NCBI RefSeq assembly: GCF_001245615.1
Contig: NZ_CWKH01000002.1
Span: 1,364,001 to 1,428,000 of the forward strand
DNA: 64,000 bases
Direction of reading: 5' to 3'
DNA from: Mycolicibacterium neworleansense
GTDB taxonomy: Bacteria > Actinomycetota > Actinomycetes > Mycobacteriales > Mycobacteriaceae
Both the position numbers and the translations under genes were made by a program. Positions 1 through 64,000 of this stretch are shown here, piece after piece. Under the pieces are notes generated by a model. The model was not told the DNA's origin. It searched no databases and saw nothing but the letters and a program-made list of their open reading frames with translations. The first letter of the stretch is position 1, and each line of letters starts with the position of its first letter.

Positions 1-425
1 CAGAACCAGCCGGCCGGGTAGTACGGCGGGAGCCCGAAGTACGTCATGTCGTGCAGGCCGGGGGTGTCGGCCAGCCGGGTCAGGTACTCGGTGCGGAACT
101 GCTGGTCGACCGAGACGCCGAACAGGTACAGCTTGGTCGCGCCCAGCGGCATCGCGAGGGTGACCACCGAGAACGCCGACAGGAAGATCAGCGCGGCCAG
201 CCGGGCCAGGGTGCGCCGGCCCCGGCGCCAGATCAGACCGGCGGCGAAGATTCCGGCCAGGGCGCCCACCTGACCCACCGTGGTGAGCGCGTGCAGCTGG
301 TTGGAGGTGTTGTAGGCCGGCCATTGAACCTGCGCGATCGCGGCGATCGACACCCCGGCCACCGCCGAGGCGAGCATCAGGGCGATCACCATCTGTCCGA
401 TGACCCTGGCCGGACGCGCCTGCAT
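1..425 (-). CDS. aftA: Galactan 5-O-arabinofuranosyltransferase AftA (N-terminal part; runs off the window)
   Basis: About 141 N-terminal codons are visible and the rest lies outside the window. AftA is a membrane GT-C type enzyme that puts the first arabinofuranose, from decaprenyl-phosphoryl-arabinose (DPA), onto galactan. The visible part has two hydrophobic segments (about residues 9-32 and 48-65), then a conserved extracytoplasmic segment rich in Gln, Arg and Tyr that ends in a PPYYPAGWF stretch typical of mycobacterial AftA. The ATG at 425 overlaps the dprE2 stop (TGATG), so the two are translationally coupled. That is sensible, because DprE1/DprE2 make the DPA donor. Identification rests on sequence recall plus synteny with Rv3792. 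Confidence 0.93.
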
Positions 426-1189
426 CAGATGGGAAGCTTGCGGAAGATGGGCCGCGGGATGTGCCGCAGAACCATCATCACGTAGCGGAACGCGCCCGGC
501 GCCCAGACCAGTTCCTTGCCCTTGGCCGACGCGGTGACGGCCAGATCGGCGACGTATTCCTTGTCGACGGTCAGCGGGGCTTCCTTGACGTGCGCGCTCA
601 TCCGGGTGCGCACCTGTCCGGGCCGGATCACCAGCACCCGCACACCGAACTCGCGCAGTGCCTCGCCGAGGCCGAGGTAGAAGCCGTCGAGTCCGGCCTT
701 GGTGGAGCCGTAGACGAAGTTGGACCGGCGCACCCGCTCACCGGCGGCCGAGCTCATCGCGATGATCTGGCCGTAGCCCTGGGCCCGCATCTTCTCGCCG
801 ACCAGGACACCGACGGAAACGGCTGCGGTGTAATTGATTTCGGCGATCTGCACGGCCTTGCGCTGGTTCTGCCACAGCTCTTCGGCGTCGCCGAGCAGGC
901 CGAACGCGACAATCGCCACGTCCACATCGCCGGCGGCGAACGCCTTGTCGATCACGTCGGGGTGGCTGGCGGTGTCCACCGCGTCGAAGTCGATGACCTC
1001 CACCGAACTGGCCCCGGCATTGCGCAGCTGCGCCACCGCGTCGTCGCGGCCCGGATCGCCCGGCAGGGCGGCCAGCACGATGCGGGCAGAGGCGTCGCGC
1101 AGATAGCGCTCACAGATCGCCAGCCCGATCTCTGAAGTGCCGCCGAGCAGCAGAATCGTCTGGGGGTTACCTACGGCGTCGAACACCAT
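425..1189 (-). CDS. dprE2: Decaprenylphosphoryl-2-keto-beta-D-erythro-pentose reductase DprE2
   Basis: This is the 254-aa short-chain dehydrogenase that performs the second half of DPR-to-DPA epimerisation, reducing the keto intermediate made by DprE1 with NADH. The nucleotide-binding GGTSEIG motif is at residues 16-22. The catalytic Ser (SSAAGERV region) and the YxxxK pair (YGSTK) are present. A hydrophobic and basic C-terminus ends in RKLPI. A GGAG box lies about 10 nt before the ATG. It overlaps aftA. In M. tuberculosis dprE1 lies directly upstream; here furA-katG and an opposite-strand cassette separate the two genes. Confidence 0.95.
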
Positions 1190-1296
1190 CTAGCGCAGCT
1201 CCAAGCCTCGGGGGACATCGTGACGAGGGTACCGTGCGGTTTCCCCTGGGCAGTTCGAGCAATCCGGAGCCATCTGAGCGCCGGGTCTTGACCGCA

Positions 1297-1337
1297 TTTC
1301 CTACACGACGTAGCTTTTTTCTACACCGTGTAGGAAA
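1297..1337. promoter_or_regulatory. Tandem palindromic operators upstream of the MpaB-TetR cassette
   Basis: Seen directly: TTTCCTACAC (1297-1306) and GTGTAGGAAA (1328-1337) form a perfect 10-bp inverted repeat. Inside it CTACACCGTGTAG (1321-1333) is itself a perfect 6+1+6 palindrome, and CTACACGACGTAG (1301-1313) is a weaker copy 20 bp upstream. The site lies at the start of the 1349 gene, whose operon ends with a TetR regulator. Autoregulation by that TetR protein is an inference. Confidence 0.6.
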
Positions 1338-1348
1338 TGGGGGAGATC

Positions 1349-2419
1349 ATGACGATCCGGGACTGGCTGACGTTGCCCGAGACGGAACCGGGGGAGGACT
1401 ACGGTTTCTTCGGCCCCGATTCGGTGACCTGGAAGGTGTGGAGCTATCCCACCTCGCTGTCGATCGGGTTCCAGCGCGCCGTCGTCATCGAGGAGCTCGA
1501 CCCCGCGCTCGTCGCGGCGGTCGACAAGACCCATGAGATCTATTCGCGGCCACGCACCCGGTACGACCGGACGTTGCGCTACTTCGCGATGGTGGCGTTC
1601 GACGACAGCCGCGCCACCACCAAGGCCGCCGACGTACTGGTCAAGATCCACTCCAAGGCCATCGGCACCGACCCGGTCACCGGAAAGACCTATGACGCCA
1701 ACAATCCCGACTCGCAGTTGTGGATTCACCTGACCGCCTGGCATTCCATCCTGGTGGCCTACGAGAAGTACGGACCGGGCCGGCTGTCACCGGAAGATGA
1801 GCTGCAGTACTGGCGGGAATGCGCGATCGCCGCCGAACTCCAGACCTGCGACCCGTCCGACGTTCCCCTGACCCGCGAGGGCATCCGGGAGTACTTCGAG
1901 AAGATGCGGCCCGAACTGATCGGCTCGGATATCGCCCGTCAGGCGATGAATCACCTGCTGGGCGCCGAGGTGATGTTGCCCGAGATGCCGCTGCTGTTGC
2001 GTCCCGGTACCCGGCTGATCACTGCGTTCCTGCGTCGCGGCACCCTGGCGACGATGCCGCGCTGGATGCGGGAGATGGCCGGGCTCAGCACATCCCGGGT
2101 TCTCGACGCGCTGGTGGTGCCGCCGTTGAGTGCCTCATTCACGGTGATCGCCATGAGTAAGCGGCTCCAGCTGATTCTGCTTCGCCTGCTGTCCCCGGCG
2201 ACGCTGCCGATCGGCGCGCGGGTTCTGCTGTCGGTGCCGGCCAAGGACCCGGTCACGACGACACCGCGCGAGGCCCAGCGCCGTTACGGCTATGCGGCAC
2301 CGAGCCAGGCGCACTTCGAGTTCCGGGAGAAGCAGGCGGTCCGGGTGTTCGGTGAGGGCATCGCACCCAGCGATGAGGGAATCGTGGAGTCGCAGCCGAT
2401 CCTCGGCCGGATCGGCTGA
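1349..2419 (+). CDS. MpaB/rubber-oxygenase-like (DUF2236) family protein
   Basis: The 356-aa protein resembles the oxygenase MpaB / latex-clearing protein catalytic domain family (DUF2236), thought to bind haem b and abundant in mycobacteria; substrates are mostly unknown. Conserved-looking features include a YGFFGPDSVTWK segment near residue 20, a central WIHLTAWHS segment carrying candidate haem-ligand His residues, and a helical C-terminus. The ATG at 1349 is preferred because GGGGGAG precedes it; the ATG at 1337 lies inside the operator palindrome and has poor spacing. It heads a three-gene cassette with a small membrane protein (4-nt gap) and a TetR regulator. Confidence 0.75.
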   Translation: MTIRDWLTLPETEPGEDYGFFGPDSVTWKVWSYPTSLSIGFQRAVVIEELDPALVAAVDKTHEIYSRPRTRYDRTLRYFAMVAFDDSRATTKAADVLVKIHSKAIGTDPVTGKTYDANNPDSQLWIHLTAWHSILVAYEKYGPGRLSPEDELQYWRECAIAAELQTCDPSDVPLTREGIREYFEKMRPELIGSDIARQAMNHLLGAEVMLPEMPLLLRPGTRLITAFLRRGTLATMPRWMREMAGLSTSRVLDALVVPPLSASFTVIAMSKRLQLILLRLLSPATLPIGARVLLSVPAKDPVTTTPREAQRRYGYAAPSQAHFEFREKQAVRVFGEGIAPSDEGIVESQPILGRIG

Positions 2420-2422
2420 CTC

Positions 2423-2638
2423 GTGATCAAGAGTCTTCTCGACTTCCGACTGAGCATCCGGCAACTCCTCTACCTCGCGATCGTGGTGGGTCTGCCGTAC
2501 TTGGTGATCGGCATGGTCTGGGCCTTGGCCCACAGCGATCACATCGTCGGGCTCACGGGTCCGGACAAGGTGTTCTCGCTGTTGGGTGAGATCGTCGCGT
2601 GGCCGGTGCTGATAATCGCTGATGTCACGCTGACATGA
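2423..2638 (+). CDS. Small membrane protein (71 aa)
   Basis: GTG start 4 nt after the MpaB-like stop. The 71-aa product has two hydrophobic segments (about residues 14-35 and 55-70), separated by a short loop. No family was recognised. The position between the oxygenase and the TetR gene implies co-transcription and possibly a role as a membrane partner, but the function is unknown. Confidence 0.6.
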   Translation: MIKSLLDFRLSIRQLLYLAIVVGLPYLVIGMVWALAHSDHIVGLTGPDKVFSLLGEIVAWPVLIIADVTLT

Positions 2639-2648
2639 GCGGAGCGAA

Positions 2649-3272
2649 GTGAACGAAGCAGCAATCGCCAACCGGGCCCGCGCCGAGCATCTGGGCCCGG
2701 ACCGGCGCCGGCCGCAGGTCCTGGACACCGCGTTGGAGATCGCCGCGCAGGAGGGCCTGGCGGACGTGACGATGGGAAACATCGCACGCCGCATGGGGGT
2801 CACCCGCCCGGTGGTATACGCCTGCTATCCCGGTCGCGGGGAAGTGCTTGCCGCGCTGCTGGATCGGGAAACCGACGAAGTCATGGCCAGCCTGTTCGAA
2901 CTGTTGCCGCCGCAGCGCACCGGGTCAATCGAGCAGTTGTTCGTCGACGGGTTCCGGGCGCTGGGCAGCACCGTGCGCGAGCGTCCGGACTCGTGGCGCA
3001 TCATGTTCGGTGCCGACCCCGATCCGGTGCTTACCGCGGCGATCGTCGCCGGCCGCGAGCGCATCCGAGGACAGCTCGCCACGGCGATGCGCCCCCTGCT
3101 GCAGCGCTGGCAGGTCGCCGACGTCGACGCCACGCTGCCCATGCTGGTCGAGGTGTTCCTGGCGATCTGCGAAACCGCCGTCCGCAAGATGCTCGCCGAT
3201 GACGGCGAGCCGGAGTTGGTGGCCGAGACCTTCGGCAAGGCGGCCTATCGGGCCATGCGCGCAAAGCCCTAG
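2649..3272 (+). CDS. TetR family transcriptional regulator
   Basis: The 207-aa protein has an N-terminal helix-turn-helix of about residues 20-65 (IAAQEGLADVTMGNIARRMG, then RPVVYACY) and a helical ligand-binding C-terminal domain. GTG start with GGAGCGAA just upstream; the gap from the small membrane gene is about 10 nt. It most likely represses its own operon through the palindromes at 1297-1337. The ligand is unknown. A strong hairpin follows the stop codon. Confidence 0.85.
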   Translation: MNEAAIANRARAEHLGPDRRRPQVLDTALEIAAQEGLADVTMGNIARRMGVTRPVVYACYPGRGEVLAALLDRETDEVMASLFELLPPQRTGSIEQLFVDGFRALGSTVRERPDSWRIMFGADPDPVLTAAIVAGRERIRGQLATAMRPLLQRWQVADVDATLPMLVEVFLAICETAVRKMLADDGEPELVAETFGKAAYRAMRAKP

Positions 3273-3282
3273 GGCCACCACG

Positions 3283-3320
3283 CAAACACCCCGCGAGCTG
3301 CAAGCCCGCGGGGTGTTGCG
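3283..3320. terminator. Intrinsic terminator between convergent tetR and katG
   Basis: ACACCCCGCG (3286-3295) pairs with CGCGGGGTGT (3307-3316) around an 11-nt loop. It sits between the TetR stop (3272) and the katG stop (3332). It can serve both converging transcripts. Confidence 0.75.
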
Positions 3321-3331
3321 TCACCTGTCGA

Positions 3332-6005
<2,674 letters not shown>

Positions 6006-6012
6006 GGACCGA

Positions 6013-6052
6013 AGTCTTATCCCTTTTCTGGAATTAGTCAAGAATAAAATTC
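6013..6052 (-). promoter_or_regulatory. furA-katG promoter and AT-rich FurA operator
   Basis: An AT-rich island in GC-rich DNA. On the minus strand TTGACT (6041-6036) is a good -35, and the GATAAG/TAAGAC region (about 6021-6014) is a -10-like element. The furA GTG lies about 9 nt further on. FurA is known to bind the AT-rich sequence at this place in mycobacteria. The exact -10 hexamer is uncertain. Confidence 0.6.
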
Positions 6053-6080
6053 TCGCCGATCCACAAGGGCGAGGTGAGGG

Positions 6081-7463
6081 CTAGACGAGCTCCAGCCGGC
6101 GGGCCATGTCCGAGACGAACAGACCTTCCGGGTCGACCCGGCGCCGTACCGCCAGCCACTCATCGATGCGTGGGTACATCGCGTGGAACGTCTCCGCTGT
6201 GGTGCGGGAATCCTTGGCGGTGTAGAGGCGGCCGCCGAATTCCAGTACGCGACGGTCGAGTTCGGTGACGAACTCGTTCAGCCCGGCCTTGATCGGGAAG
6301 TCGACGCACACGTTCCAGCCGGGGATCGGGAAGCTCAGCGGCGCCTGGTTTCCGGGGCCGAACAACTTGAACACGTTGAGGAACGAGTAGTGCCCGGAGC
6401 GCTGGATGTCGAGGATGATGGCCTTGAATTCCTCGACCGCCTCGGTCGGCACCACGAACTGGTACTGCAGGAAACCCGACGGACCGTAGGCGCGGTTCCA
6501 TTCCCCGAACATGTCCAGCGGGTGATAGAACTGCGTCAGGTTCTGCACTTTGTTGCGGTACGTGCCCGACTTCAAGTACCACAATTCGCCGATGGGCATG
6601 AAGGTGAACTTGTTTGCCAGTCCGTTCGGGAACACGTCCGGCAGCGTAAGTAGTTGCGGCGCATCGAATTTGAGCGGATCCTTCTGCAGCTTCGGCGGCA
6701 GCTGGTCCAGGGTGGCCAGCGACCCTCGCGAAATGGCGGCGCGGCCGAGTTTCGGCGGCTTGCTGATCGCGTCGAACCAGGCCGACGAATAGGTGTAGTT
6801 GGATTCGCTGCCGTCGCTGTGGAACTCGATGGTCTCGTCGAGCGTCCTGGTCACGTCACCGTCGGCGATGAAATACGCGGTCTCCGTTGGTGTCATCTCG
6901 ATCGTGGCCCGCAGGATGATGCCAGTCAGGCCGTTGCCGCCGACCGTGGCCCAGAAGATGTCGGCGTTGTCGCCTTCGGGGGTCAGGTGCAGCACTTCAC
7001 CGTTGGCGGTCAGTAGCTCCATCGAGCGCACGTGGTTGCCGAAACTGCCGGCGCTGTGGTGGTTCTTGCCGTGGATGTCACAGCCGATGGCGCCGCCGAT
7101 GGTCACCTGCCGGGTGCCCGGCAGCACCGGGACCCACAGCCCGTGCGGCAGTGCGGCCCGCATCAGCTGGTCGAGGTTCACCCCGCCGTCGACGTCGACC
7201 AGCTTGGTGGCGGCATCGATCGAGTGGATCCGGTTGAGCGCCGACATGTCGATGACGAGCCCGCCACCGTTCTGCGCGTTATCGCCGTACGACCGGCCCA
7301 GGCCGCGGGCGATCACACCCCGGCCCTTGTGCTCGGCGGCCTGCGTCACGGCCCTGACGATGACCTCGGGATCGCTGGGAGAGAGCACCTGTGCCACGGT
7401 CGGTGCGGTCCGGCCCCAGCCTGTCAGGCGCTTGGGAGTGGTCGGCAAATCGGTAGTCGACAT
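6081..7463 (-). CDS. dprE1: Decaprenylphosphoryl-beta-D-ribose 2-oxidase DprE1
   Basis: The 460-aa FAD enzyme oxidises decaprenylphosphoryl-ribose at C2, the first half of the epimerisation that yields the arabinan precursor DPA. The FAD-binding segment [17 protein letters not shown] is at about residues 52-68. His131 (DIHGKNHH) corresponds to the FAD contact. The benzothiazinone-target Cys is Cys386 in GWNVCVDFP (Cys387 in M. tuberculosis). Lys417 in YTAKDSR corresponds to the catalytic Lys418. ATG at 7463; the open frame continuing to 7673 overlaps gtrA and is rejected. It follows the GtrA gene by 38 nt and should be co-transcribed with it. Confidence 0.96.
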
Positions 7464-7501
7464 CGCAGAGAAGCGTACCCGGCGGTACCCGGTACCGGAC
7501 C

Positions 7502-7915
7502 TCAGTGCAGTTTGAAGATCACCGCGCGCTGCACGATGAAGTTGATCACCGTGGCGGTGCCCTGGGCGATCACGAATGCCATCGGCACGGCCCATGCCCG
7601 GTAATCGGCCAGGTGGAGCACCAGGTGGTTCAGTCCGACCTGCACGGCGAATGTGACCAGGTAGAGCGCCCACACCGCGATGAACCGGGCGGTGCTCGGC
7701 GGCGCCTGGAAGGTCCAGCGCCGGTTGATCAGGTAGGCGGTCGTGGTTCCGGCGATGAAGCCGATCGTCTTGGCCAGGTCGACCTGGACCCCGAAGGCCT
7801 TGTAGAGCAGGACGTAGAGGCCGAAGTCCACGATCGCCGACAACCCGCCGGTCACGATGAACCGGAACGCCTGCGTTTTGAGGTCAAGGGTCGGCGACAT
7901 TACTGGCTCAGCCAC
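7502..7915 (-). CDS. GtrA-family membrane protein (Rv3789-like)
   Basis: The 137-aa GtrA-fold protein has four predicted membrane helices (about residues 15-35, 45-65, 76-98 and 108-130) and the conserved INRRWTF motif after helix 2. The M. tuberculosis counterpart Rv3789 lies upstream of dprE1 and has been linked to arabinan assembly, first as a DPA flippase candidate and later as a recruiter of arabinosyltransferase. The start may be Met1 or Met6 (7900). It is first in the dprE1 transcription direction. Confidence 0.88.
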
Positions 7916-7936
7916 TCAGGCAGCTTAGCGAGGCCG

Positions 7937-7942
7937 TACGGT
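7937..7942 (+). promoter_or_regulatory. Leaderless -10 box TACGGT
   Basis: TACGGT ends 6 nt before the GTG at 7949, placing transcription start at the start codon. Confidence 0.5.
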
Positions 7943-7948
7943 GCAGTC

Positions 7949-8575
7949 GTGCTGCAGACGGTGCTCAACGACCTCGGTATCGCGGTGTTCGCGTCATCGG
8001 GGGCGATGGTGGCGATCCGCAAGGGCTTCGACCTGTTCGGTATCGCGGCGCTGGGCGTGCTGACCGGTGTGAGTGGCGGCGTGATCCGTGACGTGTTCCT
8101 CGGTGTCCACCCGCCCACCTCCATCCAGCACTGGCCCAACATCACCGTCGCGGTGGCGGCGACGGCCGTGGCCACCCTCACGGCCAAGCACCTGATCCGG
8201 TTCAACCACATCGTGTTGCCGTTGGACGCGATCGGCATGGGCTTCTTCGCGACCTCGGGGGCGGCGTTCGCCGTCGACCACGGGGCCAGCTGGTTTGCCG
8301 CGGTGCTGATCGGCATGACCACCGCGATCGGCGGCGGCATCATCCGCGACGTGTTGGTCCGTGAGATCCCGATGTTGATGCGGCCGGACGATCTGTATGC
8401 CGTCCCGGCGATGATCGGCGCGACGGCGTACGCGGTCATCGATTACCTCGGCCCGCAATGGGTCGGACTGGTGGTGGGCACGGTGCTGGCGACCACGCTG
8501 CGCTTGGCCGCTCTGGTGTTCCGTTGGCGGCTGCCCACCGGGCCCAGGGATCTGATCGTCGGCGATGACACTTAA
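7949..8575 (+). CDS. TRIC/UPF0126 family membrane channel-like protein
   Basis: The 208-aa protein is made of two homologous halves, each with three hydrophobic helices and a glycine-kinked motif: SGGVIRDVFLG in the first and GGGIIRDVLVREIP in the second. This is the layout of UPF0126 proteins, prokaryotic relatives of TRIC cation channels. The leaderless TACGGT box fixes the GTG start. It is divergent from gtrA with a 33-nt gap and converges on the MocR gene, with a 4-nt overlap of the two stops. Transported ion unknown. Confidence 0.8.
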   Translation: MLQTVLNDLGIAVFASSGAMVAIRKGFDLFGIAALGVLTGVSGGVIRDVFLGVHPPTSIQHWPNITVAVAATAVATLTAKHLIRFNHIVLPLDAIGMGFFATSGAAFAVDHGASWFAAVLIGMTTAIGGGIIRDVLVREIPMLMRPDDLYAVPAMIGATAYAVIDYLGPQWVGLVVGTVLATTLRLAALVFRWRLPTGPRDLIVGDDT

Positions 8576-9990
8576 CGCAGCGTGGCCGCCAGCACGCCGC
8601 ACAGCGCGTCGACCGCAGACCCGAAGGCGTGGTCGGCGGGCGCCCCGAACCCGATGATGACCCCGTCGGGGTCAGGGTTGTCCGGCCCGGCCTGCGGGTG
8701 CCGCATGATCGACAACCCGGACAACAAGATCCCGGCCTCACCGGCCCGGCGCAGCACTTCGGGTTCGCTCCCGTCGGGCAGGGTCAGCAGCATATTCACC
8801 CCGGCCGCCAATCCGCCGATGCCGAGGTCGAATCCGGCCAGTGCGTCGACCAGGGCGTCGCGTCGCCGCCGGTAGCGGTTCCGCATCCGCCGGATGTGCC
8901 GGTCGTAGCCCCCGCTGCGGATGAAGTCGGCCAAGGTCAGCGCGGTGAGCGCGTCGACGTGGTACTGCGCCCCGCCTGCTGCCGCGATCACCGGATCGAT
9001 CAGGGCGTCGGGCAGCACCATCCAGCCGACCCGCAGCACTTGGGCCAGGCTCTTGCTGGCCGACCCCAGGTAGACGACGCGTTCGGGGTTCAGCGACTGC
9101 AGGGCCCCGACGGGTTGGCGGTCGTACCGGAATTCGCCGTCGTAGTCGTCGTCCACCACATATCCGCCGGTGCGCTGTGCCCAATCGATCACCGCGGTGC
9201 GCCGGGCCGGGTGCAGTGCCATCCCGAACGGGCTCTGATGTGCGGGGGTCAGCATCACCGCCGGGGTGTCGAGGCCGTCCAGTTGGCCGATCACCGCGCC
9301 GTGTTCGTCGATGCCGATCGGAGTCGTCGGCACGCCGAGCGCCGCGAGTGCGTCGCGGAAGATGTACAGCCCGTGGGCCTCCACCGCGATGGGTCGCCGG
9401 CCGCCGAGTACGCGGCCCATCAGATCGATGCCATCGCGCACCCCGGAGCAGATCACGATCGAGTCGGGGGTGGCGCGCACGCCTCGCACGCGGCCCAGAT
9501 ACTCGGTGAGTGCCTCGCGCAGCGGCAGCGGTCCGCGCGGATCGCCCATCCGCAGTGCCGCGACCGGCGCGCTGGTGACGGCTCTGCGCGCCGATGTCAG
9601 CCAGGCCGAACGGGGGAACTCCGACACGTCGGGGGAGCCGGGCATCAGATTGTGCCGAGGGACGGCGGGAATGCGGCGCGGGCGCGGTGCCGGCCGCGGG
9701 GCGGCGCTGCGAGCGACCCACGTGCCCGCACCCTGGCGAGATGCCAGCCAGCCTTCGGCGACCAGTTCGGCGTAGGCCTCGGCGACGGTGTTGCGGGCCA
9801 ATCCCAGATCGGAGGCCAGGCTGCGCGACGGCGGCAGTCGCGTGTCGGTGCTCAGCCTGCCGCTGCGAATTCCGTCCCGAAGGGCGGCGATCAGCTGCTC
9901 CCGGGCGGTGCGGCTGCCGGGCTCGATCATCGCGCGCAGTTCGAGATGAAGGTCCCGGCTGCCCGAATTGGCCCGCGAATTCACTGCCAT
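8572..9990 (-). CDS. MocR/PdxR-type GntR regulator with aminotransferase domain (first copy)
   Basis: The 472-aa fusion has an N-terminal GntR winged helix (about residues 30-90: REQLIAALRDGIRSG, PPSRSLASDLGLARNTVAEAY) and a C-terminal fold-type I aminotransferase domain. That domain has the PLP-binding Asp region DDDYDGEFRYD and the Schiff-base Lys in GSASKSLAQ. MocR proteins sense PLP or amino compounds. It is divergent from the AhpD-like gene with a 43-nt promoter region and probably controls it. A second MocR protein is encoded at 38713-40110. The ATG at 9990 is chosen because the longer frame would extend through the divergent promoter. Confidence 0.85.
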   Translation of the reverse strand: MAVNSRANSGSRDLHLELRAMIEPGSRTAREQLIAALRDGIRSGRLSTDTRLPPSRSLASDLGLARNTVAEAYAELVAEGWLASRQGAGTWVARSAAPRPAPRPRRIPAVPRHNLMPGSPDVSEFPRSAWLTSARRAVTSAPVAALRMGDPRGPLPLREALTEYLGRVRGVRATPDSIVICSGVRDGIDLMGRVLGGRRPIAVEAHGLYIFRDALAALGVPTTPIGIDEHGAVIGQLDGLDTPAVMLTPAHQSPFGMALHPARRTAVIDWAQRTGGYVVDDDYDGEFRYDRQPVGALQSLNPERVVYLGSASKSLAQVLRVGWMVLPDALIDPVIAAAGGAQYHVDALTALTLADFIRSGGYDRHIRRMRNRYRRRRDALVDALAGFDLGIGGLAAGVNMLLTLPDGSEPEVLRRAGEAGILLSGLSIMRHPQAGPDNPDPDGVIIGFGAPADHAFGSAVDALCGVLAATLR

Positions 9991-10020
9991 ATTGAACCAT
10001 CTGGGCGGTCTTTTCCGATC

Positions 10021-10026
10021 TAGCGT
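10021..10026 (+). promoter_or_regulatory. Leaderless -10 box TAGCGT
   Basis: TAGCGT ends 7 nt before the ATG at 10034, inside the 43-nt region shared with the divergent MocR gene. Confidence 0.55.
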
Positions 10027-10033
10027 TGATGGC

Positions 10034-10504
10034 ATGACACAGACACTCGAACCCACCAAGACCGTCGACCGGCTCAAGATCTACAAGGCGTCGCCCGAGC
10101 TCTACGACGCGATGATGGCGCTCTCCAACGCCGCGGCCAAGGACGTCGACCCGACCATCGGCGAGCTGATCAAGATCCGTGCCTCGCAGATCAACCACTG
10201 CGCGTTCTGCCTCGACATGCACACCCGCGATGCCCGTAAGCAGGGTGAGACCGAGCAGCGGCTGGCCCTCGTCGCGGCCTGGGAGGAGGCGGGGGATCTG
10301 TTCACCGAACGTGAGCAGGCCGCGCTGGCCCTGACCGAGGCCATCACCGAGCTCGACCACGGCCACGTGCCCGATGCGGTGTATGCCCGCGCTGCCGCCG
10401 CGTTCACCGAACGTGAGCTCGGCCAGGTGATCGCGGCGGCCGTCACCATCAACGCGTGGAACCGGATCAACGTCACCGTGCGGATGCCGGTTCCGCGGCG
10501 CTGA
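10034..10504 (+). CDS. AhpD-like carboxymuconolactone decarboxylase family protein
   Basis: The 156-aa all-helical protein has the AhpD redox signature: Glu44, then CAFC (Cys56 and Cys59), then His63. Such proteins act as peroxidase partners or alkylhydroperoxidases. The start at 10034 is supported by a leaderless -10 box; a longer in-frame ORF to 9968 would enter the MocR gene. It is divergent from the MocR regulator, which may control it. Confidence 0.85.
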   Translation: MTQTLEPTKTVDRLKIYKASPELYDAMMALSNAAAKDVDPTIGELIKIRASQINHCAFCLDMHTRDARKQGETEQRLALVAAWEEAGDLFTEREQAALALTEAITELDHGHVPDAVYARAAAAFTERELGQVIAAAVTINAWNRINVTVRMPVPRR

Positions 10505-10524
10505 TCTCGCGGGAAACTGGAGAT

Positions 10525-11304
10525 GTGCAAACCCGGTCCGGTGCAGACATCACGGTGTACGGCGCGGTCGTACACAAGCGGCACCGGCCGGGTACCGATC
10601 CACGTGGACTGCGGTCCCGGCTCCGCGCGGCCGCCCGCATCGATGCCTTGGTGAGCCCGCTGTCCGACGTGCCGGATGCGGTGGACGGGCGCTGGCTGAC
10701 TCGTTGGCCTCGCGTGGAAACCCTTGCCGTGCAACCTGAATCCGTGCCATGGGCCGACATCGGGCGGCTGCTGGCGGCTTTGCACACCGAACCGGTCACC
10801 GAGCGGCTGCCACCGCACGGCTGGCCGGCGCGGCTGCGGCGCGCGGTAGAGCGGGCCCGGCGGCACGGCGACGAGGTGGTGATCCGGGCCGCGGCGGGCC
10901 TACCCGACGAGGCGTGGCGGCCGGGCTCGGATCGTCGGCCGCTCACCCTCGTGCACGGCGACTTCCACCTGGGCCAGGTGGGGCGGCGTGACGGGAGCTG
11001 GCAGCTCATCGATGTCGATGACCTCGGACTGGGTGATCCGGCGTGGGATTTGGCGCGCCCCGCCGGATTCTGGGCGGCCGGCCTCATTCCTGACCCCGAT
11101 TGGACCCGCTTCCTCGGCGGTTACCGGGCGGCCGGCGGGCCGGCCTTACCTGCGCCCGACCCGTGGCCGGTGCTGGAGCCGTTGGCGCGGGCCGCCGTCA
11201 TCCAGGCCGCCGCCAACGATCCCGACGACGAACTGCTGGCGGCGGCCTGCGCGCGGATGCCTCAGCTGGAGAAGAACAGCCGGCCGAAGCCCTGCTTGCG
11301 GTAG
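10525..11304 (+). CDS. Aminoglycoside phosphotransferase (APH)-like small-molecule kinase
   Basis: About 259 aa from the GTG at 10525, 20 nt after the AhpD-like stop, so probably co-transcribed. It has the APH/choline-kinase catalytic signature VHGDFHLGQV (about residue 140) followed by the metal-binding Asp segment IDVDDLGLGDPAWDLAR. The N-terminal lobe is short. The substrate is not predictable and no resistance role should be assumed. Its 3' end overlaps the convergent zinc-ribbon gene by 43 nt. Confidence 0.75.
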   Translation: MQTRSGADITVYGAVVHKRHRPGTDPRGLRSRLRAAARIDALVSPLSDVPDAVDGRWLTRWPRVETLAVQPESVPWADIGRLLAALHTEPVTERLPPHGWPARLRRAVERARRHGDEVVIRAAAGLPDEAWRPGSDRRPLTLVHGDFHLGQVGRRDGSWQLIDVDDLGLGDPAWDLARPAGFWAAGLIPDPDWTRFLGGYRAAGGPALPAPDPWPVLEPLARAAVIQAAANDPDDELLAAACARMPQLEKNSRPKPCLR

Positions 11305-11600
11305 TGCTTGTTGCCGCGGTGGCCCCAACCCGGCCCATAGTCCGAGTAGCCCTGTTGGTAGCCCGAGTGCGGCTGCGGAGCGGGAGGCGGCGGCGCCTGG
11401 ACGAATCGGTTCTCCATCTGTGTCAGCGCCTCGAGCTCGCCGAAATCCAGGAAGATGCCGCGGCAGGTGTCGCATTGCTCGAGGTGGATGCCGTTGCGCT
11501 CATAGGTCTTCATGACCCCGGCGCACTTCGGACACAACAAGGTATTGCCCACGCCGGGCGATGCGGGAGACTTCGGGGGCTCATATGGCGGAATGCTCAT
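11262..11600 (-). CDS. TFIIB-type zinc-ribbon protein
   Basis: The 112-aa protein has one zinc ribbon, CPKC at residues 23-26 and CDTC at about 43-46, in the zf-TFIIB layout (CPxC, then GxxLxxCxxCxGxFLDxGEL). A Pro/Gln/Tyr/Gly-rich tail ends in a basic HRGNKHYRKQGFGRLF segment. Function unknown. It overlaps the APH-like gene tail to tail. Confidence 0.8.
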   Translation of the reverse strand: MSIPPYEPPKSPASPGVGNTLLCPKCAGVMKTYERNGIHLEQCDTCRGIFLDFGELEALTQMENRFVQAPPPPAPQPHSGYQQGYSDYGPGWGHRGNKHYRKQGFGRLFFSS

Positions 11601-12243
11601 ATGGCCATAACGTGCGAGCCCGCTGTGAAGTGCCTGTGAGCTGTGAGCCGGCCTCAGAAGGTGATTCAGAGCGCCGTAGTTGTGATGTCAGTCACAAATC
11701 GGAATATCAACCGAGAACCTCTTGAATCGATCCGCGGCCTTTCAGTTAATCCGGGCGTTCGGCGCTGCGTAACGGAACGTTTACACAGCAAGCGCAAACT
11801 CGGGCCTGCCGACGGGTCGCGCCGGGTTATTGACGGTGCCGACGGCAATCCTTCCGCTCAGCGTGATTGCCCGGCCGGTCCTTTGTGAAATGGGAGAAAG
11901 GCCAGTTCCGCCGCCTCGACGCAGCCATTCCCGGGTGGCTTGACGCCGCCTTGGAGTGGCTGCGGCCGCCGGCGCTCACAGGTGGGGGACGGCCGGACTG
12001 TGACGCAGTCCGGTGCGGATCTAGCAAACTTTGTACCAATCTTTGTCCGCCCGATGGCCGGAAACCGTTCCCGTTGCTGCCCCCGTGCCGCCCGGTTACG
12101 TTTCCTCCTGCCAATCATGAGCAAGGCATGAGAGCCGGATGTGACCTCCCTAATCGGGCAGCAGATCGCCGATGGATCTCTTGGGGTGGGGACCCTGGTT
12201 GGTGAACGCACGACATCGGATCACCGACACAGCTAGGGAGAAC
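11601..12243. other. Long non-coding leader region upstream of the mspA-type porin
   Basis: About 640 nt with no convincing gene. It holds scattered AT-rich patches (around 11690-11780), unlike its surroundings. A GGGAGA ribosome site lies just before the ATG at 12244. A long upstream element has been reported to be needed for M. smegmatis mspA expression, so this region is probably regulatory. No specific operator was recognised. Confidence 0.5.
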
Positions 12244-13323
12244 ATGAAGGCATTCAGTCGGGTGCTGGTCGCATTGGTGACCGCAATGGCCGGGGTCCTC
12301 GCGGGCCTCTTCATAGGCACGGGCACCTCTCATGCGGGTCTGGACAATGAACTGAGCCTGGTTGATGGTCAGGATCGGACCCTGACCGTTCAGCAGTGGG
12401 ACACCTTCCTCAACGGTGTGTTCCCTCTGGACCGCAACCGGTTGACCCGTGAGTGGTTCCATTCCGGCCGGGCCAAGTACGTGGTGGCCGGCCCGGGTGC
12501 CGATGAGTTCGAGGGCACCTTGGAGCTGGGCTATCAGATCGGCTTCCCGTGGTCGCTGGGTGTGGGGATCAACTTCTCCTACACCACCCCGAACATCCTG
12601 ATCGACGATGGTGACATCACCGGCCCGCCCTTCGGCCTGGAGTCGGTCATCACCCCGAACCTGTTCCCGGGTGTGTCGATCAGTGCCGACCTGGGCAACG
12701 GCCCCGGTATCCAGGAAGTGGCCACCTTCTCGGTGGACGTCAAGGGTGCCGCCGGCGGTGTGGCGGTGTCCAACGCGCACGGCACCGTGACCGGTGCGGC
12801 CGGTGGCGTGCTGCTGCGTCCGTTCGCCCGGCTGATCGCCTCGACCGGTGTGTTCCCTCTGGACCGCAACCGGTTGACCCGTGAGTGGTTCCATTCCGGC
12901 CGGGCCAAGTACGTGGTGGCCGGCCCGGGTGCCGATGAGTTCGAGGGCACCTTGGAGCTGGGCTATCAGATCGGCTTCCCGTGGTCGCTGGGTGTGGGGA
13001 TCAACTTCTCCTACACCACCCCGAACATCCTGATCGACGATGGTGACATCACCGGCCCGCCCTTCGGCCTGGAGTCGGTCATCACCCCGAACCTGTTCCC
13101 GGGTGTGTCGATCAGTGCCGACCTGGGCAACGGCCCCGGTATCCAGGAAGTGGCCACCTTCTCGGTGGACGTCAAGGGTGCCGCCGGCGGTGTGGCGGTG
13201 TCCAACGCGCACGGCACCGTGACCGGTGCGGCCGGTGGCGTGCTGCTGCGTCCGTTCGCCCGGCTGATCGCCTCGACCGGTGACAGCGTCACCACCTACG
13301 GCGAGCCCTGGAACATGAACTAA
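12244..13323 (+). CDS. MspA-family outer-membrane porin with a perfect internal tandem duplication
   Basis: The 359-aa precursor has a 31-aa signal peptide ending in SHA, and the mature protein begins GLDNELSLVDGQ, as in MspA. MspA octamers form the main hydrophilic channel of fast-growing mycobacteria. Residues from VFPLDRN to LIASTG (144 aa, 432 bp) occur twice in tandem and are identical at DNA level. Removing one copy leaves exactly 184 mature residues, the canonical MspA length. Each copy carries the constriction-loop aspartates (IDDGD). The C-terminus (YGEPWNMN) is normal. Either a recent real duplication or an assembly artefact. The ATG is supported by GGGAGA. Confidence 0.9.
   Translation: MKAFSRVLVALVTAMAGVLAGLFIGTGTSHAGLDNELSLVDGQDRTLTVQQWDTFLNGVFPLDRNRLTREWFHSGRAKYVVAGPGADEFEGTLELGYQIGFPWSLGVGINFSYTTPNILIDDGDITGPPFGLESVITPNLFPGVSISADLGNGPGIQEVATFSVDVKGAAGGVAVSNAHGTVTGAAGGVLLRPFARLIASTGVFPLDRNRLTREWFHSGRAKYVVAGPGADEFEGTLELGYQIGFPWSLGVGINFSYTTPNILIDDGDITGPPFGLESVITPNLFPGVSISADLGNGPGIQEVATFSVDVKGAAGGVAVSNAHGTVTGAAGGVLLRPFARLIASTGDSVTTYGEPWNMN
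12414..13282 (+). repeat. Perfect 432-bp tandem duplication inside the porin gene
   Basis: Copy 1 is 12414-12850 and copy 2 is 12846-13282, offset by 432 bp with no mismatch seen. The five bases CGGTG occur at both outer ends and at the junction (12414-12418, 12846-12850, 13278-13282), a microhomology signature. The period is a multiple of three, so the frame is kept. Confidence 0.95.
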
Positions 13324-13345
13324 GGGCAAGTAACCAGATCGTCCC

Positions 13346-13390
13346 GATCGGCGCGTCCAGCTTCTTCGTCAGAAGCAGGGCGCGCCGATT
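13346..13390. terminator. Hairpin terminator after the porin gene
   Basis: ATCGGCGCG (13347-13355) pairs with CGCGCCGAT (13381-13389), and an inner stem GCTTCT/AGAAGC lies between them. It lies 23 nt after the porin stop. Confidence 0.7.
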
Positions 13391-13404
13391 GCTGTTTCGG
13401 CGGT

Positions 13405-13410
13405 TACGGT
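13405..13410 (+). promoter_or_regulatory. Leaderless -10 box TACGGT
   Basis: TACGGT ends 6 nt before the ATG at 13417. Confidence 0.5.
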
Positions 13411-13416
13411 GGCCTC

Positions 13417-13836
13417 ATGACGCCGCAGAGCCCGGTTTCAGTGCTCGGGGAGGACGAATGCTGGCAGCTGCTGTCCAGCGTGACCCTGGGACGCCTCGTC
13501 TCAACCATCGGCACCCGGCTGGAGATTTTCCCGGTCAACTTCATCGTTCAGCGCCGCACGGTGCTGTTCCGGACGGCCGAGGGCACCAAGTTGATCAGCG
13601 CCCTGCTCAATGACCGGGTGCTGTTCGAGGCTGACGATCACACCGTGGTCGGCGGGTGGAGTGTGATCGTGCGCGGTGTCCCAGCGCTTCTGGAGAGCGC
13701 GGACGAGATCGCCGAGGCCGAGCGTGGCCAGTTGTTGTCGTGGATCTCCACCACGAAACGCCGGTATATCCGGATCCGGCCGAAAGAGATCTCGGGACGA
13801 CGGTTCGTGTTCGGCGCCGTGCCGGGGGATGTGTAG
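13417..13836 (+). CDS. PNPOx-like flavin/F420-binding split-barrel protein
   Basis: The 139-aa protein matches the small pyridoxamine 5-phosphate oxidase-like split-barrel family of mycobacteria, which bind FMN or F420. Typical features are LLSSVTLGRLV near the start, PVNFIV, LFRTAEGTKL and the C-terminal RIRPKEISGRRF. The start is supported by a leaderless -10 box. It converges on the wzm gene with a 4-nt gap. Cofactor and substrate are not determined. Confidence 0.8.
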   Translation: MTPQSPVSVLGEDECWQLLSSVTLGRLVSTIGTRLEIFPVNFIVQRRTVLFRTAEGTKLISALLNDRVLFEADDHTVVGGWSVIVRGVPALLESADEIAEAERGQLLSWISTTKRRYIRIRPKEISGRRFVFGAVPGDV

Positions 13837-13840
13837 CGGC

Positions 13841-14671
13841 TCAGACCCAGTACGGGACGCGCGCGCGGTACTGGCGCATGGCCATCGCGGCCAGGATCCA
13901 GCCGATGGTCGTGAGGACCAGTACCACCAGCCAGTGCCTCAGCTCCTGGTCGGCACCCAGCAGCGGCGCGCGCACGATGTCCAGGTAGTGCAGCAACGGG
14001 TTGATCTCGACGATCTTGGCCCACGACCCGGCGCCCTGCTGCTGCAGTGTCGACTCGTTCCAGATGATCGGCGTCATGAAGAAAAGCAGCTGCACCACCG
14101 AGGCCAGCAGCGGCCCGATGTCGCGGTAGCGGGTGGCCAGGATGCCGAAACAGATTGACACCCATACACAATTCAGCACGATCAGGCCCAGTGCCGGGAT
14201 GACCGCCAGATCGGTCCACTTCCACGGTTTGGGATAGATGATCGCGATGACCACGAAGATGACGATGTTGTGGCCGAACAGGATCAACTGCCGCCACACC
14301 AGCCGGTAGACGTGCACCGACAACGGCGTCGGAAGTTGTTTGATCAGACCTTCGTTGGCGATGAAGACGTCGGCGCCTTCGAGAATCGAGGCGTTGATCA
14401 GGTTCCAGATGATCAGGCCGAGCGTGACGTAGGGCAGGTGCTCCTCGAGCGGCAGCTTGAACAGCTTCGAGTACAACAGGCCCATCGCCACCGCGGTGGT
14501 GCCGGTGGCGATGGTGATCCAGAACGGGCCGAGCACACTGCGCCGATAGCGCTGCTTGATGTCCTGCCAGCCCAGGTGCAGCCACAGTTCGCGCTTGCCG
14601 AAGCCTTCGGAGAGATCGCGTATCGCCCGGGTCATCGTCTTGGACTCGGATGCCGCGTCGGTGAACGTCAT
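13841..14671 (-). CDS. wzm: ABC-2 type galactan-lipid exporter permease Wzm (Rv3783-like)
   Basis: The 276-aa ABC-2 permease has about six membrane helices between residues 45 and 265 and an N-terminal amphipathic region (HLGWQDIKQRYRRSVLGPFW) typical of O-antigen type exporters. With Wzt it flips the lipid-linked galactan intermediate across the membrane. The ATG at 14671 overlaps the glfT1 stop. Order wzt-glfT1-wzm matches Rv3781-Rv3783. Confidence 0.9.
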   Translation of the reverse strand: MTFTDAASESKTMTRAIRDLSEGFGKRELWLHLGWQDIKQRYRRSVLGPFWITIATGTTAVAMGLLYSKLFKLPLEEHLPYVTLGLIIWNLINASILEGADVFIANEGLIKQLPTPLSVHVYRLVWRQLILFGHNIVIFVVIAIIYPKPWKWTDLAVIPALGLIVLNCVWVSICFGILATRYRDIGPLLASVVQLLFFMTPIIWNESTLQQQGAGSWAKIVEINPLLHYLDIVRAPLLGADQELRHWLVVLVLTTIGWILAAMAMRQYRARVPYWV

Positions 14672-15600
14672 CGTTGGAACCTTTCGCTCCTGCCCAACCG
14701 CCGCAGGCGGATCCATTCCCGCAGACCCGCGGGGTCGCGGCGGGATACCAGGAAGTACCAGCCGAACCGCAGCCACTCCTGCGGCAGCAGTTTGCGCAAC
14801 CCGGGCTGGGACAGCAGATAGCCGCGGTTGCGGTAGGTGAAGAACCGTTTGGTCTCGTCGTCGGGGTACTGCGTGTGCATCCGGCCGCCGAGGATCGGCT
14901 TGAACTCGTCGGTGCCGCACGGGTGCAGATAGCTTGCGGTCAAACAGGTTCCGAACGGCAGGCCGGACCGGACCAGTCGCCGGTGCAACTCGACCTCGTC
15001 GCCGCGGACGAACAGGCGCAGATCCGGGACGCCGACTGATTCCACGGTGGCGGCCCGGAACAGGGCACCGTTGAACAATGATGCGATCCCGGGCAGCACA
15101 TCGCCCTCACCCTCGGTGCGCAATTCGCTGACCAGTCGCCGCCACGCCAGCCCGCGGCGCAGTGGGAAGGCCAGCCGCTGTGGATCGTCGAGGTTGCACA
15201 CCATGGGTGAGACCTCGGCCAGGGTGTACTGCTCGGCACAAGCCAGCAGGGTGGACAGCACGGTGTTGTCGGCGGGGCGGCCGTCGTCGTCGGCCAGCCA
15301 GATCCAGTCCGCCCCCTGCGCCAGCGCGTGCAGCATGCCGAGTGCGAAACCGCCAGCGCCGCCGAGGTTTCGGCGTGATCCGAGGTAGGTCGCCGGTACC
15401 GGCTGGCCGAGCACCAGCTCGCGGACGACCTCATCGTCGTCGTTGTCGACCACGATCAGGTGGTCGGGTCTGCGGTCCTGGCCCACCACCGCGGCGAGGG
15501 ACTTGGCGAGCAACTCCCGGCGCCGGTGCGTGACGATCACCGCGATGACGGATTCAGGCGCTCTGCTTGCCGCCTCCTCGCGCAAGCGCTCGTCAGCCAC
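14668..15600 (-). CDS. glfT1: Galactofuranosyltransferase GlfT1
   Basis: The 310-aa GT2 family enzyme transfers the first galactofuranose residues from UDP-Galf onto the rhamnosyl-linker lipid. The N-terminal Rossmann segment begins VIAVIVTHRR. The metal-binding DDD motif is in WLADDDGR, and a second conserved acidic motif is in FVRGDEVELHRR. The GTG at 15600 overlaps the wzt stop by 8 nt; the long ORF extending to 16107 is only the wzt shadow. It overlaps wzm by 4 nt. Confidence 0.93.
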   Translation of the reverse strand: MADERLREEAASRAPESVIAVIVTHRRRELLAKSLAAVVGQDRRPDHLIVVDNDDDEVVRELVLGQPVPATYLGSRRNLGGAGGFALGMLHALAQGADWIWLADDDGRPADNTVLSTLLACAEQYTLAEVSPMVCNLDDPQRLAFPLRRGLAWRRLVSELRTEGEGDVLPGIASLFNGALFRAATVESVGVPDLRLFVRGDEVELHRRLVRSGLPFGTCLTASYLHPCGTDEFKPILGGRMHTQYPDDETKRFFTYRNRGYLLSQPGLRKLLPQEWLRFGWYFLVSRRDPAGLREWIRLRRLGRSERFQR

Positions 15601-16387
15601 GAGCCGTCTCCTCCAACACCTCGCGCACATGCCGCGCGGCGTCCGGGCCTTCGTAGGCGCCGACGACCTCTTCGATCCCGCCGGACATCTTGATGGTGCC
15701 GTGGTCGATCCACATCGCGGTCTTGCAGAGCCGGGCCAGGAATTCGTTGGAATGGCTCGCGAACACCAAGATTCCGGACCGCTCCACCAGGCTCTGCAGC
15801 CGTGACTGCGCTTTCTTGAGGAACTCCGCGTCGACGGCGCCGATGCCCTCGTCGAGCAGCAGGATCTCGGGGTCGATGCTGGTGACCACGCCCATCGCCA
15901 GACGCACGCGCATACCGGTCGAGTAGGTGCGCAGCGGCATCGACAGGTACTCGCCGAGTTCGGTGAATTCGGCGATCTCGTCGACCTTGGCCAGCATCTG
16001 CTTGCGGGTCTGCCCGAGGAACAGTCCGCGGATGATGATGTTCTCGAAGCCCGATATCTCCGGGTCCATGCCGACGCCGAGGTCGAACACCGGGGCCACC
16101 CGACCACTCACCGTTGCCGAGCCCCGGGTCGGCTCATAGATGCCCGAAAGCAGCCGCAGCAGTGTGGATTTGCCCGCACCGTTGTGGCCGACCAGCCCGA
16201 CCCGGTCACCCATCTTGAGAGACATCGTGATGTCGCGCAGCGCTTCGATGACGACGACGTTGGACTCGTTCCGGCCGATGGCGCCGCCGGCCTTGCCGAG
16301 GAACGCCTTCTTCAGCGAGCGAGTCTTCGCGTCGAAGATGGGGAACTCGACCCATGCGTCGCGCGTCGAGATGTAGGGATCAGACAA
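15593..16387 (-). CDS. wzt: ABC transporter ATP-binding protein Wzt (galactan export, Rv3781-like)
   Basis: The 264-aa ATPase partner of Wzm has Walker A GHNGAGKST, signature YSTGMRVRLA and Walker B ILLLDEGIGAVD. The TTG at 16387, giving LSDPYISTRDAW, is the likely start because the upstream part of the frame lies inside bpa. The distance from the bpa stop is about 7 nt. The ribosome site is weak, which fits coupled translation. Confidence 0.9.
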   Translation of the reverse strand: MSDPYISTRDAWVEFPIFDAKTRSLKKAFLGKAGGAIGRNESNVVVIEALRDITMSLKMGDRVGLVGHNGAGKSTLLRLLSGIYEPTRGSATVSGRVAPVFDLGVGMDPEISGFENIIIRGLFLGQTRKQMLAKVDEIAEFTELGEYLSMPLRTYSTGMRVRLAMGVVTSIDPEILLLDEGIGAVDAEFLKKAQSRLQSLVERSGILVFASHSNEFLARLCKTAMWIDHGTIKMSGGIEEVVGAYEGPDAARHVREVLEETARG

Positions 16388-16394
16388 CTCAGAC

Positions 16395-16910
16395 CTACAG
16401 GTACTGGCCGGTGCCGGGATGCGACGGGCCACCGCGCTGTCCGCCCGGAACCTGTAGTCCCGGCGGCAGGGCGCCCTGGCGCATCTGCTCGAGCTGGGCG
16501 CGGGCGGCCATCTGCTGGGCGAACAACGCCGTCTGGATGCCGTGGAACAGGCCCTCCAGCCAGCCGACCAGCTGGGCCTGCGCGATCCGCAGCTCGGCGT
16601 CGGACGGCACGCTGTCCTCGGTGAAGGGCAGGGTCAGCCGCTCGAGTTCTTCGCGCAGTTCGGGGGCCAGACCGTCCTCGAGCTCGCGGATGCTGGTCCG
16701 GTGGATGTCGCGCAGCCGGTTGCGGCTGGCGTCGTCGAGCGGGGCCGCGCGCACCTCTTCCAGCAGTTGCTTGATCATCGTGCCGATCCGCATGACCTTC
16801 GCCGGCTGTTCGACGAGATCGGTCAGCGACTTGCCGTCAGCGTCGGCATCGGTCTCGTCCGCCGTGCTGGCCAGGATCTCGATGTTGTCATCGTCGGGGT
16901 TGATGGTCAT
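16395..16910 (-). CDS. bpa: Bacterial proteasome activator Bpa/PafE
   Basis: The 171-aa protein has a disordered acidic N-terminus, a four-helix-bundle core (about residues 35-145) and a flexible Gly/Pro-rich tail ending in GQYL. That tail is the HbYX-like motif that docks on the 20S proteasome to open its gate independently of ATP. It corresponds to Rv3780. The ATG at 16910 overlaps the stop of the upstream Rv3779-like gene by 4 nt. Confidence 0.95.
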   Translation of the reverse strand: MTINPDDDNIEILASTADETDADADGKSLTDLVEQPAKVMRIGTMIKQLLEEVRAAPLDDASRNRLRDIHRTSIRELEDGLAPELREELERLTLPFTEDSVPSDAELRIAQAQLVGWLEGLFHGIQTALFAQQMAARAQLEQMRQGALPPGLQVPGGQRGGPSHPGTGQYL

Positions 16911-18873
16911 GGCCTTCCTGTCTCGTGATGGTTGGTCGTCTTGGTGGCCGCGTTCTCTCCGTGCCAGCGGTAGATGCGGTCCTCACCGTTGTCGTAGATC
17001 TTCTCCCACGACCTTGAGCTGTCTAGCGACACTAGTCCGTCGGGCATGACGAACCCTCGAACCACCGGTGTGCTGGTGAGCACGTAGCGGATGTTGAGCG
17101 CCTCGACCGCCTCGGCAACCCGGGGATCGGTGTCGGCATCGTCTGCGTATGCCCAAAAGATGAACCGGTGATACCCGGGGCCCTGCTGCACCGGGTAGTC
17201 GTAGTGCGTCCACAGTGGGTGCAGCCCCGAAACCGCGTACATCCAGGCGGTGCCGTCGGTGTTGGCGTCCCCGATCAGCGTGGTGCGGGCGTCGGGCAAC
17301 TGGGCCAGATAGGCGAAGGCCTCCAGGTCTTTGGCGCCGACCATCACCGAGTCGTACTTCTGCCCGAACAGGTATTTGTGCCGCGGGAAGTAGTGCCAGG
17401 CCAGGCCCACCGTGGTCGCGATCAGTGCGACGGCTGCCGTCGCGCGGATCCAGGCCGGGCGGGCGCCGGCCCGCCCAGCAGGACCAGGGCGACAAGGCCG
17501 ATCGCCGCCATCGGTGCGTAGAGCATCGTGACCACGGCCGACAGGCGTCGCGGGTCGCTGTAGAAGAGGTCGCTGAACTTGCCGGTGATGACGCCCAGCG
17601 GTCCGCCGAACGGCGCCCCGGAATGCACGATGGACGCGATGAGGATCAGCCAGACCGCCAGCGGCCACCAGATCTTCTTGACCAGCATGACCAGTCCGCC
17701 GATGCCGGCCAGCGCGATGAGTGCGTTCTGGATCGGGAAGTCGTTGAGGTGGCGGGTGTGCTGGACGACCGCCGCAAACAGGGAGTACTTCTTGCCGAGG
17801 TGGTTGACGAAGGCGTGCCCGACGATGATGTCGGCTTGCTGAAGGACCCCGAGGAACTGCGGCAGCATGATCAGCAGGGTCGGCACCGCGACGGCCGCCA
17901 GCGCCAGGAAGTCCGGCACCCGGCCGCGCACCGGCCGCCACAGTGCTTCGGCCAGCCACCAGATGGCCACCAGCAGCGCGGTCACCACACCGCCGGTGAG
18001 GTGCACCGAGAAGACGCCGACGGTGGCCAGCACGGCCAGGCCGATGCGGTCGCGGTGTGCCGGCGTCGAGATGATCAGGGCGAACACCGGCACGGCCAGC
18101 CCGTAGGCGACCAGGTTGGGCATGGCCGCCACGTCGAATTCCACGTAGGGCACCGCGGTGAACGATGCCGTGAGCGCAGCCGCGGTGGCCGCTGCCACGG
18201 CGGTGCGCATCTCGCAGGTGCGCGGGCGGACCATCTTCCACGTCAGGACCGCAGCGCTGACCGGGAACAGCCACACCGCCGCGGTGACCGAACTCACGGT
18301 GTAGGCGGTGGTCGCGGCGGCACCGGTGAGCTGGCAGTAGACGGCGGCCAGGGCATGGAAGGCCGACGGGTAGTAGAGCGCCTCGTGGGTTTCGACGTTG
18401 CGCAGCTCGCCCATGTGGGTGGGCGAGGCCTGGCCGGTGTCGAGGATCCAGCGGATGGTGTTGGCGTGCCACACCGAGTCCCAGGTGCTGGGGATCGATT
18501 GCCAGTGCGGCAGGCCGGCGATCGCCGCGGCGGCGATCAGCGCGGCGCCCAGCAGCACGCCGGCCGCAACCACCATGGCCGGCCGTGTGCCCGCGCCGAA
18601 TGTTTCGGCGTCGCGGTCACGGTAGCGGGCCAGCACCCTCCGCAACCCGGCCGCAATGGCCGCAACGACCGCCACAGCAAACAACGCCGTCCACGCGTTC
18701 CAGGGCACACCGATGGCCCCGAGCGGAACGATCGTCAGCGCGACGGTGCCGTAGGTCAAGGCTGGACCCACTGCGACCGCCGTCCATGCGGTCAGTCCGC
18801 CTGCCCTGGCTATCAGCGCCCCGGGTATAACCAGCAACAACAGTGCAATTAGCACTCCGAACCCGAAGCCCAC
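16907..18873 (-). pseudogene. Rv3779-like multi-pass membrane protein, split by a frameshift
   Basis: Two frames together make one Rv3779-type protein of about 655 aa. The N-terminal frame (start GTG 18873, reading VGFGFGVLIALLLL) has many membrane helices and a large loop (WDSVWHANTIRW). It goes out of frame near 17450-17480 and would stop at 17422. The second frame continues with a membrane helix (AVALIATTVGLAW) and a conserved soluble tail to 16907. Rv3779 has been implicated in polyprenyl-phospho-mannose metabolism. One base is apparently missing in a GC-rich run, so this may be a sequencing error or real inactivation. The stop overlaps bpa. Confidence 0.8.
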
Positions 18874-18985
18874 TGGACTAGTATGGCTGCCCAGGGTGAC
18901 CCGGTCCGAGCATGGTCTGTTCAAGTGCAAACGTGCGGTCGGGCACTCACCAAATCGTGTCGGTTTGTGATATTTGCGGACGCTC

Positions 18986-18991
18986 TAAGGT
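18986..18991 (+). promoter_or_regulatory. Leaderless -10 box TAAGGT
   Basis: TAAGGT ends 7 nt before the ATG at 18999. Confidence 0.5.
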
Positions 18992-18998
18992 GGCTGGC

Positions 18999-20195
18999 AT
19001 GGCATACGACGTCGCCCGGGTGCGTGGCTTGCATCCGTCATTGGGCGATGGGTGGGTTCACTTCGATGCCCAGAACGGCATGTTGGTGCCCGATTCGGTC
19101 GCGACGACGGTTTCTACCGCCTTCCGCGGCTCGATGCCCACCGCTGTTGGACCGCACCCATCGGCACGCCGCAGCGCGGCTGTCCTCACCGCAGCCCGTC
19201 AAGCTGTCGCAGACCTGGTCAACGCCGATCCGCGGGGCGTGGTCCTGGGTGCCGACCGGGCCCAGCTGCTGACCGCCCTGGCCGAGGCCTCCTCGAGCCG
19301 GGTCGGACTGGGCTACGAGGTGGTGGTCACCCGTCTGGATGACGAGGCGAACATCGCGCCGTGGTTGCGGGCGGCGAATCGCTATGGCGCCAAGGTCAAG
19401 TGGGCCGAGGTCGACATCGAGACCGGTGAGCTGCCGTCCTGGCAGTGGGAAGGGCTGATCGACAAGCCGACCCGCCTGGTGGCCATCGCGTCGGCGTCAT
19501 CGACTCTGGGAACCGTCACCGATCTGAGTGAGGTGACGAAGCTCACCCATGAGGTCGGTGGCATGGTCGTCGTCGACCACTCGGCGGCGGCTCCGTACCG
19601 GCTCATCGACATCAACGAGATCGACGCCGACGTCGTCGCCCTCAACGCGGTGCCCTGGGGCGGCCCCCCGATCGGCGCCCTGGTCTTCCGGGACCCTTCG
19701 GCGATCGATGCCTTGGCCTCGGTGTCCTTGAACCCGCACGCGACGGGTCCGGCCCGCCTGGAGGTGGGCGCACACCAATACGGCCTGCTGGGCGGCGTGG
19801 TGGCCAGCATCGAGTACCTGTCCAACCTCGAAGAGACGGCCAGCGGCTCACGGCGTGAACGGCTGGCGGTGTCGATGCAGTCGGCGGGCGCGTACCTGGA
19901 CCGGTTGTTCGAGTACCTGGTGGCCTCGCTGCGGTCCCTGCCGCTCGTGATGGTCATCGGCAGGCCGGAGTCCCAGATTCCGGTGCTCAGCTTCGTGGTG
20001 CGCGACATCCCGGCCGAGCGCGTTGTGCAACGGTTGGCAGACAACGGCATCCTGGCGATCTCGAATGCCAGCTCCCGCGTGCTCGACGTGATCGGCGTCA
20101 ACGACATCGGCGGCGCCGTGACGGTCGGGCTGTCGCATTACTCGACCGGCGCCGAGGTCGACCAGCTCGTGCGGGCCCTGGCCTCCCTCGGCTGA
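18999..20195 (+). CDS. Class-V aminotransferase-fold protein (Rv3778c-like)
   Basis: The 398-aa protein has the cysteine desulfurase / class V aminotransferase fold ([13 protein letters not shown] near the start, [15 protein letters not shown] for the PLP-ring Asp region). At the position where family members have the PLP-binding Lys before a Gly-rich stretch, this protein reads [13 protein letters not shown] with no Lys. It may therefore not form the normal Schiff base. Length equals the M. tuberculosis protein. It is divergent from the Rv3779-like gene and converges with the quinone oxidoreductase gene. Confidence 0.82.
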
Positions 20196-20200
20196 CCGGA

Positions 20201-21178
20201 CTAGACCGTCAGCAGGATCTTTCCCGACACCTCACCGGAGGCCAGCAGTTCGTGGGCCCGTTGGGCCTCGGCGATGGGCAGTTCGGCGCCGATGATGGGC
20301 CGCACCCGTCCGTCGCCGATCATCGGCCAGACGTGGTCGAGCACCGCCCGCACGATCTCGCCCTTGCCGCCGGGTCCTTCGACCGGCCGGGGACGCAGTG
20401 AGGTGGCGATCACCCCGGCCCGCTTGCCGAGCAGCTTGGCGATGTTCAGTTCGGCCTTGATGCCGCCCTGCATGCCGATGATCACCAGGCGCCCGCCGAT
20501 GGCCAGGGCATCGACATTGCGGTCCAGGTAGGCCGCACCCATGATGTCGAGGATCACGTCGGCCCCGGCACCGTCGGTCTCGGCCCGCATCCGTTCGACG
20601 AAGTCCTCGTCGCGATAGTTGATGGTGATGTCGGCGCCCAGGTCGCGGCACAGCGCGAGCTTGTCCGCCGAACCGGCTGTCACCGCGACCCGGGCGCCGA
20701 GCGCGCGGGCGACCTGAGTCGCGTGGGTGCCGATGCCGCTGGCGCCGCCGTGCAACAGGACGAGCTGACCGGCCGTCAAACCCGCCGTCATGACCAGATT
20801 CGACCACACCGTGCAGGCCACCTCAGGCAGTCCCGCGGCCTCGCTGAGAGCAACGCCATCGGGTAATGGCAGTACCTGTGCGGCCGGTACGGCCACGTAT
20901 TCGGCGTACCCGCCGCCGGCGAGCAATGCGCACACGGGTTGCCCAACTGACCAGTCGGTAACATTCGCGCCGAGGGCGGCAACGGTGCCCGAAACCTCCA
21001 ATCCGATCACCTCACTGGCGCCTGGCGGGGGCGGATACTTGCCCGCCGCCTGCAGCAGATCGGCGCGATTGACGCCCGCGGCGTGGACCCGGATCAAAAT
21101 CTCGTCGTTTGCTGGTTCGATATCAGCGACGTTTTCCCAGGTCAGATGGCCATCGGCGGAGGCGGCAATTGCATGCAT
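20201..21178 (-). CDS. Zinc-independent NADPH:quinone oxidoreductase (MDR family, Rv3777-like)
   Basis: About 325 aa, medium-chain dehydrogenase/reductase of the QOR/PIG3 subgroup. The substrate-binding half begins HAIAASADGHLTWENV, and the Rossmann motif HGGASGIGTHATQVA marks the NADPH site; no structural zinc cysteines are seen. The ATG at 21178 is preferred over the GTG at 21187 because a leaderless -10 box (TAGCGT) ends 7 nt before it. It is divergent from a MarR regulator that may control it. Confidence 0.87.
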   Translation of the reverse strand: MHAIAASADGHLTWENVADIEPANDEILIRVHAAGVNRADLLQAAGKYPPPPGASEVIGLEVSGTVAALGANVTDWSVGQPVCALLAGGGYAEYVAVPAAQVLPLPDGVALSEAAGLPEVACTVWSNLVMTAGLTAGQLVLLHGGASGIGTHATQVARALGARVAVTAGSADKLALCRDLGADITINYRDEDFVERMRAETDGAGADVILDIMGAAYLDRNVDALAIGGRLVIIGMQGGIKAELNIAKLLGKRAGVIATSLRPRPVEGPGGKGEIVRAVLDHVWPMIGDGRVRPIIGAELPIAEAQRAHELLASGEVSGKILLTV

Positions 21179-21185
21179 TTTTTCC

Positions 21186-21191
21186 ACGCTA
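21186..21191 (-). promoter_or_regulatory. Leaderless -10 box TAGCGT
   Basis: On the minus strand TAGCGT ends 7 nt before the ATG at 21178; it overlaps the alternative GTG. Confidence 0.5.
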
Positions 21192-21232
21192 CAAGCCTTC
21201 TATTTCCCAAGCGCAGCAATACTGACGTCCCT

Positions 21233-21238
21233 TACGAT
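21233..21238 (+). promoter_or_regulatory. Leaderless -10 box TACGAT
   Basis: TACGAT ends 7 nt before the ATG at 21246. Confidence 0.5.
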
Positions 21239-21245
21239 TGCGCCC

Positions 21246-21758
21246 ATGGCGGGGATGATTGCGGGGCGCACGGCTGGAGACATGCCGGGCCTGGACATCG
21301 CCGAGCAGAGGTCATGGCAGAACTACCTCGACTCGGCGTTGCGAATGTATGCGACCTTGAACCGGTCGCTGGTGGATGCGCATCATCTGACCCTCAATGA
21401 TGTGCGCCTGCTCGATATCTTGGACAAGTCGTCGACCGGCTCGGCGCGGATGGGTGACCTGGCCGAACGGCTGATGTCGCTGCCCAGTCGCGTGACCCGG
21501 CAGATCCGGCGGCTGGAAGTTCAGAACCTGGTGACCAGGTGTGCCAGTCCCGACGATGGTCGCGGGGTGGTGGCTTCGATCACCGAAGAGGGCAGGGCCG
21601 CCGTCCGTGAGGCGATGGTGACGTACGGGCAGGGTGTCCGTTCGCACTTTCTCGGTAGGCTCTCGCGTCCGCAGATCGCGGCGATGGGGGAGAACTGCCG
21701 CCGGATCAGCGTCGCACTGAAGAACGGAGCGCCGCCCGCTCACATCGGTCGGGTGTGA
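21246..21758 (+). CDS. MarR family transcriptional regulator
   Basis: The 170-aa protein has the MarR winged helix: DVRLLDILDKSS, then GDLAERLMSLPSRVTRQIRRLE (recognition helix), then the wing SPDDGRGVVASITEEGR. The start at 21246 is supported by a leaderless -10 box. It is divergent from the quinone oxidoreductase gene, the usual arrangement for a MarR protein and its target. Ligand unknown. Confidence 0.85.
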   Translation: MAGMIAGRTAGDMPGLDIAEQRSWQNYLDSALRMYATLNRSLVDAHHLTLNDVRLLDILDKSSTGSARMGDLAERLMSLPSRVTRQIRRLEVQNLVTRCASPDDGRGVVASITEEGRAAVREAMVTYGQGVRSHFLGRLSRPQIAAMGENCRRISVALKNGAPPAHIGRV

Positions 21759-21777
21759 AGCCCGTACTCTTGTCGGC

Positions 21778-21864
21778 GGTGGCGTGGCAGAGCGGCCTAA
21801 TGCACTCGCCTTGAAAGCGAGAGACGGCTAACACCGTCCGGGGGTTCAAATCCCTCCGCCACCG
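21778..21864 (+). tRNA. tRNA-Ser(TGA)
   Basis: 87 nt. Acceptor arms GGTGGCG / CGCCACC, anticodon stem CTCGC/GCGAG with loop CTTGAAA (anticodon TGA), a long serine variable arm, and the T-loop GTTCAAAT. CCA is not encoded. The 3' end is directly followed by a broken integrase gene, so this tRNA is a likely integration site. Confidence 0.95.
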
Positions 21865-22016
21865 CTCTTACCAGCGCCGACGCTCGGGTCGCGGGTCCGC
21901 CCGCGGATTACCTCCCGGTTGATGTGACACAAGGTGACACATGAGCCCCGGTATCGGTCTCGGCGTCTCGTTCGACGCGGCTGGTCTCACCGAATTTCTA
22001 CGGTGAGGTAGGACGC

Positions 22017-22705
22017 ATGAAGATCCCGAGTTACGTGACGGGTGCGCGAGTTCGATTCCGGTCGCCGTTACGAGGTGCGGCTCGAGTGACCGGTCCCGAC
22101 GGAGTACGCCAGCAACAGCGGCGGCGGTTTCGCACGTTGAAGGAAGCCGTTGACGCGTACGCGAAGGTGACCTCGGAGAAGAGCGTCCGGAACGTTCACC
22201 GCGCCGTCGGAACTCACGGTGAAGACGGCGTGCGAGACCTGGCTGGCCGGCAAGCTGATCAAGCCCACGACGCACAGCGCGTACTCCGCCGCGCTCGCCC
22301 CGATCATCGAGAAGTACAGCGACCGCCCCGTGCAGGAGATCGTCAAGGCCGACGTGGAGAAGCTCGTGGTGGAGCTGCGTGACGGTACCGGTCCGCGCGG
22401 CGTGTGGGCGCGCACCTCGATCAACCCGATGCTCGCGCGGTGGCGCAGCGTGTGGAAAGACCTTCAGGCTCAAGGCATCTTGCCGAGGGACGTGATCGGC
22501 TTGGTCGAGCCGCTGCGGCGGCCGTCAGGCGCACAGGATCTGAAACTCGACGACGTGCTTTCCGAGGCGGAGGTGGAGCAGCTGATCGACGCCCACGCGG
22601 TGTCCGCACCGGCTGCCGACGCCGACTCGAAGATGGTGCGCGAGATGTTCGTGCACCTGGCGCTGCTGGGTCTGCGGCGCGGTGAACTGGCTGGGCTCCG
22701 GTGCG
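22017..22705 (+). pseudogene. Tyrosine recombinase (phage-type integrase) remnant
   Basis: Parts of one integrase occur in different frames. An N-terminal DNA-binding segment (RVTGPDGVRQQQRRRF, then LKEAVDAYAKV) lies in one frame. The SAM-like core domain and the beginning of the catalytic domain (KTACETWLAGK, KPTTHSAYSAALAP, LALLGLRRGELAGLR) lie in another, from about 22213. It breaks off around 22700, before the second catalytic Arg, His and Tyr, and joins unrelated coding sequence. It is inactive, but it explains how the island arrived at the tRNA. Confidence 0.85.
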
Positions 22706-22949
22706 TCTTTCCCATCCGGGTGAGGACGATGTTCAACTCGATGTCGAGTTCGCCATCGCGGTTCCGCCGGAGCCGCGCGTTGTCAACACCAGGTTCGGAT
22801 CCATCGACGCTCCGGGCAGCATCCATACCGACTTCCTGATCCACCCCAGAGGCTGGACCATCGATTCCAGTAGCGAGGGAACACGTTTCACCAACATCGC
22901 GACCGGCAGAGGCATGTTCGTCAGCATCGAGAACGTGTACGCATTCTGA
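22705..22949 (+). pseudogene. 3' fragment of a small secreted protein gene
   Basis: About 80 residues with no start codon of its own. Its end (GWTIDSSSEGTRFTNIATGRG, then VSIENVYAF) matches the C-terminus of the intact secreted protein at 32700-33149 (GWAVEAFNDGTRFTNNRTNEG, then VSVTDVHSL). It appears joined to the broken integrase by deletion or recombination. Confidence 0.65.
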
Positions 22950-23075
22950 GTGACCCCGTGCGTTGCGCCTAGAACCGTCCGCGCACGGCGGGAAGCCAAC
23001 GAGCTGCCTGTCACCCGCCGCGTACCTTCACGCTGTGCGCCATTCCACGTCACCGCCCGGTCCGTCGGTCCCTGC

Positions 23076-23081
23076 TAGCGT
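23076..23081 (+). promoter_or_regulatory. Leaderless -10 box TAGCGT
   Basis: TAGCGT ends 7 nt before the ATG at 23089. Confidence 0.5.
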
Positions 23082-23088
23082 CACCGGC

Positions 23089-23427
23089 ATGAGCGGTGAG
23101 GAACGCAGTGACGCCGCCCCGGAGGAACGCGGCCGGCTGATCGGCGCACGTGTCCTGGTCGGCGTCACCTACCGTGACGGAGAGCGGAGTTCCTCGATTC
23201 AGCTGTACGGCACCGTCACTCGTTGCGACGATGAGGTGGTCGAAATCGAGGGCCCCGGCGGCGAGACCTTCACACTTCCGCCGGCACCCGAGTCGTTCAG
23301 CCCCGCTCCACCGGGCGAATACCGGTTGCGGTCCACCGGGGTGGTCATCACAGACCCCGACTACCTGGCGACGTGGACGGTGGACGGTCAGGAACACGAT
23401 CCCTACCCGTACCGCCCGCGAACCTGA
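23089..23427 (+). CDS. Hypothetical protein (112 aa)
   Basis: An acidic protein with a charged N-terminus and a predicted small beta-rich domain (LIGARVLVGVTY, IQLYGTVTRCDDEVVEIEG), ending in a Pro/Tyr-rich tail. No family recognised. A leaderless -10 box supports both the start and expression. Confidence 0.6.
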   Translation: MSGEERSDAAPEERGRLIGARVLVGVTYRDGERSSSIQLYGTVTRCDDEVVEIEGPGGETFTLPPAPESFSPAPPGEYRLRSTGVVITDPDYLATWTVDGQEHDPYPYRPRT

Positions 23428-23485
23428 CTACGGCACAAAGAAGCGGACGAGGAAGTAGTCCCACCGCCCTGTCACTCACCGCGCG

Positions 23486-23491
23486 TAGCCT
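23486..23491 (+). promoter_or_regulatory. Leaderless -10 box TAGCCT
   Basis: TAGCCT ends 6 nt before the GTG at 23498. Confidence 0.45.
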
Positions 23492-23497
23492 CCCGCC

Positions 23498-23737
23498 GTG
23501 GGTATCACCCGGCACGCCGTCCGTATCCACCTCAGCACCCGGATCACGCCGGCCGGCTCGACCGAGTGGACCGTCGAGTTCACCGTCACTGAGCACGGCC
23601 GGGAGAGCTCCTTCGTCACGCACCACGCTGCCGAGGCCGAGGCCCGGCAGTTGGTACAGAAACTCTTGGCGGATCGGCTACCCGGTCTCACCGTCGAGGA
23701 GGTCTATTTGGAGGAATTGGGCGCTCAACCTCGTTGA
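23498..23737 (+). CDS. Hypothetical protein (79 aa)
   Basis: Small protein with two predicted beta strands (VRIHLSTRI, WTVEFTVTEHG) and a helix (EAEARQLVQKLLADRL). No family recognised. The -10 box at 23486 supports a leaderless start. It lies 90 nt before the kinase gene. Confidence 0.5.
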   Translation: MGITRHAVRIHLSTRITPAGSTEWTVEFTVTEHGRESSFVTHHAAEAEARQLVQKLLADRLPGLTVEEVYLEELGAQPR

Positions 23738-23827
23738 CGAGGTGCACGAGGCCGGGCGCGCTCTTTCCCCGGGTGAACCAGCTCCGGATCTGGTCCCACG
23801 CGGCAACTCACCTGCCACACTCACAGC

Positions 23828-25765
23828 GTGCAAATCACCGCGATCGCGGGGTACCGCGTCATCCGGCAGCTCGGTGCGGGCGGGATGGGGCAGGTCTTCC
23901 TTGTGCAGCACCCGCGCCTACCGCGGCAGGATGCGCTGAAGCTGCTCGACGCCGGGGTCTCCCGCAACGATGACTTCAAGGTGCGGTTCCAACGCGAGGC
24001 GGACCTGCTCGCCCAGCTGAGCCACCCGAACATCGTCACGTTGCACGACCGCGGCGAGTTCGAGGGCCGGCTGTGGATCACGATGGAGTACATCGACGGC
24101 ACGGATGCCTCGGAACTGGTCAAGGCAGACGGTCCCCTCGACCCCGACCTTGCGGTCCAGCTGGTAGGTGCCGCGGCCGCGGCGTTGGACTACGCCTGGC
24201 GCAAGCAACGCGTGACGCACCGCGATGTGAAGCCCGCGAACATCTTGGCTGGCATCGACGAGACCGACAGCGGCCCACAGATCGAGTCGGTGAAGCTCGC
24301 CGACTTCGGCATCGCCAAGGCGGCCGGTGAGTCCACCTCGTTGACGTCCACCGGGATGACCATCGGGACGATGCAGTACATCTCGCCGGAGGCGATCGAG
24401 GGCGAGGAGGTCGACAACCGGTCCGACATCTACTCCCTGGGCTGCACCGCGTTCCACCTACTCACCGGGCAGCCGCCGTTCACGGGAACCTCGATCGCCG
24501 CGACGATGTCTGCGCACCTGACCAAGCCGGTGCCGTCCGTCAGCACGGTCAACCCGCGCCTGCCGGAGGGCATGGACGCGGTCTTCGAACGGGTGCTGGC
24601 CAAGAGCCCCGACGACCGGTACCAGTCCTGTGCGGAGTTCGTCACCGCGCTGCAGGAGGCAACCGGCGGGGAGGTGCACTATCCGGCGTCCGCACAGACG
24701 CTCGCCGCGGCGACGTTGGCGAACTCCGGCGCCGGGGACCCGGACGCGCCGACGAAGCTGCGGAAGGGCGAGGCGAAACCAGCGGGACCGTCGAAACCTC
24801 GGACGGTGCCGATCGCTGCGGCGGTGGTGGTGACGGTAGCGGTCGCTGCGACGGCGGTCGGCATCTACGTCACCCGTGGTGGGAGCGATGAAGCCGCGGC
24901 GCCCGCGGTCAGCACGGCGGAGACTTCGACAACGGCAACCGTGACCCCTCCGGCAGCGGGGCAGGCCGCGCCGCTGCCCGACAACCCATCACCAAACGCA
25001 GGCTGCCCAGGCACCGCCACTGCTCACCACGACCTCGAGCATCCCTATCTGGGCCGGATGCGGGTTTTCGTCATCCCGCAGACACCGTCGTACGGCGCCG
25101 CGGTCGGTAACGGCGCCTGCATCTCAGCTGTGACCGCTGCCGGCTCGGTTCTCATGCCGATTCCCGTCAAGTTCGGCTACAGATTCGAGTTGGCCGAGCC
25201 AGCGACCGATCTCACCGGCAATCTCTTCATTCGCTACCACGGCGGCGGAGCTCACGACCCTGCAATGGTTCTGGTGTTGGTCCCGACCGCACAGGGGTTC
25301 AGGACCATCGGTGAGGACATGCTCGACACCGAGCTGATCGGTCCCGGCGTCGACGGACGCTACGTGCTTCGCGAACACCAGAACGACTGCACACCCTCGT
25401 GTGCCGACGGGACATGGACCGACAAGGACTTGCATTGGGACGGAAGCGGTTACGTCGGGGAGGACAAGCCGGCAACGCCCGCGGTCACTTCGACCCGCAC
25501 CGTGGTGACGACGACCACTGGAGCTCCCCTCCTGTACGAAGGCAAGCCGTGCACCCCGGCTGAGTCCGGCGATGTATCACCCGATGGCACGCTGTACTGC
25601 AGCATGGAGACCGGTTCGTGGAGAGACAAGACCCACCAGAGTCGGCCGGCGGTCCAGGTCGGGTCGGCGTGCAGCGAGCCCGGGGCGCGCGCTCGTGTCG
25701 TGCAGACCGATGGGATCGCCACCTGCAAGGCAGACCTGAACGGCGACTTGGTGTGGGGCTGGTGA
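23828..25765 (+). CDS. Membrane serine/threonine protein kinase with extracellular domain
   Basis: The 645-aa PknB-like kinase has catalytic Lys38 (DALKLLD), the HRD Asp at about 133 (HRDVKPANIL), DFG at about 159 (ADFGIAKA) and the APE-like segment YISPEAIEG. The kinase domain covers about residues 9-280. A Pro/Lys-rich linker and one membrane helix (about 324-348) follow, then a Thr-rich extracellular region of about 295 residues. The end contains two spaced Cys-pair modules (GKPCTPAESG, GSACSEPG) of unknown ligand. All active-site motifs are intact. GTG start. It lies in an accessory island next to a type VII secretion locus. Confidence 0.88.
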   Translation: MQITAIAGYRVIRQLGAGGMGQVFLVQHPRLPRQDALKLLDAGVSRNDDFKVRFQREADLLAQLSHPNIVTLHDRGEFEGRLWITMEYIDGTDASELVKADGPLDPDLAVQLVGAAAAALDYAWRKQRVTHRDVKPANILAGIDETDSGPQIESVKLADFGIAKAAGESTSLTSTGMTIGTMQYISPEAIEGEEVDNRSDIYSLGCTAFHLLTGQPPFTGTSIAATMSAHLTKPVPSVSTVNPRLPEGMDAVFERVLAKSPDDRYQSCAEFVTALQEATGGEVHYPASAQTLAAATLANSGAGDPDAPTKLRKGEAKPAGPSKPRTVPIAAAVVVTVAVAATAVGIYVTRGGSDEAAAPAVSTAETSTTATVTPPAAGQAAPLPDNPSPNAGCPGTATAHHDLEHPYLGRMRVFVIPQTPSYGAAVGNGACISAVTAAGSVLMPIPVKFGYRFELAEPATDLTGNLFIRYHGGGAHDPAMVLVLVPTAQGFRTIGEDMLDTELIGPGVDGRYVLREHQNDCTPSCADGTWTDKDLHWDGSGYVGEDKPATPAVTSTRTVVTTTTGAPLLYEGKPCTPAESGDVSPDGTLYCSMETGSWRDKTHQSRPAVQVGSACSEPGARARVVQTDGIATCKADLNGDLVWGW

Positions 25766-25907
25766 ACACCCAGCCCGAGCCGTCGCGGTACATGTAGCCG
25801 ACCGGGCTGCCGTCCACCAGGATTCGGTCGGTCGCCATGCAGCCGTCGCCTGGAGCGAGGCCCGGCATGATGTCTTCGGCTGGCAAGTAGAACTTCTTGT
25901 TCGCCAC
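25752..25907 (-). pseudogene. Truncated DUF2185/Imm33-like immunity protein gene
   Basis: The first about 50 residues (MANKKFYLPAEDIMPGL, then CMATDRILVDGSPVGYMYR, then DGSGW) look like the N-terminal half of the DUF2185/Imm33 family, which is often found as immunity proteins beside polymorphic toxins. The frame then runs antisense into the 3' end of the kinase gene and loses similarity, so the domain is cut at the point where WRFF would be expected. It lies on the same strand as, and downstream of, the toxin-like locus. Confidence 0.5.
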
Positions 25908-25916
25908 CCCTATCCG

Positions 25917-26972
25917 CTAACGACCGTCGGCGTCCCCGCGCGGGAACACGAGCGCCGGGTCGACCGTACGGGCCAGTGCTCGCTGTATAGACCGCAGCAG
26001 CGCCAGGGCTTCCGGGTCGGTGAACGGGCTGACCAACTCGAATTCCACCCCGGCGCCGAACATGTCGCTGGCCCAACTGATCTCGGCGAGGAACTGGATA
26101 CGGGACCAGTCCCTTGTCGACAGCTCCGGCCTGTCACGGCCCAGCTGGTCCCGGAGCCGGGCTAGATCGGCGTCGAAGTCGGCCCTGCCGGTGTAGCCGA
26201 GTGCTTCGATAGGCAGCGGCCGCCCAGAAGCGATCCCACCCCACACCGACAACGCGGTGGCCAGGAACCGCTTCTGCTCCCTGGACAACACCGGGCCGGC
26301 AGCAGCCTCGCGTCGCAGCTGCTCGCCGTGGTCGGCGACCGCCGCCGCGACTTCATCCGGCGTGGACCCGATGTGTGCGATGAACGCGTCGCTGGTGGCT
26401 GTGGTCAGCGCACCGATCCCCGGACCGAGCCGCATCCGTGTTCCGGCGGCCGCCGCGAAGATCTGCTCGACCACCAGCCCCTTACCGGGTTCGGCCGAGC
26501 CCCGAAGGTGCGTGCAGTACTCGACCCACAACGACTCGTTGCTCAACGTGATGTAACCGCTGGACCGCACTCCGGACAGTCCCGGCAGCTTCGGCAGCAC
26601 GATCTCGCTGGTCCGGATTCCCTCGGCGTTCCAGTCTCGAAGGCTCTTGTCCGCGTGGGTGACCAGTTGAGCGGGGTCCGGCACACCGGTGAACCGGAAC
26701 GCGCTCAGCGCCTGCAGTCCCGCCCATCCGGGTCGGCCCTCGACCGTCGTTCCCACGACTCGCAGCGGCGTCGCGGCGTCATCAGCGATCGTCAACGCCC
26801 GCCACCCGGCAGGTACTGGGGTGTCGGTCAGCCATGACGCCTCCGCGGGGGCTAACGGAGCCCACCCACGCACCTGCGCCGAGATGAAGTCCAGCAGCGA
26901 GGACTCACCCAGGACACGGCCCCACGGGGACTGGCCCCCATGTCGGTCCCCGAACGCGGCGGTCTCACTCAT
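25917..26972 (-). CDS. Hypothetical protein (351 aa) companion of the T7SS effector-like gene
   Basis: Not confidently recognised. The first half (PVPAGWRALTIADD, FRFTGVPDPAQLV, YITLSNESLWVEY) has the feel of a small alpha/beta domain like those of LpqN-type proteins, but without a signal peptide. The second half is helical and charged (DEVAAAVADHGEQLRREAA, REQKRFLATALSVWGG). It is 57 nt downstream of the effector-like gene on the same strand, so it may be a chaperone, accessory or immunity protein. Confidence 0.5.
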   Translation of the reverse strand: MSETAAFGDRHGGQSPWGRVLGESSLLDFISAQVRGWAPLAPAEASWLTDTPVPAGWRALTIADDAATPLRVVGTTVEGRPGWAGLQALSAFRFTGVPDPAQLVTHADKSLRDWNAEGIRTSEIVLPKLPGLSGVRSSGYITLSNESLWVEYCTHLRGSAEPGKGLVVEQIFAAAAGTRMRLGPGIGALTTATSDAFIAHIGSTPDEVAAAVADHGEQLRREAAAGPVLSREQKRFLATALSVWGGIASGRPLPIEALGYTGRADFDADLARLRDQLGRDRPELSTRDWSRIQFLAEISWASDMFGAGVEFELVSPFTDPEALALLRSIQRALARTVDPALVFPRGDADGR

Positions 26973-27029
26973 CGCGCATCACCCCGATCCCAGGTTCCAA
27001 CATCCGCATCTCCTTCACGACCATCACAC

Positions 27030-28313
27030 TCAGCCCGGCGACAACAGCAGAAACGCCAGTATCCCGGCAAGACCCAGGCCGCCCACCGCCGCCGCAGGGG
27101 CGCTCACCTGACCCGGGCTCAGATCCACACCCGGGCCGGGCATCAGTGGGGTGTTCGGGAGGATGAGCGGTCCCACCGGCGACGCCGGCAAGGGAGGAGC
27201 CGAGGGGTTGGCCAGCCACGGCGGCAGCCCATTCGGATCTGCGGGCAGCGGCGGCGGTAGTGGAGCGGGGACGTGCGGAGCGGGTGCCGGCACAGGGGCC
27301 TCCACCGGGTGCGGCACCGTAGGCGGCAGGTTCGGGGGCGCGCTGATGATGGGAGCCGCCCCGGCGCCGCCGATCAGCCGCAAGAACTCGTCGAACCCTC
27401 CGGCCGGCCGGTAGACGGTGCCCCCGTCCGCGGTCAGCGGGTCGTGGATAACCACGATCCCGTCCTTGTAGATGGCGGTCGATGATCGTCCCGGGATCTG
27501 ACCCACGTGCAGCGACGGATCGGATAGTGGGTTGCCGGTGAGCATGTCGTGCACCACTTTGGCCAGCTGATCTTGCGTCATCCCCTTGAAGTCGCTGAGG
27601 TGCTTCTGCCAGGCGTGGCCGTAGGCGATGCGCTGTGCGTCCTCCATGACGGGGTCGTTGCTCCACCCGCCGGGTGGCTGGGGCAGACCCGGATCAGATG
27701 GTGGTGGGTCCAGCTTGAAGTGGTGGTCCACCAGCTGCACGTCATTCGATTCGGCGCCATGGCCACCCTCGCCGTCGAAGCGGATCCCTTCCAGATCAGC
27801 CGCTTTCGCCTGCAGGCGGTCGCCGACAAGCCTGTCGGCCTGCGCGAGCTGCTCAGCGGCCCAACGGATGTCCTCGGCGTGCTCCTTCGCGGCGCGGTTC
27901 CGCTCGACGATCGTGGTGATGTCGTAGCGGCGCCCGTCTGTCACCGAGAGGTCGTCGGCGACGTTGAACCCGTCGTCCGCGGCTGCGGTGATCGCCTGCA
28001 CGGCCTTGTCTCTCGCGGACTTGATGTCGAAGGCGCCATTCTCGGCGAGGGTGGCGGCCTCGCGCAGCACACCGCCCTGCCGGCCGACCACCGAGACGTC
28101 CGCGGTTACCCGGTCCAGAGCGGCGTCCTTCGCCACGCCCTCCCAGGTGGTGCCACCCGGCGAGTCGATGTTGCGGCGGTGCTGATCGAAGGCGTCCTCG
28201 CTGGCTGTGGCCGCGGTCCGCCAGTTGGTGGCCGCGGTGTCCAGGTAGGAGGTGTCCCAGTTCTCGATCTCCGCCCTCGTGGGCAGCGGAGCGGGTGCAG
28301 CCGCTGGGCTCAC
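27030..28313 (-). CDS. Type VII secretion effector-like multidomain protein with possible toxin domain
   Basis: 427 aa. The N-terminal helical domain (about residues 10-190) starts IENWDTSYLDTAATNWRTAA and contains GGTTWEGVAKDAAL, the WXG-like layout seen in Rv3899c-type mycobacterial proteins. A compact central domain (about 215-315) carries RIAYGHAWQKHLSDF, GRSSTAIYKDGIVVIHDP and GGTVYRP, resembling nuclease-like polymorphic toxin modules. This is an inference and the family is not named. A long Pro-rich linker and a hydrophobic C-terminus (GGLGLAGILAFLLLSPG) follow. Its start overlaps the stop of the EspC-like gene by 4 nt. Confidence 0.65.
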   Translation of the reverse strand: MSPAAAPAPLPTRAEIENWDTSYLDTAATNWRTAATASEDAFDQHRRNIDSPGGTTWEGVAKDAALDRVTADVSVVGRQGGVLREAATLAENGAFDIKSARDKAVQAITAAADDGFNVADDLSVTDGRRYDITTIVERNRAAKEHAEDIRWAAEQLAQADRLVGDRLQAKAADLEGIRFDGEGGHGAESNDVQLVDHHFKLDPPPSDPGLPQPPGGWSNDPVMEDAQRIAYGHAWQKHLSDFKGMTQDQLAKVVHDMLTGNPLSDPSLHVGQIPGRSSTAIYKDGIVVIHDPLTADGGTVYRPAGGFDEFLRLIGGAGAAPIISAPPNLPPTVPHPVEAPVPAPAPHVPAPLPPPLPADPNGLPPWLANPSAPPLPASPVGPLILPNTPLMPGPGVDLSPGQVSAPAAAVGGLGLAGILAFLLLSPG

Positions 28314-28591
28314 ACGGACACCGTGGCGTTGATGGAGTCGCGGCCGTCGGAGTCGGCGCTGTCGTAGCGGGCGCTGCTTACCGAGAGGTCACCGGCCTGG
28401 CCGGTCATCCGTGCCGACTGGCGGCTCTGCGTGGACGCGAGCGCGGCGTTCATCGCGGCCACACCGCCCGCACTCGGCTGGGAGGAGGTCGGGTTGCTGG
28501 CCGCGGGGCTGGTCAGGCCAGCGACGACGCCGGTGCTGCTGTTCGCAGCCCTACGCAGACCAGCCGCGTCGACCTGAAGTTCGTTTGCCAT
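28310..28591 (-). CDS. EspC-like (T7SS ESX secretion target) small protein
   Basis: A 93-aa helical protein beginning MANELQVDAAGLRRAA. It resembles the EspC / DUF2580 family of ESX-secreted partners: Leu- and Ala-rich first helix, SAGGVAAMNAA turn, second helix ending in a short acidic tail with YDSADSDGRDSI. Such partners pair with and carry the larger effector to the ESX machine. It overlaps the effector-like gene by 4 nt, so both are translated together. Start at 28591; the longer frame to 28615 lacks support. Confidence 0.7.
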   Translation of the reverse strand: MANELQVDAAGLRRAANSSTGVVAGLTSPAASNPTSSQPSAGGVAAMNAALASTQSRQSARMTGQAGDLSVSSARYDSADSDGRDSINATVSV

Positions 28592-28743
28592 GCCAATCCC
28601 CCAACCGGCGTACACCTGCTCGTGAGCCTAACTCAGGATTTGCGCCCACCCGTGCGCGAGATCGGTCATGGGACGGACTGAAACTCGGTGGAACCGATCG
28701 CCGCCAGGGTTGTCTCGCCTTGTTCTGGTCCGGCGGACCCGGC

Positions 28744-28793
28744 GCGCCACCTCCGCGGAGGAGATTCCGCGCCACCTCCGCGGAGGAGATTCC
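28744..28793. repeat. Two tandem 25-bp repeats containing a perfect palindrome
   Basis: The unit starts GCGCCACCTCCGCGGAGGAG and ends ATTCC; copy 1 is 28744-28768 and copy 2 is 28769-28793. Each contains CCTCCGCGGAGG, a perfect 12-bp palindrome. It lies between the EspC-like operon start and the 3' end of the next gene, so it may be a regulator site or a transcription barrier. Confidence 0.7.
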
Positions 28794-28811
28794 GCACCGC
28801 CGCTCGTCGGA

Positions 28812-29322
28812 TCAGGCGGCGGCCTCCGTAGCCAGCTCGTGCAGGCTGTCGAGGCTCCGCCGGCCGTAGAGCCGGAGCCACCGCGCCTTCGCCTGCGCCT
28901 GACCGCCCGCGTACGCCACAGCGGCGCATCCCTCACCTTCCTGGTAGGCCAGGTGCTCCGCTGCGCGCCGGTACGCGTCGGCACCGGCCGGGATCGCGGG
29001 GAACAGATCCTCGAGCGAGTCGAGCTCGTCCAGCACCGCGCCCGCGTCCGCGATCAACGTTGTGTGCCGGCAGCAGCCACGCGACCATGGGGCCCCGGGC
29101 CTCAGTCGACACCTCGGACAGCGCGGCCTGCAGTACCGGATCGTCGGAGAAGCCGTCGACCTCGGCTTCCCCGCCTAGCAGGTGGCCGAGCGTCCGGACC
29201 AGGCCGCCGTACACCGACACCGTCGCAGCCCCGTGGGCGTCGACCAGCGCCTGATCCTGCACAGCTCGGGCCACCGCTGCGGTGCTCGGGGCGTTCGCCC
29301 CACCTCGCTCACACTCGGTCAT
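28812..29322 (-). pseudogene. Hypothetical protein gene interrupted by a frameshift
   Basis: Frame A starts at ATG 29322 (MTECERGGANAPS) and reads to about 29050 (GPMVAWLLPAHN). Frame B carries on with LIADAGAVLDELDSLEDLFP to the stop at 28812. Together they give about 169 aa; the 511-bp span is one base off a multiple of three. Helical and Ala-rich. No family recognised. It overlaps the 34-aa gene upstream. Confidence 0.55.
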
Positions 29323-29423
29323 CGCAGGGCCTCCCGCCGTGCCCGCCACGCGTGCAGGAGCTTGCGCCACCACGGGATGTGGGGGTGCTGGGCGGGGCCC
29401 TTGTACTGCTCGTTCTCAGCCAT
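29319..29423 (-). CDS. Very small basic protein (34 aa)
   Basis: The ATG at 29423 follows a strong GAAGGAGAA ribosome site and overlaps the stop of the 64-aa gene. The product is Trp- and Arg-rich (PWWRKLLHAWRARREA) and could form an amphipathic helix. Its stop overlaps the start of the next gene by 4 nt. The tight coupling of three genes supports real translation. Function unknown. Confidence 0.5.
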   Translation of the reverse strand: MAENEQYKGPAQHPHIPWWRKLLHAWRARREALR

Positions 29424-29617
29424 CAGTTCTCCTTCGGGTTGGGGCGGGTCCAGCGCCAGATCCGGTCGCGGAACCTCGACAGCCACGTGGACATCGGGTA
29501 CTGCGCCGGGAGCTTGCGGGCCGGCTTGGTGACGACGACGGTGCTTACGCCCGCACCCGCGCCCCCAGTGAGATCGGGGTCTGCCCAGATGTCGTCGTAC
29601 TCTGTCCAACCGGTCAC
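29423..29617 (-). CDS. Small hypothetical protein (at least 64 aa)
   Basis: The GTG at 29617 gives a 64-aa product (TGWTEYDDIWADPDL, then RFRDRIWRWTRPNPKEN). The same frame stays open upstream to about 29795 and is Cys-rich there (CTCG, then CVCA 11 residues later, like a zinc ribbon), but no normal start codon is seen. The true start may be upstream or lost. It is coupled to the 34-aa gene by TGATG. Confidence 0.4.
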   Translation of the reverse strand: MTGWTEYDDIWADPDLTGGAGAGVSTVVVTKPARKLPAQYPMSTWLSRFRDRIWRWTRPNPKEN

Positions 29618-29807
29618 CTCGCGCGCGCAGACGCAGAGGGAGCCGCCCCGCCAGGTCGCGGCGCCGCAGGTGCAGACCCGGCGCGTCAGTTCGGCGGTGA
29701 GCCTCTTGGTGCTGTTCCACCACGCACAGTGGTATCGGAGCCCTGCGCTGCCGATACAGTTCGCGCTCCCTGATCGGCCCGTTGCGACACATCGTCATGC
29801 CCGGGAG

Positions 29808-29821
29808 TTGGGATCGGTAGC
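29808..29821 (+). repeat. Inverted repeat, left copy (paired with 35029-35042)
   Basis: TTGGGATCGGTAGC here recurs in inverse orientation at 35029-35042. Both copies lie just upstream of GRDP-like gene copies that point toward each other. Confidence 0.7.
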
Positions 29822-29881
29822 GCCGCCGCGTGTGGTCCGCTGCGTCCCGTAACGACGTGGACGACACAGAAGGACGAGATC

Positions 29882-30136
29882 ATGCGGTGGATGATTCCGG
29901 TGGCGGTCATCGCGTTCGACATTGCACTCTTCGCGATCTTCGCCACCGTCGGCCGGCGGCGGCTTCGTGGGCTTGGGAACGGCCGGAGGCTCGGGAAGTT
30001 CGGGCCTGTTTCCGGCGCCGGCGGAGCTGCCATCTGGGTGACCGGTGCTGACTTCGGTTGCGGCGGTGGCGGACACGGGGGTGATTCGGGTTGCGGCGGT
30101 GGCAGTAGCTGTGGCGGGGGCGGCGGAGGTTGCTGA
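29882..30136 (+). CDS. Small membrane protein with Gly/Cys-rich tail
   Basis: 84 aa: one N-terminal membrane helix (MIPVAVIAFDIALFAIFATV), a basic stretch, then a tail dominated by Gly with five Cys (GCGGG, SCGGG, ending GGGGC). Similar Cys/Gly tails occur in the TIGR04222 membrane proteins. AAGGACGAG is upstream of the ATG. The stop overlaps the next ATG (TGATG). Confidence 0.65.
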   Translation: MRWMIPVAVIAFDIALFAIFATVGRRRLRGLGNGRRLGKFGPVSGAGGAAIWVTGADFGCGGGGHGGDSGCGGGSSCGGGGGGC

Positions 30137-30556
30137 TGATCACGCTGCGAAAGGCCAGCGCCCGACGTGCCGCCGGGCAGGTGATCGCCGATCTGAAACT
30201 GCCGGAAGCGGTGTTCAAGACCTGCCCCTGGCAGCCGCGTGAACTCGTCGAAACCGGCCTGCGACAGTGGTTTCGGTGCTGCGCGGTAGCGCTGCGCGAC
30301 GGTCAGACCATCGGAATGCCCTCGCATGCAGTCGATGAAGCCTGGCATGGCCTGATCCGGTGCGCCGTCCGCGGCGGGCGGTGAGTGCATGGATGGACAG
30401 TTGCGCCGCACCGTCATCGCTTGGTCCATGGTCGCCGAGCCGGGTGAGCGTTGCGTCCTAGGGGATCTGGACTCTCGTCTCGGGCTCGATGAGCCATGGT
30501 GCATCAGTGCGCAACGGGTCGCGGACATCGATGCGGCACTGACCGTCCGCCCAGGT
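30136..30556 (+). pseudogene. GRDP-like (glycine-rich-domain-protein-like) gene, internally deleted copy
   Basis: The first 82 codons (to a stop at 30384) end in AVDEAWHGLIRCAV, the family motif of GRDP-like proteins (pfam07173). A second frame from 30389 carries the rest (QLRRTVIAWSMVAEPGERC, LDSRLGLDEPW). Compared with the copy at 34667-35007, about 25 residues (YAAFCDAAYGRFLHHHPEG region) are missing and the frame is broken. It is coupled to the Gly/Cys-rich gene. Confidence 0.65.
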
Positions 30557-30718
30557 CGGCTTCCGCACATGTCATCCTGCAGGCACGAATCGGCAAACTC
30601 TGACTCGGGGACCCCGCCATCGGTTTTTGGAAAGTCCCCTCGTGGATTCCGAAAGCGCGGTGAATCCGCGGCCGGTTATTGTCGCTGTGCGTCATACGAA
30701 TAGGCGACGTTGACGTGT

Positions 30719-30755
30719 GATCCGGTTGCCGCTGAAACTTCGCGGCAACCGGATC
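30719..30755. terminator. Strong hairpin terminator
   Basis: GATCCGGTTGCCGC (30719-30732) pairs perfectly with GCGGCAACCGGATC (30742-30755), followed by TTCT. It isolates the damaged GRDP-like operon from the AraC gene. Confidence 0.8.
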
Positions 30756-30833
30756 TTCTATCTCCATTGAGACGGCTGTCGAGATTTTTTCCGCTGGCAG
30801 GCGTTAATATCACCGTGTGTTAGCTGAACCGTC

Positions 30834-31730
30834 GTGCCACCTTATGTCGTGACAGAGCAACGGCAAGTCGGCGACGGCGGGCGCACACAGCGTAGCCCCA
30901 GAGGCAGGGTTCAACTGGGCAACGGCACGGTGTTGGGGATTGGCGTCAAGTGCGTTACTCAACAGTTCGCTGACTCGGTTCATTGGTCGTTTTCTGAGTC
31001 GGACCACAAGGTGCTTGTTTGGCGCCGAGGACACGCGAGTTCCAAGGAAGTCGAGTTTGAGGGTGGGCGCGGCGGTCAGGTAATTCCGCGAGTGGGCAAT
31101 GTCTGGGTGATTCCAGCAGACCATCGATCAGCGGCATTGGCGACGGAAACGGAATGTAGTTTCGTTCAACTCACGATTCCGGCCAAGGTGATTGGGCGCG
31201 ACACGCTGCGCCCGGCGGCTGGCGGGCGGGATCCCTTGTTGCACCACTTGATTGAGCGCATCGTGGGCCTGGACGGGCGCAGTGATATCGCGGCGCAGTT
31301 ACTGCAGGAGACCCTCGCCGATGCGCTGCGTCTACATGTGCGCGATCGCTACGGAGAGGCCGGACCGCAGGCGCGGAGACAGGGTCGGGAGCTGAGCCGA
31401 TCTGAGCAGCAGCGGCTGGTTGAGTTCATCCGCGACGGTCTGAGCTCGGAAGTCGACCTGCCGACGCTGGCCGGGATCGTCGGTATGAAGCTCGACGAGT
31501 TTCGTCATGCGTTCGCAAGAGCGTTTCACATGACGCCTTACCAATTCGTGCTGGACCAACGCATTGCCGACGCGAAGCTATTGCTGGAATCTGGGCCCAT
31601 GTCGATGACCGAGATCAGCGGACTGGTGGGGTTTTCCACGCCCAGCCATTTCGCCACGACGTTCAAGCAGCGTGTCGGGGTGACGCCGACAGCTTACCGG
31701 CGAGCCTTGGGGCCGACTCGCGAGGCTTAG
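30834..31730 (+). CDS. AraC family transcriptional regulator
   Basis: The 298-aa protein has an N-terminal cupin-like sensing region (about 30-130) and the typical two helix-turn-helix C-terminal domain (about 195-290): DLPTLAGIVGMKLDEFRHAFARAF, then MSMTEISGLVGFSTPSHFATTFKQRVGVTPTAYRR (motif in pieces). GTG start. A TAATAT -10-like element lies about 25 nt upstream in an AT-rich stretch. It converges on a DUF4436 gene. Confidence 0.85.
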   Translation: MPPYVVTEQRQVGDGGRTQRSPRGRVQLGNGTVLGIGVKCVTQQFADSVHWSFSESDHKVLVWRRGHASSKEVEFEGGRGGQVIPRVGNVWVIPADHRSAALATETECSFVQLTIPAKVIGRDTLRPAAGGRDPLLHHLIERIVGLDGRSDIAAQLLQETLADALRLHVRDRYGEAGPQARRQGRELSRSEQQRLVEFIRDGLSSEVDLPTLAGIVGMKLDEFRHAFARAFHMTPYQFVLDQRIADAKLLLESGPMSMTEISGLVGFSTPSHFATTFKQRVGVTPTAYRRALGPTREA

Positions 31731-31761
31731 TGCTTGGAAGTCGGCGTGATCGTATTGCGGC

Positions 31762-32703
31762 TCAGCATTTTTGGGGAAAGGGATCGGGTTCGGTTTTGAC
31801 AGCTGATACGTCAGCGGCCCGTTCGTTGGTGATTTCGTAGCGGTACCCGACCACCACCGACGCGATCAGCGCCACCGCGATCACGGTCTCGGCGATGAAG
31901 AACGAAGCGAAGTCGATCACGGAACCGATCGGCGGGTTGCCCGGCACTGCGTTGCGGAACGGGATCAGCGCGAACAGCAGGGCAGCCATCATCGAGCAGG
32001 CGGGGAACAGCAGCCCCCGGCGCCACCGCAGGATGTAGTAGCTCGCCGTAACCGCCGCGGCAGCCAGGCCCAGCATCAGCACCATGACGAAGACCGCGAA
32101 GACCATCGTCGGTGTGGAGCGTGTCGACGTCAGGCTGATGGCCGTGCCGTGGCCCGCAGCGTCCGCCTGCGCGGCTGCAGCAGGGGTGTTTCGGAAGAAC
32201 GGGTCGCTGCTCCAGACAGAGACCGCGATGGGCAGCACCGCGCCCGCGGTGTCGGTGGCGTCGAAGGTCAGCAGGGAGCTGTATCTGTCGAACGGGTAGT
32301 CGGTGATGGTCCCGTTGACCGCGAACCGGCGCTCGGTGTCCGTGCCGGTGTCGTGTTGCTTCACCGTGAGGGGCGCCCCGAACGCTGAGGTGTTCAAGAC
32401 GATGTCGCGCCGGAATCCGCCGTCCGGGTCGGCCAGTGCACCGCTGGGCGTGACAGACGTGATCTCGACGTCGAGCGTCTCGCTGGTGGTGTCGAGCCGG
32501 CTGATCCAGACCTGAACGTTCACCCGGTCGATCGTGTCGAGAGCGCCGAAGTCCTCCGTGTAGTTCGAATCACGTTGCAGCAGATACAGTTCCATGCTGG
32601 CCGCGATCACCAGGACCAGCACCACAGCGACTACCGCCGTTCGCCGCACCCTCAATGCGGCGGGAGCACCGTCGCTGTCCCGCAAGGATTCTCGCGTACT
32701 CAC
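31762..32703 (-). CDS. DUF4436 family membrane protein
   Basis: 313 aa. One N-terminal membrane helix (AVVAVVLVLVIAASMELYLL), a large beta-rich extracytoplasmic domain (about 45-195) with the family segment ITDYPFDRYSS, then three helices (about 200-285) and a short cytoplasmic tail. DUF4436 is common in mycobacteria and its function is unknown. Its start overlaps the stop of the upstream secreted protein gene by 4 nt. Confidence 0.8.
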   Translation of the reverse strand: MSTRESLRDSDGAPAALRVRRTAVVAVVLVLVIAASMELYLLQRDSNYTEDFGALDTIDRVNVQVWISRLDTTSETLDVEITSVTPSGALADPDGGFRRDIVLNTSAFGAPLTVKQHDTGTDTERRFAVNGTITDYPFDRYSSLLTFDATDTAGAVLPIAVSVWSSDPFFRNTPAAAAQADAAGHGTAISLTSTRSTPTMVFAVFVMVLMLGLAAAAVTASYYILRWRRGLLFPACSMMAALLFALIPFRNAVPGNPPIGSVIDFASFFIAETVIAVALIASVVVGYRYEITNERAADVSAVKTEPDPFPQKC

Positions 32704-33149
32704 ATCTGTCCGAGCGAGTGCACGTCGGTGACGCTCACCCAGAAGCCCTCGTTGGTCCGGTTGTTGGTGAACCGGGTTCCATCGTTGAACGCCTCAACTG
32801 CCCAGCCATTGGCGATGTAGGTCTGGTCGTAGCGGATCAGGCGCGGCGGGTCGATCACTCCGAGGTCGGCGGCCAGGTAGGTGAAGGTGCCGTTCTGGTT
32901 GAGCGACACCGAGTTTGCGACGTCGCCCGTGCTGGCCAGCGGTGGATTGACAAACTGCACGGTGCAGTTCACGTGATCGCCCTCGACACCGCACAGGGTG
33001 CGTCCCGACTCAGTTCTGATGTAGGTGACCCCGGTCGGCCCCACCGGCAGGATCTCGTCTGCCGCGGCGACACCCGGGTCGGCCAGCGATCCGCTCAGGA
33101 TCGCACCTACCACTGCGGCGACGATCAATGCCCGTCCACGGACGCTCAT
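32700..33149 (-). CDS. Small secreted protein (149 aa)
   Basis: Signal peptide (RALIVAAVVGAILSG, cut near AAA-DE) and a Cys-containing mature domain (GRTLCGVEGDHVNCTVQF) ending in GWAVEAFNDGTRFTN. ATG with AGGAG upstream. A fragment of a related gene sits at 22705-22949. Function unknown; it is coupled to the DUF4436 gene, so the two may act together at the cell envelope. Confidence 0.7.
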   Translation of the reverse strand: MSVRGRALIVAAVVGAILSGSLADPGVAAADEILPVGPTGVTYIRTESGRTLCGVEGDHVNCTVQFVNPPLASTGDVANSVSLNQNGTFTYLAADLGVIDPPRLIRYDQTYIANGWAVEAFNDGTRFTNNRTNEGFWVSVTDVHSLGQM

Positions 33150-33181
33150 CACCTGCTCCTCACGTTGCGCGCCATCGCCCG

Positions 33182-33451
33182 CTAATTCGGGGTGTCGGAG
33201 TTCCACAGGTACCAGTGGACGGTGTCGCCCCGGTCGTCGCCGATGCGGCAGTACCAGTACGGGTATGCGCGGTCGTTGATCTGCAGGTGGACGTTCGGTC
33301 CGTCCTCCCGGCACTCCGCCTCGGTGTTGTAGTACTCCTCGACGCCGTCATAACCCACAACCAGAATGTCGTCAGCATGTGCGACGGCGGTGGTGTTGGC
33401 GCACACGGCGCCCAGGGCCAGCGCGCCGGCCACAGCAAACTTCATCAACAC
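33182..33451 (-). CDS. Small secreted protein (89 aa)
   Basis: Signal peptide (KFAVAGALALGAVCANTTAVAHA) followed by about 63 mature residues rich in Tyr, Trp and Asp with two Cys (AECREDG, YWYCRIGDD). GTG at 33451 with AAGGAG 5 nt upstream; the ATG at 33445 is in frame. Likely in one operon with the 32700 and 31762 genes. No family recognised. Confidence 0.65.
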   Translation of the reverse strand: MLMKFAVAGALALGAVCANTTAVAHADDILVVGYDGVEEYYNTEAECREDGPNVHLQINDRAYPYWYCRIGDDRGDTVHWYLWNSDTPN

Positions 33452-33637
33452 GGTATCTCCTTGCACTCGACGGGCCGGATGGGTCATGAGCAAATCGAGT
33501 GCACCGTACACAGCGAACGTCGGGTTCGCTTTCAGAAAACTCGCAGACTTGCGAGAAACGTGCAGCTCGCCCAAACACCGATCAGTCGGTGTCGTGCCGC
33601 GCACACCCTGCAAAGGGTCGGTGCGCTCGGGTGGCAG

Positions 33638-33916
33638 TCAGATTGCGTCGCCGGGAACGTTGGTGCCGACCTGGAGGCCACCTTCGTTGATCCCGCCGCC
33701 ACCGTGATATTCGTTGAGGTACTCCCCGTGCCATCGCGGCCAGTCCAGGTAAACGGCGCCCGTGACGGCACGGTAGCGCCGGTACTGGCCACGTGCCGTG
33801 CGCAGCGAACGCCGGGCCTCGCGCGCAGCTCGCCGGGCTGCGTTTCTGGCCGAGGACTCTTGTGCGGAGGTCAACGCGACTGGCGAGTCCCGGAAGATCT
33901 GTCGGTTGCTGAACAT
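33638..33916 (-). CDS. Hypothetical protein (92 aa)
   Basis: Basic helical N-terminal half (ARNAARRAAREARRSLRTARG) and a Gly/Tyr-rich end (WHGEYLNEYHGGGGINEGG). No signal peptide or known family. Start at ATG 33916. Confidence 0.45.
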   Translation of the reverse strand: MFSNRQIFRDSPVALTSAQESSARNAARRAAREARRSLRTARGQYRRYRAVTGAVYLDWPRWHGEYLNEYHGGGGINEGGLQVGTNVPGDAI

Positions 33917-34037
33917 GACGCCAAGCCTAAGTCTGTGCACCTAGTTGTGCACGATGAGCGTGGTTTCGGCGTTGCTGACTGGGCTCTTATCCCATCTCCG
34001 ACGCCGTCCTGGGTGACCTGGCCGAGCCCCGGCCCGG

Positions 34038-34670
34038 TCAACACCAACACCCGCCGAAGGACGAGGTGTGCTCATCGGTCTCGATCGACTCCTCGTGCAC
34101 CACGGTGGAACCGCCCCGTGGGTCGAAGTGCAGTACCGAGCTGACGGGGTCGTGCCGGATCCACACCGCCACCGACAACGGATGCCTCGGGCGGAAAATG
34201 TAGGAGACGAGTTCGATTTCACCGGGCCTACCGAGAGAGCGGACATCGGACACCGCTGCCCGTATCCGCTGCCCCGACAGATCGGCAGCCGTGAACGCGG
34301 TCTCGCCCGCGTGCAGGTCGGCAATAGAGTCCATGTCTTCCACCTCTCCGTCACGCACCCAATACAGGTGCAGCTGACCGTCGCGGGCGACGGCCTCGAC
34401 CGAGATCAAGTTGGACGTGACGTCCACTCGGCGCATCGGCAGGTCGCCGAGCTGCGCGCGTACCAGGTCAAGTTCTTGGTCCAGCTGCGGTGAGGCGAAC
34501 AGCTCCTCGTCCGTGACACCGCCCAGCGCGCGGGTGATTCGGCCGGGAACGTCGACGACGACCATGATCACCGCTGCGATGGCCACTACGACGGACACAG
34601 CGATGACTACGACGTACTTGACCCGGTGGTTCGGTCGTGGTGCGTCGGGCTCGGGTTCCGTCCTGCTCAT
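34038..34670 (-). CDS. Single-pass membrane protein with extracytoplasmic domain
   Basis: 210 aa. Short cytoplasmic N-terminus, one helix (VKYVVVIAVSVVVAIAAVIMV), then about 160 extracytoplasmic residues with alternating strands and a C-terminal tail SSFGGCWC. The ATG at 34670 overlaps the stop of the GRDP-like copy by 4 nt. No family recognised; the Gly/Cys tail echoes the protein at 29882. Confidence 0.6.
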   Translation of the reverse strand: MSRTEPEPDAPRPNHRVKYVVVIAVSVVVAIAAVIMVVVDVPGRITRALGGVTDEELFASPQLDQELDLVRAQLGDLPMRRVDVTSNLISVEAVARDGQLHLYWVRDGEVEDMDSIADLHAGETAFTAADLSGQRIRAAVSDVRSLGRPGEIELVSYIFRPRHPLSVAVWIRHDPVSSVLHFDPRGGSTVVHEESIETDEHTSSFGGCWC

Positions 34671-35007
34671 GGCCGAATGTTTCCACAGCCGGTCAGTGCC
34701 ACGTCGATTTGCGCGACTCGGTGCGCCGCGATGCCCCATGGCTCATCGAGTCCGAGGCGAGAATCGAGATCCCACAGGACGCACCGTTCACCCGGCTCGG
34801 CGGCCATGGACCAGGAGATGACGGTGCGGCGCAACTGTTCGTCCATGCACTCGCCGGCCGCTGCGGCTGCGGGCGGCGCGCCGCCCTCGGGATGGTGGTG
34901 CAGGAACCTCCCGTAGGCGGCGTCACAGAATGCCGCGTAGCGGACGGTGCACAGGATCAGACCATGCCACGCTTCATCGACTGCACGCGAGGGCATTCCG
35001 ATGACCT
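34667..35007 (-). pseudogene. GRDP-like gene, 5'-truncated copy
   Basis: Carries the intact middle and end of the family (AVDEAWHGLILCTVRYAAFCD, YGRFLHHHPEGG, QLRRTVISWSMAAEPGERC), but the reading frame upstream meets a stop at once, so the N-terminal about 50 residues are gone. It is the inverted partner of the copy at 30136. The gene might still be translated from the internal ATG at 34996. Confidence 0.6.
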
Positions 35008-35028
35008 GACCGTCGCGCAGTGCTAGTT

Positions 35029-35042
35029 GCTACCGATCCCAA
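35029..35042 (-). repeat. Inverted repeat, right copy
   Basis: Reverse complement of TTGGGATCGGTAGC at 29808-29821. It precedes the truncated GRDP-like copy in the same relative orientation as the left copy. Confidence 0.7.
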
Positions 35043-35079
35043 TTCCGGTGTCGTACCGGCCGGTATCGTCGGCGCCCGG

Positions 35080-35427
35080 CTACGCGGTGCGCAGCACCTT
35101 GTTCATCGGCTTTCCGCGCGCGAGCTCGTCGACGAGCTTGTCGAGGTAGCGAATCTTCCGCATCAGCGGATCCTCGATCTCCTGGACCTTGACCCCGCAC
35201 ACGACGCCGGTGATGAGCGTGGCGTTCGGGTTCAGTGAGGCGTCGGCGAAGAAGTCCGCGAACGTGGTCTCGTCGTCGAGGTGGCCCCGCAGCGTCGTCT
35301 CGTCGAACCCGGTCAGCCAGCAGATGGCCTCGTCGAGTTCGGCCTGAGTGCGGCCCTTGCGCTCCATTTTCGCCAGGTAGTGCGGGTACACCGCGGCCAC
35401 TGCGGTGCCGAAAATCCGGTGCTCCAT
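35080..35427 (-). CDS. DUF2200 family protein
   Basis: The 115-aa protein matches the DUF2200 family (HRIFGTAVAAVYPHYLAKMERKG, TWLTG-like segment CWLTGFDE, LMRKIRYLDKLVDELARGKPM, given here in pieces). Function unknown; widespread in bacteria. Start supported by a leaderless -10 box (TAGCCT). Confidence 0.82.
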   Translation of the reverse strand: MEHRIFGTAVAAVYPHYLAKMERKGRTQAELDEAICWLTGFDETTLRGHLDDETTFADFFADASLNPNATLITGVVCGVKVQEIEDPLMRKIRYLDKLVDELARGKPMNKVLRTA

Positions 35428-35433
35428 GCATCG

Positions 35434-35439
35434 AGGCTA
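35434..35439 (-). promoter_or_regulatory. Leaderless -10 box TAGCCT
   Basis: On the minus strand TAGCCT ends 6 nt before the ATG at 35427. Confidence 0.5.
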
Positions 35440-35452
35440 CGGCGTGGTGGCG

Positions 35453-36478
35453 TCAGGCCTGGTGCTTCCCGGCGGCCTCCAGCGCTTCCATGATCTTCAG
35501 CGAGAGGAAGGTCATGGGGCCCTTGTCCGCGAACTTGTCGGCCACGTTGCCTGCGATGCCACCTTGTACGGCGAGCTCGCCGATCAGGTCGAGCTTGAGT
35601 TGCGGGCTGCCCGCGGCGAAGTCGAGATCGGCCAGGTCCACCCAGACGATGTTGGGCCGGGTGGTGGATTCGTAGACATAGCGCTTGTTGGTGAGGTCGA
35701 GCACCACCTGCCAAATGGTCTGTGAGGCATCGGGTTTACCCGGGTCGGGGATGCGGAAGGGCTGCGCGGCGTTGCGGATCACCGAGAACATGCCGGCGAT
35801 GGCCTGGACCTGGGTGGCCGGTTTGGGCAGTCGGCCGGCGTAATAGCTGGCCCGGGCGAAGCGGTCGCTGGCCACAGTGGACCCCGGGATCGGCTGGTCG
35901 CCGCCGAGGCCGGTGAACGATTTCACCAGCTCCAATTGCTCGTCGAAGGTCGGTGAATTGGTCATGACCCGGTAGTCCTTCGAGTGATAGACCCGGGCGT
36001 GGCCGTCGACGTACTCGATGATCGCCGAGTCTCCGGTCGCATCGTCGAGCGCCAGGTGCAGTCCGGGCCGGACGCCGCCGGTGGGATCGTCCATCTGGAC
36101 CACCTGCACATCCGTCTCGGCGATCCAGGCGACAGCCTCGGCGACGGTGGAGAAGTTGTCCAGGAAGTACTGCAGCCAGACGGCCTGGCCGAGCTGGGTG
36201 CGCGAGGCATCGGGCTCGCCGTAGGTGGATTCGGCCAGCCACAGGATGTGCCCGGCCAGGCCTGCCTCGTTCATTCCGTCCACGGAGGTGATGTCGAAGG
36301 CGGTCGCGACCACGCTGCCGTACTTCGAGGTCCAGGTGAGCTTGCCCGAAACCGCGTCGTCCCGTTCGACACCGCGGGGCTGCTTCCACAGGTTTGTCAT
36401 CAAGTCCCTGTGGAAATCCATGTTCCTGCCGACCAGAACCGCACCGCCCGCTTCGGGCCAGATGACTCGCGTACACAT
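35453..36478 (-). CDS. Linear amide C-N hydrolase (choloylglycine hydrolase / penicillin acylase family)
   Basis: 341-aa Ntn-type hydrolase. The predicted nucleophile is Cys2, exposed after Met removal (MCTRVIW). The GRNMDFH motif and a conserved NEAGLAGH segment match the bile-salt hydrolase / penicillin V acylase family, which cleaves amide bonds of bile salts, penicillin V or acyl-homoserine lactones. No signal peptide, so probably cytoplasmic. The start has a leaderless -10 box (TAGGCT). Confidence 0.85.
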   Translation of the reverse strand: MCTRVIWPEAGGAVLVGRNMDFHRDLMTNLWKQPRGVERDDAVSGKLTWTSKYGSVVATAFDITSVDGMNEAGLAGHILWLAESTYGEPDASRTQLGQAVWLQYFLDNFSTVAEAVAWIAETDVQVVQMDDPTGGVRPGLHLALDDATGDSAIIEYVDGHARVYHSKDYRVMTNSPTFDEQLELVKSFTGLGGDQPIPGSTVASDRFARASYYAGRLPKPATQVQAIAGMFSVIRNAAQPFRIPDPGKPDASQTIWQVVLDLTNKRYVYESTTRPNIVWVDLADLDFAAGSPQLKLDLIGELAVQGGIAGNVADKFADKGPMTFLSLKIMEALEAAGKHQA

Positions 36479-36485
36479 GTCGGCG

Positions 36486-36491
36486 AGCCTA
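36486..36491 (-). promoter_or_regulatory. Leaderless -10 box TAGGCT
   Basis: On the minus strand TAGGCT ends 7 nt before the ATG at 36478. Confidence 0.5.
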
Positions 36492-36619
36492 GTGTGGGCC
36501 TCTGCGAGCGGGGCGTTGTCGACGAAACATCAAGTGTGGAAGGAATTTTCGTCCGTGATGTGCCCGGCATCGCTCGGCGCGTGTGGTGGCCGCAGCCTGA
36601 GGAGCATTCTTACCGAAAA

Positions 36620-36656
36620 TTAACCTACGGTACCGTAACCTACGCTACCGTAGGTT
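36620..36656. promoter_or_regulatory. Palindromic operator upstream of the acyl-ACP desaturase gene
   Basis: AACCTACGGTA (36622-36632) and TACCGTAGGTT (36646-36656) are perfect 11-bp inverted arms with a 13-bp spacer. TACGGTACCGTA (36626-36637) is itself a perfect palindrome, and ACCTACGSTACCGTA occurs twice in direct orientation. It lies about 50 nt before the gene. It looks like a TetR-type site of the fatty-acid desaturation regulators; the regulator is not in this window. Confidence 0.65.
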
Positions 36657-36707
36657 GCGGGCGGCGCGCAGACGCCCTGCGCCGCCGGACATGATGGGAG
36701 GACAGGA

Positions 36708-37625
36708 ATGGACACCCAGAGCGAAGTGCTCCACGAACTGGAACCAGTTGTCGCAAGCAACCTTGACCGGCATCTTTCGATGGCGCGGGAGTGGTTCCCA
36801 CACGACTACGTTCCGTGGAGCAGGGGACGCGATTTCAGCTTCCTGGGTGGGGAGGACTGGCGTCCGGAGGACTCGCCGTTGGACCCCGTCGCCAAGGTGG
36901 CAATGACGGTCAACCTGCTGACCGAGGACAACCTGCCCTCCTATCACCGTGAGATCGCCACGCGGTTCTCCCGCGACGGCGCGTGGGGTAGCTGGGTCGG
37001 GCAGTGGACGGCCGAAGAGGGCCGCCACAGCATCGCGTTGCGCGATTACCTCGTGGTCACCCGCGGGGTGGATCCCGTTGCCCTGGAACGTCTTCGCATG
37101 CAGCACACGGTCGCCGGGTACGACTCGGGTGACAAGACGCCGCTGGCGGCGATGGCCTATGTGTCGTTCCAGGAGCTGGCCACCCGGGTATCGCATCGCA
37201 ACACCGGGCGGGCGTCCGGCTGCCCGATCGCCGATCAGCTGCTCGGGCGGATCGCCGCCGACGAGAACCTGCACATGGTGTTCTACCGCAACCTCATGGC
37301 AGCGGCGCTGGACATCGCGCCCGATGCCTCGATGAAGGCCATCCGCGATGAGGTGGTGAACTTCGCGATGCCGGGTCAGGGGATGGCGGACTTCGCGCAG
37401 AACGCGATCACCATCGCCAAGGCCGGCATCTACGACCTCCGTGTCCACCACGACGACGTGGTGCAGCCGGTGCTGCGCTTCTGGCGGATTTTCGACCGGA
37501 CGGATTTCGGGCCCGACGGCGAGAAGGCTCGCGAGGAGCTAGCTCAGTTCCTGAGCATGGTTGATGAACGGGCCCGGTTCTACGAGGAGAAACGCGAACG
37601 GGAGCACGTCGGCGCGGCGTCGTAG
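36708..37625 (+). CDS. Acyl-ACP desaturase (DesA-like)
   Basis: 305-aa soluble di-iron desaturase of the DesA1/DesA2 group, which introduces double bonds during mycolic or unsaturated fatty acid synthesis. Iron-ligand motifs: TEDNLPSYH (Glu/His), EEGRH and DENLHM (the two ExxH-type motifs). AGGACAGGA precedes the ATG. A conspicuous operator lies just upstream, implying regulation by fatty-acid status. Confidence 0.88.
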   Translation: MDTQSEVLHELEPVVASNLDRHLSMAREWFPHDYVPWSRGRDFSFLGGEDWRPEDSPLDPVAKVAMTVNLLTEDNLPSYHREIATRFSRDGAWGSWVGQWTAEEGRHSIALRDYLVVTRGVDPVALERLRMQHTVAGYDSGDKTPLAAMAYVSFQELATRVSHRNTGRASGCPIADQLLGRIAADENLHMVFYRNLMAAALDIAPDASMKAIRDEVVNFAMPGQGMADFAQNAITIAKAGIYDLRVHHDDVVQPVLRFWRIFDRTDFGPDGEKAREELAQFLSMVDERARFYEEKREREHVGAAS

Positions 37626-37765
37626 CAACTTCGGCGTCCCACCCCGGCCCGGTAAACGTGTCGTACATCACACCCGTGCGGAGATTCGCCCTGCGTTGAT
37701 CTTGGGTATCGAGGAGTAGTTGGCACGAAAAGTTGTCGCGGGTCGGAACGAGTGTGGGGTCGAAA

Positions 37766-38491
37766 ATGAACCGGATCGGTCGTTGGTTGAGTGCGGTCGC
37801 ATCGGGAGTGTTTCTGGCGGGCGGGTGCATCGCCGTCGCCGGTCAGGCTTCTGCGGATCCTTGTGCGGACGTCCAGGTGGTGTTCGCGCGGGGCACGTTC
37901 GAGCCGCCCGGCGTCGGCGGGGTCGGGGACGCGTTCGTGAACGCGCTGCGGTCCCGGACCGGCGGGAAGTCCGTCGATGTCTACGCGGTGAATTACCCTG
38001 CGTCACTTGATTTCGCGACTGCGGCCGACGGTGTCGCCGACGCGAGCAACAAGGTCAGGGCCACGGTCGCGGCCTGTCCTGACACCAAGATCGTGCTGGG
38101 CGGTTTCTCGCAGGGTGCGGCGGTGGCCGCCTACATCACCGCGGACTCGGTGCCGCAGGGGTTCGTGTTGCCGCCGAGCATCAGCGGCCCGCTTCCCGCG
38201 GACGTGGCCGACCACGTCGCCGCCGTGGCGCTGTTCGGCAAGCCGTCGAGCGGCTTCCTGCAGATGATCTACACCGGTGCGCCGCCGATCACGGTCGGCT
38301 CGCGGTACGTCGCCAAGACCGATGACTTGTGCATTCCGGAGGATCCGGTCTGCTCGCCCACCGGTGGCGACAACAATGCGCACAACTTGTATGCGGTGAA
38401 CGGGTTGACGGATCAGGCGGCGGACTACGTGGTCGGCAAGCTGGGCGTCAAGCCGACGGACCGCAGTGTCGACCAGGCCTCCGGGCGGTAG
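37766..38491 (+). CDS. Cutinase family secreted esterase
   Basis: 241-aa precursor with a signal peptide (RWLSAVASGVFLAGGCIAVAGQASA) and an alpha/beta hydrolase fold. Catalytic Ser in GFSQGAA, Asp in KTDDLC and His in NNAHNLY; paired Cys at PCADV/AACPD and LCIPEDPVC. Mycobacterial cutinase-like proteins act as esterases or phospholipases at the cell envelope. Start ATG 37766; the upstream in-frame extension lacks a signal character. Confidence 0.9.
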   Translation: MNRIGRWLSAVASGVFLAGGCIAVAGQASADPCADVQVVFARGTFEPPGVGGVGDAFVNALRSRTGGKSVDVYAVNYPASLDFATAADGVADASNKVRATVAACPDTKIVLGGFSQGAAVAAYITADSVPQGFVLPPSISGPLPADVADHVAAVALFGKPSSGFLQMIYTGAPPITVGSRYVAKTDDLCIPEDPVCSPTGGDNNAHNLYAVNGLTDQAADYVVGKLGVKPTDRSVDQASGR

Positions 38492-38549
38492 GAGCTCCCG
38501 AGGGGACGCACGCTAGTGTTCGGTCACGTTCTCGGATAGGGGAGATTCA

Positions 38550-38699
38550 GTGACGGAACAAGAGCAGCAGCTGACGTTTGGCCAGAAGGCCAAGCTGTAC
38601 CTTCAAGCCGCAGGTGCATTTGCGCGTAATCCGAAGGCGCTGGTCGCTCTCGTGAAGTACCAGCTGGCTCAGCGGAAGTCGGCCAAAGAAGCAGGCTGA
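38550..38699 (+). CDS. Small basic protein (49 aa)
   Basis: GTG start with GGGGAGA 6 nt upstream. The product (TEQEQQLTFGQKAKLYLQAAG, then KALVALVKYQLAQRKSAKEAG, in pieces) is Lys-rich and helical. It lies 58 nt after the cutinase stop. No family recognised; the ribosome site and amphipathic pattern support it. Confidence 0.5.
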   Translation: MTEQEQQLTFGQKAKLYLQAAGAFARNPKALVALVKYQLAQRKSAKEAG

Positions 38700-38712
38700 C
38701 AAGGTGTTCCGG

Positions 38713-40110
38713 TCAGGTCGCCCCCAACTGGCGGGCGGCCTGACCGAGTGTCTCCACGCCGGAGGCGATCTGGGATTCGGTCAGGTTGGCGTAGCCCAGG
38801 ATCAGTCCCGGCGGCGCGGTGTCGGGTTCGGCGTAGCACGGGGCCAGGGCTTCCAGCCGGATGCGTGCCTCGGTGGCCCGCCGCGTCAGCTCGTCGATGG
38901 GGAAGCCGACCGGGAACCGCACGGTCAGGTGTACGCCGGCGGCCGCGCCGAGCACCTCGGCCTGCGGGAGGTGGCGCGCCAGCGCGTCGAGTAGTGCCTT
39001 GCGCCTGCCCGGGTAGCGGCGACGCATCTGACGCAGGTGACGGTCGTAGCCGCCGGAGGTGAGGAACTGGCTGAACGCGATCTGGTCCATCACCGAACTG
39101 CCGGTGTCGGCAAGGCTTTTGGCGGTTCTGACCCGCTCGATCAGGTGGGCGGGCAACACCATCCAGCCGATCCGAAGTCCGGGTGCCAGGGTCTTGCTGG
39201 TCGAGCCGAGATACACCACCCGATCCGGTGCGACCCCCTGCAGGGCGCCCACCGGGGCCCGGTCGTAGCGGTACTCGGCGTCGTAGTCGTCCTCGATGAT
39301 CAACCGTCCGGATTGTGCCCACTCCAGCAGTTCGGTGCGTCGGACAGCCGAGAGCACCACACCGGTCGGGGACTGGTGGGCCGGGGTGGTCAGCACCGTG
39401 GTGGCTCCGCTGGCGCTCAGTGCGCCGACGTCGATGCCGTTGGTGTCCACCGGGATCGGTAGTGGGTCGATGGCGTTGTGCCGCAGGACCATTCGATGTA
39501 GCCAGAATCCCGGATCCTCCATCGCCACCGGACCGTCCATGCACCGCGCCAGGAGTGCGACGGCCTGTGTCGCGCCCGAACACAACACGATCAGGCGCGG
39601 ATCGGCCACCACGCCGCGGGTACGCCGCAGGTAGTCGGCCACCGCGGCGCGGGCGGCCGGCAGCCCGTGCGGGGCCGCGTAGCCGAATGCGCTGGATTCG
39701 ATCTCGGCCAGGCCCCCTCGCATGGCGCGCAACCAGGCCTGGCGCGGGAAGCTGGTGAGATCCGGTGAGCCGGGGGTGAAGTCGACGTCGAAGCGGGGTC
39801 GGGCGCGGTCTGACTGAGCGCGGCCGGTCGGGGCGGTGTCCACGGCTGCGACGCGGGTGCTGCCGCCTTGATTGCTGTGCAGGAACCCTTCGGCGGTCAG
39901 CTGGCCGTAGGCCTCGACCACCAGCCGGCGCGACACCCCGAGGTCGGCGGACAGCACTCGGGTGGACGGAAGCCGGGAGCCGGGAGTCAACCGGCCGGAC
40001 CGGATGGCGTCGCGCAGGCCGTCGGCGAGCTGGCGGTGTAACGGGCACGTGCTGTCCCGGTCCAGTTCGACCAGCAGTTCCGGGGCCGAACTGGTACCCG
40101 AAGTTGCCAT
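38713..40110 (-). CDS. MocR/PdxR-type GntR regulator with aminotransferase domain (second copy)
   Basis: 465-aa fusion of a GntR winged helix (about 20-85: GLRDAIRSGRLTPGSRLPSTR, then DLGVSRRLVVEAYGQL) and a fold-type I aminotransferase domain with the DDYDAEYRYD segment and the PLP Lys in GSTSKTLAPG. Divergent from the 40157 gene with a 46-nt promoter region and probably its regulator. A TAGGCT box 8 nt before the ATG suggests a leaderless or near-leaderless start. Confidence 0.85.
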   Translation of the reverse strand: MATSGTSSAPELLVELDRDSTCPLHRQLADGLRDAIRSGRLTPGSRLPSTRVLSADLGVSRRLVVEAYGQLTAEGFLHSNQGGSTRVAAVDTAPTGRAQSDRARPRFDVDFTPGSPDLTSFPRQAWLRAMRGGLAEIESSAFGYAAPHGLPAARAAVADYLRRTRGVVADPRLIVLCSGATQAVALLARCMDGPVAMEDPGFWLHRMVLRHNAIDPLPIPVDTNGIDVGALSASGATTVLTTPAHQSPTGVVLSAVRRTELLEWAQSGRLIIEDDYDAEYRYDRAPVGALQGVAPDRVVYLGSTSKTLAPGLRIGWMVLPAHLIERVRTAKSLADTGSSVMDQIAFSQFLTSGGYDRHLRQMRRRYPGRRKALLDALARHLPQAEVLGAAAGVHLTVRFPVGFPIDELTRRATEARIRLEALAPCYAEPDTAPPGLILGYANLTESQIASGVETLGQAARQLGAT

Positions 40111-40144
40111 GAAATTGGAGCCTACTCGGAGACCACTGTGGCGT

Positions 40145-40150
40145 TAGCGT
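40145..40150 (+). promoter_or_regulatory. Leaderless -10 box TAGCGT
   Basis: TAGCGT ends 6 nt before the ATG at 40157, in the region shared with the divergent MocR gene. Confidence 0.5.
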
Positions 40151-40156
40151 GATGAC

Positions 40157-40579
40157 ATGGCCAACGCCGCGGGCCCGGTGACTCACACCCGGCGCTACCC
40201 AGAAGTGGTCCTCGCCGTGTTCGGCGTCTACTCGGTGGCCCTGGGTTTGTTCATGCTGCTGGCGCCGGGCACGTTCTTCGACACACTCGGCGCCTTCGGC
40301 GTGCGTAACGACCACTACATCCTCGACAACGCGTCCTTCGAGTTACCGCTTGGGCTGATGATGCTGGCTGCGCTGAGGTGGCCGCGGTGGCGGGTGCCCA
40401 CGCTGGCCTTCGCCACCGTGCACTGGGCCCTGCATTCGTTGAGTCACCTGATTGATACGCACCACGCCGCGGGCAGCTGGGTCGGGTGGCTGGAAGCCGC
40501 TGGTCTGGTGCTGACCACCGTTCTGTTGGCAATCGCATTGCGTATCAGCATGTCCGACGACAAGGTAGGAGAACCCTAG
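40157..40579 (+). CDS. Four-helix membrane protein
   Basis: 140 aa with four hydrophobic segments (about 18-38, 55-75, 80-100 and 110-132), loop NDHYILDNASFELPLGL. No catalytic motif. Its stop abuts the ATG of the epimerase gene, so the two form an operon probably controlled by the divergent MocR regulator. Confidence 0.65.
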   Translation: MANAAGPVTHTRRYPEVVLAVFGVYSVALGLFMLLAPGTFFDTLGAFGVRNDHYILDNASFELPLGLMMLAALRWPRWRVPTLAFATVHWALHSLSHLIDTHHAAGSWVGWLEAAGLVLTTVLLAIALRISMSDDKVGEP

Positions 40580-41488
40580 ATGCGTGTCCTGGTGGCCGGT
40601 GCAACCAGTGTCCCCGGCATCCCGCTACTGCGGGAGCTCAGCAGGCGCGGCCACGAGGTGATCGGGGTGACGCGGTCTTCGGGCAAGACCGACCAGATCT
40701 CGGCGGCCGGGGCCAAGCCGGTGGTGGCCGACGTGTTCGACGTGGGCCAGATCGACGCCGTGATGGCCGAGTTCGCCCCCGAGGCAGTGGTGAGCCTGTT
40801 GACCACATTGCCGAAGTGGGGGCCGAAGCGGCCCAAGGACTTCGGCCCCGCGACGGAGTTGTGGAGCCGAGGGGCCCCGAACCTGGTGGCCGCGGCCCAG
40901 CGCGCCGGTGTGCGCCGGGTGGTCGCGGAATCGGTCATCTTCGCCTACGGCTATGGCTCGAGCGGACCGGCGCTCATCGACGAGAGTGATCCCTATCCCG
41001 GGCCGCCGCCGCCGCACGGGGCCGGATTCCTGGAGGCGCTGCGGGGCATGGAACGCACCGTGCTGGCCTCGGGCGAACATAGTGGCACCGAGGGAATCGT
41101 CTTGCGCTACGGCGTTTTCTACGGGCCCGGGGTGATCCATGACGAACTGTTCACCCGGCTCGCGAAATGGTGGGCGCTACCGGCGCTGACCGGTACCGGG
41201 ATCCTGTCGTGGGTGCACATCGACGATGTCGCCCGGGCCACCGCGGACGCGCTCGAGAAGGGCCGCGGAGGCCAGATCTACAACATCGTCGACGACCGGC
41301 CGCAGTCTTTCGGTGATTACGTCCGGGAACTGAACCGCAAGCTGAACCGGCCCCGGCCGGTGCCGATCTCGCATCGACTGGTCGGGCTGGTCGCCTCGTA
41401 CCCGGCCACCGCGTTCGGCCAGGCCTGGCTTCCGCTGTCGAACGCGAAGGCCAAGGCCGAACTCGGCTGGACGCCTATTCCCCGGTGA
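40580..41488 (+). CDS. NAD-dependent epimerase/dehydratase family protein
   Basis: 302-aa extended short-chain dehydrogenase. N-terminal nucleotide-binding motif VAGATSVPGIPLLREL, the later segment YGVFYGPG and a C-terminal substrate domain (HIDDVARATADAL). The catalytic Tyr-Lys pair is not clear (the YGYGSSGP region), so the fold is clear but activity is not. First base follows the upstream stop directly. It overlaps echA21 tail to tail by 14 nt. Confidence 0.8.
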   Translation: MRVLVAGATSVPGIPLLRELSRRGHEVIGVTRSSGKTDQISAAGAKPVVADVFDVGQIDAVMAEFAPEAVVSLLTTLPKWGPKRPKDFGPATELWSRGAPNLVAAAQRAGVRRVVAESVIFAYGYGSSGPALIDESDPYPGPPPPHGAGFLEALRGMERTVLASGEHSGTEGIVLRYGVFYGPGVIHDELFTRLAKWWALPALTGTGILSWVHIDDVARATADALEKGRGGQIYNIVDDRPQSFGDYVRELNRKLNRPRPVPISHRLVGLVASYPATAFGQAWLPLSNAKAKAELGWTPIPR

Positions 41489-42290
41489 ACTGTGGCGGGC
41501 GCTTCTGGAACATCGCGGTGACGGCCTCGGCCAGATCCTTCGACGGCAGGAAGGCCGAGTTCCACGCCGCCACGTAACGCAGGCTCTCGGACACCCTGGC
41601 GGTGCGCTGCTGGTCGAGCACGTCCTTGACCCCGGCGACGGTCAGCGGCGGGTTGGCGGCGATCTCAGCGGCCGTGGCGTGCGCGGCCGCCAACGAGGCG
41701 TCGGCGTCGTCGTACACGTCGTTGACCAAACCGATGCGCGCGGCATGCGATGCGTCCACGTCTTTGCCGGTCAGCACCAGCTCCCGCAGGTGCCCGTCGG
41801 ACAGGATCAGCGGCAGCCGGGCCAGGCTGCCCACGTCGGCGACGATGGCCAGTTTGGTCTCGCGCACCGAGAACTTGGCGTCGGTGCTGGCGTAGCGGAT
41901 GTCCACCGCACTGATCAGGTCGACGCCGCCGCCGATGCACCAGCCGTGGATCGAGGCGATGGTCGGGGTGCGGCAGTCGGCGACGGCGGTGATGGCGCCC
42001 TGCATCTTCTGCAGCCGCTTGTGGAAGCCGGCACGGGCACCGGCTCCGGCGTCGAGGCCGGGCAGTTCGGCGCCCATGGCCGGCAGGTCGAGGCCGTAGC
42101 TGAAGTTCTTGCCCGAGCCGGTCAGCACGATCGCGCGGACGTCCGGGTCGGCGTCGAGGGTTTCGAACACGTCCGGCATCTCGGCCCAGAACGCCGGGCC
42201 CATCGCGTTGCCCTTGCCGGGACCCAGCAGCGTCACCTGGGCGACGTGGTCTTTGATCTCGACGGAAACGGACTCGTACGTGTCAGACAT
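41475..42290 (-). CDS. echA21: Enoyl-CoA hydratase EchA21 (Rv3774-like)
   Basis: 271-aa crotonase-fold protein. Oxyanion-hole segments NFSYGLDLPAM and IHGWCIGGGVDLI are present, with acidic residues in RETKLAIVADVGSLARLP. It probably hydrates or isomerises acyl-CoA in fatty-acid metabolism. The leaderless TAGTGT box supports the ATG at 42290. The gene marks the return to M. tuberculosis Rv3774-Rv3772 order after the island. Confidence 0.88.
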   Translation of the reverse strand: MSDTYESVSVEIKDHVAQVTLLGPGKGNAMGPAFWAEMPDVFETLDADPDVRAIVLTGSGKNFSYGLDLPAMGAELPGLDAGAGARAGFHKRLQKMQGAITAVADCRTPTIASIHGWCIGGGVDLISAVDIRYASTDAKFSVRETKLAIVADVGSLARLPLILSDGHLRELVLTGKDVDASHAARIGLVNDVYDDADASLAAAHATAAEIAANPPLTVAGVKDVLDQQRTARVSESLRYVAAWNSAFLPSKDLAEAVTAMFQKRPPQFTGE

Positions 42291-42297
42291 GGGGTGG

Positions 42298-42303
42298 ACA
42301 CTA
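42298..42303 (-). promoter_or_regulatory. Leaderless -10 box TAGTGT
   Basis: On the minus strand TAGTGT ends 7 nt before the ATG at 42290. Confidence 0.5.
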
Positions 42304-42309
42304 CCGAGT

Positions 42310-42855
42310 ATGGATGAACTCGATAGCGCCGAGGCCACGCTCGACGTGCTGCAACGCGTGCTGCACGGCGTCACCGCGGATGATCTGTCCCGTCCGACAC
42401 CGTGTCGAGAGTTCGACGTGGCGGGGCTGACGGACCACCTGCTGAACTCGATCGCCGTGATCGGCTCGGCGGCCGGTGCGCAGATTCCCGACCGCGACCC
42501 CGACACCTCGGTGCAGGACCAGGTGCTCAACGCGGCGCGCCCGGCGGTGGCGGCGTGGCGACGGCGCGGGGTGGACGGCACGGTGCCGTTCGGTCCGGGC
42601 GAGGCCCCGGCTCAGATGATGGCGCGGATCCTGTCGCTCGAATTCCTGGTGCACGCCTGGGATTACGCCGCGGCCACGGGCCAGACGCTCGACGTGCCGG
42701 ATCAGCAGCCGGAGTGCGTCCTGGGGTGGGCCCGCGAGATCATCACCCCGGAGGGGCGGGTGCGGGCGGGTTTCGACGACCCGGTGGAGATCGGGGCGGA
42801 CGCACAGCCACTCGACCGCCTGCTGGCCTTCACGGGCCGCCGGCCGACGGGCTAG
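42310..42855 (+). CDS. TIGR03086 family (DinB-like, Rv3773c-like) protein
   Basis: 181-aa helical-bundle protein of the mycothiol-maleylpyruvate isomerase-like superfamily (TIGR03086). Conserved TPCREFDVAGLTDHLL near the start, FLVHAWDYAAATGQTL in the middle and a LLAFTGRRP ending. His residues in the first and third helices could bind metal. Divergent from echA21. Substrate unknown. Confidence 0.82.
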   Translation: MDELDSAEATLDVLQRVLHGVTADDLSRPTPCREFDVAGLTDHLLNSIAVIGSAAGAQIPDRDPDTSVQDQVLNAARPAVAAWRRRGVDGTVPFGPGEAPAQMMARILSLEFLVHAWDYAAATGQTLDVPDQQPECVLGWAREIITPEGRVRAGFDDPVEIGADAQPLDRLLAFTGRRPTG

Positions 42856-43313
42856 ACGCGCTGCAGGTAGAAGTACAGGTAGCGGCCGTCCACCACCGCG
42901 CCCTTGCCGTTCATGATGCCCATCACGGTGTTGTCGTCGACCACCTTGAAGTGGTCGTGCACGGGGCGGCCGTCGTAGACCATGGTCGCGGTCACCTCGC
43001 CGCGGAACTCCTCCAGCCACAGGCTGGCCTCGCCGTTCATGGCCTCGGTGTTGGAGAACTTGTTGCCATCGGCGTCCAGGCAGACCAGCGGCTTGGCATC
43101 GGCCGACGAGTGGAACGTCTTGCCGAACCAATTGAGCCGCTTCATGAATCCGTTGGCCTTGTGGCCGGTCTGGAATTCGCCGCCCTTCCACTCGCCGAGC
43201 ATGAACTCGATGCCGGCGGGCCGCAGCAGCGCCCAAAACGCGTCGAGTTCGGCGTCGGGGATCTCCCCCTCGCGGCTGACGAATCCGTCGAACGTGCCGC
43301 GCACACCGTTCAC
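42852..43313 (-). CDS. GXWXG/DUF4334 domain protein
   Basis: 153-aa protein with the GXWXG-type segment LGEWKGGEFQTGH followed by a DUF4334 beta-barrel region (ATMVYDGRPVHDHFKVVDD, MNGKGAVVDGRYLYFYLQRV). Possibly a small lipid or ligand-binding protein. It overlaps the hisC2 stop by 4 nt and so is co-translated with it. Confidence 0.78.
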   Translation of the reverse strand: MNGVRGTFDGFVSREGEIPDAELDAFWALLRPAGIEFMLGEWKGGEFQTGHKANGFMKRLNWFGKTFHSSADAKPLVCLDADGNKFSNTEAMNGEASLWLEEFRGEVTATMVYDGRPVHDHFKVVDDNTVMGIMNGKGAVVDGRYLYFYLQRV

Positions 43314-44392
43314 TTGGTCTCTCCTGTCCGAGTCCCGGTGTCACCCGCGATCCAGCGTTGGGCGAACTCCAGAAAGGCGTCGTTCTCGTGCGGGGCCCCG
43401 ATGGTGACCCGCACGCCGTCCTCACCGTACGGGCGCACGATGAGACGGTTGTCGGCGGCCCTGGCCACGAAGTCCAGCGTGCGTTCGGCCAACGGCAGCC
43501 AGACGAAGTTCGACTGCGACGGTGGGAGCTCGAATCCGGCGTCGCGCAGCGCGGCGCTGACCCGAACGCGTTCGGCGACGACGGCGTCGGTGCGGGCCAG
43601 GAGCTCGTCGGCGGCCTCGAGGCTGGCGATGGCGGCGGCCTGGGACACGCTCGTCGCGCTGAACGGCACGTAGACCTTGCCCAGCGCGGTGACGATCTCC
43701 GGATCGGCGACGGCGTATCCGACGCGCAGGCCGGCCAGCCCGTAGGCCTTCGAGAAGGTGCGCAGAACAACCACATTGCGGTGCGAGCGGACCAGTCCCA
43801 GGCTGTCGGGCACCAAGCCGTCGCGGATGTACTCCACGTAGGCCTCGTCGAGGACGATCAGGATGTCGTCGGGGACCGCCGCCACGAACCGGGCCAGCGC
43901 CTCGGGCTCGACCACCGTGGAGGTCGGGTTGTTCGGGTTGCAGACGAACACCAGCCGGGTGCGGTCGGTGATCGCCGCGAGCATGGCGTCGAGATCGTGA
44001 GTCTCGTCACGCAGGGGTACCGGGACGCCTGTCGCGCCGGCCGTGCGGATCTGCAGCGGATAGATCTCGAAACTGCGCCATCCGTAGACGACTTCGTCGC
44101 CGGCGGCGGATGTGATTTGTATCAACTGCTGGCACAGGCTCACCGAACCACAGCCGACGGCGATGTTCTCCGGCGCGAACCCGACGTGTTTGGCGAGATG
44201 TTCGCGCAGGTCAAGGTACCCGTTGTCGGGGTAGCGGTTGATGTTCTCGGTGGCTTTCAGGATCGCCTCGCGCACGCTGGGCAACGGAGGAAACACGGTT
44301 TCGTTGCTCGCGATCTTGATTGCGCCCGGAACTGTTTTGCCTGGTGCGTACGCCGGGAGGTCGGCCATTTCGGGGCGCAGACGGATACTCAC
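43310..44392 (-). CDS. hisC2: Histidinol-phosphate / aromatic aminotransferase HisC2 (Pat)
   Basis: 360-aa fold-type I PLP enzyme. Substrate and cofactor motifs: GCGSVSLCQQ, CNPNNPTSTVV, DEAYVEY and the PLP Lys in RTFSKAYGLAGLRVGY, with the C-terminal Arg region RPYGEDGVRVTIG. It transaminates aromatic amino acids or imidazole-acetol phosphate (Rv3772). GTG 44392 is chosen because TATTCT ends 6 nt upstream, giving a leaderless start; the longer frame has no support. Confidence 0.92.
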   Translation of the reverse strand: MSIRLRPEMADLPAYAPGKTVPGAIKIASNETVFPPLPSVREAILKATENINRYPDNGYLDLREHLAKHVGFAPENIAVGCGSVSLCQQLIQITSAAGDEVVYGWRSFEIYPLQIRTAGATGVPVPLRDETHDLDAMLAAITDRTRLVFVCNPNNPTSTVVEPEALARFVAAVPDDILIVLDEAYVEYIRDGLVPDSLGLVRSHRNVVVLRTFSKAYGLAGLRVGYAVADPEIVTALGKVYVPFSATSVSQAAAIASLEAADELLARTDAVVAERVRVSAALRDAGFELPPSQSNFVWLPLAERTLDFVARAADNRLIVRPYGEDGVRVTIGAPHENDAFLEFAQRWIAGDTGTRTGETK

Positions 44393-44398
44393 TTGGCC

Positions 44399-44404
44399 AG
44401 AATA
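44399..44404 (-). promoter_or_regulatory. Leaderless -10 box TATTCT
   Basis: On the minus strand TATTCT ends 6 nt before the GTG at 44392. Confidence 0.5.
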
Positions 44405-44480
44405 GGGGAGGCTGTGTACTGTGTGCCCTCGGCGGTTTCGGGCGACAGGACGGAGTCCGGTACCCTCACAGAAGTTCAAA

Positions 44481-44572
44481 GGAGGCGTGCCAGAGCGGCC
44501 GAATGGGACTCACTGCTAATGAGTTGTCCCCCTTACAGGGGACCGGAGGTTCAAATCCTCTCGCCTCCGCCA
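44481..44572 (+). tRNA. tRNA-Ser(GCT)
   Basis: 92 nt including encoded CCA. Acceptor GGAGGCG / CGCCTCC, anticodon stem ACTCA/TGAGT with loop CTGCTAA (anticodon GCT), long variable arm, T-loop GTTCAAAT. Confidence 0.96.
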
Positions 44573-44609
44573 GGGTTGACTTGTCAACCGCACAACTGAA
44601 TAACGCTAG

Positions 44610-44682
44610 GCGCCCGTAGCTCAACGGATAGAGCATCTGACTACGGATCAGAAGGTTAGGGGTTCGAATCCCTTCGGGCGCA
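44610..44682 (+). tRNA. tRNA-Arg(ACG)
   Basis: 73 nt. Acceptor GCGCCCG / CGGGCGC, anticodon stem TCTGA/TCAGA with loop CTACGGA (anticodon ACG), T-loop GTTCGAAT. CCA is not encoded. Confidence 0.96.
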
Positions 44683-44690
44683 CTCAAAAA

Positions 44691-44725
44691 AATCGAGGCG
44701 TGGTCTTCCGGACCGCGCCTCGATT
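44691..44725. terminator. Bidirectional terminator after the tRNA pair
   Basis: AATCGAGGCG (44691-44700) pairs with CGCCTCGATT (44716-44725). An A-run precedes and a T-run follows, so it works for the tRNAs and for the minus-strand gene ending at 44741. Confidence 0.85.
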
Positions 44726-44740
44726 TGATTCATCTCGGCG

Positions 44741-45112
44741 CTACTCCGAGGAGACGGCCGTGGCGATGTCGATCGCGATCTCCCGCAGGACGTCGTCGGT
44801 CACGTACTGACGCGCGGTCTGGCGGTTGAGCCGCAGCACCGAGACCAGGAGCTCGATGTGCCCGGCCACCTGGACCCGGGCCAGCTCCGGCGGTAGGTGC
44901 AGGCCGTGCAGATCGGCCAGGAAGCCGCGCAGCACGGTGACACGGTCGTTCATCCACGGTGACCGGCCGGCCACCGTGGATGTCGAGGTCTTCAGCTGAT
45001 GGGTCTGCCGCGGGGACGCCGCTGGGCGCTGCCTCGCCCGGACACGGATGTCACCGTGCGGTGAACCGCATCCGGTGAATGCCGCCGTGCGCATGACCTT
45101 GGCGGTTGCCAT
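44741..45112 (-). CDS. Hypothetical protein (about 123 aa)
   Basis: The C-terminal half (MNDRVTVLRGFLADLHGLHL, then LLVSVLRLNRQTARQYV, then LREIAIDIATAV) is helical and reads like a real small domain. The N-terminal half is basic and low-complexity. Start uncertain: 45112, 45130, 45151 or the internal ATG at about 44953. No family recognised. Confidence 0.4.
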   Translation of the reverse strand: MATAKVMRTAAFTGCGSPHGDIRVRARQRPAASPRQTHQLKTSTSTVAGRSPWMNDRVTVLRGFLADLHGLHLPPELARVQVAGHIELLVSVLRLNRQTARQYVTDDVLREIAIDIATAVSSE

Positions 45113-45213
45113 GGCGTGTCTGTGACCCATTGTTCCCGTACCTGCCGACAAAAGTTGTTTGCCAGTTAACTTTACGGGAACGTCTCAGGTTCGGCTCAGG
45201 TTCGGCCCTCGCC

Positions 45214-45570
45214 TCAGTTCCACATCACCGCGATAGCCGACGCGAGCAGGGGCAGCACGCCGGCGGCGACGAACAGCGGCATGACCGGCTGGCCGCCCGC
45301 GCGACGCTGGCGGGCCGTGCCGATGCCCAGTACCGCGCCGAGCGCCACCAGGATGACCAGCTTGGTGCCGATCTTGGGGTAGTTGAGGACGATGCCGGCC
45401 GGCCAGGGCGCGGCCAGGGCCAGGCCGGTGACGAGTGACAGCGTCATGCCCCAGGTCATCACCGGGGTGATCAGGAAGCGTCGAGCCGCTGCCTCGGCGA
45501 TCCAGGCGCCGACCATGACCGCGAAACCGAGCAGATGTGCATATACAACTACGTTGCGTAGTAGATCCAT
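45214..45570 (-). CDS. Small integral membrane protein (118 aa)
   Basis: Four hydrophobic helices (about 8-26, 37-55, 68-84 and 98-116). The first carries a conserved-looking HLLGFAVMVGAW and the second loop NYPKIGTKL. No catalytic motif. Leaderless TACACT box 6 nt before the ATG. Function unknown. Confidence 0.65.
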   Translation of the reverse strand: MDLLRNVVVYAHLLGFAVMVGAWIAEAAARRFLITPVMTWGMTLSLVTGLALAAPWPAGIVLNYPKIGTKLVILVALGAVLGIGTARQRRAGGQPVMPLFVAAGVLPLLASAIAVMWN

Positions 45571-45576
45571 GCCCGG

Positions 45577-45582
45577 AGTGTA
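45577..45582 (-). promoter_or_regulatory. Leaderless -10 box TACACT
   Basis: On the minus strand TACACT ends 6 nt before the ATG at 45570. Confidence 0.45.
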
Positions 45583-45650
45583 GGCGGCGCGGCGGCGCGG
45601 CATGGCCGAACCCGCCGAAGAGCTTCCCGGGCGGGCCGGCGTCGGTCACG

Positions 45651-45656
45651 TAGGCT
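45651..45656 (+). promoter_or_regulatory. Leaderless -10 box TAGGCT
   Basis: TAGGCT ends 7 nt before the ATG at 45664. Confidence 0.5.
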
Positions 45657-45663
45657 CGGCTGG

Positions 45664-46172
45664 ATGCGGCTGCTTCTGATCGCCGACACCCATATACCCA
45701 AGCGCGCCAAGGATCTCCCGGCTCAGGTGTGGGACGAGGTGGACCATGCGGATGTCGTTGTCCACGCCGGAGATTGGGTCGACCCCGCCCTGCTCGACGC
45801 GCTCACTGCGCGTGCTGCCCACCTGATCGGCTGCTGGGGCAACAACGACGGCGCAGAGCTGCGCAGGCGGTTGCCCGAGCGCGCGGACGTGACGCTGGAC
45901 GGGCTGAGGTTGACCGTCGTGCACGAGACCGGTGCGGCCACCGGGCGGGAGGCCAGGATGGCCAGGGATTACCCGGGCAGCGATGTCCTGGTCTTCGGTC
46001 ACAGCCACATCCCATGGGATACCACCGCGAAAACCGGTCTGCGCCTGCTGAACCCGGGATCGCCGACCGACCGTCGCCGCCAGCCGTACTGCACGTCATG
46101 ACCGCGCGTATCACCGCCGGCGTGCTGGCCGACGTCACGCTGCACACGCTGGACCGGCCCACAACGGGTTAG
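45664..46172 (+). pseudogene. YfcE/MJ0936-type metallophosphoesterase with C-terminal frameshift
   Basis: Residues 1-144 hold all metal-binding motifs: ADTH, GDWVD, GNND, FGHSH, and the closing LLNPGSPTDRRRQPYCT. The frame stops at 46101, but the next frame continues with MTARITAGVLADVTLHTLDR, the normal family ending, to 46172. One missing base near 46098 explains it. The catalytic core is intact, so a shortened enzyme may still work. It may also be a sequencing error. Confidence 0.75.
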
Positions 46173-46507
46173 CTGGCCTCGCCCGCGCAGATCAGGGAGA
46201 TGTGCTTGGTGGCCCAATCGCCCAGCGGCTCAAGGGAGTCCAGCAATTCCTGGCCGGCAGGTGTCATGGAGTACTCCACCCGCGGCGGCACCTCGTGGTA
46301 GCTCTCCCGGTGCACCACGCCGTGCGCTTGTAGTTCCTTGAGGTGTTGGGTCAGCATCTTCTGGGATACCCCGGGCAGGCTGCGGTGCAGCGCGTTGAAA
46401 CGCTTCGGCCCTTCCTGGAGCTCCCAGAGGATCAACGGCTTCCACTTCCCGTCCACCACGGCGAACGCCGCATCGAGTCCACAGGTGAACCTGCCGAGTT
46501 GGGCCAT
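46169..46507 (-). CDS. HxlR family transcriptional regulator
   Basis: 112-aa winged-helix protein with the family start CGLDAAFAVVDGKWKPLILWEL and a recognition region VSQKMLTQHLKEL. A single N-terminal Cys (residue 9) is at the place of the redox-sensing Cys of YodB/HypR-like members. Divergent from the imine-reductase-like pair and probably their repressor or activator. It converges with the metallophosphoesterase. Confidence 0.87.
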   Translation of the reverse strand: MAQLGRFTCGLDAAFAVVDGKWKPLILWELQEGPKRFNALHRSLPGVSQKMLTQHLKELQAHGVVHRESYHEVPPRVEYSMTPAGQELLDSLEPLGDWATKHISLICAGEAS

Positions 46508-46541
46508 CGAATATCCTTGCTGCTCAGGGCCAATAGTTTCG

Positions 46542-46572
46542 AAAAAGTAAGTATCGCACTAAAAAGTGGGTA
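46542..46572. promoter_or_regulatory. Direct-repeat operator candidate for the HxlR regulator
   Basis: AAAAAGTAAGTA (46542-46553) and AAAAAGTGGGTA (46561-46572) are direct repeats offset by 19 bp, about two helical turns, in an AT-rich patch between the divergent genes. GTACTT-like half-sites are typical of HxlR family operators. Confidence 0.55.
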
Positions 46573-46609
46573 CTTGTTCTGAGGTTAGCGCGGCTTCCAC
46601 GATGGTGGC

Positions 46610-47485
46610 ATGACAACCACTCACCAATCGATCAGCTTCCTCGGCCTGGGTGCGATGGGCTCGCAGCTGGCCCGCATCGCGTTGAAGGCGGGCCACCCGA
46701 CCGTCGTCTGGAACCGCACCGCCGAGCGGGCCGCCGTCCTCGTCGAGGAGGGCGCCACCGCGGCGGCCACCGTGGTGCACGCTCTCGACGCGGATCTCAT
46801 CGTGGTCTGCCTGTTCGATCAGGCTTCGGTGCATGAGGTTCTCGACCCGGTGGCCGACAAGCTGGCCGGGCGCCGTCTGGTCAACCTGACCACCACGTCG
46901 CCGAACGGTGCGCGGGAGCTGGCTCGCTGGGCTGCCGGCCACGGTGCCGAATACCTCGACGGCGGCATCATGGCGACGCCGGAGATGATCGCGACCCCGC
47001 AGTCGGCGATCCTCTACAGCGGCTCGGCCGCGCTGTTCGACGAGTCCCGCGAGATCCTCGAACTGTGGGGCAGCACTGAGTACTTCGGTGACGATGCCGG
47101 CCTGGCATCGCTGTACGACCTGGCCCTGCTCTCGGCGATGTACGTGATGTTCGCGGGCTTCGCCCACGGCGCGGCCATGGTGGGCGCGGCCGGGGTTTCG
47201 GCGAAGGAGTTCGCCGCCCGCACCGCCGCGTGGCTGCCGGCGCTGATGCCGGCGATCGCCGAATATGCGACGGTCATCGACGGCGGCGACTACTCGGTGC
47301 CCGGCCAGCAGAGCCTGTACTTCTCCGATCTCAGTGACATCGTCAACGCCAGCCGGGACCAGGGGATCAGCACCGAAGCCGTCGACATGGTGCAGCGGTT
47401 GATCCACCGGCAGATCGATGCGGGCCACGGCGACGACGGCTTCGCCCGGATCATCGAGAGCATCAAAGACGGGGCCGCCGCATGA
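46610..47485 (+). CDS. Imine reductase-like NAD(P)-dependent oxidoreductase (first copy)
   Basis: 291-aa beta-hydroxyacid-dehydrogenase/imine-reductase fold. The N-terminal Rossmann motif is FLGLGAMGSQLA, with NADPH-type WNRTAER. The imine-reductase hallmark DGGIMATPEMI, then SAILYSGS, is at about 120-140, and the C-terminal helical dimer domain follows. It overlaps the second copy by 4 nt. Whether it reduces cyclic imines in vivo is unknown. Confidence 0.85.
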   Translation: MTTTHQSISFLGLGAMGSQLARIALKAGHPTVVWNRTAERAAVLVEEGATAAATVVHALDADLIVVCLFDQASVHEVLDPVADKLAGRRLVNLTTTSPNGARELARWAAGHGAEYLDGGIMATPEMIATPQSAILYSGSAALFDESREILELWGSTEYFGDDAGLASLYDLALLSAMYVMFAGFAHGAAMVGAAGVSAKEFAARTAAWLPALMPAIAEYATVIDGGDYSVPGQQSLYFSDLSDIVNASRDQGISTEAVDMVQRLIHRQIDAGHGDDGFARIIESIKDGAAA

Positions 47486-48354
47486 CCGCGAGCGTGAGCG
47501 TGCTCGGTCTCGGACCGATGGGGCAGGCACTCGCAGGCGCACTGGTGACGGCGAAATACCGCACGACGGTGTGGAACCGGACGCCGGCCAAGGCCGACGC
47601 GCTGCGGGCCCGCGGAGCGGCGTGGGCGGAAACGCCGGCCGCCGCAGCCGCGGCCAGTGACCTCATTCTCGTCAACGTCGTCGACCAGGCCGCCGCGGAT
47701 GCGGTGCTGGCCGCTGCGGGTGACGCACTCGCCGGCCGGGTGGTCGTCGGGCTGTCCTCCGACATACCCGATTCCGCGCACCGGACGGCCGAACTGGTGA
47801 CCGCCCGCGGCGGCCGCTACCTGGACGGGGCCATCATGACGCCGACCGACACCATCGGGACGCGCAGCGCCAGCATCCTTTTCGCCGGGCCGCGGGAGCT
47901 GTTCGACACCCACCAGCCGGTGTTCGAGGCGCTGGCGACCTCCAGCTGGGTCGGCACGGACGTGGGCCGGGCGGCGGCGTTCGACATGGCGCTGCTGGAC
48001 CTGTTCTGGACCTCGGTCAGCGGATTTGTCCACGCACTGTCGATGGCCCGCGCACACGGCATCGAACCCACCGAGCTGTTGGGGCATGCCAACAACATCG
48101 CGGCCATCCTGCCGCCGATCTTCGGTGAGATCGCCGAGCGTGTCGAAACCGATCGACACAGCGACGCCAGTGCCTCGGTGTCGTCGGTGGCCGCGTCGGT
48201 TCGGCATCTGATCGCGGCCTCGGCTTCGGCGGGACTGGATGCCGGCGCGCTGGAAGCGTTCCGGGGTTATGTGGACGCCGCGGTCGACGCCGGTCACGGG
48301 GCCGACGAGATCAGCCGGATCATTCCGACAAGCGTGACCGTCCCGTCACCCTGA
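47482..48354 (+). CDS. Imine reductase-like NAD(P)-dependent oxidoreductase (second copy)
   Basis: 290-aa paralogue of the previous gene: VLGLGPMGQALA, WNRTPAKA, DGAIMTPTDTI and the same C-terminal fold. ATGA overlap with copy 1 indicates co-translation, perhaps as a heterodimer or two enzymes with different substrates. Moderate divergence between the two suggests an old duplication. Confidence 0.83.
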   Translation: MTASVSVLGLGPMGQALAGALVTAKYRTTVWNRTPAKADALRARGAAWAETPAAAAAASDLILVNVVDQAAADAVLAAAGDALAGRVVVGLSSDIPDSAHRTAELVTARGGRYLDGAIMTPTDTIGTRSASILFAGPRELFDTHQPVFEALATSSWVGTDVGRAAAFDMALLDLFWTSVSGFVHALSMARAHGIEPTELLGHANNIAAILPPIFGEIAERVETDRHSDASASVSSVAASVRHLIAASASAGLDAGALEAFRGYVDAAVDAGHGADEISRIIPTSVTVPSP

Positions 48355-48371
48355 GATGGCACGCTCGTGGG

Positions 48372-50249
48372 ATGGAGCAAAAGCAGCCCGCCGCCGTCAT
48401 CGAGGCAGCTCACCGTGCGCAACTGAGGAAGCTGCCCTTTGCGGACACCCGTGATTTCGAGGACGCCGACCGCGGCTTCATCGCCGCGCTCGAACCGTGC
48501 GTGGTGAGGTCCGCCGACGGAAGGGTGGTGTGGGACAACGACGCCTACGGCTTCCTTTCTGGGGAGGCGCCGGCATCGGTGCATCCGAGCCTGTGGCGCC
48601 AGTCGCAACTGTGCGCCAAACAGGGCCTGTACGAGGTGGTCCCGGGGATCTATCAGGTGCGTGGACTCGATATCTCGAACATCAGCTTCATCGAGGGCGA
48701 CACCGGTGTGATCGTCATCGATCCGTTGATCTCGACTGAGGTGGCCTCGGCGGCGTTCGGGCTGTACCGCGAGCACCGTGGGGACCGGCCGGTGGTCGCC
48801 GTCATCTACACGCACAGCCACGGCGACCACTTCGGCGGTGTCCTCGGCGTCACCTCGCAGGCCGACGTCGATGCGGGCAAGGTCGCGGTGCTGGCACCCG
48901 AGGGGTTCGTCGAACACGCGGTGCAGGAGAACGTCTACGCCGGCACGGCGATGACCCGTCGCGCCACCTACATGTACGGCACGCAGCTCGACCGCGGTCC
49001 TGCGGGGCAGGTGGGGTGCGGCCTCGGCCAGACCACGTCCACGGGTGAGGTGGCGCTCATCGTGCCCACCATCGACATCCGCCGTACCGGTGAGACCCAC
49101 ACCATCGACGGGGTCGATATCGAGTTCCAGATGGCGCCCGGGACCGAGGCGCCCGCAGAGATGCACTTCTACTTTCCCCAATTCCGCGCGCTGTGCATGG
49201 CCGAGAACGCCACCCACAATCTGCACAACCTGCTGACCCTGCGCGGTGCGCTGGTGCGTGATCCGCATGGCTGGGCGGGCTACCTCACCGAGGCCATCGA
49301 CACCTTCGCCGACCGCGCCGACGTGGTCTTCGCCTCGCACCACTGGCCCACCTGGGGCCGCGAGCGGATCGTGGAATTCCTGTCACTGCAACGGGATCTG
49401 TACGCCTATCTGCATGACCAGACCCTGCGCCAGCTCAACCAGGGCTACACCGGGGTCGAGATCGCCGAGGGGTTCCAGCTGCCGCCCGCGCTGGAGCAGG
49501 CCTGGCATGCCCACGGTTACTACGGATCGGTCAACCACAACGTCAAGGCCATCTACCAGCGCTACATGGGCTGGTTCGACGGGAACCCGGGCCGGTTGTG
49601 GCCGCATCCTCCCGAGGCGCTCGGACCGCGTTACGTCGCGGCGATGGGAGGGGTCGACCGCGTGGTCGAGCTGGCCGGCAAGGCATTCGAAGAAGGTGAT
49701 TACCGCTGGGCGGCAACACTTCTGGATCACGTGATGTTCACCGATGCCGATCATGGGCCGGCGCGTGAACTCTACGCCGACACTTTCGAGCAGCTGGCCT
49801 ACGGTGCGGAGAACGCCACCTGGCGCAACTTCTTCCTGTCGGGTGCCACTGAATTGCGCGTGGGTAAGTTCGGTACCGCCGGACAGGTCACCGCGCCGAC
49901 GATGCTGGCGCAACTGAGCCCCGAGCAGATGTTCGACGTCCTGGCGATCAGCATCAACGGACCGCGGGCGTGGGATTTGGACCTGGCCATCGACGTGACC
50001 TTCCTCGACACGGCCGTCAACTATCGGCTCACCGTGCGCAACGGGGTCCTGGTCTACCGCAAGGCCGATCCGGACGAGGCCAGTGCGAATGCCACCGTGA
50101 AGCTCGCGAACAAGTTGCGACTGCTGGCCGTCGCGGCGGGGGATACCGATTCGCCCGGTCTGGAAGTCACCGGCGATGCCGACGCACTGCCGTCGCTGCT
50201 GGCGGCGCTGGACCGGCCCGACCCGAACTTCGACATCGTCACGCCATGA
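48372..50249 (+). CDS. Alkyl sulfatase (SdsA1/BDS1-like metallo-beta-lactamase-fold)
   Basis: 625-aa zinc hydrolase. The metallo-beta-lactamase motif THSHGDHFGG, with further ligands in ENATHNLHN and FASHHWPTWG, gives the binuclear zinc site of alkyl sulfatases. A helical dimerisation region and a C-terminal SCP2-like domain (about 510-620) follow. It hydrolyses long-chain alkyl sulfates such as SDS, for sulfur or carbon. No signal peptide is seen. 17 nt after the imine reductase pair. Confidence 0.88.
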   Translation: MEQKQPAAVIEAAHRAQLRKLPFADTRDFEDADRGFIAALEPCVVRSADGRVVWDNDAYGFLSGEAPASVHPSLWRQSQLCAKQGLYEVVPGIYQVRGLDISNISFIEGDTGVIVIDPLISTEVASAAFGLYREHRGDRPVVAVIYTHSHGDHFGGVLGVTSQADVDAGKVAVLAPEGFVEHAVQENVYAGTAMTRRATYMYGTQLDRGPAGQVGCGLGQTTSTGEVALIVPTIDIRRTGETHTIDGVDIEFQMAPGTEAPAEMHFYFPQFRALCMAENATHNLHNLLTLRGALVRDPHGWAGYLTEAIDTFADRADVVFASHHWPTWGRERIVEFLSLQRDLYAYLHDQTLRQLNQGYTGVEIAEGFQLPPALEQAWHAHGYYGSVNHNVKAIYQRYMGWFDGNPGRLWPHPPEALGPRYVAAMGGVDRVVELAGKAFEEGDYRWAATLLDHVMFTDADHGPARELYADTFEQLAYGAENATWRNFFLSGATELRVGKFGTAGQVTAPTMLAQLSPEQMFDVLAISINGPRAWDLDLAIDVTFLDTAVNYRLTVRNGVLVYRKADPDEASANATVKLANKLRLLAVAAGDTDSPGLEVTGDADALPSLLAALDRPDPNFDIVTP

Positions 50250-50294
50250 GGTGAACGCGGCATTAACTTATATAGACAGGTAGTAAAAACTCAA

Positions 50295-50312
50295 AACTTG
50301 TATTGACAAGTT
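50295..50312. promoter_or_regulatory. Inverted-repeat operator upstream of the phosphonate-like cluster
   Basis: AACTTGT (50295-50301) and ACAAGTT (50306-50312) are perfect arms with a 4-bp spacer (ATTG). The same TTGT-N4-ACAAGTT pattern lies at the start of the GntR gene (54556-54569). It is 27 nt before the ATG at 50339, in an AT-rich stretch. Confidence 0.7.
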
Positions 50313-50338
50313 GTGGTGATGTGGACCACAGTATCCGC

Positions 50339-51478
50339 ATGGGAATTCATCACAGCTACGACGTCGTGGTGGTCGGCGCAGGCATCGTCGGCCTGGCGCA
50401 CGCCTATCACGCGCAGCAGCGGGGGCTCAGCGTCGCCGTTGTCGATCACGCCGACGGCGTCGTCGGCGCCTCGGTCCAGAACTTCGGCCACGCCTGCATC
50501 ACCGCCCAGTCGGGCGTCGCCCGGGACTACGGCCGCAACGGACGTGAGCACTGGCTCGACCTGTCCCGCAAGGCGGGCTTCTGGTCCGCGGAGTCGGGCA
50601 CGTTCTGCGTCGCGCGCCACGACGACGAGCTCGCGGTGATGGATGAGTTCGCCGCCGCACGCGGAGACGGCGAGGTGCGCCTGCTCAGCCGCGAGCAGAT
50701 CCTCGAGCAGATCCCGGTGGTGGCCTCCGGAGTCACCGGCGGCATGTACCTGCCCAACGACCTGCAGGTCGACCCGCGCACGGCCGCCCCGTCGATCGCG
50801 CGGTGGCTGGAATCGCATGGTGTCGACTTCCATTGGCGCACCGCGGCATCCGGTTTCCAGCCCGGGGTGGTGCACACCTCACGCGGCCCGTTGCGCGCGG
50901 GTACGACGTTCGTCACGGTCAACTGCGACGTCGACCGGCTGTTCCCCGAGCTGGCTGAACGCGACGGTCTGCTGCGCTGCCGGCTGCACATGCTGCGGGC
51001 CCGGCTGCCGCTGGCCTTCACGCTGCCCGCACCCCTGTTCACCGGATGGTCACTGCTGAGGTACTCGGGATTCGAAGAACTTCCGAGCACCGAGGCGGTG
51101 GCCGCCCGGTTGCGTGCCGAACATCCCGACTACGTCGCGATCGACCTGCACCAGATGTACACCCCGCAGCCCGACGGCTCCCTGCTGATCGGCGACACCC
51201 ACTACCGCGACATCTCCGCGCCACCGTTCCAGACCGAGGAGGGCTTCGCCGTCCTCCTGGAGGAAGCCCGGAACCTGTTCGGGGTCAAAGAAATCGAGGT
51301 GAGCGAGCGCTGGCAGGGCGTCTACACCTCCGCACCCGATCAGGAGTTCCTGATCGAACAGCCCATCGAGGGCACCCACGTCGTCACCGTCACCACCGGT
51401 ATCGGCATGACCACCAGCATGGGCCTCGCCCACGACAGTGTCGGCAACGCGCTGGACCGACTCGTCGCAACCGTCTGA
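50339..51478 (+). CDS. FAD-dependent oxidoreductase (TIGR03364-like, phosphonate-associated)
   Basis: 379-aa DAO-family flavoenzyme. The FAD motif VVVGAGIVGLAHAYH is at the N-terminus. QNFGHACITAQSG and the C-terminal GIGMTTSMGLAHDS match the TIGR03364 subgroup, which is known to sit beside phosphonatase-like genes. It would oxidatively deaminate an aminoalkylphosphonate, giving the aldehyde substrate of the HAD enzyme; this is inferred. ATG at 50339; the frame from 50303 would start inside the operator. Confidence 0.8.
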   Translation: MGIHHSYDVVVVGAGIVGLAHAYHAQQRGLSVAVVDHADGVVGASVQNFGHACITAQSGVARDYGRNGREHWLDLSRKAGFWSAESGTFCVARHDDELAVMDEFAAARGDGEVRLLSREQILEQIPVVASGVTGGMYLPNDLQVDPRTAAPSIARWLESHGVDFHWRTAASGFQPGVVHTSRGPLRAGTTFVTVNCDVDRLFPELAERDGLLRCRLHMLRARLPLAFTLPAPLFTGWSLLRYSGFEELPSTEAVAARLRAEHPDYVAIDLHQMYTPQPDGSLLIGDTHYRDISAPPFQTEEGFAVLLEEARNLFGVKEIEVSERWQGVYTSAPDQEFLIEQPIEGTHVVTVTTGIGMTTSMGLAHDSVGNALDRLVATV

Positions 51479-51505
51479 ACGATCCGATTCTGAAGGGATA
51501 AACCA

Positions 51506-52204
51506 ATGGGCACCAATACAACTGATCCGATCAGCCTGGTCGTGTTCGACATGGCCGGAACCACCGTCGAGGACACCGGACTGGTTCAGCAGTCCTTCCT
51601 CGCGGCCGACAGCCACGCCGGTCTGTCGAAAACCGACGCCGACCGTGAGGAGATGCTGCGCTACGTCACCGACACCATGGGCCAGTCCAAGATCGTGGTG
51701 TTCCGCCACCTGGCCAAGGGCAACGAGGAGCAGGCACAGGCCGCGAACAAGGAGTTCGAGCGCTGCTATGCCCAACTGGTCTCCGAGGGCAACTGCAGCC
51801 CTATCCCCGGCGCCGAAGATGTCATTACATCTTTGCGCTCAAGCGGCATCAAGACCGCGCTGACCACTGGGTTCGCCCGGGAGACGCAGACGGCCATCAT
51901 CGACGCCCTGGGCTGGCAGAACCTCGCCGATGTGGTGTTGTGCCCGGCACCGGGCATGCGTGGCCGGCCCTACCCGGACATGCCGCTGACCGCGCTGATG
52001 CAGACCGAAACCGATTCGGTGCGTTCGATGATCGTGCTGGGCGACACCTCCTCCGACGTCATCAGCGGGCTGCGCGCCGGTGCGCGGGCCTCGATCGGCG
52101 TGCTGACCGGAGCCCACAACCGGGCCCAGCTGTCCGACGCCGGTGCCACCCACATCCTCGACAGCGTCGCCGACCTCCCTGCCCTGGTGGCCGCCCTCCG
52201 ATAG
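51506..52204 (+). CDS. Phosphonatase-like HAD hydrolase (PhnX-like, TIGR03351 type)
   Basis: 232-aa HAD-superfamily protein. Motif I is FDMAGTTVED (nucleophile Asp and second Asp replaced by Ala-Gly-Thr as in phosphonoacetaldehyde hydrolases), motif II LTTGF, then a KAQ-like segment GRPYPDM, and motif IV GDTSSD. The Schiff-base Lys of true PhnX is not clearly in place, as in the TIGR03351 family. 27 nt after the FAD gene, with AAGGGA before the ATG, so one operon. Confidence 0.8.
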   Translation: MGTNTTDPISLVVFDMAGTTVEDTGLVQQSFLAADSHAGLSKTDADREEMLRYVTDTMGQSKIVVFRHLAKGNEEQAQAANKEFERCYAQLVSEGNCSPIPGAEDVITSLRSSGIKTALTTGFARETQTAIIDALGWQNLADVVLCPAPGMRGRPYPDMPLTALMQTETDSVRSMIVLGDTSSDVISGLRAGARASIGVLTGAHNRAQLSDAGATHILDSVADLPALVAALR

Positions 52205-52385
52205 TCCGCCCACCGCTGCCGCTCCGCGGCGGTCGGTCGCAGGCCTCGCCTCCCGACCGCCGCACCTTCTCCGCACCCGTTCTCGCAAGAGAAACCTGCC
52301 TTTGACGTTCGGCCACCCTCGCTCGGCAATCTGCCCCGGCCCGTCAGCACACCGTCTGTGCCACGCCCACCAGAGGTGCACTCTC

Positions 52386-53720
52386 ATGACCCAAACCGCG
52401 CTGTCCACCCCCACAACGATCGTTCCGCGCTACAAGCGCTGGCGCATCCAGATCTTCGCCGTCACCTGGATCGCCTACGCCGGTTTCTATTTCACCCGTC
52501 AGGCCTTCTCGGTCGCCAAGCTCGGCATCCTCGAAGACCCGATCCTGTCCACCAGTCTGACCAAGAGCACCCTGGCCAACCTTGATGCCGCCTACCTCGC
52601 GGCCTACGCGGCGGGCCAGTTCGTCTGGGGCCAGGTGTCCGATCGGTACGGCCCGCGGGTGGTGATTCTCGGCGGCCTCGCCATCTCGGCCGTCGCCACC
52701 GTCTTCATGGGGCTGCTGCCCGCGCTGGTGTTCCTGCTGCCGCTGATGATCGTGCAGGGGCTGGCCCAGTCCACCGGCTGGTCCCCGACGTTGAGCAACA
52801 TGGCCCAGTTCTTCTCGATCGGGGAGCGGGGCCGCGTCCTCGGATTGTGGAGCACTAACTACGCGTTCGGCGGTCTGGTGGCCGCGCCGATTCTGGGTTG
52901 GGCCGCCTACGACGTGTTCGGCTCGTGGCGGGCGGCGTTCTTCACCGGGGCCGCAATCGTGGTCGGGGTGTTCGTGCTCGTGCTGCTGTTCCAGCGCAAC
53001 CGGCCCCAGGACGTCGGGTTGCCGCCGATCGAGGAGTACCGGGCCTCTAAGGACGCACGAGAAGGTGTCGAACTCGACGCGTCGCCCGAGGCCGAGGCGG
53101 TTGCCGAGCCGACCCCGTCGTGGCGGGAATCGCTGAAGGTGGTGCTGGGCGACAGTATGGTGAGAACCCTTGGCGCGTCGTATTTCCTGCTCAAGCCGGC
53201 CCGGTACGCGATCCTGTTGTGGGGCCCGGTGATCGTCGCGGAACGGCTGGTCGACGGTGACAAGTTCCAGGCCGTGACCATCCCGGTGGCATTCGGTGTG
53301 GCAGGTGTGCTCGCCCCGATCCTGCTCGGCCGGATCTCCGATCGGGTGTTCAGTGCGCGCCGGGTGCCGGCCTGTGTGATCAGCCTGGGGATCCTGGTGG
53401 CGGTGCTGGCGCTGTTCGGTCCGCTCACCGCGACGGGCAGTCCCTGGATCATGGTGCTGGTGCTCGGCGTGATCGGCCTGAGTGTCTATGGCGCGGACGC
53501 GATGATCTCCTGTGTCGCCGCGGTGGACTTCGGTACCTCCAAACACGCGGGGACCGCGGCCGGCTTCATCAACTGTTGCGGTTCGGTCGGCGCGATCCTC
53601 GGTGGGTTGTTGCCCGGATATCTCAACACGTCCACGTTGTTCTACGGATTCGCCGGGGCGGCACTGCTTTCCATGTTGCTGCTCATCCCGCACTGGAACC
53701 GGATGCCCGCGGCTGACTGA
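52386..53720 (+). CDS. OPA-type major facilitator (organophosphate antiporter-like)
   Basis: 444-aa MFS protein with about twelve helices. The opening WIAYAGFYFTRQAFSVAKLG and a GQVSDRYGPR loop resemble the organophosphate:phosphate antiporter family (GlpT/UhpT/PgtP). Position after the FAD and HAD genes suggests uptake of an organophosphonate; substrate inferred only. Start at ATG 52386; 181 nt of no recognised feature separates it from the HAD gene. Confidence 0.78.
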   Translation: MTQTALSTPTTIVPRYKRWRIQIFAVTWIAYAGFYFTRQAFSVAKLGILEDPILSTSLTKSTLANLDAAYLAAYAAGQFVWGQVSDRYGPRVVILGGLAISAVATVFMGLLPALVFLLPLMIVQGLAQSTGWSPTLSNMAQFFSIGERGRVLGLWSTNYAFGGLVAAPILGWAAYDVFGSWRAAFFTGAAIVVGVFVLVLLFQRNRPQDVGLPPIEEYRASKDAREGVELDASPEAEAVAEPTPSWRESLKVVLGDSMVRTLGASYFLLKPARYAILLWGPVIVAERLVDGDKFQAVTIPVAFGVAGVLAPILLGRISDRVFSARRVPACVISLGILVAVLALFGPLTATGSPWIMVLVLGVIGLSVYGADAMISCVAAVDFGTSKHAGTAAGFINCCGSVGAILGGLLPGYLNTSTLFYGFAGAALLSMLLLIPHWNRMPAAD

Positions 53721-53761
53721 TCCTCACGAGCAGTCGCCCGCAAGCGGGAGGGCCCCAGTGG

Positions 53762-53793
53762 AAGCATCCCAAATCACCAGGTTTGGGATGCTT
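53762..53793. terminator. Bidirectional terminator between the MFS and GntR genes
   Basis: AAGCATCCCAAA (53762-53773) pairs perfectly with TTTGGGATGCTT (53782-53793) across an 8-nt loop. It lies 41 nt after the MFS stop and directly abuts the GntR stop, so it ends both transcripts. Confidence 0.85.
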
Positions 53794-54543
53794 TCACGTC
53801 TGTTCGGCGGAGGAGAACTTGGTGCGGGCGTTGACGATGCTGAACGTGACCACGTCGGGCCGGTAGCGGTCGTCGGCGCACTCGAAGGCCACGCCGTGCT
53901 GATCACGCGAGACGCGGCGCTCTCGCAGCAGCGGACTGCCCGGCGCGATCCCGAGATTGGCGGCGTCGTCCGGACCGGCGGCCACCGCGTCGAGCACGTG
54001 CTCCATCGAGTCGAAGTACACGCCGCGACCGGCCAGGTAGTCGGTCATCGAGCCCGAGTCGGTGTCGAAGTCGAACAGCAGGGACCCCACGGAGTCGATG
54101 AATGTGCTGCGCTCGATCATCGCCGGTTCACCGTCGAGCAGTCGCACCCGCAGTACCTCAACCACGAAGTCGTCGGCCGTCAAACCCAGTGCCTCGATGG
54201 CCGTTTCGGAAGCGCGTCGCCGAGCCACCTCGATCGTTCGGTTACCCGCGGTCCGCCCGACGCGCTCGGCCCACTGCGTGAACGGGGTGAAGGTGTCCAG
54301 CGTCTGGGTGGCGTCATGACTGCGGACCTCCGCGGGCTTGCCGCGCGAGACCCGGATCAGACCCTCGTTCTTGAGGGTGGCCAGGGCCTGGCGGACCGGG
54401 CCGCGGGACACGTCGAACTCCGCGCACAGCGCACTCTCGGTGGGCAGCGCCTGACCGATGGCGTATTCGCGGCGGGTGATGCGCTGACGCAGTTCGGCGG
54501 CGACGTGCTCATGGCGCGAACGGGGCCCCGCCATCCGCATCAC
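53794..54543 (-). CDS. GntR family (HutC/UTRA type) regulator
   Basis: 249-aa protein: N-terminal winged helix (RQRITRREYAIGQALPTE, CAEFDVSRGPVRQALATLKNEG, in pieces) and a C-terminal UTRA ligand domain of about 150 residues. Probably senses the compound used by the neighbouring cluster. Its own promoter (54556-54569) and the cluster promoter (50295-50312) share TTGT-N4-ACAAGTT. Confidence 0.87.
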   Translation of the reverse strand: MMRMAGPRSRHEHVAAELRQRITRREYAIGQALPTESALCAEFDVSRGPVRQALATLKNEGLIRVSRGKPAEVRSHDATQTLDTFTPFTQWAERVGRTAGNRTIEVARRRASETAIEALGLTADDFVVEVLRVRLLDGEPAMIERSTFIDSVGSLLFDFDTDSGSMTDYLAGRGVYFDSMEHVLDAVAAGPDDAANLGIAPGSPLLRERRVSRDQHGVAFECADDRYRPDVVTFSIVNARTKFSSAEQT

Positions 54544-54555
54544 CTTCCGGTCAGG

Positions 54556-54569
54556 TTGTCATGACAAGT
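54556..54569. promoter_or_regulatory. GntR autoregulatory operator
   Basis: TTGTCATGACAA (54556-54567) is a perfect palindrome followed by GTT, giving TTGT-N4-ACAAGTT as in the operator at 50295-50312. It lies 12 nt before the ATG of the GntR gene. Confidence 0.7.
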
Positions 54570-54599
54570 TTGCCACTGGGTTACATTACCGTGCCCGGG

Positions 54600-55355
54600 T
54601 CAGGGCAAGCCGCCGTCCACCCGCAGGATCGATCCGGTGGTGAAGCTGGACGCGTCCGACATCAGAAACAGTGCGGCGCCGACGATCTCAGGCGGATTGC
54701 CGGCCCGTTTCAGGGCCAGGTGGCCGAACGGGTCGCCGGCCATGTCCCAGGCCTTGCTGACATCGGTGAGGAACGGCCCGGCCATCAGGGTGTTGACGCG
54801 CACGGTCGGGCCGAACGCCTTGGCCAGGCCCTCGGTCATCGCGTTGAGTCCGGCCTTGGCCGCGGCGTAGGGGAGCATGTACTGGTCGGGCCGCAGCGAT
54901 CCGGATGAGCTGACGTTGATGATGGCGCCGCCGCCGTCGGCGACCATGCGCTCACCGAGCAGGGCCGAAAGCCGGAACGGCCCTTTGAGATTCAGGTTGA
55001 AGACCGAGTCGAACAGTTTCTCGGTGACCGAGCCCAGCGATTCGTACAACGGCGACATGCCGGCGTTGTTGACCAGCACGTCCACCTTGCCGAACCGCTC
55101 GTACACCGCCTCGACCAGCCCGTCGAGTTGATCCCACCGGCCCACGTGCACCTGATACGCCCACGCGGCGCGACCGGTGGCCGCGGTGATCTCGTCGGCC
55201 GTCGCCACACAGGAGTCCAGGTTGCGGCTGGCGATGACCACGTCGGCGCCGCACCGCGCGGCGCCCATCGCGATCTCGCGACCCAGTCCGCGGCTGCCGC
55301 CGGTGACCAGCACGACCCGGTCGGTGAGATCGAACAACTCGTCCGCATAGCCCAT
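54600..55355 (-). CDS. Short-chain dehydrogenase/reductase
   Basis: 251-aa classical SDR. NAD(P) motif VTGGSRGLGRE (about residue 18), NNAGMSP, catalytic Ser/Tyr/Lys in NVSSSGSLRPDQYMLPYAAAKAG (in pieces: NVSSSG, YAAAK), and a normal LRVDGGLP ending. Substrate unknown; such SDRs often accompany fatty acyl-CoA or steroid metabolism. ATG at 55355; divergent from the phosphatase gene. Confidence 0.86.
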   Translation of the reverse strand: MGYADELFDLTDRVVLVTGGSRGLGREIAMGAARCGADVVIASRNLDSCVATADEITAATGRAAWAYQVHVGRWDQLDGLVEAVYERFGKVDVLVNNAGMSPLYESLGSVTEKLFDSVFNLNLKGPFRLSALLGERMVADGGGAIINVSSSGSLRPDQYMLPYAAAKAGLNAMTEGLAKAFGPTVRVNTLMAGPFLTDVSKAWDMAGDPFGHLALKRAGNPPEIVGAALFLMSDASSFTTGSILRVDGGLP

Positions 55356-55391
55356 GTCGCAGCCCTCTCCGGCCGGCTTACACCGCGGCCC

Positions 55392-55397
55392 TATGGT
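55392..55397 (+). promoter_or_regulatory. Leaderless -10 box TATGGT
   Basis: TATGGT ends 6 nt before the GTG at 55404. Confidence 0.5.
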
Positions 55398-55403
55398 GAC
55401 ACG

Positions 55404-56012
55404 GTGCAACTGCTTCTCGTCCGACATGCTCTACCGCTCCGCAGCGAGCCCGGTCAAGGGTCTGACCCCGACCTGTCCGCCGACGGCATCGCCCAGGCGC
55501 AGCGGCTGCCCGCGGCCCTGGCCCGCTTTCCCGTCCGCCGGCTCGTCAGCAGCCCGCAGCGGCGCGCGATCCAGACCGCGGAACCGCTCGCCAAGGAGCT
55601 GGGGCTGCAGGTCGATGTCGACGACCGGCTCGCCGAGTACGACCGCGACATGTCGCACTACGTGCCGATCGAGGACATCGCCAAGGAGAACCCCGAGGAG
55701 CTGGCCCGGTTGGTGAGCGGTCACCTGCCCAGCAGCGTGGACGAGAACGCGTTCATGGCACGGATCAATGCCGCCGTCGAGGACCTGGTGGCCACCGGCG
55801 ACCATGACGGCACCGTCGCGGTGTTCAGCCACGGCGGCGTGATCAATGTGCTGCTGCACCAGATCCTGGGCACCGAGCGGCTGCTGTCCTTCCACGTCGA
55901 CTACGCCTCGGTCACCCGGCTGCTGTCCTCACGTTCGGGCAAGCTGGCCGTCGCCTCGGTCAACGGCACCGAACACGTATGGGACCTGCTGCCGCGAAAT
56001 GTCCGGTGGTAA
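55404..56012 (+). CDS. Histidine phosphatase superfamily (phosphoglycerate-mutase-like) protein
   Basis: 202 aa. RHALPLRSE carries the phospho-acceptor His; SSPQRRAIQTAEPLA holds the second Arg; FSHGGVINVLL holds the second His. Substrate not known. Together with the following kinase-like gene (3-nt gap) it forms a likely operon, as seen at Rv3761c-type loci. Confidence 0.85.
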   Translation: MQLLLVRHALPLRSEPGQGSDPDLSADGIAQAQRLPAALARFPVRRLVSSPQRRAIQTAEPLAKELGLQVDVDDRLAEYDRDMSHYVPIEDIAKENPEELARLVSGHLPSSVDENAFMARINAAVEDLVATGDHDGTVAVFSHGGVINVLLHQILGTERLLSFHVDYASVTRLLSSRSGKLAVASVNGTEHVWDLLPRNVRW

Positions 56013-56015
56013 ACA

Positions 56016-57044
56016 GTGACGGTGACGAATCTGGAGGGCCTCGACCTCACCGCGCTGGACCGGCACCTGCGTTCCGAGGGCGTTGCCCGCAGCGGGGAGC
56101 TGCGTGCTGAACTCATCGCCGGTGGCCGCTCGAACCTGACCTTCCGGGTGTGCGACGACGCATCGGCATGGGTGCTGCGACGTCCGCCGCTGCACGGTCT
56201 GACCCCGTCCGCGCACGATATGGCGCGCGAGTACAAGGTGGTCGCGGCGCTGGCCGGCACCGCGGTACCGGTCGCGCGTGCGGTGACGATGAGCAACGAC
56301 GACTCCGTGCTGGGGGCGCCGTTCCAGATGGTCGAGAACGTGGACGGCCTGGTGGTGCGCAGCGCCTCGGAGCTCGCCCGACTGGGCGACGAAAGCGTGA
56401 TCAGCGACAGCGTCGACGCCCTGATCCGGGTGCTGGCCGATCTGCACGCGGTGGATCCCGAGGCGGTCGGTCTCGGCGACTTCGGCAAGCCGGCAGGCTA
56501 CCTGGAACGTCAGGTGCGGCGTTGGGGTTCGCAGTGGGACCTGGTGCGCCTTCCCGACGATCCTCGCGACGACGACGTCAAACGTCTGCATCAGGCGCTG
56601 GCCGATTCGGTCCCGGCGCAGAGCCGCAACTCGATCGTGCACGGCGACTACCGCATCGACAACACGATCCTCGACGCGCAGGACCCGACGAAGGTCCTCG
56701 CGGTGCTGGACTGGGAGCTCTCCACGCTGGGCGACCCGCTGAGCGACGCCGCGCTGATGTGCGTGTACCGCGACCCGATGTTCAACCTGATCCTGAGCAT
56801 GGAAGCGGCGTGGAGTTCGCCGCAGATGCCGTCGGCCGAGGATCTGGCCAACCGGTATTCGGTGCAGTCCGGCCAGGAGCTGGCGCACTGGGATTTCTAC
56901 ATGGCGCTGGCGTATTTCAAGGCCGCCATCATCGCCGCGGGCATCGACTTCCGCGCACGCCAGGGGTCCGAGGCGCCGGGGAGCACGAGCGTCGGTGCCG
57001 CCGTGGCCCCGGCCATCGCCTCGGGTCTGCGCGCCATCAGCTGA
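56016..57044 (+). CDS. APH-type phosphotransferase (Rv3761c/FadE36-like)
   Basis: 342-aa aminoglycoside-phosphotransferase-fold protein of the ACAD10/11 N-domain type. ATP-binding region AGGRSNLTFRV, catalytic VHGDYRIDNTI and metal-binding LAVLDWELSTLGDPLSD. The M. tuberculosis homologue is annotated as acyl-CoA dehydrogenase FadE36, but the sequence is that of a kinase. It may phosphorylate hydroxyacyl-CoA. GTG start. Confidence 0.85.
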   Translation: MTVTNLEGLDLTALDRHLRSEGVARSGELRAELIAGGRSNLTFRVCDDASAWVLRRPPLHGLTPSAHDMAREYKVVAALAGTAVPVARAVTMSNDDSVLGAPFQMVENVDGLVVRSASELARLGDESVISDSVDALIRVLADLHAVDPEAVGLGDFGKPAGYLERQVRRWGSQWDLVRLPDDPRDDDVKRLHQALADSVPAQSRNSIVHGDYRIDNTILDAQDPTKVLAVLDWELSTLGDPLSDAALMCVYRDPMFNLILSMEAAWSSPQMPSAEDLANRYSVQSGQELAHWDFYMALAYFKAAIIAAGIDFRARQGSEAPGSTSVGAAVAPAIASGLRAIS

Positions 57045-57047
57045 CTG

Positions 57048-57443
57048 TCAGCTGCGCTGGGCGGCCTTGAAGTTCTTCTTGGCCGTGCGGCGCAGCTGGA
57101 AGATCCGTGCCGATCCGGCGGCGACGGTCAGCAGCCCTCCGGCCACCGCGGCACCGAGGATTGCCACACCCGTCGGCAACGACCAGTGCCAGCCCAGGAA
57201 GGTCATCGGGACCGGCTCGGTGTTCTGCGCGATGAAGATCAGCAGCACGATCAGCACCAGGAAACCCAGGATCAATGCTGACCACAGCGCCCCGGCACGG
57301 GTGAGTTTGGGCTCGGCAGCCTTGCCCGTCTTGGCGGGGGGCTTGCCGGCATCGGGGGCTTTGCCTGGGTCGGGAGAGGGTGTCACCGGCACATTCGGCG
57401 TCGGCTCAGGCAAATCGGGCGATACAGACGGATCGCTGGTCAT
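57048..57443 (-). CDS. LapA-domain membrane protein (Rv3760-like)
   Basis: 131 aa: a long Pro-rich cytoplasmic N-terminus (PDLPEPTPNVPVTPSPDPG), two membrane helices (about 50-72 and 85-107) with the LapA-type FIAQNTEPVPMTFLGW loop, and a basic tail. Function unknown. Tail to tail with the kinase-like gene; divergent from proX. Confidence 0.8.
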   Translation of the reverse strand: MTSDPSVSPDLPEPTPNVPVTPSPDPGKAPDAGKPPAKTGKAAEPKLTRAGALWSALILGFLVLIVLLIFIAQNTEPVPMTFLGWHWSLPTGVAILGAAVAGGLLTVAAGSARIFQLRRTAKKNFKAAQRS

Positions 57444-57571
57444 ACTGACATCTTTGCCCGTCACGGCCTCAAAGCAAACCACCATGAGATAAAGCGCGGC
57501 GGCATGTCGGGTGTGCCGTTAGGGTCGTCAGAGGCTGATCGTCCAGCCGCCGTCGCCGAAAGGATGCGCCT

Positions 57572-58513
57572 GTGCAGCGCAAAACCCTGGCAATCGCGAT
57601 GTCCCTGCTCGCCCTGATCGTGCCGCTGGCGGTGGCCTGCGGAAGCTCCAATCCGCTGGGCGGTGGACCCATCTCGGGTGACCTGAAATCGATCACGGTC
57701 GGATCCGCTGACTTCCCGGAGTCCAAGATCATCGCCGAGATCTATGCCCAGGCTCTGGAGGCCAATGACTTTCAGATCCGCAGACAGTTCGGCATCGGCA
57801 GCCGCGAGACGTATGTGCCTGCCGTGCAGGACCACTCGATCGACCTGATCCCGGAATACACCGGAAATCTGCTGCAGTACTTCGACGCGGAGGCGACCGC
57901 CACGACGTCCGATCAGGTGCTGATCGCGCTGCTGAAGGCCCTCCCCGGGGACCTGTCGATCCTGTACCCCTCACCGGCCGAGGACAAGGACACCCTGGCG
58001 GTGACCGCGGCGACCGCCCAGCGCTGGAACCTCAAGACCGTCGCGGACCTGGCCGCGCACTCGGCTGAGGTGAAAGTCGGTGCACCATCGGAGTTTCAGA
58101 CCCGTCAGACGGGTCTGGTCGGCCTGAAGTCCCGGTACGGCCTGGACATCGCACCGGCCAACTTCGTCGCGATCAGTGACGGTGGCGGCCCGGCCACCGT
58201 GCAAGCGCTGAACAGCGGCGCCGTCACGGCCGCGAACATCTTCAGCACCTCGCCCGCGATCGAGCAGTACCACCTGGTGCCCCTGGAGGATCCCAAGAAC
58301 GTCTTCCTCGCCGCCAATGTCGTTCCGCTGGTGGCCTCGCAGAAGATGTCCGACGAACTCAAGACCGTGCTCGACGCGGTGTCGGCCAAGCTCACCACCG
58401 AGGCCCTGATCGAGTTGAACACCGCGGTGGAGGGCAATGCCGGCGTCGACCCCGACGAGGCGGCCGAAAAGTGGATCAGAGACAACGGATTCGACAAGCG
58501 GGTGCCGCGATGA
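57572..58513 (+). CDS. proX: Osmolyte ABC transporter substrate-binding lipoprotein ProX
   Basis: 313 aa. Lipoprotein signal peptide with lipobox VACG (Cys23), then an OpuAC-type binding domain with KSITVGSADFPESKIIAE and the aromatic-cage region IPEYTGNLLQYF. Binds glycine betaine, proline or carnitine-type osmoprotectants. First of four genes; 28 nt to proV. Confidence 0.92.
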   Translation: MQRKTLAIAMSLLALIVPLAVACGSSNPLGGGPISGDLKSITVGSADFPESKIIAEIYAQALEANDFQIRRQFGIGSRETYVPAVQDHSIDLIPEYTGNLLQYFDAEATATTSDQVLIALLKALPGDLSILYPSPAEDKDTLAVTAATAQRWNLKTVADLAAHSAEVKVGAPSEFQTRQTGLVGLKSRYGLDIAPANFVAISDGGGPATVQALNSGAVTAANIFSTSPAIEQYHLVPLEDPKNVFLAANVVPLVASQKMSDELKTVLDAVSAKLTTEALIELNTAVEGNAGVDPDEAAEKWIRDNGFDKRVPR

Positions 58514-58541
58514 GCGCTTGCGCGAAGAGCGGAGGGACGCG

Positions 58542-59648
58542 GTGATCACCTTCGAGAGCGTCACCAAGCAGTACCCGGACGGCACTGTCGCCGTCGACAA
58601 CCTCGATCTGGAAGTGCCACAGGGCACGCTGACGGTGTTCGTCGGTCCGTCGGGCTGCGGCAAGACCACCTCGATGCGGATGATCAACCGGATGATCGAT
58701 CCCACCTCGGGCACCCTCACGGTCAACGGGGAGGACATCAGCAAGGTCGACCCGGTCAAGCTGCGGCTCGGCATCGGTTACGTCATCCAGAGCGCCGGCC
58801 TGATGCCGCACCTGCGGGTGGTCGACAACGTCGCGACGGTGCCGGTGTTGCGCGGGGAATCCCGGCGCAGCGCCCGCAAGGCCGCGATCGGGGTTATGGA
58901 GCGGGTGGGGCTGGACCCGAAGCTGGCCGACCGCTATCCGGCGCAGCTTTCAGGCGGGCAACAGCAGCGCGTCGGGGTGGCCCGCGCGTTGGCCGCCGAC
59001 CCGCCGATCCTGTTGATGGACGAGCCGTTCAGTGCGGTCGACCCGGTGGTCCGCGAGGATCTGCAGGCCGAAATCCTGCGATTGCAAAGCGAATTGCGCA
59101 AGACGATCGTGTTCGTCACCCACGACATCGACGAGGCGGTCAAGCTCGGGGACAAGGTCGCGGTGTTCGGCCGGGGCGGGACCCTGTTGCAATACGCCGA
59201 TCCAGCGTTCGTCCTGTCGAATCCGGCCGACGAGCGTGTGTCGGAATTCGTCGGCGCCGACCGGGGGTATCGCGGGCTGCAGTTCTTCCACACCAGCGGG
59301 TTGCCGTTACATGAGATCAAGCACGTCGACGAGAGCGACATCGACGCGCTGAACCTGAGCCCGGGACAGTGGCGGCTGGTAACCAAGGACGGCCTGCCGT
59401 TCGCGTGGATCAACGCCGAAGGCGTCGAGGTGCACCGCAAGGGCAACCGGCTTTACGACAGCACCATCGGTGGCGGGTCCTTCTTTCCACCCGACGGCAG
59501 CCTGCGCCAAGCACTGGACGCCGCCCTGTCGTCACCGAGCGGGCTGGGGGTGGCGATCGACGGAGAGGGAAAGCTCCTGGGCGGTGTGCGCGCCGACGAC
59601 GTGCTCGACGCCCTCAAGGAGCAGCGCCGCGTCCCGGAGCTGGGCTAG
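58542..59648 (+). CDS. proV: Osmolyte ABC transporter ATPase ProV
   Basis: 368 aa. Walker A GPSGCGKTT, signature LSGGQQQRVGVARAL, Walker B ILLMDEPFSAVD and the switch His in VFVTHDIDEA. After the ATPase (about 1-240) comes a C-terminal region of about 125 aa with a degenerate CBS-like layout, the usual osmosensing part of ProV/OpuCA. GTG with GGAGG upstream. Confidence 0.93.
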   Translation: MITFESVTKQYPDGTVAVDNLDLEVPQGTLTVFVGPSGCGKTTSMRMINRMIDPTSGTLTVNGEDISKVDPVKLRLGIGYVIQSAGLMPHLRVVDNVATVPVLRGESRRSARKAAIGVMERVGLDPKLADRYPAQLSGGQQQRVGVARALAADPPILLMDEPFSAVDPVVREDLQAEILRLQSELRKTIVFVTHDIDEAVKLGDKVAVFGRGGTLLQYADPAFVLSNPADERVSEFVGADRGYRGLQFFHTSGLPLHEIKHVDESDIDALNLSPGQWRLVTKDGLPFAWINAEGVEVHRKGNRLYDSTIGGGSFFPPDGSLRQALDAALSSPSGLGVAIDGEGKLLGGVRADDVLDALKEQRRVPELG

Positions 59649-59651
59649 CCG

Positions 59652-60323
59652 ATGCGGTATCTACTGAACCATCTCGACGACCTGTGGGTGCTGACCGTCG
59701 TGCACCTGCGGTTGTCGTTGGTGCCGATCGTGCTGGGCTTGCTCATCGCAGTCCCACTGGGCGCGGCTGTCCAGCGCACCACCGCCCTGCGCCGGATGAC
59801 CACACTCACGGCGAGCATCATCTTCACCATCCCGTCGCTGGCCTTGTTCGTCGTACTGCCGCTGATCATCCCCACCCGCATCCTGGACGAGGCCAATGTC
59901 ATTGTGGCCCTGACCCTTTACACCACAGCACTGTTGGTGCGGGCGGTGCCCGAGGCGCTCGACGCGGTGCCCGAGCAGGTGCGTGACGCCGCGACGGCGA
60001 TCGGGTACCGGCCGTGGGTGCGGATGCTCAAGGTCGAACTCCCGCTGGCCATCCCGGTGTTGGTGGCGGGGCTGCGGGTCGTCGCGGTCACCAACATCTC
60101 GATGGTGTCGGTGGGCTCGGTGATCGGCATCGGCGGCCTGGGCACGTGGTTCACCGAGGGCTACCAGTCCAACAAGAGTGACCAGATCATCGCCGGGATC
60201 ATCGCGATCTTCGTGCTGGCCGTCGTCATCGACACCCTGATCATGTTGGCCGGCCGGGCCATCACGCCCTGGACCCGGGTGACGCGGGCGCCCCGGGCCA
60301 CGCGCACCAAGGCGGCGGCATGA
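59652..60323 (+). CDS. proW: Osmolyte ABC transporter permease ProW
   Basis: 223 aa, BPD-type permease with about five helices and the EAA-type loop VPEQVRDAATAIGYRPW, then VELPLAIPVLVAGLR. 3 nt after proV and overlapping proZ by 4 nt. Confidence 0.9.
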   Translation: MRYLLNHLDDLWVLTVVHLRLSLVPIVLGLLIAVPLGAAVQRTTALRRMTTLTASIIFTIPSLALFVVLPLIIPTRILDEANVIVALTLYTTALLVRAVPEALDAVPEQVRDAATAIGYRPWVRMLKVELPLAIPVLVAGLRVVAVTNISMVSVGSVIGIGGLGTWFTEGYQSNKSDQIIAGIIAIFVLAVVIDTLIMLAGRAITPWTRVTRAPRATRTKAAA

Positions 60324-61102
60324 ACTTCCTGCAGCAGGCACTCGACTTCATCTTCACCGCCGCCAACTGGGGCGGGCCGGCCGGGCTGGCCGCCCGCATC
60401 GTCGAACACCTGCAGTACACCGTCGTCGCGGTGGCGGCCTCTGCGCTCATCGCGATCCCGGTCGGCCTGATCATCGGACACACCGGGCGCGGCACCTTCC
60501 TGGTCGTCACCGGGGTCAACGCACTGCGCGCCCTGCCCACGCTCGGCGTCTTGCTCCTGGGAGTGCTGTTGTGGGGGCTGGGCCTGGTGCCGCCGACGGT
60601 GGCTCTGATGCTGCTGGGCATCCCGCCGCTGCTGGCCGGGACCTACGCCGGAATCGCGAACGTCGATCCCGCCGTGGTCGACGCGGCCCGGTCGATGGGC
60701 ATGACCGAGCGCCGGGTCCTGCTCGGGGTCGAGGTGCCCAACGCGCTGCCGCTGATCGTGGGTGGGCTGCGTACCGCGACGCTGCAGATCGTGGCGACGG
60801 CGACGGTCGCGGCGTACGCGAGTCTCGGTGGGCTGGGCCGGTATCTGATCGACGGCATCAAGGTGCGCCAGTTCCACATCGCGTTGGTGGGTGCGCTCAT
60901 GGTGACCGCCCTGGCCCTGATTCTCGATGCCGCGTTGGCCTTCGCGGTGTGGTTGTCGGTACCCGGTAGTGGCCGGTTGCGAGGCCGGCGACGGATTCCG
61001 CAGCCGTTGCTCGGGGACGAGGTGGCACTGGAGTCACGCGGGGCGGGGAGTTCCGGACTCGGCTACGAAGGCCGCGCGTCGTCGCATACGGTAGAAGGGT
61101 GA
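60320..61102 (+). CDS. proZ: Osmolyte ABC transporter permease ProZ
   Basis: 260 aa, second permease with about five helices, EAA loop VDPAVVDAARSMGMTERR, then VEVPNALPLIVGGLR, and a longer cytoplasmic C-terminus. With ProW it forms the channel. Its stop overlaps the start of the next gene (GTGAGTG), so the fifth gene is co-translated. Confidence 0.9.
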   Translation: MNFLQQALDFIFTAANWGGPAGLAARIVEHLQYTVVAVAASALIAIPVGLIIGHTGRGTFLVVTGVNALRALPTLGVLLLGVLLWGLGLVPPTVALMLLGIPPLLAGTYAGIANVDPAVVDAARSMGMTERRVLLGVEVPNALPLIVGGLRTATLQIVATATVAAYASLGGLGRYLIDGIKVRQFHIALVGALMVTALALILDAALAFAVWLSVPGSGRLRGRRRIPQPLLGDEVALESRGAGSSGLGYEGRASSHTVEG

Positions 61103-61689
61103 GTGACCAGAAGGACCGTGCCTGGCCAGCAGTGTTGACGTGGCGGGCGCACGATGTATCCCGGATGGAGTCTGTTCGGGTTCAGCTGTCGGGCAAGCGA
61201 ATCAAGGCCTACGGCCGGATCGTGGCTGCCGCCACCGACTCCCACCCGGCATTCTCGGCCTCCTACGACCTGGTCACCGATGAGACGGGCGCCACCAAGC
61301 GACTGTCACTGACCGTCACACTCGCCGAGCGGGAACGCCAGCTCTCCATCGCCCGCGATGAGGAGAACATGTGGCTGGTGCAGGATCACACCCAGACCAA
61401 GCGCTCCGACTTCGGCGGCGCGCTCGATGTCGACGTCGTGTTCAGCCCGTTCTTCAATGCGCTGCCGATCCGGCGGACCGGCTTGCACGAGCGGGCCGAG
61501 TCGATGACGCTGCCGGTCGTCTACGTCCGGTTGCCGGAATTCTCGGTGGAGACCGCCAACATCAGCTACAGCAGCGCCGGGCCGGCCGGGCCCGGGGTGA
61601 AGCTCCACTCGCCGGTCGCCGACACTACGATCACGGTGGATTCCGACGGCTTCATCCTTGATTACCCAGGACTGGCAGAGCGGATCTGA
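61099..61689 (+). CDS. Putative glycolipid-binding domain protein (Rv3755c-like)
   Basis: 196 aa of the DUF1089 / putative glycolipid-binding family: [16 protein letters not shown] near the start, [20 protein letters not shown] and [13 protein letters not shown] later, forming a beta-sandwich-like fold. No signal peptide. Coupled to proZ by a 4-nt overlap; overlaps tyrA tail to tail by 38 nt. Confidence 0.82.
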
Positions 61690-62611
61690 TCACTCCGCCG
61701 GCTCGTCCGGCGGCCGCCAGTTCGGCCCGCCAGTTGTCCGTGCCCACCACCGTGGTGATGATCTCGGGGCGGCTGAAGCTGTCGTAGCGCATCCGCGCGG
61801 CGTGGCCGGTCTCGACCAGCTCGGCCACCGAACCCGTGGCGGCCAGGGTCTCCTTGGCGCGGGTCAGCAGTTCGATGCCGTGCTCGAGGGCGGGCAGCAG
61901 TTGATCGGCGTTGGCCTCACACATGGCTCGCACCAGGTCGGGTGCGGTGGCCGCGACCCGGGTGCCGTCGCGGAACGATCCGGCCGCCAGGGCGAAGGCC
62001 AGCGGCACCTCGCCGGCGTTCACGGCCAGGGCCTCGGCGAACAGGTGCGGCAGGTGGGAGATGGCGGCCGCGGCAGCGTCATGCTCGTCGGAGCGGGCCG
62101 GTACCACGACGGCGTGGCAGTCCAGGGCCAGCTGGGTGACCAGTGACCAGACGTCCGCGTCGACGTGATCGTCCACGCTGACCACCCACGGGGCGCCGGT
62201 GAACAGGGCGGCGTCCCCGGCCGACCAGCCCGAGTGTGCGGTCCCCGCCATCGGATGACCACCGACGAAGTTTCGCAAGAGGCCGAACTTGCCGACTTCG
62301 TCGAGCACCGCGCCCTTGACGCTGGTGACGTCGGTCAGCGGGCAGCGTGGTGCGGTGTCGCGGATGTGGTCGAGCATCTGCGGCAGGGCGGGCATGGGCA
62401 CCGCCAGCACGATCAACGCGTTGCAATCGGCGGCGCGGCGCAGTGCCTCGTCGAGATTCTCCGTGGCGTCGAACCCGTCGAACTTTGCGGCTGCCACGGC
62501 CTCCATCGACCGGTTGTAGCCGAAGACCTCACGGCCGGCCCCGGCGGCGGCACGGATCAGCGAGCCGCCGATCAGGCCAAGGCCCACCACGCACACGGGT
62601 GTGTTCGTCAC
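61652..62611 (-). CDS. tyrA: Prephenate dehydrogenase TyrA
   Basis: 319 aa. N-terminal Rossmann [15 protein letters not shown], then TDVTSVKG and the catalytic His in [12 protein letters not shown]; the helical C-terminal dimer domain follows. Converts prephenate to 4-hydroxyphenylpyruvate for tyrosine. GTG start at 62611. Confidence 0.92.
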
Positions 62612-62694
62612 GCATCAAGATTGGCATACCGGCCGAGCCGGAGCCGAGGGTGATCCCTGTCAAAATTGCTGGTCGGCGACTACCGTAGGCGGGC

Positions 62695-63201
62695 ATGGAG
62701 GCACAGCGTGCGGCGGCAGACCTGCCCGATGGCTTCGGGGTGGCCGTTGTCCGGGAGGAAGGGAAGTGGCGGTGCGCCCCCATGCGGTCGTCCTCGTTGA
62801 AGAGCCTGACCGCGGCCGAGACGGAGCTTCGTGAGCTGCGCAGTGCCGGGGCGGTCTTCGGGCTGCTCGATGTGGACGACGAATTCTTCGTGATCGTGCG
62901 GCCGGCACCGGCGGGAACGCGGCTGCTGCTGTCGGATGCCACCGCTGCGCTCGACTACGACATCGCGGCCGAGGCGCTGGAGAATCTGGACGCTGACCTG
63001 GAAGAAGAGGATCTCGAAGATTCGGATCCGTTCGAGGAGGGCGACCTGTCGGTGCTGTCCGACATCGGCCTGCACGAGGATGTGCTCGGCGTGATCCTTT
63101 CCGAGACCGACCTGTACGCCGACGAGCAGATCGGCCGGATCGCTCGCGAGATGGGCTTTGCCGACGAGCTGTCGGCGGTGCTCGACCGGCTCGGTCGGTG
63201 A
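62695..63201 (+). CDS. tRNA adenosine deaminase-associated protein (Rv3753c-like)
   Basis: 168 aa with an acidic C-terminal half (LEEEDLEDSDPFEEGDL). It has the family pattern (RCAPMRSSSLKSLTAAETELREL in pieces; FGLLDVDDEFFVIVRP) and lies directly before tadA with a 4-nt overlap, as in TIGR03941 members. A TACCGT box ends 8 nt before the ATG. Precise role unknown. Confidence 0.85.
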   Translation: MEAQRAAADLPDGFGVAVVREEGKWRCAPMRSSSLKSLTAAETELRELRSAGAVFGLLDVDDEFFVIVRPAPAGTRLLLSDATAALDYDIAAEALENLDADLEEEDLEDSDPFEEGDLSVLSDIGLHEDVLGVILSETDLYADEQIGRIAREMGFADELSAVLDRLGR

Positions 63202-63653
63202 GTGCCTCAGACCAAGCGCTGATCCGCGCGGCGCTCGAGGCTGCCCGGACGGCCGGGCCCCGTGACGTGCCGATCGGCGCGGTGGTGTTCGCCGCCGACG
63301 GCACCGAGCTGGCGCGGGCCGCCAATGTGCGTGAGGCGACCGGGGATCCTGCCGGGCATGCCGAGATCGTGGCGATGCGTGAGGCCGCCCGGGTGCTCGG
63401 CGACGGCTGGCGGCTCGCAGGTGCGACGCTGGCCGTGACCGTCGAGCCGTGCACGATGTGCGCGGGCGCGCTGGTGCTGGCCCGGGTGGCCCGGGTGGTG
63501 TTCGGGGCGTGGGAACCCAAGACCGGGGCGGTCGGCTCGCTGTGGGACGTGGTCCGTGATCGCCGCCTCAACCATCGGCCCGAGGTGGTCGGCGGAGTGC
63601 TGGCCGACGAGTGCGCGGCCCTGCTCGAGGAGTTCTTCGCCGCCCAGCGGTAG
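63198..63653 (+). CDS. tadA: tRNA(Arg) adenosine-34 deaminase TadA
   Basis: 151 aa cytidine-deaminase fold. Zinc site HAE (in GHAEIVAMREAA, catalytic Glu) and PCTMC (VEPCTMCAGAL). It deaminates A34 to inosine in tRNA-Arg(ACG), whose gene also lies in this window (44610). GTG start overlapping the upstream stop. Confidence 0.93.
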   Translation: MSASDQALIRAALEAARTAGPRDVPIGAVVFAADGTELARAANVREATGDPAGHAEIVAMREAARVLGDGWRLAGATLAVTVEPCTMCAGALVLARVARVVFGAWEPKTGAVGSLWDVVRDRRLNHRPEVVGGVLADECAALLEEFFAAQR

Positions 63654-63814
63654 TTCCGGTGCTGCGCCGCGTCGAGTGTGCATCCTGGGCGCCGAGTGTG
63701 CGGCAGCATTGACTCTCCGCTCGATCTACCGCCGTGCGCGCACACTCAGGGCTGCTGGGGCGCCCGGTTCGATGCGATTAGGGCCTACGGCGCGCGCCCG
63801 GTAAGCTGCCACAC

Positions 63815-63905
63815 GGTGGCGTGTCCGAGCGGCCTAAGGAGCACGCCTCGAAAGCGTGTGACGGGTAACCCCCGTCCGAGGGTTCAAATCCCTCCGCCAC
63901 CGCCA
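63815..63905 (+). tRNA. tRNA-Ser(CGA)
   Basis: 91 nt with encoded CCA. Acceptor GGTGGCG / CGCCACC, anticodon stem CACGC/GCGTG with loop CTCGAAA (anticodon CGA), long variable arm. Shares acceptor and T arms with the tRNA-Ser at 21778. Confidence 0.96.
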
Positions 63906-63910
63906 ACAGA

Positions 63911-63955
63911 AACACCCTCTCGCCTGCTCAGGTGAGAGGGTGTTCTGGTTTTTCG
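63911..63955 (+). terminator. Intrinsic terminator after tRNA-Ser(CGA)
   Basis: AACACCCTCTC (63911-63921) pairs perfectly with GAGAGGGTGTT (63934-63944); GGTTTTTC follows. Confidence 0.85.
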
Positions 63956-64000
63956 GGGGCGCTGTTCGGTCTCGCGGTCCCCGTGATCCACGGTCCACGT

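What the first reader, a model, noticed from the sequence alone, without database searches (positions are those of the whole stretch)
12414..13282. Perfect 432-bp in-frame tandem duplication inside an MspA porin gene
Residues 28-171 of the 184-residue mature porin occur twice with no nucleotide difference, the frame is kept, and the junction shows the 5-bp microhomology CGGTG. Dropping one copy gives exactly the canonical mature length. If real, each chain would carry two stem hairpins and two constriction loops, which could change octamer stoichiometry, pore size and permeability, like a natural fused porin. Zero divergence means it is very recent, or an assembly artefact at a paralogue.
Basis: seen in the sequence. 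Interest (0 to 1): 0.9.

Follow-up and report, generated by a model that had tools for sequence, protein, structure and literature searches.

The report
Porin gene with doubled middle
In one fast-growing mycobacterium, most of a cell-wall channel gene is exactly doubled in frame; it is probably a recent and unstable accident that weakens the channel, but it could be a natural version of the fused channel proteins that engineers build for DNA sequencing.

Summary
A 432-bp unit (12414-12845) is repeated at once (12846-13277) with no difference, 5 bp (CGGTG) are shared at the edges, and the frame is open for 359 codons. The gene is the porM2-type MspA porin gene of a Mycolicibacterium near M. porcinum and the M. 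fortuitum group. The mature chain reads 1-171, then 28-171 again, then 172-184. A normal porM1-type gene on another contig differs in the unit by one silent base. The orthologous locus in eight named genomes is a plain 215-codon gene. The junction occurs once in the genome, and neither gene's order could supply it, so mixing of the paralogues does not explain it; no reads were available, so an artefact is not excluded. Two capped protein searches listed no two-core MspA. The second core lacks strand 1 and most of strand 2, the first lacks the last strand, and both missing ends carry family-invariant residues. I read it as a real, young, microhomology-mediated duplication with reduced or no porin function, backed up by porM1 and able to revert. 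A working fused porin is less likely but not excluded. An independent 156-bp in-frame duplication in another mycobacterial mspA gene suggests such events recur.

The parts
12097..12102 (+). TACGTT, same hexamer as the -10 signal annotated upstream of porM2 of M. fortuitum
   Evidence: sequence; hexamer named in PMC2651896 (passage); the sigma-70-type consensus scan found no promoter
12235..12242 (+). AGGGAGAA, ribosome binding site as described for porM2
   Evidence: sequence; PMC2651896 passage
12244..13323 (+). porM2-type MspA porin gene with internal duplication, 359 codons plus stop
   Evidence: Pfam PF09203 233 bits, two stretches
12244..12336 (+). signal peptide, 31 residues (PorM2 length; the porM1-type paralogue has 27)
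   Evidence: lengths as in PMC2651896; no signal-peptide predictor was run
12337..12417 (+). mature residues 1-27, present once (strand 1 and most of strand 2)
   Evidence: strands from the control model
12414..12845 (+). 432-bp repeat unit, copy A (codes for mature residues 28-171)
12846..13277 (+). 432-bp repeat unit, copy B, identical to copy A
12846..12850 (+). junction microhomology CGGTG (also at 12414-12418 and 13278-13282); the junction 25-mer occurs once in the genome
13282..13323 (+). mature residues 172-184 (last strand) and stop codon, present once
13417..13836 (+). downstream pyridoxamine 5'-phosphate oxidase-like gene (the neighbour described for porM2 of M. fortuitum)
   Evidence: (PF12900)

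Best explanation
This is a real, recent, intragenic tandem duplication of the porM2-type MspA porin gene. Shown: an exact 432-bp unit repeated in frame with 5 bp of shared sequence at the edges; a normal porM1-type gene elsewhere in the genome; plain single-unit orthologues in relatives. Inferred: it arose in one step by short-homology slippage or end joining at CGGTG; the product is exported like PorM2 but folds or assembles poorly, because core A lacks its last strand and core B lacks strand 1 and most of strand 2; permeability rests on porM1; and the perfect repeat is reversible by homologous recombination, so the culture may be mixed for copy number.
For: Exact repeat and microhomology. 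Junction 25-mer found once in the genome with up to 2 mismatches, not in the paralogue. The paralogue differs by 1 of 432 bases in the unit, silent. The locus that is orthologous by its flanks is a plain 215-codon gene in eight named genomes: M. porcinum, sp. DL99, M. senegalense, two M. peregrinum, M. houstonense, fortunisiensis and CBMA 247. Of 396 genus genomes searched (mostly 5 candidates scored in each), 265 had a match, and the only listed match over residues 1-359 was the window's own (list cut). The missing ends hold residues invariant in the 44 aligned family members, D10, R14, Q20, T23 and D172, V174, T176, Y177, and strands 3-9, 15-30 (most of it) and 173-177 of the control model. 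The crystallised rim domain 2v9u keeps both ends, 1-71 and 122-184. Engineered dimers of complete subunits were expressed 10-fold less than wild type, and identical gene copies were avoided in the first constructs because of recombination (PMC3377714, abstract and passages). In M. abscessus subsp. massiliense patient isolates, spontaneous porin-locus changes went with reduced porin protein (PMC10243398, passages). An independent 156-bp in-frame duplication in another mspA gene carries two substitutions private to its second copy, so such alleles may persist.
Against: No expression, folding or permeability data. The doubled chain was predicted at mean pLDDT 36.6 because the alignment covers only one copy, so poor folding is argued, not shown. 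The frame is kept, as selection for function would require, though chance alone gives one in three. Engineered single-chain dimers, including one of two identical M1 subunits, did form working channels (PMC3377714, abstract). No raw reads. In M. sediminis a record with a 41-residue internal duplication (P0044) is not matched by the complete chromosome NZ_AP022588.1, a warning that such duplications can be strain-specific or artefacts.
Confidence: 0.52

Rival explanations
1. A working natural single-chain double porin: each chain gives two stem hairpins and two constriction loops, so about four chains make one 16-strand pore (or a pore of another size), the junction 171-28 replacing the missing ends.
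For: Frame, signal peptide, ribosome site and both stem and constriction segments are intact. Engineered single-chain MspA dimers do form channels, and the M1-M1 form restores glucose uptake (PMC3377714 abstract).
Against: No linker; the termini of neighbouring subunits lie 4.5 nm apart and need at least 15 residues to bridge (PMC3377714 passage). Each core lacks strands with invariant residues. A protein search restricted to 294-936 residues gave 6 hits, none with two MspA cores by my reading; only the 7,996 candidates sharing most words were scored.
Confidence: 0.15
2. Artefact: a chimeric read or a wrong assembly step doubled the unit; the strain has an ordinary 215-codon porM2 gene.
For: A near-identical paralogue exists. 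Contig C2 begins in an exact 136-bp repeat, and the last 4 kb of C1, C2 and C3 show no near-identical long repeat, as in short-read assemblies. M. sediminis P0044 is doubled while the complete chromosome held for that species is not (whether it is the same strain is unknown).
Against: Both paralogues have the same order, so no mix of them by shared sequence yields the junction; it would need chimeric reads. The assembly has three contigs of 1.2-3.25 Mb and places 5.35-kb rRNA operons at three sites, so long-range data were probably used.
Confidence: 0.18
3. Different origin: two full tandem porM2 genes arose first and a deletion at CGGTG fused them, as tandem mspA genes occur in other species. 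(About origin, so not exclusive of the readings on function.)
For: Tandem mspA genes in other genomes (L011, L084, L094, L105; M. sediminis L060). A recombination that lost DNA fused tandem porin genes in an M. abscessus subsp. massiliense patient isolate (PMC10243398).
Against: The orthologous locus has a single 215-codon gene in the eight genomes examined, and nothing of a second signal peptide or spacer remains between the copies; this needs two steps instead of one.
Confidence: 0.1
4. A copy-number switch: the repeat expands and contracts by recombination, and one- and two-unit forms coexist to tune permeability.
For: Perfect 432-bp direct repeats are expected to recombine; the authors of PMC3377714 avoided identical copies in their first constructs for this reason.
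Against: No other strain of the species was available, so no second state was seen or looked for; there is no evidence of selection. Instability alone does not make a regulated switch.
Confidence: 0.07

Closest known systems
PorM2 of Mycobacterium fortuitum (PMC2651896)
   Same: 31-residue signal peptide, TACGTT and AGGGAGAA signals, pyridoxamine 5'-phosphate oxidase gene downstream, flanks unlike porM1
   Different: M. fortuitum PorM2 has 215 residues; here 359 because residues 28-171 occur twice
MspA of M. smegmatis (PDB 1uun)
   Same: the own porM1-type paralogue aligns to it over 184 of 184 mature positions without a gap; the doubled chain matches it in two stretches
   Different: MspA has one core per chain and forms octamers; two incomplete cores here
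Engineered MspA-MspB and M1-M1 single-chain dimers (PMC3377714)
   Same: two stem and constriction segments in one chain
   Different: engineered forms keep both subunits complete and join them by 14-62 residue linkers; here no linker, and 13 + 27 residues are missing at the junction
Spontaneous porin gene fusion in M. abscessus subsp. massiliense patient isolate 1S-4 (PMC10243398)
   Same: natural in-frame rearrangement at an mspA-type locus
   Different: there 99 bp of the first and 573 bp of the second tandem gene are fused, with loss of DNA; here a gain of 432 bp
   Same: internal tandem duplication of an mspA gene in frame
   Different: 52 residues, from the constriction loop onward, against 144; two substitutions between copies; lies in a tandem mspA pair

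Membership tests
MspA porin family (PF09203) | profile match over the curated cut-off | tested here: met
   233 bits against 22.9, two stretches
MspA porin family (PF09203) | mature chain of about 184 residues with one core | tested here: not met
   328 residues, residues 28-171 twice; so it is a doubled variant, not an ordinary member
MspA porin family (PF09203) | octameric pore in the outer membrane | not testable with these tools
   needs extraction, gel and bilayer work; the AlphaFold model of the doubled chain was uninformative
PorM2 orthologues | 31-residue signal peptide and conserved neighbours | tested here: met
   PMC2651896 (passages)
single-chain MspA dimers | two complete subunits joined by a linker | tested here: not met
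   13 C-terminal and 27 N-terminal residues missing at the junction, no linker
single-chain MspA dimers | two stem hairpins and constriction loops per chain | tested here: met
   sequence of both copies only; no structure

The most novel reading that the evidence does not exclude
The gene makes a working natural two-core MspA chain: an oligomeric barrel caught in the act of becoming a single-chain barrel, with altered stoichiometry and constriction chemistry. Together with the independent L105 case it would show that mspA genes explore pore geometry by internal duplication.
Probability: 0.12. Interest if true: 0.8.

Novelty: new variant of a known kind. Interest (0 to 1): 0.42.

Why it matters
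Single-chain MspA was built by engineers for nanopore work; a natural allele with two cores in one chain would be a ready test of how much of the subunit the pore needs, and of how oligomeric barrels could turn into single-chain ones. Amplification of beta-hairpins is the proposed route by which bacterial outer-membrane barrels grew (PMC6340704, start of the abstract in a search listing). Even if the allele is defective, it points to internal in-frame duplications arising in mspA genes more than once, and shows that such loci need long reads before they are trusted.

Tried and rejected
Structure of the doubled chain: mean pLDDT 36.6, pTM 0.34. MAFFT places all homologues on one copy, or splits them, so the result says nothing about folding; I ran no fold search with this model. 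The control model of the own porM1-type chain reached 73.9 and found 1uun and 2v9u first, with residues 84-94 and 99-113 (constriction region) poorly modelled.

Long open frames (492-709 aa) reported for MspA matches in eight genomes looked like natural fusions. For G251 the reported 495 is the sum of two neighbouring ORFs of 242 and 252 codons plus the stop. The other seven (G183, G304, G269, G349, G011, G133, G180) I did not check at those places. Among the loci fetched by then (L001-L114), no ORF held two matches to the unit except the window's own gene and L105.

P0044 (M. sediminis, 41-residue internal duplication, the only one of the 120 listed proteins with an exact internal repeat of 10 residues) was first counted as a further case; the complete chromosome held for that species lacks it, so it is not used as support. 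P0062 has what looks like an imperfect doubling of the constriction loop (by eye), on a 1,087-bp contig, not tested.

Sequencing technology: rRNA placement favours long-range data, the 136-bp repeat at the start of C2 favours short reads; left open. Six small contigs (C4-C9) read as N only. Promoter and terminator scans gave nothing.

Full report
Observation. Window 12414-12845 and 12846-13277 are identical over all 432 bases, and CGGTG follows at 13278-13282, so that an exact match of 437 bases stands at a distance of 432. The reading frame from the ATG at 12244 runs through both copies to the stop at 13321-13323, 359 codons. In mature numbering (G1 after 31 signal residues) the chain reads 1-171, 28-171, 172-184: 328 residues against 184.

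What the gene is. Pfam gives MspA (PF09203) with two stretches, 233 bits against a cut-off of 22.9. Signal-peptide length (31), the TACGTT and AGGGAGAA signals and the pyridoxamine 5'-phosphate oxidase gene downstream match porM2 of M. fortuitum as described in PMC2651896 (passages seen). The own genome holds a second gene, G000:C3:521522-522154, with a 27-residue signal peptide beside an mscL-like gene (name by recall from its sequence): the porM1 type.

Relatives. The locus that is orthologous by its flanks (L007, L008, L010, L012, L013, L014, L016, L023) holds a plain 215-codon gene in all eight. The genus search examined 396 genomes, drawn evenly from a larger group, with mostly 5 candidates scored in each; 265 had a match, and among the rows listed only the window's own genome was matched over residues 1-359 (the list is cut). 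In the protein collection 2,540 proteins passed E 0.001, of which the best 120 were listed; the longest of these has 257 residues and none is doubled over the whole core. A second search admitting only proteins of 294-936 residues gave 6, none with two MspA cores by my reading. Both searches scored only about 8,000 candidates that share most words, so remote two-core porins could be missed.

Paralogues and gene conversion. Between the two genes of one genome the unit is alike at 431/432 here, 427/432 in porcinum, 423 in DL99, 426 in senegalense, 421 in houstonense, 412 and 419 in two peregrinum genomes, 432 in fortunisiensis, 432 in CBMA 247, 402 in wolinskyi and 433/441 in brisbanense: 93.1-100% over 11 genomes. 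Orthologues between the own genome and five others shared 92.4-95.4%; other genome pairs were not compared. The 300-bp flanks of paralogues align at about 40-57%, against 75-92% for orthologues. So in most of the 11 genomes, though not clearly in wolinskyi (93.1%) or one peregrinum (95.4%), the genes are more alike within a genome than across species, the pattern of gene conversion. In the own genome the likeness runs from the end of the signal peptide to the stop codon; in senegalense, fortunisiensis, CBMA 247 and brisbanense the signal peptides are alike too (91-99%). The single difference in the own unit is a silent T in the porM1-type gene; the 19 other genes with a 432-bp unit in that comparison, and the window gene, have C. 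The stop codons also differ. All this weakens the argument 'zero divergence means very recent': repeats of this kind can be kept identical.

Is it real? No reads were available. For: the junction 25-mer is found once in the genome with up to 2 mismatches; the two genes share their order, so no chimera of them by shared sequence yields 171 followed by 28; the assembly has three contigs of 3.25, 1.83 and 1.20 Mb plus six tiny ones and puts a 5.35-kb rRNA operon at three places with 99.8-99.9% identity. Against: contig C2 starts inside an exact 136-bp repeat, and the last 4 kb of C1, C2 and C3 show no near-identical long repeat, which fits short reads; and for M. sediminis a doubled record (P0044) is not borne out by the complete chromosome held, which has two plain tandem genes. 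I give the artefact 0.18.

A second case. Of 134 distinct mspA ORF regions (loci L001-L114) scanned for tandem duplication in any frame, 2 carry one: the window's and L105. That looks like divergence after duplication, hence a lasting allele, though another mspA gene of that genome as donor was not excluded.

How it likely works. In the control model of the own porM1-type chain (mean pLDDT 73.9) the strands are 3-9, 15-30, 38-51, 59-70, 72-82, 115-119, 124-136, 139-155, 159-168, 173-177. Copy B therefore lacks strand 1 and most of strand 2; copy A lacks the last strand. These pieces hold residues invariant in the 44 family members that I aligned (of 121 at hand): D10, R14, Q20, T23; D172, V174, T176, Y177; and the crystallised rim domain retains both ends (2v9u). 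Engineered dimers kept complete subunits, used 14-62 residue linkers, and were made 10-fold less than the wild type; a gap of 4.5 nm needs at least 15 residues (PMC3377714, abstract and passages). The same paper shows that such dimers, one of them of two identical subunits, do work, which speaks against taking loss of function for granted. I infer a chain that is exported but assembles poorly, with porM1 as the working porin, and a repeat that recombination can remove. The doubled-chain prediction failed and neither supports nor refutes this.

What is known. Searches of the paper library for a tandem in-frame duplication in mycobacterial porins, for MspA with gene conversion (top 10 of 280 listed), and for single-chain MspA listed no natural two-core MspA. 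The nearest natural event seen is the fusion of tandem porin genes with loss of DNA in an M. abscessus subsp. massiliense patient isolate, with reduced porin (PMC10243398, abstract and passages). The library holds open-licence papers only.

Verdict. A genuine-looking new variant of a known porin gene, most likely a young and weakened allele. Interesting as a natural counterpart to engineered single-chain pores and because mspA genes seem to duplicate internally more than once; its reality and function rest on reads and one gel. The odds for the rivals are not strictly exclusive, since one concerns origin and one stability.

Noticed in passing
L105 1847-2158 (G068:C11): 156-bp in-frame tandem duplication inside the first of two tandem mspA genes, 154/156 identical, both differences private to the second copy.
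   Followed up: partly
window 12328-13321 and G000:C3:521522-522154: porM1- and porM2-type genes are near identical from the end of the signal peptide to the stop codon while flanks are unrelated; most, not all, of 10 other genomes show the same kind of likeness: gene conversion.
   Followed up: yes
P0044 against L060 (M. sediminis): A UniRef record of the species has a 41-residue internal duplication that the complete chromosome held here lacks.
   Followed up: partly
P0062: Constriction loop seems doubled with two different loop variants, on a 1,087-bp contig.
   Followed up: no
window 28743-28795: Exact 25-bp tandem repeat (2.1 copies, 100%) around the palindrome CCTCCGCGGAGG; gene content there not worked out.
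   Followed up: no
G000 C1 start, C3 start, C1:902087-905207: Three full rRNA operons in the assembly, two at contig ends with 3 mismatches between them; possibly one operon assembled twice.
   Followed up: partly
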